DNA of 22,593 nt from a virus: the IMG/VR virus record IMGVR_UViG_3300042450_000019, positions 1 through 22,593 of that record; one strand, written 5' to 3'. Below are positions 1 through 22,593 of this stretch, in pieces. Below the pieces are notes generated by a model, which worked only from the letters and a program-made list of their open reading frames with translations, was not told the DNA's origin and searched no databases. The translations under genes were made by a program, and so were the position numbers. How positions within the stretch are numbered: the stretch's first letter is position 1; each line of letters starts with the position of its first letter.

Positions 1-33
1 CCTATGGTTGAAAAACGAATACAAGGGGGACAA

Positions 34-249
34 ATGAGACTTAAACACACTATTGCTGCAATCCTTGAGGAAAACCAAGATGAACTTTTTTGCCCGTTTT
101 GTACGAAGCCTAAAGGCAATGAGATCGACTGTTGTGACCAATCAGGAACTTGGTTCAAACTTTCCGACTTTGACTTTGATTCCCAATTCTCTATCGCCCA
201 ACAAATTTTTAACTCACAGAAAGGTGTACCCACTCAAAAGACTGACTGA
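34..249 (+). CDS. small Cys-rich hypothetical phage protein
   Basis: Predicted 71-residue protein of unknown function. I chose the ATG at 34 because AAGGGGG lies just upstream at normal spacing; the in-frame ATG at 4 has no such site in view. Residues 20-23 form CPFC and residues 33-34 are CC, a spacing that could bind zinc, although this is only a motif-level guess. The rest is polar and acidic, with an FDFD stretch near residue 46. It precedes the recombination genes, separated by an 81-bp gap that holds a perfect palindrome. I do not recognise the family. The strong ribosome site and the sensible composition make a real gene likely. Confidence 0.6.
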   Translation: MRLKHTIAAILEENQDELFCPFCTKPKGNEIDCCDQSGTWFKLSDFDFDSQFSIAQQIFNSQKGVPTQKTD

Positions 250-262
250 TTGGAAATCTGAG

Positions 263-276
263 TTTGTATATACAAA
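263..276. promoter_or_regulatory. 14-bp perfect palindrome, operator candidate
   Basis: TTTGTATATACAAA is its own reverse complement. It lies in the gap between the small Cys-rich gene and the recombination operon, about 55 bp upstream of the annealing-protein start. A dyad of this size in an early-gene leader is typical of a repressor or regulator binding site, but no matching regulator or second copy was recognised here, so the role is inference. It could also simply be AT-rich promoter DNA. Confidence 0.35.
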
Positions 277-330
277 TTCAATGAACACAGATATTTCAAA
301 GACTTTTCAAAATTTTAAACAGGAGTGAAT

Positions 331-894
331 ATGAATCAGGAACAGGTGTTAATGTTGCTCAACAAGAACGTCAATGAGCATACCGAGAAGAAAGCCAACC
401 TAACCTATCTCTCATGGGCTTGGGCTTGGGCTGAAGCACTCAAGGCAGACCCTACAGCCATCTACAAGGTAGAGATGTTTGGCGACAAGTGCTACATGGA
501 TGTAAACGGCACAGCAATGGTGTTTGTCACAGTCACCATGTTTGGCAAACCAATGACTTGCCAACTTCCAGTAATGGACTTCCGCAATAAAGCAATCCTC
601 AACCCTGACGCATTTGCAGTCAACACTGCCATCATGCGTTGCATGACCAAGGCTTTGTCATTGCATGGCTTGGGTCTGTACATCTATGCTGGTGAAGACT
701 TGCCAGAGGGTGACTCATCCTCAAGCATTGATGTAGGAATGATGATCGACCACTTGGCGGCTATTGATGCCGCATCAACTTTAGAGGAACTCAAGAATGT
801 ATACGGCACTGCTTACTCTGCTTGCGCTGGTGATAAAAGTTGGCAAAAGAAAGTGATTGATGCCAAAGAAAAGCGTAAAGGAGCATTGAAATGA
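331..894 (+). CDS. DUF1071/Sak-type single-strand annealing protein
   Basis: A 187-residue protein that probably anneals complementary ssDNA in phage recombination, working with the exonuclease encoded downstream. The family hallmarks are visible: LTYLSWAWAWAEALK near residues 24-38, a central beta-rich part ending LPVMD near residue 80, and the segment IMRCMTKALSLHGLGLYIY near residues 100-118 followed by AGEDLPEG. These match the DUF1071 family, which has been grouped with Sak/Erf/RecT-like annealing proteins. The C-terminal 50 residues look helical and basic. The ATG at 331 is preferred over the GTG at 325 because AGGAG (321-325) lies five bases upstream. Its stop overlaps the remnant start of the exonuclease (ATGA), so the two were translationally coupled before the endonuclease gene arrived. 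Confidence 0.85.
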   Translation: MNQEQVLMLLNKNVNEHTEKKANLTYLSWAWAWAEALKADPTAIYKVEMFGDKCYMDVNGTAMVFVTVTMFGKPMTCQLPVMDFRNKAILNPDAFAVNTAIMRCMTKALSLHGLGLYIYAGEDLPEGDSSSSIDVGMMIDHLAAIDAASTLEELKNVYGTAYSACAGDKSWQKKVIDAKEKRKGALK

Positions 895-950
895 GTGAAG
901 TAGAACAAGGCACACCCGAATGGTTTAAACAGCGTTGTATTGGTTTATAA
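891..950 (+). pseudogene. displaced 5' remnant of the YqaJ-type exonuclease gene
   Basis: A 19-codon ORF starts at an ATGA overlap with the annealing-protein stop and has AAAGGAG just upstream, the usual layout for a coupled second gene. Its first residues, MSEVEQGTPEWFKQRC, are the classic N-terminus of a YqaJ/lambda-type exonuclease, and codons 3-16 align without gaps to codons 8-21 of the exonuclease at 1534 ([14 protein letters not shown]), with 9 of 14 residues identical by hand. After the Cys codon the similarity stops and the frame ends at TAA. The simplest reading is that this was the original gene start, cut off when the HNH gene was inserted. It may still be translated as a useless short peptide. 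Confidence 0.8.
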
Positions 951-966
951 TCTGTTTGTAAACCAA
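940..966 (+). repeat. 8-bp inverted repeat at left edge of the endonuclease insertion
   Basis: TTGGTTTA (940-947) and TAAACCAA (959-966) are perfect inverted copies separated by 11 bases. The hairpin begins within two bases of the point where exonuclease similarity ends (938) and lies just before the endonuclease ribosome site AAGGGG. It contains the TAA that ends the remnant ORF. It has no T-run, so it is not a standard terminator. It may mark the element boundary or modulate translation of the endonuclease. Confidence 0.5.
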
Positions 967-980
967 CACAAGGGGCTTGT

Positions 981-1553
981 ATGAAGTTATCTTTTCTTTC
1001 TGTATCGGAATCAAAATCAAAAGATGGGCATATCAAATGGTTGTGTAAATGTTTGTGTGGCGATGTTTCTGAATACATTGCAACAAGGGTTCGCAACAAC
1101 AGGGTTACCCAGTGCCATCAATGCGCCATAAACCAAGCGGCAGGAAAAAATAAAACTCATGGAATGAGAAATTCCAAAGAGTACAGGGCTTGGAGTGCAA
1201 TGAAATCTCGTTGTAGAGAGGGTTCTAAGGATTTTCATAGATATGGCGGCAAAGGTATTTTTGTTTACAGCAAATGGATAGATAACTTTGAGTTGTTTTT
1301 TCAGCATATTGGCAAGTGTCCATCCTCAAGTCATTCAATAGATCGAATTGATAACTCAAAAGGATATGAGCCAAACAATGTTCGATGGGCAACAAAAAGC
1401 GATCAGCAAAGAAACAAAAATAATTCTGTTTATGTTTCTGATGGAAAAAATGTTTTGCACTTAAATGAAGTTGCAAAATCTCTTGAAATTAGTAGAGGTT
1501 CTGCGGCTTTGAGATTAAAAAGGGGTAAATTAAATGGCTATTCAAGAGTTTGA
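981..1553 (+). CDS. free-standing HNH homing-type endonuclease
   Basis: A 190-residue putative DNA endonuclease, probably selfish. The N-terminal part has Cys22, Cys24, Cys26 and Cys45-x2-Cys48, likely a zinc-binding knuckle. The core matches phage HNH enzymes: YRAWSAMKSRC (68-78), YGGKGI (88-93), the metal-site region SIDRIDN (119-125), NVRWAT (133-138) and QQRNK (142-146). Residues about 158-182 (LNEVAKSLEISRGSAAL and on) resemble a helix-turn-helix tail of the kind that sets target specificity in homing enzymes. AAGGGG five bases before the ATG supports the start. The gene looks more AT-rich than its neighbours. It separates the annealing-protein gene from the exonuclease, and its last 20 bases contain the new exonuclease start in another frame. 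Confidence 0.88.
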   Translation: MKLSFLSVSESKSKDGHIKWLCKCLCGDVSEYIATRVRNNRVTQCHQCAINQAAGKNKTHGMRNSKEYRAWSAMKSRCREGSKDFHRYGGKGIFVYSKWIDNFELFFQHIGKCPSSSHSIDRIDNSKGYEPNNVRWATKSDQQRNKNNSVYVSDGKNVLHLNEVAKSLEISRGSAALRLKRGKLNGYSRV

Positions 1554-2169
1554 AGAAGTAATTCAAGGTACAGAAGCATGGCATCAGCAAAGATGCGGTA
1601 AAGCTACTGCATCTCGTATCTCTGACATTGTTGCCAAAACAAAGACAGGCTACAGCACCAGCAGGGCTAACTACATGGCTCAACTGGTAGTCGAGCGCAT
1701 GACTAACCAAGTAGCAGAGTCATACACCAATGCCGCTATGGAGTGGGGTATCGAGAATGAAGAGTTTGCTCGTGCTGCATACGAGGCTAAAACAGGCAAT
1801 ATGGTAGATCAGGTAGGTGCTATTGACCATCCAAGAATTACTATGTCTGCGGCCTCTCCTGATGGCTTGGTGAGTGATGATGGATGCTTAGAGATCAAGT
1901 GTCCCAACACTGCTACCCACATCGACACAATCCTTGGTGACGAGCCAGCAAAGAAATACTACGACCAAATGCAGTGGCAAATGGCGTGTACGAACAGAAG
2001 TTGGTGCGACTTTGTGAGTTTCGACCCACGAATGCCTGAACACCTACAACTGTTCATCAAAAGAATCGAGCGCAATGATATGTATATTGCAGAACTCGAA
2101 AAAGAGGTTATCCAGTTTCTTTCAGAAGTGGATGACAAAGTTAAAAAACTCAATGAAATAAAGGTTTAA
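1534..2169 (+). CDS. YqaJ/lambda-type 5'-3' exonuclease
   Basis: A 211-residue nuclease of the PD-(D/E)XK class, expected to resect DNA ends and hand ssDNA to the annealing protein upstream. Visible motifs are [16 protein letters not shown] (12-27), MEWGIENEE (69-77), the metal-binding core SPDG (108-111, Asp110) and LEIKC (119-123, Glu120 and Lys122), and YYDQMQWQM (142-150), all expected for YqaJ. Length is normal. The ATG at 1534 is inside the 3' end of the HNH gene, with AAGGGG nine bases upstream. Compared with the remnant at 891, this N-terminus has a different lead (MAIQEFE) but the same motif, so the enzyme looks intact and active despite the insertion. Confidence 0.88.
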
Positions 2170-2171
2170 AT

Positions 2172-2414
2172 ATGGAACAGCGTGATAACTCAGGTGTCTT
2201 GTTTAAGAACGACAAGAAAGAAACAGGAAACCAGCCCGACTACAAGGGCAACATTACAGTCAATGGTCAACCCTATTGGCTCTCAGCTTGGATAAAAGAG
2301 GGAAAGACAGGCAAATTCATGGGTTTAGCAGTAAGTCCTAAAGAAGAAGCTAACACTTCCTCGCCAAAGAAGAAGCCATCCATTGAAGACATGGATTCAG
2401 ATATACCATTTTGA
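2172..2414 (+). CDS. small putative ssDNA-binding protein with SSB-like tip
   Basis: An 80-residue protein that starts two bases after the exonuclease stop, with AAAGG seven bases before its ATG. Residues 23-55 ([19 protein letters not shown] and following) look like beta strands that could form a small OB-like fold. Residues 56-70 are a Ser/Lys/Pro-rich linker, and the protein ends DMDSDIPF, very like the DDDIPF tail by which bacterial SSB recruits repair and replication proteins. With an annealing protein and an exonuclease directly upstream, a role in handling ssDNA during recombination is reasonable. Function is inferred; no specific family was confirmed. Confidence 0.7.
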
Positions 2415-2613
2415 TGTTTTACAGAATTAAGGGGTGAAAGAATAGCATCTTGTATATGTGTGTGTCTGCAATTCCCCTTAGTAGTCAATTGCAGACAGTC
2501 TGACACAGCCTTCCAAGGCACAAATCCAACCACAGGGTGAATATACAGAAGTGGTGACAGCGGGAGAGACTGCATTTGTAAGTAAGCACACACTAACATA
2601 ATAGGAGTTGATG
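2415..2613 (+). promoter_or_regulatory. 199-bp intergenic leader with alternative RNA hairpins
   Basis: The largest gap in the early operon. A perfect 10-bp inverted repeat, GTCTGCAATT (2464-2473) and AATTGCAGAC (2487-2496), has a 13-base loop. The loop contains CCCCTTA (2474-2480), the exact complement of TAAGGGG (2428-2434) upstream, so a pseudoknot or competing pairing is possible. A second dyad, CAGACaGTCTG (2492-2502), competes for the right arm. No T-run follows, so this is not an ordinary terminator. An open stretch ends at 2601 without a credible start. The downstream part otherwise shows only the ribosome site AGGAG (2603-2607). Regulation by structured RNA or a promoter/operator are both possible. 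Confidence 0.4.
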
Positions 2614-2949
2614 ATGAGTTCGTTAGATGACACACATTTTGGTGGCGGCGTAAAGAAGTTCTTTGACCTGCCAATATTTAACAGGGTTCGTAGTTCAGAC
2701 CCAGTTACCAGCTATGAAGCCGCTGATGCTGCCAAAGACTTGGCCTCCAAGCACTTCAGCACCATTGTGGACTGTTTACAGGCTCATGGGGCGCTTGGTA
2801 AGGATGGGATAGCTAGACATAGCGGGTTAGATGCAAATCAGGTTGCAAGGCGTTTAAACGAGTTGGAGAAGATGAATCTAATCCAGTTGACAGGCAGAAC
2901 AGTTAAGTCTCAAGCAGGGCGCAATGAGCGTGAGTGGAGGGCAGTCTAA
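2614..2949 (+). CDS. winged-helix DNA-binding protein
   Basis: A 111-residue protein with a probable winged helix-turn-helix. From residue 48 it reads as helices (TIVDCLQAHGALGKDGIARHSGL...) with the likely recognition helix in DANQVARRLNELEKMNLI (73-90) and a wing QLTGRTVKSQAGRNERE (91-107). This resembles MarR-like or phage replication/regulation wHTH domains, so it may regulate early genes or assist replication. The N-terminal 47 residues include RSSDPVTSYEAA, a motif I recall from many phage wHTH proteins. ATGs at 2611 and 2614 both follow AGGAG; 2614 has the better six-base spacing. It lies behind the structured leader and heads a run of very small coupled genes. Confidence 0.7.
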   Translation: MSSLDDTHFGGGVKKFFDLPIFNRVRSSDPVTSYEAADAAKDLASKHFSTIVDCLQAHGALGKDGIARHSGLDANQVARRLNELEKMNLIQLTGRTVKSQAGRNEREWRAV

Positions 2950-3068
2950 TGTGGGATGTACTGGTTACTTTTCTTCTAATGGCTTTTGGCGCTTTCTTTG
3001 TTGTTGCCTTTGGCTTAATCCTTATTTGGGTGCTTTACTTACTTCAGAACGAGGCTGACCATGAATGA
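2949..3068 (+). CDS. 39-aa single-pass membrane protein
   Basis: A short gene starting at the last base of the wHTH stop (TAATG), with GGAGGG about eight bases upstream, and overlapping the next gene by eight bases. The product begins MWDVLVTFLLMAF and residues 4-32 are almost entirely hydrophobic, giving one membrane helix followed by a short acidic tail QNEADHE. The tight coupling on both sides and the ribosome site support translation. Function is unknown; small phage inner-membrane proteins of this kind sometimes act in host take-over or superinfection control. Confidence 0.6.
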   Translation: MWDVLVTFLLMAFGAFFVVAFGLILIWVLYLLQNEADHE

Positions 3069-3261
3069 AGAAGATGAAGCCTTTAACGAGATGGAGAAGC
3101 AGAGTATGTGGCGCAAACGTGCCGTACAAGCAGCCATCTCAACCAACCCATATCGCAACCAAGTCATTGAAGAAGTGGCTTTAGAAGTTGAGAAGCTAAC
3201 TGGCTTTGGCAAAGACACCATAGACAGTTTGACCATTTACATCAGGGAGATGAAGAAATGA
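3061..3261 (+). CDS. small acidic/helical hypothetical protein
   Basis: A 66-residue protein of unknown function that overlaps the preceding membrane-peptide gene by eight bases; its stop is overlapped by the next ATG (ATGA). The first 15 residues are very acidic (MNEEDEAFNEMEKQ). The rest is probably helical, with VIEEVALEVEKLTGF near residues 35-49 and a basic end EMKK. No catalytic or binding motif is visible. GAGG lies upstream of the ATG. Its place in a coupled chain of early genes is the main support. Confidence 0.55.
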   Translation: MNEEDEAFNEMEKQSMWRKRAVQAAISTNPYRNQVIEEVALEVEKLTGFGKDTIDSLTIYIREMKK

Positions 3262-3407
3262 CAAAAGCACAAGAAATGTTTGAGGCATTGATGTTCGCTA
3301 GAGGCTATTCAGACTTTGAGCAAGTTAAAGGTAGATACGTCAATCCCAACACACAAACTCGTTGGAACTACTTCCTAATGGGATGGCAACTAAGGGGAAC
3401 AATTTGA
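3258..3407 (+). CDS. 49-aa hypothetical phage protein
   Basis: A short gene linked by 4-base overlaps on both sides: ATGA at 3258 with the preceding gene and TTGA at 3404-3407 with the following one. The product starts MTKAQEMFEALMFARGY and has an aromatic-rich second half with RWNYFLMGWQLRG (35-47). I recognise the general look of small phage accessory proteins that carry a W..FLMGW-type motif, but no function. Double translational coupling is the best evidence that it is real. Confidence 0.55.
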   Translation: MTKAQEMFEALMFARGYSDFEQVKGRYVNPNTQTRWNYFLMGWQLRGTI

Positions 3408-3625
3408 CTTTTAGAGAATCAACAATCAAATACGTCAAAGACATCATGCGAGCAAGAACCATCCATGAAGTAATTGCCAAAGAACTACAGGAAGCACACC
3501 TACGCAAGCTAGAAGCTGAGACTGCCGCAGAGTATGCAATTGCGGCTATACAGTACAACGAGGAGCGCATTGCTCGACTAGAGAATCGACTGTCAAAACA
3601 CACACGAGAGGGTGACTATGCTTGA
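3404..3625 (+). CDS. coiled-coil hypothetical protein with TTG start
   Basis: A 73-residue protein if translation begins at TTG 3404. I chose this start because AAGGGG (3392-3397) sits six bases upstream and the TTG overlaps the preceding stop as TTGA. Longer in-frame starts at 3362 (TTG) and 3383 (ATG) lack a ribosome site and overlap the previous gene heavily. Residues about 20-65 are a strongly helical heptad-like stretch (VIAKELQEAHLRKLEAE, then YNEERIARLENRLSK), consistent with an oligomerising coiled coil. Function is unknown. Confidence 0.55.
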   Translation: MTFRESTIKYVKDIMRARTIHEVIAKELQEAHLRKLEAETAAEYAIAAIQYNEERIARLENRLSKHTREGDYA

Positions 3626-3818
3626 CCGACTCATCCTTGGTGCAGTGATGGGAATATCAGGATGGACTACTCTCTTTCCTGATACACCTAAACCTCTTAC
3701 ATCTTGGCAGTTACAGGTAAAAGCTAAAGAGAAATCTGTGAGTGAAGTGTGTCAGAAGCGCAAGAAGCAAAGTAAGACAGTACAGCAATTATGTAAACGA
3801 TGGGGTAAAGATGATTAA
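3618..3818 (+). CDS. small basic protein with N-terminal membrane anchor
   Basis: A 66-residue protein beginning MLDRLILGAVMGISGW, a likely membrane anchor or uncleaved signal. A positively charged helix follows, with two Cys residues (SEVCQKRKKQSKTVQQLC) and the end KRWGKDD. The ATG at 3618 has GAGAGGG five bases upstream; an in-frame GTG at 3612 falls inside that site. It overlaps the preceding gene by eight bases and the next by eight. No family recognised. Confidence 0.55.
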   Translation: MLDRLILGAVMGISGWTTLFPDTPKPLTSWQLQVKAKEKSVSEVCQKRKKQSKTVQQLCKRWGKDD

Positions 3819-3981
3819 GAACGTATTTGACTGGCAGGGTGAACCTAGTATTTGGCTAAAAGATAAGAAACTAAAGCAAATAGCTAATGGTCATATCTTG
3901 GGTAAAAATGCAAGAGAACGTATTGCCTTGACAGAAAAGAAAGAATTTACAATCTATTCAAGGGCTAAACTTAGCAAATGA
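3811..3981 (+). CDS. 56-aa basic hypothetical protein
   Basis: The product begins MIKNVFDWQGEPSIWLKDKK and is rich in Lys and Arg, ending SRAKLSK. An in-frame ATG at 3742 exists, but the one at 3811 gives the tight overlap usual in this operon and follows GGGG at about five bases. The next ATG overlaps its stop as ATGA. A short basic protein could bind nucleic acid, but no motif proves it and the function is unknown. Confidence 0.5.
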   Translation: MIKNVFDWQGEPSIWLKDKKLKQIANGHILGKNARERIALTEKKEFTIYSRAKLSK

Positions 3982-4181
3982 TTCGTAAAATAAGAACCTT
4001 CTACGGCAGACAAAAAGGTCAACATGGAAACAAGAAAACTACAGTAGACATGGGCATAGCATGGCTATGTGAGAAGTGTGGGGAGGTGATCTTGTACGAA
4101 CACCTAGTCCCCAAACACTTCTGCAAGAGGCTAATTAAGCCTGTAGTCCATTCAGATACTGGGTCTTCCCTGCCACCTTAA
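3978..4181 (+). CDS. small zinc-finger-like protein, last early gene
   Basis: A 67-residue protein whose N-terminal 25 residues are basic. They are followed by Cys31-x2-Cys34 and then His42, His47 and Cys49 (CEKCGEVILYEHLVPKHFC), a plausible one-zinc finger. The basic N-terminus plus a zinc finger suggests nucleic-acid binding, as an inference. It starts at an ATGA overlap with the preceding gene. Its last 47 bases overlap, in the opposite direction, the 3' end of the endolysin gene, so the two operons converge here with no spacer. Confidence 0.6.
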   Translation: MIRKIRTFYGRQKGQHGNKKTTVDMGIAWLCEKCGEVILYEHLVPKHFCKRLIKPVVHSDTGSSLPP

Positions 4182-4599
4182 CAGCAGTCAATTCCTGTTT
4201 CTTCAGGTTATTAGGGTCATAAGAAACATGAACCCAACCAGAGTCGGGTATACCCTGTGTGTAGAATTCAAGGATTAGTTGTGTATAGTCCAAATTATCC
4301 ATAATCCACTGAGCAAGATCAGCATTGGCAATGCCAACTATCTCTATATCTGCCGCCATGCCCTTGCAATGGTCTGAGGACTTCGATCCATTCACCGCAG
4401 CATTACTCTCAGGACTACGATAGGCAGAGTTCACAGTAACTGATTTGCCAAAGTGTTCACGCACAGGCTGAAGCACTTTTTCGCAGAGAGTCTTCAAGTT
4501 CTCCAGCGCCTCATCATCAGGAGTATTGTCCAGACCTAACCTAGTGGCTGTATCAGACTTGGTTAGTTCTTTGAGGGTAAAGTTGGCAGACAAGTTCAT
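4135..4599 (-). CDS. endolysin, M15-type L,D/D,D-peptidase
   Basis: A 154-residue peptidoglycan peptidase expected to release progeny by cutting stem-peptide cross-links. The M15 pattern is clear: SAYRSPESN (58-66), SDHCKGMAAD (75-84) giving zinc ligands His77 and Asp84, and WVHVS (122-126) giving His124. No signal peptide is seen, so it needs a holin to reach the periplasm. The N-terminal part (FTLKELTKSDTA) is typical of phage M15_3 enzymes. It overlaps the stop of the i-spanin gene (ATGA), which places it last in the lysis cassette and last in the late operon; no terminator is evident beyond it. Confidence 0.88.
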   Translation of the reverse strand: MNLSANFTLKELTKSDTATRLGLDNTPDDEALENLKTLCEKVLQPVREHFGKSVTVNSAYRSPESNAAVNGSKSSDHCKGMAADIEIVGIANADLAQWIMDNLDYTQLILEFYTQGIPDSGWVHVSYDPNNLKKQELTAVKVAGKTQYLNGLQA

Positions 4600-5078
4600 T
4601 TTGTTCCTTTCAGGGTTTGGTAAACAGCGTTATAGGCATCTATGCAAGCATTCAATTGACGGGTGTTGGCATCTCCTTGGTCTGTGATGGCGACAAGAGA
4701 TTTAGCAACCTCTCCGTCAAGTTCGGCACTTGTTTGAACGCTATCTCTGGACTCAGCGGGGGTATCTGTGGCGGTATGTACGGGGCAGACGGGGGCTTTG
4801 ACAGGGAGCCGCAACCGCAAAGCACCAGAGTCAATGTCAGCATTACGCTTTTGTTGAGCAAGTTTTGCATCTTGATTTGCCTTTTGAAGTTTGGTGGATT
4901 GGGTCTGAACAACAGTTATAAGGGCTTGTTCCTTTACCCTAGCTTCAGCATTTAGGGCAGCAATCTCAAGTTGTTGACGAGTAAGTTCATCATCTGACCC
5001 CTTGAGATAACCACCGCCAAACGACCCAACTACCGCCATCAGGATGCCCAACAGCACCCAAGGATTAAATAAACTCAT
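4596..5078 (-). CDS. i-spanin (Rz-like)
   Basis: A 160-residue inner-membrane spanin subunit that, with the lipoprotein encoded inside it, is expected to disrupt the outer membrane after the cell wall is cut. Residues 6-24 are a membrane helix (VLLGILMAVVGSFGGGY), and residues about 31-80 form a periplasmic coiled coil rich in Gln, Ala and Lys. Two Cys residues (97 and about 143) could stabilise the dimer. It starts at a 4-base overlap with the upstream holin candidate and overlaps the endolysin start. The embedded out-of-frame lipoprotein gene is the diagnostic feature of the Rz/Rz1 arrangement. Confidence 0.82.
   Translation of the reverse strand: MSLFNPWVLLGILMAVVGSFGGGYLKGSDDELTRQQLEIAALNAEARVKEQALITVVQTQSTKLQKANQDAKLAQQKRNADIDSGALRLRLPVKAPVCPVHTATDTPAESRDSVQTSAELDGEVAKSLVAITDQGDANTRQLNACIDAYNAVYQTLKGTK
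4652..4870 (-). CDS. o-spanin lipoprotein (Rz1-like), embedded in Rz-like gene
   Basis: A 72-residue lipoprotein encoded entirely inside the i-spanin gene in another frame. Residues 1-20 form a lipoprotein signal, with a lipobox LCGC ending at Cys20. It is followed by a Pro-rich mature part (KPPSAPYIPPQIPPLSP, 25-41), just as in Rz1 proteins. I prefer the ATG at 4870 (MQNLL) to the in-frame ATG at 4912, because only it places the signal at the N-terminus and AAAAGG lies upstream. It should be anchored in the outer membrane and bind the i-spanin across the periplasm. Confidence 0.8.
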   Translation of the reverse strand: MQNLLNKSVMLTLTLVLCGCGSLSKPPSAPYIPPQIPPLSPEIAFKQVPNLTERLLNLLSPSQTKEMPTPVN

Positions 5079-5398
5079 GGCTTTGGGGGTTCATCAGTAT
5101 CAGTAGCTTCTGCCTTAGCTGATGCTGTAGCTATTGCCTTAACACCAGACCTACCAGCTACACCACCTAAAACACCAGTAATGAACACCATGATGGTGCT
5201 AATCTGCTGTGTGTACACTTTATCAATAGCCGCCATACTGCCATTCATGGGCTGTTGTACAAAAGAAACAGAGTACAGGAACATACCCATAGAAGCTAAC
5301 AGAATGCTCACCAATACTACGATAACGAATGCCCATACTCTGACTTCAATCTCATCAGCAGTCAGGCGATTATTAGGTTTATATCCAATGGTTGCCAT
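5075..5398 (-). CDS. two-TM membrane protein, holin candidate
   Basis: A 107-residue protein with two predicted membrane helices, about residues 21-44 and 65-84, and a charged, Ala/Lys/Asp-rich C-terminal tail (85-107). A two-TM topology directly upstream of spanin and endolysin genes is typical of a class II holin, which would form membrane lesions that let the M15 enzyme out. The ATG at 5398 has AGGAG upstream at eight bases; the GTG at 5401 is also possible. Holins are too diverse to assign by sequence alone, and another small membrane protein at 16615-16818 is a competing candidate. Confidence 0.6.
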   Translation of the reverse strand: MATIGYKPNNRLTADEIEVRVWAFVIVVLVSILLASMGMFLYSVSFVQQPMNGSMAAIDKVYTQQISTIMVFITGVLGGVAGRSGVKAIATASAKAEATDTDEPPKP

Positions 5399-5583
5399 CA
5401 CTTCTTCTCCTGTTCGGTTTTAACTAACATCTCTGGGCAAGTGCCAGAAGCGGTACAAATTGGGGGTTTGCATTCAACATTAGACCAATTTAATGGGTCT
5501 TGGCAAGGATAGCGGTAGCGGTCATCACAGCCAGCTAACAGCACCAAAAGGATAGATAAGCCCCAAATACAATAAATGTTCAT
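5398..5583 (-). CDS. small Cys-rich lipoprotein, predicted inner-membrane
   Basis: A 61-residue lipoprotein. Residues 1-18 are a hydrophobic signal, and LAGC (16-19) is a canonical lipobox with Cys19 lipidated. Asp20 and Asp21 follow directly; in Enterobacteria Asp at +2 keeps lipoproteins in the inner membrane. The mature part has Cys27, Cys38, Cys43 and Cys49, enough for two disulfides, within YRYPCQDPLNW...ECKPPICTASGTC. I recall similar small lipoproteins in other podoviruses, without a known function. It could aid lysis or block superinfection. ATGA overlap with the gene upstream. Confidence 0.65.
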   Translation of the reverse strand: MNIYCIWGLSILLVLLAGCDDRYRYPCQDPLNWSNVECKPPICTASGTCPEMLVKTEQEKK

Positions 5584-5858
5584 TTCTGCTTCTCTCTTTC
5601 AAGTTCTTTAATCACCTTTTGCACTTTTTCCTGCTGTTGTTTCGCTTCATGCTTTGCTTGCAATACATCCATGTAAAGCATACCTAAAACAGGTAACAAC
5701 AATACGACAAGAACACAAGCAGCAATCCACCCCACTACGTTCTCCCAATCTTGCTTACCAGACCTATTACCATCCATAGGTATATTAGGAATAGGAAAGC
5801 TACCAACAGGTATGCTTGTTTTTCTGCTAGGAGTCGCTCCCTTTCCTTTCGTAGCCAT
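5580..5858 (-). CDS. single-TM protein with C-terminal coiled coil
   Basis: A 92-residue protein with a polar N-terminus, a membrane helix at about 41-63 (VVGWIAACVLVVLLLPVLGM) and a charged coiled coil at 64-92 (QAKHEAKQQQEKVQKVIK...). The 5' end overlaps the larger coiled-coil gene by 124 bases in another frame, and the ribosome site before 5858 is weak, so the true start might be the ATG at 5777 (MDGNRSGKQDW). The stop overlaps the lipoprotein start. The architecture resembles a minimal i-spanin, but a better i-spanin exists nearby, so the function is left open. Confidence 0.55.
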   Translation of the reverse strand: MATKGKGATPSRKTSIPVGSFPIPNIPMDGNRSGKQDWENVVGWIAACVLVVLLLPVLGMLYMDVLQAKHEAKQQQEKVQKVIKELEREKQK

Positions 5859-6424
5859 GATTCTGCATCCCGCATCTTCCTTGCTTTTGCTTGCTCCGCA
5901 GCAATGATGTCTCTCATGCTGAACACTTCTGAATACAAAGCACCCATCTCAGGAGGTGACTGGTAGACCATGCACTCACGAATCTGAACTACCAACCTCT
6001 CCATCTCTTGCTGTGCCAAAACCCTGTTCAGGGCTTCTTCCATCAAGTTCACATCATCAGAAAAAACTACAGTCCTAGCCTTCTCCTCTGAATCCCTGAT
6101 GTGCGCTTCTAACTGTTCCTGTAGCTTGAAGAATTCAGTCAGGTTCTTAACGATGTCAGCTTTGACTTGAGTTTCGTCAACAGCAACGTAGTCAGACCTT
6201 TTAGCCTTTGCCACAGATTTTGCAACTTCTGGCTTGGGACTACCGCCAAATAACTTCCGCAACGTACCCCAAATTCCTTTAACCTCTTTGCCAATGGCAA
6301 CAACTTCATCAGCAGTGCGCTTGATAGAGACAAACTGTTCTTTAGCTTGCTTATAGAGATCACAGCCAGCTTGGATGTTTTTGACCAAACCAGCCGCAAG
6401 AAGACAAATAGAGATTGGATCAAT
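5735..6424 (-). CDS. coiled-coil protein with C-terminal membrane helix
   Basis: A virion-region protein of unknown function, 229 residues if it begins at ATT 6424, or 217 from TTG 6388. I favour ATT: AAGGAA overlapping the previous stop lies six bases upstream, and the resulting start MDPISICLLAAGLVKN looks like the MDP-type N-termini I recall in related phage proteins; TTG 6388 has no ribosome site. The middle is heavily charged and helical (about 75-200), and about 22 residues near the C-terminus form a membrane helix (AYLLVAFLFLIYLWMVIGLV). It lies between internal-virion genes and lysis genes. Confidence 0.6.
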   Translation of the reverse strand: MDPISICLLAAGLVKNIQAGCDLYKQAKEQFVSIKRTADEVVAIGKEVKGIWGTLRKLFGGSPKPEVAKSVAKAKRSDYVAVDETQVKADIVKNLTEFFKLQEQLEAHIRDSEEKARTVVFSDDVNLMEEALNRVLAQQEMERLVVQIRECMVYQSPPEMGALYSEVFSMRDIIAAEQAKARKMRDAESWLRKERERLLAEKQAYLLVAFLFLIYLWMVIGLVSKIGRT

Positions 6425-6433
6425 TTTATTTCC

Positions 6434-8590
6434 TTATTGGGCTGGTTCAAGGTTTTTTATGTACGCATCTAAATCAATAACTGGATTTGCTCTTTGTTGT
6501 TGAGTAAGAGTTTGTGGTCTTTGGATGGTCATCATTTGATTAAGTTCAGTCAAATACTCAGAGTCAATGATTCCAGATTTATTAAACATATCTGCTATCT
6601 TTGCAGCCGCCGCACCAGCATATTTAGGATTTGCTTGTGCTTTTGCCAACATAGCAAGTGCATCCATTGAGTTCTTGTTTGTCAATGCCTTGCCCATCAT
6701 TTTTGGAGTTAAATACAAGACTCCAACACTAGAAAGTATGGATGGCAAATCCATTTTGTTTTGAACTTCATCTGGTAAATTTAAGTACGCTAAAGTTGAT
6801 GCAAGACCAGTAGCCCCAGTAACAGCCGTACCAATAAATTTAGTTCTTAAAGCAGTAGAACCTGTTTCTTCTTCTAAACCATACTTAGCGGCATTTGTTA
6901 TATCTAACAATTGTTTTTTTACTTTTGGCTCTCTAAACAAATAGTCAAAACCTTCTTTAAAAGTTTTGTCTTCCAAGTTTTGAGATAACTTCAGCACACC
7001 ATTTGGGTCGCCAAATATCTTGTTTAAATATCCATACCGCAATTCATTTATCAAGCCAGCACTTTGTTCTTTTGGAAGATACTTCTGTACTTCAGCAATA
7101 GCCTTAAATGTATCTCTCATGCGCTCTGGTCTATCAATATTGAACAATAGTTCACCAACAGCAGATGGCTCTGCTTTTAAAGCTGCTTGCATTGTTCCGT
7201 TATACAAACCACCCATTGCATTTTTATAACTACTTTGAGCATTAAAATACTCACGCAATAACTCATTATTTGCCGTATTTGCTTTGGTTTTTGGCAAATT
7301 TAATTGATCTAATGAATTGATGTTATGCGCTTGATATTGACCATTTCTCAAACCAGCGGGTTGATCTATTCCTCCAACTAATCCTAATTTTCTAGCTATA
7401 GCCTTTTGTTCCTCATTGCCAAAAGTAATAACCATTGTGTTGTCCATTAAATTTGCAACACCTTGTGCTTGATTAAAATACTCTTTTTGTAAAACAGTTG
7501 ATGGCACACCTTCTTTGGTCGCCTCTCTACCGCTTGCCAATAAATCACTTCTTAAAGCATGAGCAGTTCCAAAAGTAACTTCATCGTTTTGTTTGAGGAT
7601 GTCTTCCAAAACTTTCTTGCGCTCAATTCCACTGCCAATAAACCCACGCTCTGCTAATTTAGCGTAATCTTTTTGCGCTTGTTGTTTCAAAGGAATCAAA
7701 TTAACACGCAAACCTTGGTCAGCATCAATCTTTTCATATACAGGAGCAAACTTTGCCTTCATCAATTTATCAGCTTCTCCAATGGCATTTTGGAAGCGAT
7801 CTCCAATAGCCATTTGCGTTGGGTCACCCTGCTTTAATGCAGTTTGAAATGCCTCTGATGTATCAAGTGTAGTTCTTACATCGTTTGCACCAGCATTTAA
7901 TGCTGCTTGAACACCTTTTTGTTGTTGTTCAAAGTAGTTAGATGCAGGAGAATATTTTAATGTTCCTTCAAGTGTCTGAGTACCAAAATCACCAGTAAGC
8001 TGACCTCTTGTAAGAGTTGCATTTCTTGATGACAACCACTCTTGTGCCGCCCGTCTTGCTTCTTGTTCAGGTGTTGCAAAGAAACTTGCTGACTTTGTAA
8101 TGCCAGTTTTATCTAGTGCATCTTTTGTTACTTTTAATGTTTTACCAAAAGCAGAAAACACTAAATTACCGCCAACATCAAATGCTGCATTTTGTAGATT
8201 GTTTTCTAATAACTTTTTTCCTGTTTCAGTAGAAAAAATCTTTTCGTCTTGCAAAAAGGCTTGTTCAGCTATTGTTCCAGCAGTTGTTCCTATTGTGGAA
8301 GCGGTTAATGATGGAACATATGGTCTAGCAAAAGCTGGTGCTTTTTCTCCAAGCCTTAACATACTTTGTGCAAATCGTGTTTCTGGTGCAAGGGGAGGAA
8401 CAAGACCCAAAAGTAATCCTCCAGCTTCTGGAACACTTGTTGGAAAAGATGGTGTTACAGCAATTTGAGGAACTAATGCTTGTTCAAGTTGCTGTCTTGT
8501 TTGTTGAGTTTGAGCAGCGCTGTCTCCACCTTGACTGATTGTTTTTCCACCAGCAAGTTCAAGATTTTTGATGTATTCATCTAAGTTCAT
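6434..8590 (-). CDS. large internal-virion-type protein with repeated terminal peptide
   Basis: A 718-residue protein without recognised enzyme motifs. Position after the tail genes and before lysis genes, length and helical Gln/Ala/Lys-rich composition fit an internal (ejected) virion protein of podoviruses, though this is by context only. A hydrophobic Gly/Ala stretch at about 95-150 (TIGTTAGTIAEQ and after) and another near 595-640 may insert in membranes. The protein starts MNLDEYIKNLE and ends IDLDAYIKNLEPAQ, so the same nine-residue motif caps both ends. It is AT-richer than the capsid genes. Start at 8590 is three bases from the preceding stop. Confidence 0.7.
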   Translation of the reverse strand: MNLDEYIKNLELAGGKTISQGGDSAAQTQQTRQQLEQALVPQIAVTPSFPTSVPEAGGLLLGLVPPLAPETRFAQSMLRLGEKAPAFARPYVPSLTASTIGTTAGTIAEQAFLQDEKIFSTETGKKLLENNLQNAAFDVGGNLVFSAFGKTLKVTKDALDKTGITKSASFFATPEQEARRAAQEWLSSRNATLTRGQLTGDFGTQTLEGTLKYSPASNYFEQQQKGVQAALNAGANDVRTTLDTSEAFQTALKQGDPTQMAIGDRFQNAIGEADKLMKAKFAPVYEKIDADQGLRVNLIPLKQQAQKDYAKLAERGFIGSGIERKKVLEDILKQNDEVTFGTAHALRSDLLASGREATKEGVPSTVLQKEYFNQAQGVANLMDNTMVITFGNEEQKAIARKLGLVGGIDQPAGLRNGQYQAHNINSLDQLNLPKTKANTANNELLREYFNAQSSYKNAMGGLYNGTMQAALKAEPSAVGELLFNIDRPERMRDTFKAIAEVQKYLPKEQSAGLINELRYGYLNKIFGDPNGVLKLSQNLEDKTFKEGFDYLFREPKVKKQLLDITNAAKYGLEEETGSTALRTKFIGTAVTGATGLASTLAYLNLPDEVQNKMDLPSILSSVGVLYLTPKMMGKALTNKNSMDALAMLAKAQANPKYAGAAAAKIADMFNKSGIIDSEYLTELNQMMTIQRPQTLTQQQRANPVIDLDAYIKNLEPAQ

Positions 8591-8592
8591 TA

Positions 8593-10173
8593 TTACAACC
8601 CCAATTCATCACGGATTTGTCTTGCTTTTGTTGCTTCTTCTAAAGTGGCTGTGTTGTTGGCAACCTTTTTCAAAATACCTCGGTATTCAGACATTTGTTT
8701 CTTTACAAAACTTGAGGATTTTGTTTTTTCTTCTTCAAAATTAACATCATTTAAACTTCCACCACCTTGGGTTACTTGATTTATTTTCTTATTTAAGTGT
8801 CTATCTTGAGCAGCTAAACGCTCAATTTCATCTGCAACAAATAGCAAGGTGTTAACAGACAATCCTCTTGTACCAATAGTTTTCTTCAAGAATAAAACAT
8901 CTTTATCAGACAATGCGCCTTTAAGCTGTCCTGCCGAACCAATAGTCATTTGACCTAAAATTTGGTCAATAATCTCAGATTCAGTACCACCCTTAGTTGG
9001 TATTCCAAATGCTGATGCAACTTTTGATGCGGTTAATTTTGCATCTGCCGCAAATCCAGTAAAGGCTTTAGGCGAAAGGTCTCTAAGACTTTGAGCAAGT
9101 GAAATTCTGTCAGATGCAGAAAAAGCACTTTCTTCAACAGATTTTGCTAAATCTAATTTATTTTGATTTATACCAACAGCTTGTTTAAACCCTGCTGTTT
9201 GAGTAATATTAGAAGTTGTTTGGTCAATATTTCCTTCAAATGGAACACGAATTTGTTTAGTTGGGTCTTTAGGATCTTTTCTCTTTACAAATTGAAGATC
9301 TTCATTTCTATCGTAATAAACAGCTTCTCCCGTTGCTCTTGTAACACCAATTTTTGGTACATCTGGTTTTTGTTCTACTTGTAGATTTCCAAGTTCTGCC
9401 TCTAAGCCAGCACGAACTGTAGGAGGTAAAGCAACTCCCGAATCAGGACTTAATTGTGTTTGTATTTCACGAACTCGTTTAGCAACTTGAAGTTTATCAG
9501 CTACTTTTTCTGGTTTTTCAGGTCGCTCAAGTTGTGCTTTTTCGTCTAACAAATCTTGATAAGTTGGGTCTTCAGGTTTTAGTGTTCTGAGTGTCTTGTT
9601 GATTTCACCAATACGATTGGCGACTTGGATTGGAACTGCCAATTTTGTAGCTGTATCTCCACCTAAAACTCTAAGTTGATTTTCAAGTAACTTGATTGCT
9701 CTATCTCTTTCAGGTGATACAGGCAATGCTTTATATTGGTCAATAGCATCCTGAATCTGAGGAATCATTTGTGCTTTTTGAATGTCAGCAGGAACGGCTA
9801 ACTGACGTTCTTTATTGGCTTGAGCAACTTGAACAGCAGCTTGACGACCAGCATTGGCAATGCCATATGCAAGTTCTTGATCTCCAGCATCAGATGCCAT
9901 TTTTGCTACTCGTGCAAAAGACGCAGGATCAGATTGATCTAACTGGCTTAACAACTGCTGTCTACGAGCAATTAACTGCAACTGTGGATCTTGACCACCC
10001 AAAGCACCGCCAATACCTTGACCCAACTGATAACCAGCAGTCCTAGCACCTAAAGCCGCTTGTTGAAACGGATTTAACTGTACTTCTTGAGCCGCACGAT
10101 TTTGAAACTGCGCCAACTGATTTTGTTGGTACTGTTGAGGAGATGTGAACAATCCTAAGATGTCTGATGCCAT
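8593..10173 (-). CDS. internal-virion-type structural protein
   Basis: A 526-residue, mostly helical protein with no signal or membrane segment. The N-terminus MASDILGLFTSPQQYQ is followed by a Gln-rich region with a Gly-rich patch (GQGIGGALGGQ near 51-61). The middle has charged helical repeats with RPEKPEKVADKL near 215. The C-terminal third carries a compact part around LSDKDVLFLKKTIGTRGLS. I recognise the general type from aquatic podoviruses as a virion gene of unknown role, and place it with the internal or ejection proteins by order. It is followed immediately by the 718-residue gene. Confidence 0.65.
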   Translation of the reverse strand: MASDILGLFTSPQQYQQNQLAQFQNRAAQEVQLNPFQQAALGARTAGYQLGQGIGGALGGQDPQLQLIARRQQLLSQLDQSDPASFARVAKMASDAGDQELAYGIANAGRQAAVQVAQANKERQLAVPADIQKAQMIPQIQDAIDQYKALPVSPERDRAIKLLENQLRVLGGDTATKLAVPIQVANRIGEINKTLRTLKPEDPTYQDLLDEKAQLERPEKPEKVADKLQVAKRVREIQTQLSPDSGVALPPTVRAGLEAELGNLQVEQKPDVPKIGVTRATGEAVYYDRNEDLQFVKRKDPKDPTKQIRVPFEGNIDQTTSNITQTAGFKQAVGINQNKLDLAKSVEESAFSASDRISLAQSLRDLSPKAFTGFAADAKLTASKVASAFGIPTKGGTESEIIDQILGQMTIGSAGQLKGALSDKDVLFLKKTIGTRGLSVNTLLFVADEIERLAAQDRHLNKKINQVTQGGGSLNDVNFEEEKTKSSSFVKKQMSEYRGILKKVANNTATLEEATKARQIRDELGL

Positions 10174-10185
10174 TGTCTTTTCTCC

Positions 10186-12288
10186 TTATGTCGCAAAAGC
10201 TGATTGTTGTCTATTCTTAAGCAATATTTCAATTAATTGCTGTTCTGTAGTTTTTTCTGGTACACCAAACGCTTTGTTCACTGCACTAGAAAGAACAGGA
10301 CTACTTGCCGCACCAGACAAAAGATTTCCACCTAAAGAATAGGCATTTGCTGGAGCCATTGTTCCTGCCGCATTGATGATGCCTTGACCAGTTAATCTTC
10401 CAACATCAGCCGTAGCTGTACTAACCTTTTGACCAATAGCAGTGCTTAAATCTAAAGGCTGTTGAGCCAATCTCTCAAGTCCTGATGAGGTATCTATAGC
10501 AGTTGTAAATGGCGAATAAGCCGCCGTTTGACCAGTGTAGTATCTGCCTTGCAAGTTAGCACCAGTGTCAAACAAGCCAGAACCAAACTGAATGCGGTTT
10601 CTAGCCTCTTGATCTGCCTGTGCTGCAAGAACCAAATCGCTTTGAGCCAAAGAGTTGTAGTAAGCTGCCATCTCAGGGTTTGTATTCATCAAGTTACCAC
10701 CTTGAGACGTAGCAACTCCACCACGCCCTGTTTGAAACTGTCTGTTTCGCAACTCAGCAAGCTGATTTGCTCGACTAGGCGCAAGCAAAGCTGTTTGTTT
10801 AGTAATGTAGTCTTGTGCGGCTTCTTCTGGTGTTTTAGTAAAATATCCTTTACCCAAAGTAAATAGACTTTGTGCCGCACTCGTTAAAGGCTGATAAGCA
10901 GTTCTAGCGGCCTCTACATCAGTCAGCCCCTGACCAGAAAGGGTTTTTAACCTATCTTGATAACCTGTGATCTCAGCACTAGGTGTATATCCCGCAGTAA
11001 CAATATTACCTGCTGCATCAGTTGTGAAATTGGATGTACCAAAGCGAGTAGTTACGCCAACAGGTCTAAACCTAGCGGCATCAGCAGCAATTTGTGCCGC
11101 ACGAATCTGTGCATCTGCTTGTGTTTGTGCCGCTTCCTTGGCTTGTTCAGACGTTAAATAAGAGCCACCAGCACCTATTAAACCTTGGATAACAGATGGA
11201 GCAAAAGTCTTTAAAGTGTCTACTGAAATCCCAGTTGCTTTTGCAATGGAATCCAACATACTTGGAGTAATTGAACTAGCCGCCGAAGAAACAGCAGAAG
11301 GAATAACAGCAGGAGTAACAGTAGGAGACACAACAGGAGGAGTAGGTACACCAGCCATAGGACTGCCGCTACCAGTAGGAGGAGTAGGCACACTAGGAGT
11401 AGGTATTGCCGCTGTAAGACCAGTAACTCCTAAAGCAGCAGGAGTTAATCCAGTAGCAGCAGCAGTTGCATTTACTCCAGCAGCGCCAGTTCCAAACCCA
11501 GCCAAACCACCTGATGAACCACCACCAGCCAATAATCCTGCTTCTGTTGCTCCACCAGCAGTTAATGCAGCTAATGGGATTCCAGTGGCTGCTGCTGTAG
11601 CCGCCGCACCCGCCGCACCAGTACCCATACCAGCTAATGTTCCACCAGCCGCAGGAGCCGCCGCACCAGCACCCAATAGACCACTACCAGCTAAATAATT
11701 AGCACCCAATGCGGTCAAAATCATTGGGGCAAACTCAGTACCCAATTCCCTAATCATGCTACCAAAGCTGCCGTTATCCTGATTATTTAAATCAGAAATT
11801 CCCCAATCAACAACATTGCCACTTGCATCTAGTCGCGGAACAGATACGATGTTTGGCTGGCTTGGGTCAGGCGTTAAATATTGACCAGGCTCTAACGTCA
11901 AATAATTGAAATTACCTTTTGGGTCATATTTTGTAACAAGCGGAATATCCGCAAATGTTTGGTCACTTGGTAATGTGTAGCCTGTAATTTGTTGTACACC
12001 CATGCCATACTGATTTACATCTGCAAAAGCTCTATCAAATGGCGCTGGTGCGGCTGGCATACCAGCCCTTGGATCATAAGAACCATATGGCGCCTGATAT
12101 GTTGATGGTGCAGGTATTCTTCCATCAGTATAAAACTCACGCAAACCAGTCTGAGGATTAACAGTACCAGCACCACCCATAGCTTTCAACAATCCAGCTT
12201 CTTGAGGATTGATGTGGGCGAGCATGGTGTCGCCATATCTGCCCTTTGACGCAAGATTGTTATATTGATTGTTAAAAAGACTTGGCAT
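10186..12288 (-). CDS. large virion protein with Ala/Gly/Pro-rich hinge
   Basis: A 700-residue protein; the ATG at 12288 (MPSLFNNQYN) follows AAAGGA, whereas the in-frame ATG at 12312 lies inside the previous gene. Residues 1-190 are mixed with many Tyr, Pro and Gly. Residues about 190-340 are low-complexity Ala/Gly/Thr/Pro and hydrophobic, with an imperfect internal duplication (about 218-246 and 261-290). A helical segment EQAKEAAQTQADAQIRAAQIAADAARFRP follows, then RPVGVTTRFGTSNF. The helical Ala-rich part plus the hydrophobic hinge suggests an ejected internal core protein, comparable in position to T7 gp14-gp16. Exact role unknown. Confidence 0.68.
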   Translation of the reverse strand: MPSLFNNQYNNLASKGRYGDTMLAHINPQEAGLLKAMGGAGTVNPQTGLREFYTDGRIPAPSTYQAPYGSYDPRAGMPAAPAPFDRAFADVNQYGMGVQQITGYTLPSDQTFADIPLVTKYDPKGNFNYLTLEPGQYLTPDPSQPNIVSVPRLDASGNVVDWGISDLNNQDNGSFGSMIRELGTEFAPMILTALGANYLAGSGLLGAGAAAPAAGGTLAGMGTGAAGAAATAAATGIPLAALTAGGATEAGLLAGGGSSGGLAGFGTGAAGVNATAAATGLTPAALGVTGLTAAIPTPSVPTPPTGSGSPMAGVPTPPVVSPTVTPAVIPSAVSSAASSITPSMLDSIAKATGISVDTLKTFAPSVIQGLIGAGGSYLTSEQAKEAAQTQADAQIRAAQIAADAARFRPVGVTTRFGTSNFTTDAAGNIVTAGYTPSAEITGYQDRLKTLSGQGLTDVEAARTAYQPLTSAAQSLFTLGKGYFTKTPEEAAQDYITKQTALLAPSRANQLAELRNRQFQTGRGGVATSQGGNLMNTNPEMAAYYNSLAQSDLVLAAQADQEARNRIQFGSGLFDTGANLQGRYYTGQTAAYSPFTTAIDTSSGLERLAQQPLDLSTAIGQKVSTATADVGRLTGQGIINAAGTMAPANAYSLGGNLLSGAASSPVLSSAVNKAFGVPEKTTEQQLIEILLKNRQQSAFAT

Positions 12289-12298
12289 TTTTTTTCCT

Positions 12299-12574
12299 TT
12301 AAACAGTTCCATTTGCTATGACATTACCAATCACAGTCAAATTACCAGAGGCATCAATCTTTGCTACAGGTGTCGATATATTGTAGATATACAACACATT
12401 TGATGCTTCAACAAAAGAGAAATTTGAAAATGTTCCATCTGCCTTTGAAGCAATAGCTGTTTGAATATTTGTAAATTCTGTGTCAATCTCAGTTCCCTTG
12501 ACAACCTTTGAAGCATTGCCAGAAGCAAGGGCATCTTTTGATGCAAAGTTGGTGGTTTTCGTGTAATTAGCCAT
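12299..12574 (-). CDS. small conserved virion-associated protein
   Basis: A 91-residue protein beginning MANYTKTTNFASKDAL and containing VVKGTEIDTEFTNIQTAIASKADG (24-47), a pattern I recall at the start of tail-fibre or structural proteins in many podoviruses. The C-terminal half is beta-like (VLYIYNISTPVAKIDASGNLTVIG), similar to the stem segments that trimerise in fibres. It may be a small fibre-like or spike-base component. It sits between the nozzle-like gene and the large hinge protein, with a ribosome site AAGGAAT before its ATG. Confidence 0.65.
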   Translation of the reverse strand: MANYTKTTNFASKDALASGNASKVVKGTEIDTEFTNIQTAIASKADGTFSNFSFVEASNVLYIYNISTPVAKIDASGNLTVIGNVIANGTV

Positions 12575-12583
12575 ATTTATTCC

Positions 12584-14143
12584 TTAACCAAGTTTTCCAT
12601 TTTTAGCCTGAATCTCAATCTTCTGGATACTCACAGCAGAACCATTTATATCAATTTCATACGCTGTTTGCACAACTTTGCCAAATCCTGATGCTTGACC
12701 TACCAAAGTTCCGATCTGGATGCCTGATGAATAGTACGCCACAGGAACTCCATTTGCACCATATTCAGCAATCCCATATTCTGCTACTGTAGATATGGGA
12801 ATAGTTGCTTGTGTTGCGTAATATTGTGCAGAAAAATCATACGACCATTTAATAGTAATTATCTGGTTAGTTCCACCAATCACAACCACAGAAATCTTCT
12901 TCAATATAGATGTGATATTTTGATCGCCAAGATCAGCATAATTGGTGTAATACTGAAAGCGATAAGTAGAGGCATGGTCAAGGTAAGTTCCATACTTACC
13001 AATATACCCATTCTTACCAATCAACAAGTCACCATTTCTACGAGACAACAATGCAGTTGGTTCAATGCTATCCCAAGTCGTTACCCTAGCTGAACCATCT
13101 TGCAACTGTGCCTTTGTATCAAATACATAGACTTGTTTTGCAATAGGAAACATTAAAAGGTAAAACGCATTGACTTCAGAATAAACAGCTTTGATGTTAG
13201 ATTTTGTTTCACCAGATACATAACCCATCAAGTCATTACGCACATTTTTAGATAAATCACGCAAAGGTGCTGATTTTTCTTGAATGGTACGCATCAGACT
13301 GCGAACACCAGAGTTAGACAAGAAAACAATGTCTGATCCCGTTGAAACTATGGTATCTCTTGCTAAACAACCAATATTGCCTATTGTGTCAGACAAAGAC
13401 ATTGTGGAGGGAGTTGTTGCCCCTTCATAGACCAATATCTGGCGACTACCAAAGATAATTAAAAAATTGTTGTGTGCGCCAAGTCCTACAATTTGATCCG
13501 AACCATTAGGCCAAACCCGTGAAACATCCAAAGTACCTGAAGTCCCACCTGTCCAATTATGACCAGTAAGCAAGTCAGAAAAGGTAATTGTTACATTGTC
13601 TGAGGTTGTTTCTGCCACCCATAAACGACCAAAGGCAGATATAGCAATGTTTGCCAAAGGCACTGTACCTGTGTAACCAGTCTTTTCTGAGACTCTGCGA
13701 TATGTGGTGGTGCTTACAGCAGGATCGTAAATTAATGGATCAAATCCTGATTGAAAAAAGTATGTAATTCCATTTAAAGATGCACATTGCCAATTGCTTG
13801 CCGTAATAGTAGGAGCAGTACCCCCCCCACCATAGGTCAACTCTGTAACTGTATTTGTAGAACTGAGTTTAAATAACTTGTTATTGCCAGCAAACAATAC
13901 AGTCAATGTTCCATCAAGCTGAACAAGCTCATGGATGACCTTTACATCATTTGATCCAAGATTGCCACTTGAAGAATTAACTCTTGAGTAGCCTTTCCGA
14001 GCGCCAATACGTCCATATTGGTCAATCACGCAATTAGTGGCAATTGAAGCATATCCCGCCTCTAATGTCAGAGGAGAATCTTGAGTGTTTAAGCCAAAAA
14101 AACCAGGAGCCTGAACACTAAAAGTCTGCAAATTTTGCGTCAT
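12584..14143 (-). CDS. tail nozzle / stabilisation-like protein
   Basis: A 519-residue, beta-rich protein. The N-terminus (FSVQAPGFFGLNTQDSPLTLEAGYASIATNCVI) is typical of phage proteins annotated as tail tubular protein B or stabilisation protein; WQCASLNGITYFF, FGRLWVAE and NNFLIIFGSRQILVYEG look like successive propeller blades. In short-tailed phages the corresponding protein forms the tail nozzle below the adaptor ring, encoded here directly upstream with an ATGA overlap. Eight Cs at 13821-13828 encode the Gly run in TYGGGGTAP. Family assignment is by overall look and position. Confidence 0.75.
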   Translation of the reverse strand: MTQNLQTFSVQAPGFFGLNTQDSPLTLEAGYASIATNCVIDQYGRIGARKGYSRVNSSSGNLGSNDVKVIHELVQLDGTLTVLFAGNNKLFKLSSTNTVTELTYGGGGTAPTITASNWQCASLNGITYFFQSGFDPLIYDPAVSTTTYRRVSEKTGYTGTVPLANIAISAFGRLWVAETTSDNVTITFSDLLTGHNWTGGTSGTLDVSRVWPNGSDQIVGLGAHNNFLIIFGSRQILVYEGATTPSTMSLSDTIGNIGCLARDTIVSTGSDIVFLSNSGVRSLMRTIQEKSAPLRDLSKNVRNDLMGYVSGETKSNIKAVYSEVNAFYLLMFPIAKQVYVFDTKAQLQDGSARVTTWDSIEPTALLSRRNGDLLIGKNGYIGKYGTYLDHASTYRFQYYTNYADLGDQNITSILKKISVVVIGGTNQIITIKWSYDFSAQYYATQATIPISTVAEYGIAEYGANGVPVAYYSSGIQIGTLVGQASGFGKVVQTAYEIDINGSAVSIQKIEIQAKNGKLG

Positions 14144-14787
14144 ACTGCAACAAACTCCTGATTCTCAGGATAGCGAGTGCCTTCCAAAGCAATGTAATCA
14201 GACAACATGGATTTATATAACAGGTATGCTTCAGATGATGACAAACCACCATCTTCACCACGCTCTACCAAAGCACGAGAATAAGCATTCTGAACCACCA
14301 GAACGTCAGGGACAAGCACAACAGTGGAGTCACTAGACAAAGTGGCTTGTGGCACTGTTAAGCTAAATGGGATGCTATACACGCCATCAGGACGAGGATA
14401 AAGCGTTACCTTAGTGTTGTAGCTACCATCAACACCATCAAAGGCAAACTCTGATGGAATGCCGCTAACAGGAGTAGAGAAATTCTGCTTTCTATTCATT
14501 GAAGCAAAATCAATATTTTTCATACCAACATTGCTAGTGGCATTGATAACATCAATAACTTGGAACTTCTGACCAGCACCAGTTAAAGAATAAGAGTATG
14601 TGCCAGAAGTAGTAGACAACGTAATAGTAGTGCCTAGAACATTCCAAGCAAAAGCATCTTCAATTTGACGCTTGGCATCATTGACAAACTTACCAATTAG
14701 TGTTGAGTAAGATGTTTCGGTAACAGTAGCTACTGTTGTCTCACGCAACCTTATGAGGACATCATTTACAAGTTCTAAATAAGTCAT
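14140..14787 (-). CDS. head-tail adaptor / tail tubular A-like protein
   Basis: A 215-residue protein. Its first part (MTYLELVNDVLIRLRE, then IGKFVNDAKRQIEDAFAWNVL at about 31-51) is the helical pattern of podovirus adaptor proteins (T7 gp11, P22 gp4 type) that bind beneath the portal. A beta-rich middle with a GIPSEFAFDG motif and a helical C-terminus (NAYSRALVERGEDGGLSSSEAY) complete it. It starts at a 4-base overlap with the gene upstream and ends overlapping the nozzle-like gene. The portal gene is not in the window. Confidence 0.75.
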   Translation of the reverse strand: MTYLELVNDVLIRLRETTVATVTETSYSTLIGKFVNDAKRQIEDAFAWNVLGTTITLSTTSGTYSYSLTGAGQKFQVIDVINATSNVGMKNIDFASMNRKQNFSTPVSGIPSEFAFDGVDGSYNTKVTLYPRPDGVYSIPFSLTVPQATLSSDSTVVLVPDVLVVQNAYSRALVERGEDGGLSSSEAYLLYKSMLSDYIALEGTRYPENQEFVAV

Positions 14788-15119
14788 TGTCTTGTTAATC
14801 CTATTTGTTCAAAGGTTGCAATAAAACTGAAACTGCTTGCTGATTGTGTAGTAATTTTTATTTTGTCTCCTTCTTCCAAGACAATGTAGGCATTACCATC
14901 AAACTGTAAATATTGTTTTGAAGTAAAGTCATAGGAGGTTAATATATCTATTGTGCTGTTAGCACTTGCGTCAAACCATTGAACAGTTATATGCTTGGTT
15001 GAGCCGCCTGTATTGTGTATATACATTACAGTAAATTTGGCGTAATAACCAGTCGGACAGGTATAGACTGTAGTGTCTACTGCCGCTGTAGGACTAACTC
15101 CAACTGATAATGCTCTCAT
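14784..15119 (-). CDS. small beta-rich virion protein
   Basis: A 111-residue protein with alternating hydrophobic residues that suggest a beta sandwich: VDTTVYTCPTGYYAKFTVMYIHN (14-36), KHITVQWFDA, YIVLEEGDKIKITT and a final FSFIATFEQIGL. This looks like a small head-decoration or head-completion protein, and I recall close relatives next to adaptor genes in aquatic podoviruses. A similar beta-type protein is encoded at 16102-16419. Start and stop overlap the neighbours by four bases, and AAAGG precedes the ATG. Confidence 0.65.
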   Translation of the reverse strand: MRALSVGVSPTAAVDTTVYTCPTGYYAKFTVMYIHNTGGSTKHITVQWFDASANSTIDILTSYDFTSKQYLQFDGNAYIVLEEGDKIKITTQSASSFSFIATFEQIGLTRQ

Positions 15120-15421
15120 TTCGCCTTTGCCTTATTCCTTGCGGATATAGCTTTAGCTTTTGCCTTTGCGTCAGCCTTTGAGGTTGCACCCCATGCTTTA
15201 AGCGAAAGAAGCAGTCTTGTTGGTTCACCTTTCTTGTCGTACTCAAGGCCATCATTGCCACTCATACGAGCCAAGAAACTTGCTCTGCGAGGGTTATCCC
15301 CCGACTTTACTGGAGGCTTCAGATTGCCACCAGTTTCCGCATTATAAGACGATCTCCCTTTGGCATTCAAGCCGCCTTTTGGATTTTGACCAGCTTTTGT
15401 TTGCCAAGTGGGTGTTTTCAT
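15116..15421 (-). CDS. DUF6321-like basic protein
   Basis: A 101-residue Lys/Gly-rich protein with the family signature GQNPKGGLNAKGR near residue 10, LKPPVKSGDNPRRASFLARM (about 35-54) and PTRLLLSLKAWGATSKADA (about 67-85). I recognise this as the DUF6321 type, common in aquatic phages and without known function. The ATG at 15421 follows GAGGT, while the longer frame up to 15541 overlaps the preceding gene, so I shortened it. Its highly basic Ala/Lys tail (KAKAKAISARNKAKAK) would bind DNA or an acidic partner. It is the last of the basic small-protein cassette. Confidence 0.75.
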   Translation of the reverse strand: MKTPTWQTKAGQNPKGGLNAKGRSSYNAETGGNLKPPVKSGDNPRRASFLARMSGNDGLEYDKKGEPTRLLLSLKAWGATSKADAKAKAKAISARNKAKAK

Positions 15422-15428
15422 CTTTACC

Positions 15429-15662
15429 TCATCTAAACTTTGATGTTTTCTTTGCAATGCTCTTTGGTTGGGCAACAAACTGTTTGCCAGCCGCAGTGCC
15501 TTTGCGCTTGGCTTTAGTGGTTGCCGCATACTCAGCAGCACTCAAAGACTTGATAGCCGCCTCTGGCAGATACCTTTCACCTGTCTGAGATGAGGGTTTA
15601 CCTGACTTAGTACGCCATTTCTGCTTACCCCAATCCTTTAGAGATTGTTGTGGGTCTTTCAT
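15429..15662 (-). CDS. small basic virion-cluster protein (DUF5872-like)
   Basis: A 77-residue, Lys/Arg-rich protein. WRTKSGKPSSQTGERYLPEAA (residues 16-36), SAAEYAATTKAKRKGT (41-56) and KQFVAQPKSIAKKTSKFR at the end form a pattern I recall from many phage genomes, probably listed as DUF5872; the family number is from memory. Function is unknown. It starts at an ATGA overlap with the Cys-rich mini-protein upstream. The regular alternation of basic and small residues suggests an extended nucleic-acid- or capsid-associated protein. Confidence 0.68.
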   Translation of the reverse strand: MKDPQQSLKDWGKQKWRTKSGKPSSQTGERYLPEAAIKSLSAAEYAATTKAKRKGTAAGKQFVAQPKSIAKKTSKFR

Positions 15663-15766
15663 TTCATCTTCTTAGCGCATTTTCCCATTGCCTTGCACTT
15701 GCTTGGGGTTGGGCATCCAGCACAAGGTTTAAATGATTTGGCTGATTTGATTTCAATGACTCGCAT
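15659..15766 (-). CDS. 35-aa Cys-rich basic mini-protein
   Basis: A short gene with a strong AAGGAG five to six bases before its ATG and an ATGA overlap with the next gene, both good signs of translation. The product has Cys15-x2-Cys18-x5-Cys24-x5-Cys30 in FKPCAGCPTPSKCKAMGKC and ends KKMK. Four cysteines at regular spacing in a basic peptide could hold one zinc. The mini-protein sits in a run of small basic genes between capsid and tail genes. Function is unknown. Confidence 0.62.
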   Translation of the reverse strand: MRVIEIKSAKSFKPCAGCPTPSKCKAMGKCAKKMK

Positions 15767-15779
15767 AATTTACTCCTTA

Positions 15780-15959
15780 TTAAGTTTTGTATCCACCACC
15801 TTTAGCCTTGTATTCCTTGGCTAAAAGTTGCGCTTTTCTTGCTGACCACTCGCCAGAATCTCCACCTGATGACCCTGCTTTAATCTTCTCAAACAAGGCT
15901 TTTCGCATGGTGGGTTTGGTGTAAACCCCTGCTTGATTGACCTTAGATTTAGTCTTCAT
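15780..15959 (-). CDS. 59-aa basic conserved phage protein
   Basis: The product reads MKTKSKVNQAGVYTKPTMRK, then ALFEKIKAGSSGGD, then WSARKAQLLAKEYKAKGG, a pattern I recall from many aquatic phage genomes as a small conserved protein of unknown function. It is strongly basic. The ATG overlaps the stop of the gene upstream (ATGA), so it is probably translated by coupling, since the ribosome site (AAAAAGAA) is poor. Fourteen bases separate it from the next ATG, including AAGGAG. Confidence 0.65.
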   Translation of the reverse strand: MKTKSKVNQAGVYTKPTMRKALFEKIKAGSSGGDSGEWSARKAQLLAKEYKAKGGGYKT

Positions 15960-16105
15960 TTCTTTTTAGCCTTACCAGCTTCCGACAAAGCTATTGCCAT
16001 TGCTTGTTTTGGGTCTTTGACAACTTTTTTATTAGATGTCAACTTACCCTTACCAAACTCAGTCATTACCTTGCTAATCTTGGCTTGTGCTTTAGTCTTT
16101 TTCAT
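15956..16105 (-). CDS. 49-aa DUF6496-like basic protein
   Basis: A very basic short protein: KISKVMTEFGKGKL (9-22) and PKQAMAIALSEAGKAKKK (32-49) match the DUF6496 pattern (KVM.EF..GKL... KQAIAIALSEAG). No function is known for the family. The ATG at 16105 overlaps the stop region of the beta-type protein upstream, and its own TGA overlaps the next ATG, so it is coupled on both sides. Confidence 0.7.
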   Translation of the reverse strand: MKKTKAQAKISKVMTEFGKGKLTSNKKVVKDPKQAMAIALSEAGKAKKK

Positions 16106-16419
16106 ATTAACTCCGTAACAGAAAAAGTTGATGCGGTAACACCAGAATCCTTAATAACAGCAATCTTTTCACCAGCATTTACCTTAATAATCTCAGAAAA
16201 ATTATTAGGCATCATGGGTGAAGTTGTTATGCTGGCTGTTGGATTTGTGCCAATTTGAAAATGGCAATGTCCTAAAGAGCAAGATACACGAATCATCGTG
16301 GTGGATGCGCCAAAAGCAGTTGATTGAACACTTGAGTTAGTAACTGTAAATATTTGGGCTGTTCCCAGTCTTGGAACACCAAGTGCCACTTGATTAGGGT
16401 CAAGTTGAAATGTAGACAT
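16102..16419 (-). CDS. small beta-rich virion protein
   Basis: A 105-residue protein with beta-like patterning (AQIFTVTNSSVQSTAFGAST, MIRVSCSLGHCHFQIG, SEIIKVNAGEKIAVIKD). The overall form resembles small capsid-decoration or head-completion proteins found near capsid genes in podoviruses, where I recall close relatives starting MSTFQLDP. The segment CSLGHCHFQIGTNP has two Cys and two His that might bind metal, but one such group is not proof. It starts inside the stop of the basic gene upstream and overlaps the DUF6496-like gene by four bases. Confidence 0.65.
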   Translation of the reverse strand: MSTFQLDPNQVALGVPRLGTAQIFTVTNSSVQSTAFGASTTMIRVSCSLGHCHFQIGTNPTASITTSPMMPNNFSEIIKVNAGEKIAVIKDSGVTASTFSVTELI

Positions 16420-16604
16420 TATTTACCTCTTGAAGATTTCTTCATCATGTTAGTAGCAGTCCTACCACCACGCATAGGAAGACCTTTAGGCTTGCCAACT
16501 GCAACCATAATAGTCACAGGAACGCCCTTTTTCTTGCCGTACTCTTTGGCTTCTTTCTCGCCTTTTTCAGAGTAGGGAAACTTCTTTTTTCCGACCATTG
16601 GCAT
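16419..16604 (-). CDS. 61-aa basic conserved phage protein
   Basis: The product starts MPMVGKKKFPYSEKGEKEAK, continues YGKKKGVPVTIMVAVGKPKG and ends GGRTATNMMKKSSRGK. It is strongly Lys-rich. The first part (GKKFPYS.KGEKEA) is common in small phage proteins; the function is unknown. I chose the ATG at 16604 because AAGGAG lies seven bases upstream, rather than the alternative start at 16649 that runs into the gene before it. It belongs to the basic small-protein cassette. Confidence 0.65.
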   Translation of the reverse strand: MPMVGKKKFPYSEKGEKEAKEYGKKKGVPVTIMVAVGKPKGLPMRGGRTATNMMKKSSRGK

Positions 16605-16614
16605 AATATTCTCC

Positions 16615-16818
16615 TTATTTCCAGACACGATCAGCAACAAAGGTAACAATACCGCCCATAAATGAAGCGATAGTCATACCCATCCAAAAACCTCCTTTGC
16701 CCTTATTGGCAAGTTCAAGCAATGCTTTTACGTCTTGGCTAAGTGAGTGCATCTCCTTTTGGAGAGATTCAACTTGAGCTTCTAATTTGCCAAAATCTCT
16801 TGCATCTACTTCAGACAT
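16615..16818 (-). CDS. XhlA-like small membrane protein
   Basis: A 67-residue protein with a heptad-type helix at about 8-36 (DFGKLEAQVESLQKEMHSL...), then GKGGFW (40-45) and a membrane helix at about 43-61 (WMGMTIASFMGGIVTFVA). The helix-then-TM plan resembles XhlA/hemolysin-type phage proteins, some of which assist holins at the membrane. It is encoded among head genes rather than in the lysis cassette, so a structural or superinfection role is also possible. Its start overlaps the preceding stop by eight bases. Confidence 0.62.
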   Translation of the reverse strand: MSEVDARDFGKLEAQVESLQKEMHSLSQDVKALLELANKGKGGFWMGMTIASFMGGIVTFVADRVWK

Positions 16819-17029
16819 TTGCTACCTTTCTTGGTCTTCCCATACGCTTAATTGTGGGCATGACAGGCGCAAATGCGGTATCTGTTCTAGTATCTGATTC
16901 TACAGATTCTATGGTTACTTCTGGTTCGTCTACTCTAACATAACCCTGATGACCCTTCATAGAGTCAATGTCATGCTGGAGGGTAAAAGTTACACAATTA
17001 CCCGACTGTAAACAACGAAAAGTAGCCAT
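16811..17029 (-). CDS. small head-region protein with AT-hook-like tail
   Basis: A 72-residue protein with two parts. The first, MATFRCLQSGNCVTFTLQHD (1-20) followed by IDSMKGHQGYVRVD, is a compact beta-type head that I recall in small phage proteins near the capsid gene. The second is an acidic linker and a basic end, IKRMGRPRKVANV (60-72), with GRPRK matching the core of AT-hook DNA-binding motifs. A minor-groove DNA-binding tail on a capsid-region protein is unusual but unproven. AAGGGG precedes the ATG, directly behind a G/C hairpin. Confidence 0.6.
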   Translation of the reverse strand: MATFRCLQSGNCVTFTLQHDIDSMKGHQGYVRVDEPEVTIESVESDTRTDTAFAPVMPTIKRMGRPRKVANV

Positions 17030-17049
17030 AAAACCCCTTAAATGAGAAA

Positions 17050-17066
17050 GGGGGGACTAGCCCCCC
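17050..17066 (-). terminator. G/C hairpin, weak terminator candidate
   Basis: Six Gs (17050-17055) and six of seven Cs (17061-17066) form a stem with a five-base loop ACTAG. Read on the minus strand it follows the stop of the gene at 17072 and is followed by TTTCTC, a poor U-tract. It may attenuate rather than stop transcription, or protect RNA ends between head genes. Confidence 0.45.
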
Positions 17067-17071
17067 CATCC

Positions 17072-17398
17072 TTAAACTACAGCACGACCAATGATAAGTT
17101 GTAATGTAGTTTGACCCAAGTCAACTGAACTGCCTGTTGGGTTGTAGGTCACGATAGTCACTGTGTTAGCGGCTGAAACATAGGCTCTACGAACCAATCC
17201 AGCTTCACTGACACCAACTGACATACCAAGAACCATGTCACCTAAGACAACGCCTGCAACAGTTACTGTGTCTGTAGCTGTAGCTGTAGTAGCGACTGAT
17301 GCGCTATCTAAAGTACAGGAAACATCCCAAGTATCTGTAAACAAACCACGAAATTGATCGTTTCCACGGCGGGAAACTACTGCTGTTGCTGCTGCCAT
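17072..17398 (-). CDS. small head protein, decoration-type candidate
   Basis: A 108-residue protein starting MAAATAVVSRRGNDQFRGLFTD, followed by a Thr/Val/Ala-rich beta region (ATTATATDTVTVAGVVLGDMVLGMSV) and ending TLQLIIGRAVV. It is encoded directly after the capsid gene, in the position where many phages place a head-decoration or minor head protein. That role is inference from order and composition. It lies between a strong upstream terminator and a G/C hairpin, so it may have its own level of expression; GGAGAAAC precedes the ATG. Confidence 0.65.
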   Translation of the reverse strand: MAAATAVVSRRGNDQFRGLFTDTWDVSCTLDSASVATTATATDTVTVAGVVLGDMVLGMSVGVSEAGLVRRAYVSAANTVTIVTYNPTGSSVDLGQTTLQLIIGRAVV

Positions 17399-17420
17399 TT
17401 TTGTTTCTCCTAATTAGGTT

Positions 17421-17461
17421 AAAAAAGTCCCCCTACCCCTATTGCTAGAAGTAGGAGGGAC
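17421..17461 (-). terminator. rho-independent terminator after capsid gene
   Basis: On the minus strand, GTCCCTCCTAC (17461-17451) pairs with GTAGGGGGAC (17436-17427) apart from one bulged base, with a 14-base loop, and is followed at once by TTTTTT (17426-17421). It lies just past the capsid stop codon and before the next head gene, so it probably limits read-through and raises capsid mRNA over downstream genes. Confidence 0.75.
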
Positions 17462-17469
17462 AACTGCAA

Positions 17470-18453
17470 TTAGCTAGGAACAACCAAAGCAAACATGGAT
17501 GAGGACTTAGCGGCTCCCACAGTAGCGGCATTACGCAAAGCGGCAACGCCGTACAAAGTGTCAGATGTAAACAGAGTAGCCAAATACTCTTGTTTGTACT
17601 GAACTTGTGAACGTACACCAACTTGCTCAACCAAGACCATTGCGTCTTTGTGACCCATCAAGCAAACACGAGCAATAGCAGAACCAGAAGCAGGGAATGC
17701 TTCAGTTGCAGATGCTGAGTCAGCGTTGCTGGAAGTGAACACAGGGATGCCATACAAGTTACCAATTTCACCATTGCGGATTGCATCGCCATTACCGACA
17801 AATGCTTGTTCGGTGTAGCGAGCCAAACCCATGAGGGTGTTGCGGCTTGATGGAGGAATCAGGAAGAAACGATTGTCCATAGGAGTATCGTTGTCATCCA
17901 AACGCTGAATGGTGCGGCGGATAGCGGCATCAGTCAATGCAGACGCATTACCAGTGTTGGTGTTTGCGGTGTAGTCAAAGGTTGTTGTGCCGTCACCACC
18001 AATAAAGGCAGAGCCGTAACGAGCGCCAGTAGAACCGCCATTAGCTGTACGACCCAACTGAATCAAGTCGGTGTCAACTTGGCGAGACAAGGCGTAACCA
18101 GCATCAGAGGTATAGAACTGACGCATAGAGTTCAAAGCCTGTGCTTCAACAATATCCTCAATCAAGCGGCTATATTCATAGTGCTTGTTGATAGATACAG
18201 TGACTTCAGACTCAGTAGCGGCAATCAAAGTAACTGCTGACTCAGCGGCTTTAGCAGAAGCAGAACCACGAGTAGGTGCAGGAATGTGAACAGTGTCACC
18301 TTTCTTGCCCTTGAAGTTCATCTTCATAACTAGGTTAGCAAGAACCAAGTTTTTCTTGTAAGACGCTACGATTTCATCTGACCAAATGTCAGGAATGAAT
18401 TTGTCAGCAGTTGTTACTGTGACTGAGTTTGTGGGGGAAAATGATGTTGCCAT
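17470..18453 (-). CDS. major capsid protein
   Basis: A 327-residue capsid protein, likely of the HK97 fold. Early motifs VTTADKFIPDIWSDEIVASY (13-32) and NLVLANLVMKMNFKGKKGDTVHIP (35-58) are typical, as are SINKHYEYSRLIEDI (87-101) and TDLIQLGRTANGG (127-139). The P-domain-like part continues with RFFLIPPSSR, GNLYGIPVFTSSNA and a C-terminal SDTLYGVAALRNAATV. Order after a scaffold-type gene and before small head genes supports it. GGAG lies upstream of the ATG, and a strong terminator follows. It is expected to be the most abundant virion protein. Confidence 0.88.
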   Translation of the reverse strand: MATSFSPTNSVTVTTADKFIPDIWSDEIVASYKKNLVLANLVMKMNFKGKKGDTVHIPAPTRGSASAKAAESAVTLIAATESEVTVSINKHYEYSRLIEDIVEAQALNSMRQFYTSDAGYALSRQVDTDLIQLGRTANGGSTGARYGSAFIGGDGTTTFDYTANTNTGNASALTDAAIRRTIQRLDDNDTPMDNRFFLIPPSSRNTLMGLARYTEQAFVGNGDAIRNGEIGNLYGIPVFTSSNADSASATEAFPASGSAIARVCLMGHKDAMVLVEQVGVRSQVQYKQEYLATLFTSDTLYGVAALRNAATVGAAKSSSMFALVVPS

Positions 18454-18483
18454 TTGTGTACTCCAATAAAATCAAAAGTTAAA

Positions 18484-19245
18484 TTATTTGACCCTACCAT
18501 CTTGATACGCTTGCATGATCTCGTCACTCAAGGCATCGTAGCGGTTTGGATCAGTCATCTTCAGCCGAATAAGGTCTGCCCTGCGATAGACTCTCTTTCC
18601 AGACTCTCCACTGCCACCTACATCAACTGTCGCCGCTTTAAGACTAGACTTGCGCTGAGTTTCCCCTGCATCTGTAGTCTGTTTAGCCTTAACGCCACGC
18701 AACTGCTTATAGGTACTCAGCAATTCATTAGCACTGTCATAATCAAATTCACCATCAGCCTTTGCATACAAACCAATGCGAATAGGTGAAGATTTCACCC
18801 AATTCACAAAGTCTGCATCTTGAGCAATCTGACCGAAATCAGGATGCTCTTGCGCCAGCTTTTGCTGAATTTGCATCTTTCTGAACTCTTGACCAGCTTG
18901 TCTAGCCGCAAGTACATCAGGATGATTATCAACAGTCTTACGAACCGCCGCCTGTGGATTCTCAAAGAAATCTACTTCAGGTTCTTCCTCTTGAATAGGT
19001 TGAGGTTTACCAGTAAGGTTTTGCTTAATGAGTTCGTCTGCTAATTTGCGTACTTCACCTACCTCTTGAGCTTGCTTACCAATCAGCTTTTCTGCTTCTT
19101 GATGCATTTTGATGATGTCTGACAGTTCTTTGCCCCGATATTTGTCGGGAATGTCATTACTCATCGGCTCAACAGTAGTTTCAAGTTTCTGCTTTTGAAC
19201 AGTCTCTAACTCACCTAACATCTCATCTGGGTTATCAATCAACAT
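18484..19245 (-). CDS. capsid scaffolding protein
   Basis: A 253-residue acidic helical protein encoded directly before the capsid gene, the usual place for the internal scaffold of procapsids. Visible blocks are DIPDKYRGKELSDIIKMHQEAEKLIGKQAQEVGEVRKLADELIKQ (about 32-76), an acidic Pro/Glu linker (EEEPEVDFFENP), AQEHPDFGQIAQDADFVNWV (about 131-150) and a small C-terminal domain ending MQAYQDGRVK, the part that in other phages binds coat. I chose ATG 19245, six bases after AAGGA; the GTG at 19266 has no site. No protease motif was seen. Confidence 0.78.
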   Translation of the reverse strand: MLIDNPDEMLGELETVQKQKLETTVEPMSNDIPDKYRGKELSDIIKMHQEAEKLIGKQAQEVGEVRKLADELIKQNLTGKPQPIQEEEPEVDFFENPQAAVRKTVDNHPDVLAARQAGQEFRKMQIQQKLAQEHPDFGQIAQDADFVNWVKSSPIRIGLYAKADGEFDYDSANELLSTYKQLRGVKAKQTTDAGETQRKSSLKAATVDVGGSGESGKRVYRRADLIRLKMTDPNRYDALSDEIMQAYQDGRVK

Positions 19246-19283
19246 ATTTGTCCTTTTTCCTGCCACTTTTGGGTTCTAGGATA

Positions 19284-19310
19284 CACAACGGCATAAATGC
19301 TTATGTTGTG
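19284..19310 (-). repeat. 10-bp bulged hairpin between zinc-ribbon and scaffold genes
   Basis: CACAA (19284-19288) pairs with TTGTG (19306-19310) and CATAA (19292-19296) with TTATG (19301-19305), with a three-base bulge and a four-base loop. The stem overlaps the stop codon of the zinc-ribbon gene. It lacks a T-run on either strand, so it may be an mRNA processing or stability element rather than a terminator. Confidence 0.35.
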
Positions 19311-19528
19311 GTTTTACGCTCTTCTACCAACTTATCACGATGTTTCTTCTCAAATTTCATCCATGAAGACGGAAAATGACCAGACCACCCTTCCAAGTTG
19401 ATGCTTGGAGCCGAAATTGTGCGGTTGGCTGTACCACCGCACTCACACTGAGTAGTATGTGCCTCATAATCACAATACCTCTCAATTCTGTGTCCACTTA
19501 CGCAGACAAATTCATAAATTCTTTTCAT
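19301..19528 (-). CDS. FmdB-like zinc-ribbon protein
   Basis: A 75-residue protein in which Cys9-x3-His13, Cys28 and Cys30 (QCECGGTANRTISAPS, 27-42) give a small zinc-ribbon-type site. The CECG..A.R.ISAPS motif is characteristic of FmdB-type small phage proteins seen near packaging and head genes. The second half (EGWSGHFPSSWMKFEKKHRDKL) is also conserved, as far as I recall. Its role is unknown; it may be a head-assembly or transcription accessory. The ATG overlaps the end of the upstream gene by 17 bases. Confidence 0.68.
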   Translation of the reverse strand: MKRIYEFVCVSGHRIERYCDYEAHTTQCECGGTANRTISAPSINLEGWSGHFPSSWMKFEKKHRDKLVEERKTTT

Positions 19529-19751
19529 TCAATTCCTCGTAGGCTCGTTCACTGACCTCTTTCAAGGTTTTCAGCCAAGTCAAGATGGAAAGTTCACCTT
19601 TTTTAAACATTAAGGTCTTTTCATCAGGAATAACGCTTAGATTATTTAGCGACTCTATCATAATGTCAATATCTACGGACAAATCCTTCCAGCCCTCTGT
19701 TGACATCATGTCAAAGCGGCTTTCGTAGTACTTTTGCAATTCTGGGGTCAT
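19512..19751 (-). CDS. small helical conserved phage protein
   Basis: A 79-residue helical protein: MTPELQKYYESRFDMMSTEG, then WKDLSVDIDIMIESLNNL, DEKTLMFKKGELSILTWL and KEVSERAYEEL. I recall this as a conserved small gene just before the zinc-ribbon and scaffold genes in related aquatic podoviruses, without a known role. Its start overlaps the preceding stop by four bases. There is no motif that indicates DNA or membrane binding. It may be a packaging or assembly helper. Confidence 0.6.
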   Translation of the reverse strand: MTPELQKYYESRFDMMSTEGWKDLSVDIDIMIESLNNLSVIPDEKTLMFKKGELSILTWLKTLKEVSERAYEELNEKNL

Positions 19752-20242
19752 GGTTGTTCAGGCCAAGTAATAGTCCAAGGGAATCCTGCCTGAGATGGAA
19801 CATCACGCAAGGCTTGGCAGTAGTCTTTCCACGCCTGTGAGGGTGTCATATCACTGCGAAACCGCCAATCAGTCTCAGATAGCTTGGTATCCCTAGAGGC
19901 ACGAACAGACTTGGCTTGCTCTGCATCCTTGGTGGCTTTGTAAGCGGCTTCATTCTGAGCAGCGGTGGTTACATTGCCTTCAGCATCTTCAGTTTGGAAG
20001 AACGATGGGCCAAGATTCCACTTGGTGTACCACTTGCCCTCAATCTGCTCAATGCCGCCATAGACAGAGTATTGGTAGACAGTGCCACCAGTTGCTTGTG
20101 GGCCTTCAAAGATGACATCAGCACCCAAGGCTTCTAGCACCTCAGTTGTTGTTGTCTCCCAAGTAGGGCCACCATTGGCTTTTGTGTATGCACGAAATTC
20201 TGATTCGTACATTACTTGCCCGTCATTTGTTCGTATTTGCAT
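19748..20242 (-). CDS. tail-fibre assembly (XkdW-like) protein
   Basis: A 164-residue protein of which the C-terminal 45 residues carry the hallmark of phage fibre-assembly and XkdW-type proteins: RDTKLSETDWRF followed by WKDYCQALRDVPSQAGFPW and WPEQP. The N-terminal half (MQIRTNDGQVMYESEFRAY, and VYQYSVYGGIEQIEGKWYTKW) is also found in such proteins. The C-terminal domain probably binds fibre tips or helps them trimerise. It directly follows the large fibre-type gene, a usual pairing, though the ribosome site is ordinary (AAGGAAACATC). Confidence 0.75.
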   Translation of the reverse strand: MQIRTNDGQVMYESEFRAYTKANGGPTWETTTTEVLEALGADVIFEGPQATGGTVYQYSVYGGIEQIEGKWYTKWNLGPSFFQTEDAEGNVTTAAQNEAAYKATKDAEQAKSVRASRDTKLSETDWRFRSDMTPSQAWKDYCQALRDVPSQAGFPWTITWPEQP

Positions 20243-20251
20243 GATGTTTCC

Positions 20252-22213
20252 TTATGCGATAGCCAAGAAGATGTATGTTCCACCATTTGCATTGATGGCT
20301 GCTGGCGCTGTACTGCTGATCTCAAATCCTGCGCTGTATGTATCGATGTAGTCTGTCGATGTCACTTCAGCGGCTGTACTGTTAAGCAAAAGGTACGGGT
20401 CGTTGCCAGCAATGATGCCCCTTGCCGTATCCCACACATACCAGTCGCCTACATCATCGGTGCGTTTGATAAGTACAAACCTAGCCCCTGCTGTAAATCC
20501 ACAATCAATTTGTTTTGTAGTAGCTGTTCCTGTGTATGAACCTACTTTGGAAACACCAGCGCAGGTTGCAAATAGGTAGGCAACGTAAGTTGACCCAGAA
20601 GCGTTAGTGGAGTTTGAGCCGGGGGAGACAGAAAAAACAGAAGACGTTGGCCTTGTACTGTTCCACGCATCACTTCCAGCTTGTATAGCTGCGGTTGTAT
20701 TTAAGACCATTATCTCAGTTGCCGCCAATGAAGCAGCATAAACAGTCCACGAAAACGCTGTACTTCTGCGCTTCACAATCATTAACTCAGGTACGGCCTG
20801 TAAGTTATGGCTAAACGTGGTTGCAGAACCCGTCCCCGTCCAGCAAACGACATCCATAAACGATGGGGCTCGTTGGAAACACTCAGTAATCATTCCATCG
20901 CCAGATTCGTTATACGATAAACCATCTGCTGCCGCTGTATAACCAAGATTATTAAATGACGTAAGTCCTGTTGTTGTTACTTCTGCGGCAGTGTCAGTTG
21001 AATAAAGACTATTTGATGGGCCACGAAGTTTGTCGTTAAATGAAAACTTGCCCACACTAGAACCATAGTCACGAGAAAACAAAAGATCAGGGGCAAAATT
21101 TGGTGTAGTTACGTTAACTATTGATCCTGTCCCTATCCTTGCCACAGGAGCAAACACACTCGTACCCGTAGTAGGCACTTTCATCGGGCCACGGCGTATG
21201 GCGATGTAGATTGTTTGAAAGTCCGCCTGACCATCAACAGTAAACCCAGTTGCTGTTGGTGAAATGTCTCCGCTATCTGCTTCAGCGTTACTAGCATTAG
21301 CATAAAGAACTTTTGCTGTATTACTGCCGGGAGGGGAAACAGGAATGCCCCGCATATTGTCTACCATTCTCCAAAAGTATCCTGCTGAATTTACTTTTGA
21401 CAATATCCATTGAGGCTCATATCCGAGGTTTATTGTTGCCGCACCACCACTAGGAGTAAATGTCCCACACGAAATCACATTGTCCGTACCCGTCAGACCA
21501 AAGCCACCTGCGTCATGGGCAAAAATGTATGCAATATATGTTTTTCCAGATTCGTTAACAGTAGCATCAGTACCAAGGCTAAAAACTGTGCTTGTAGGCG
21601 TTGTGCTGTTCCACCAAGTAGCACCTGTCGCTGCTGCGGCTGTGTCATTAAGAACCAAGTATTGTGTATTAGCTAAACTTCTATGGTAAACCGCCCACGC
21701 AGCATTACCACTACTTGTTCTTTTCACTAATATACAAGCAGGTACTGATCCTAGTGAATGGGAAATAGTGCGGTTAGCTCCATCCCCTGTCCACGTTTGA
21801 ATATCAAAGAACTTTGGCTGCTTGCGAAATGTCCATGAGGCGTATTTATAAGTAGAACCATTGACTGTATCATCTCCAGCATCGTTATTGCCTAATGAAA
21901 AACCAGTTGAATTGAAAGCAGTTAATGATGTTGCGTCAGTTGCAGACCCTGCCGCTCCACTGCTTGTAAGATATTTAGTAGCTCCCCTCGCTGTATCAAA
22001 TAAACGATGGGATGCTGATAATGACCTTTGTTTTATCCAAACTAATCCACCATTGGTAGACAAATCAATGTTATTGGTAATAGTTTGATTAGCACCAGTA
22101 CCCGTGTATAAAAAGCAAGAGAACACATCCTCTATATACGCAGGCACAACAGCTACACCATTGCCACCAAAGGCATCCTGAGAAGCTGCACCGCTTGTAG
22201 CTTGTAATGGCAT
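20252..22213 (-). CDS. large fibre protein of six ~100-residue modules
   Basis: A 653-residue adhesin-type protein, with ATG 22213 favoured because AAGG lies nine bases upstream and the longer frame to 22336 overlaps the previous gene. The chain is about six related modules of roughly 100 residues (about 31-130, 134-232, 245-341, 355-447, 453-549 and 555-653). Each tends to carry a TGTGA..T opening, an IVKR-type strand with W.VYD, an L.LN.TAA strand, F..PTS.VFS and a final SG.TYIAY.FA. This resembles a repeat family found in tail fibres (I recall DUF7483). It should bind a host surface sugar or protein. Confidence 0.75.
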   Translation of the reverse strand: MPLQATSGAASQDAFGGNGVAVVPAYIEDVFSCFLYTGTGANQTITNNIDLSTNGGLVWIKQRSLSASHRLFDTARGATKYLTSSGAAGSATDATSLTAFNSTGFSLGNNDAGDDTVNGSTYKYASWTFRKQPKFFDIQTWTGDGANRTISHSLGSVPACILVKRTSSGNAAWAVYHRSLANTQYLVLNDTAAAATGATWWNSTTPTSTVFSLGTDATVNESGKTYIAYIFAHDAGGFGLTGTDNVISCGTFTPSGGAATINLGYEPQWILSKVNSAGYFWRMVDNMRGIPVSPPGSNTAKVLYANASNAEADSGDISPTATGFTVDGQADFQTIYIAIRRGPMKVPTTGTSVFAPVARIGTGSIVNVTTPNFAPDLLFSRDYGSSVGKFSFNDKLRGPSNSLYSTDTAAEVTTTGLTSFNNLGYTAAADGLSYNESGDGMITECFQRAPSFMDVVCWTGTGSATTFSHNLQAVPELMIVKRRSTAFSWTVYAASLAATEIMVLNTTAAIQAGSDAWNSTRPTSSVFSVSPGSNSTNASGSTYVAYLFATCAGVSKVGSYTGTATTKQIDCGFTAGARFVLIKRTDDVGDWYVWDTARGIIAGNDPYLLLNSTAAEVTSTDYIDTYSAGFEISSTAPAAINANGGTYIFLAIA

Positions 22214-22217
22214 CTTT

Positions 22218-22593
22218 TTAGGCCTTAAATTGTGTGTTGCTTGCCAAGACAGTAAATGTCGCACTGCCTGTTTTAATGATGAGGTAGCGGTAACTGTCGA
22301 TGCCACTTGCATTACCCGCTGTAGGCGCACCACCAAACCAGCGTGTAGTCACACCTGACGTAGTGCCATCAACTTGCACAGCACTGTTGTAGTAAGCAGT
22401 TGAGCCTTGAGTCACCAAGAACGCCACAGTCATTGACTGACCTGTGGACATCAAAGTATTCAACGATGTGCCGCTTGAACCTCTGAAGTTAACTGTCCAG
22501 TTAGCACTTGCGTTGCTTGTGTAGTACAGCACTGACTGTGTAGTGATGTCGTAAGCAATCGTGCCTGTAGCCGCTGTTGCAGAAACTGTTGCT
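22218..22593 (-). CDS. C-terminal part of a fibre-like protein (partial, cut by window end)
   Basis: The frame is open to the right edge of the window, so the start lies outside. The visible 124 residues begin ATVSATAATGTIAYDI, include LYYTSNASANWTVNFRG and WFGGAPTAG, and end TFTVLASNTQFKA. This is a beta-rich C-terminal domain that I recall from phage fibre or virion-surface proteins. The internal GTG at 22532 is not the start, because the in-frame upstream sequence is equally protein-like and has no stop. It ends four bases before the six-module fibre begins, so the two probably work in the same tail or fibre complex. Confidence 0.7.
   Translation of the reverse strand, partial: ATVSATAATGTIAYDITTQSVLYYTSNASANWTVNFRGSSGTSLNTLMSTGQSMTVAFLVTQGSTAYYNSAVQVDGTTSGVTTRWFGGAPTAGNASGIDSYRYLIIKTGSATFTVLASNTQFKA

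Follow-up and report, generated by a model that had tools for sequence, protein, structure and literature searches.

The question raised by this locus is why a large protein, probably packed in a phage head, should carry the same nine-residue peptide at both of its ends. The window, i.e. the whole stretch of DNA that was analysed, is a 22,593-base virus record of an uncultured phage group, and all the statements made here rest on uncultured contigs. On its minus strand, genes for a scaffold-like protein, the major capsid, the adaptor, a tail protein, F2, F1 and F0 follow one another (Table 1); after F0 come small membrane and lysis-like genes, the labels of which were assigned by eye. The major capsid matches PF19821 and PHROG 267, and the adaptor gene matches PF24175 (SU10 adaptor). 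Among named phages, Anabaena phage A-4L and its relatives have the closest capsids (about 29-34% identity), while the portal taken from the L024 record has its closest relatives in Roseobacter, Pelagibacter, Aeromonas and Vibrio phages (21-27%). Pfam and PHROGs gave no family for F0, F1 or F2. Three consecutive genes for large putative internal proteins sit downstream of the tail genes, with F0 as the last, and the order F3, F4, F2, F1, F0 is found in the loci extending that far; from this gene order, F2, F1 and F0 are probably ejection (internal virion) proteins. F2 is about as long as F0 or longer in some loci, including the window.

Table 1. Positions of the features discussed, in the numbering of the window
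Feature	Positions	Strand	Basis
F0, large putative ejection (internal virion) protein, 718 aa	6434..8590	-	ORF
F1, putative ejection protein upstream of F0, 526 aa, proposed partner	8593..10173	-	ORF
F1 C-terminal domain, last 215 residues, proposed receptor for both peptides	8596..9240	-	co-switching
F2, third consecutive putative ejection protein, T7 gp14 position	10186..12312	-	gene order
N-terminal docking peptide MNLDEYIKNLE, putative	8558..8590	-	repeat, conservation, class agreement with C-peptide
C-terminal docking peptide IDLDAYIKNLEPAQ, putative	6437..6478	-	repeat, conservation, low-identity island
Q/T-rich linker QTLTQQQRANPV ahead of the C-terminal peptide	6479..6514	-	sequence

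The presence of the same peptide at both ends of F0, claimed in the preliminary description, proved to be real. The last ATG ahead of the motif was used as the start of F0, so that the N-terminus reads MNLDEYIKNLE, with two residues ahead of LDEYIKNLE. At the DNA level, the nine-residue repeat is identical at 23 of 27 bases, and at 24 of 30 when the preceding codon is included. Comparison of the first 20 with the last 20 residues of F0 gave a score of 40, which none of 20,000 shuffles reached (best shuffle 34). When any pair of 9-mers across the whole of F0 was allowed, the best shuffle scored 37 and none of 500 attained the observed score. The LD.YI peptide is absent from every other ORF in the window.

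Three scans of IMG/VR yielded 69 distinct loci encoding F0 homologues, down to about 35% identity; L002, L008, L009, L012, L045, L046, L064, L070-L074, L076-L078, L082-L085 and L089 were not counted again, their contigs being already included. A pattern scan gave no F0 relative among genome contigs, bacterial or prophage, and 50,697 named phage records searched with the proteins of the window, L055 and L059 gave none either. Together with the window there are 70 F0 frames, 59 of them with both ends in hand, and in 57 of these 59 (window included) the two ends match. Eleven frames run off a contig end and were excluded, each carrying the motif at whichever end is present. L087 and L088 lack the C-peptide and were likewise excluded, leaving 57. 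The L087 frame stops early, and L088:7827-9407, a distant relative with a frame of 526 residues, has the motif at neither end, possibly because the frame is shifted, or because the twin-peptide system is missing from this lineage. The N-peptide of L043 was missed by the pattern and added by hand. The upstream F1 is present in 57/57 full-length loci.

The shared peptide varies by lineage, the N/C pairs being LDEYIKNLE/LDAYIKNLE, IDWSVAP/IDWSVEP, INWDEAP/INWDTAP, FDWENYQPP/FDWDSYQPP, YDWSSVPV/YDWTSVPV, INWDEYVTNLE/INWDAYQPTE, IDWDKSV/INWDEAV and VDLEQYLKNLE/INLEDYLKNLE. The core of the motif is [I/V/F/Y/M]-[D/N]-[W/L]-[D/S/E]-x, followed by Y or by a residue and P. It forms a short conserved stretch inside a flexible terminal segment, as evident from flanks with pLDDT under 50, and homologues have Q/P/S/T-rich linkers at the position of QTLTQQQRANPV in the window; in the L075 models, the pLDDT at this end is likewise under 50. 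In a motif-free test, in which the best 7-mer shared between the 20 N-terminal and the 30 C-terminal residues was compared with shuffles of the same protein (p<=0.03), matched ends were found in 57/57 F0 frames with both peptides, 53 of them at 0/200 shuffles, against 1/57 F1 proteins and 1/71 virion proteins from eight other podophages. The similarity of N- and C-peptides of the same protein was 30.3 as compared to 15.4 in foreign pairings (31 representatives; 0/20,000 permutations). The peptide frame of this permutation test was picked after the sequences had been seen, whereas the 7-mer test is independent of that choice; at 50% clustering, which leaves only five representatives, 349 of 20,000 permutations reach the own N-C value. 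Position 3 (W or L) is the same at both ends in 16/16 representatives at 70% clustering, against a fraction of 0.60 in foreign pairs. Peptide classes, defined from position 3 and positions 6-7, agree between the N- and C-terminus in 32/32 representatives. The preliminary description had proposed a docking peptide and had made the proposal depend on conservation of the terminal peptides in homologues. It is supported, since homologues retain matching peptides at the two ends and the two switch class together.

It had also been suggested to look for the motif in other virion proteins. Outside F0, the scan of 460 distinct other ORFs (some remaining F0 copies among them) had as its terminal hits only scattered look-alikes, e.g. 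LPWQQE at the start of the terminase, and a general tag of virion proteins was rejected on this ground. A literature search over titles and abstract openings gave no description of ejection proteins with matched docking peptides at their ends. The sole match among the 71 control proteins is ORF26 of Pf-WMP3 (L106:21214-25701, minus strand), a large internal protein with NKPNDNK near its start and NKPNDTN near its end; ORF27L of A-4L, which matches the C-terminal part of this protein, is without matched ends. The largest ejection protein of SU10, gp24 (L107:25674-30095), starts with MANIKPWEEASKAP, a look-alike of the W type present at the N-terminus only.

A trace of gene fusion or duplication, offered as the other origin of the repeat, is not borne out by the codons. 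At the residues common to both peptides, 82 of 157 codons are identical in the 32 representatives, as compared to 83.9 expected from the codon usage of each gene, and the pair has been remade lineage by lineage. Since codon identity is at the level of chance, it is selection on the protein that keeps the match, and the DNA repeat is a by-product of protein constraint. Recent intragenic duplication or gene conversion was rejected, identity at synonymous positions not being in excess.

The two peptides change in concert, and their classes fit the tree of the F1 C-terminal domain better than that of the F0 body. By parsimony, 8 class changes are needed on the F0 body tree, so independent switches are few, as compared to 4 on that of the F1 domain. 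Over the rows in which each is present, F2, F3, F5 and the F1 N-terminus give trees requiring 7, 9, 6 and 7 changes, respectively. The F0 body rejects a single clade for the four class-A rows (p-AU 0.003), while the F1 domain tree unites them with a support of 100, and the F1 domain does not reject L075 and L086 as a single clade (p-AU 0.126). The domains of class A and of the rest are homologous, with 24-31% identity across long matches. The F1 domain tree also places L032 and L066 with L035, unlike their position on the F0 body tree, and all three have Y at position 6 in both peptides; this placement is unsure because of long branches. L066 is a partial exception in another respect, as its C-peptide resembles class A (0.63), yet its F1 domain is just 15-17% identical.

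Correlation analysis of the 32 representatives pointed to the same domain. Given F0 body identity, the similarity of C-peptides is associated with that of the F1 domain (partial r +0.46) and of the last 35 residues of F1 (+0.50), less with the F1 N-terminus (+0.25) and F2 (+0.28), and hardly, if at all, with F3 (+0.14) and F5 (+0.09), the Mantel-type p values being liberal with related sequences. The downstream genes F9 (-0.01) and F6 (-0.17) show no such association, though they lie closest to the C-peptide. Peptide specificity is accordingly seen to co-vary with the putative partner domain, both in the count of changes and in the partial correlations. Of the partners named earlier (portal, core or neighbour), the neighbour is the one that gained support, in the form of the F1 C-terminal domain, from this co-switching and from the AlphaFold2 contrast described below; the adaptor-like F5 showed no association. 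Candidate pocket residues of the window F1 (K491, V490, I464, A509 and A514) were taken from a ranking by mutual information across 32 related sequences and are to be regarded as leads only.

Pairs of close relatives illustrate the exchange. The window and L003 share 79% of the F0 body and 96-98% of the downstream F9 and F6, whereas both peptides are different and the F1 C-terminal domains, as aligned here, have an identity of 16%. L075 and L086 are 86% identical in the F0 body, 82% in the F1 N-terminal part and 87% in F3, as against 28% in the F1 domain, and their peptides differ at both ends. Along the DNA, two separate islands of low identity (about 0.3-0.5, up to 0.6 in single comparison windows) were seen between close relatives. 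The first runs from the C-terminal part of F1 through the first 150-240 bases of F0, N-peptide included, and the second takes in the last 90-100 bases of F0, C-peptide included; the identity in the approximately 2 kb between them is mostly 0.7-0.9. In the pairs window/L003, L014/L016 and L001/L015, identity is 0.40-0.50 in the C-peptide island and 0.8-1.0 past it; for L075/L086, a short stretch downstream was compared, and it is likewise dissimilar. The F1 domain with the N-peptide, and the separate C-peptide island, have in this way been exchanged together between close relatives. The F1 domain and the N-peptide adjoin in the DNA, and hence the N-peptide half of the association could be due to linkage alone. 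For the C-peptide, linkage alone was rejected, as 2 kb separate it from the F1 domain and the downstream genes next to it show no association.

Structural models were built for L075. F0 was modelled with AlphaFold2 as a single chain fused to the F1 domain (215 aa; 47 aligned rows) and also alone (32 rows). In the fused chain, the mean pLDDT of the ten residues making up the N-peptide block was 73, between stretches under 50 on both sides, whereas the first two blocks of F0 alone had values of 37 and 45; mean pLDDT of the two models was moderate (66.8 for the fused chain, and 60.7). The rise in confidence of the N-peptide fits its docking on the F1 domain, in a model in which the tether placed the peptide only a few residues away. 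The C-peptide stayed under a pLDDT of 50 with and without the F1 domain, which is expected if the lone F1 domain is already occupied, or if the C-peptide does not bind.

The best profile match of F0 among solved structures had an E of 0.41, and that of F1 was only the THO subunit THP2 (E 0.0012). Foldseek on PDB gave no match under E 0.001, all VIA-align rows were under Z 8, and Foldseek on BFVD returned proteins of distant uncultured phages, the best rows having a TM of 0.26-0.38 and an rmsd near 28-31; some BFVD proteins of weakly similar fold carry the name LT_GEWL. The VIA-align rows for residues 28-169 of the F1 domain in the L075 model include the focal adhesion kinase FAT domain with LD peptides, at Z 4.5-4.6. 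The FAT domain is a helical bundle which takes short LD-type peptides such as the LD motif of paxillin, and the window peptide begins with LD, so that an analogy in working is possible; the Z score is at the level common among helical bundles, and no homology is claimed.

The reading preferred here, and held to be probable, is bivalent docking of the twin end motifs of F0 on the C-terminal domain of its neighbour F1. Docking of the peptides on some other partner (portal, scaffolding protein or capsid), with the F1 domain following the peptides for a different reason, e.g. by binding that same partner, is unlikely. In the nine loci with portals, none of which is of class A, partial r with the portal is 0.34 for the C-peptide and 0.57 for the N-peptide, i.e. 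no worse than with the F1 domain on the same loci (0.26 and 0.21; F1 tail 0.48 and 0.46). The crAss001 cargo protein is also reported to be bound to the portal, and the ejection proteins of P22 to need the scaffolding protein for entry into the procapsid. Against a portal partner, the portal of L086 is 69-79% identical to those of L024, L069, L029 and L022, while its F1 domain is 25-30% identical to theirs and the peptides are different. The adaptor-like F5 and the tail gene F3 are moreover little associated, and the AlphaFold2 contrast concerns the F1 domain only. It is improbable that the ends bind each other or an adjacent F0 subunit as a self-assembly motif (a head-to-tail ring or a swap) to which F1 is irrelevant. 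Self-interaction could require the class match seen in 32/32 representatives, but it should track the F0 body tree, on which twice the changes of the F1 domain tree are needed, and the monomer model of F0 gives the peptides no AlphaFold2 confidence.

The swap islands are the most diverged stretches, in which homologous recombination is unlikely, and exchange limited to the conserved F0 body could by chance leave the diverged ends with their original lineage, no functional match being involved. This is very improbable, as it leaves unexplained both the likeness of the ends within each protein (57/57) with codons at chance level, and the near-identical downstream genes of the window and L003 next to an untouched C-peptide island. 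Least probable of all, and scarcely to be expected, is a function of the peptides as processing signals, e.g. protease sites by which both ends are trimmed off; ejection proteins can be trimmed, the P22 gp7 reportedly losing 20 N-terminal residues to a host protease, but a protease would leave the association with the F1 domain unexplained.

Under bivalent docking on F1, F0 would belong to a set of three proteins, encoded one after the other, that are probably packed in the head and then ejected, and a flexible linker at each of its ends would bear the same short linear docking motif. Both motifs would bind the same type of pocket on the F1 C-terminal domain, and one F0 chain could hold two F1 subunits. 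Different F1 domains would demand different motifs, so that both motifs change together and with the F1 domain; a plug would be used twice in one type of socket, and socket and plugs would change as a set. We infer the physical binding of F0 to F1, its site, its bivalency and its part in building the ejection complex or keeping it together from this concerted evolution. An extension of the proposal, which is tentative and rather doubtful, is that one F0 grips two subunits of an F1 ring (1:2) through two identical end plugs, and that plugs and socket, like a lock and key, are exchanged between phages as a unit and decide which ejection proteins can work together.

To our knowledge, mutual recognition of ejection proteins inside the phage head is known from a few structures only. 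In the present uncultured group, a plug and its socket are indicated by nothing more than the way the sequences have evolved, and several versions are seen, each specific to a lineage. The interface could be tested with short synthetic peptides and one domain, and would explain in molecular terms why ejection complexes have 1:2 ratios. A route to docking partners may also lie in finding short protein ends which track the tree of another gene and not their own.

Among known systems, the cargo-loading peptides of encapsulins are short terminal peptides that recruit a protein into a shell; they differ in that one peptide at one end is bound by the shell protein, without neighbour-specific switching. 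In T7, an eight-fold ring of gp15 is described as carrying a four-fold ring of gp16, at a 2:1 ratio (PMC11784390, PMC8954989), and eight-fold and four-fold rings are reported for the internal core proteins of T7 and PhiM1 (PMC11784390, PMC11440229). A four-copy protein holding eight partners would, as proposed here, gain from two plugs per chain. T7 likewise has three consecutive internal-protein genes after the tail genes, gp14-gp15-gp16, with the largest last (PMC11784390, PMC8954989); F2-F1-F0 occupy this position, and a bivalent F0 would fit the 2:1 ratio. Unlike F0, gp14, gp15 and gp16 gave no match between their ends when put through the motif-free 7-mer test, and they have no sequence family in common with F0. 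Pfam matched a lytic transglycosylase domain in none of the 32 F0 proteins, and F0 is therefore not filed as a member of the gp16 family. The ejectosome of the Pectobacterium phage PhiM1 (EP3/OEP/TEP) resembles the proposed complex in that ejection proteins of unlike symmetry are joined in one core by bridging elements, but the bridge is described as EP3 helices between portal crown domains, and not as matched end peptides of the largest protein (PMC11440229). The cargo protein C1 of crAss001 is similarly attached to defined partners in the virion by limited segments of its chain; the partners are the portal and the tail barrel, and the account of C1 given in PMC10172136 does not, as far as it goes, describe twin terminal peptides.

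Some minor observations concern the neighbouring genes. The length of F2 ranges from about 275 to 1305 residues among the relatives, with a common core of ~300 residues, and some versions have long N-terminal extensions. Near the portal gene of the L024 genome there are three related genes in a row, with 441, 446 and 447 residues (L091:1503-5513). In the window, the tail-side protein at 20252-22336 matches DUF7483 over two stretches. A 190-residue ORF among the early genes (981-1553, plus strand) has paired cysteines and a WSAMKSRC stretch, and presumably resembles a homing-type endonuclease.
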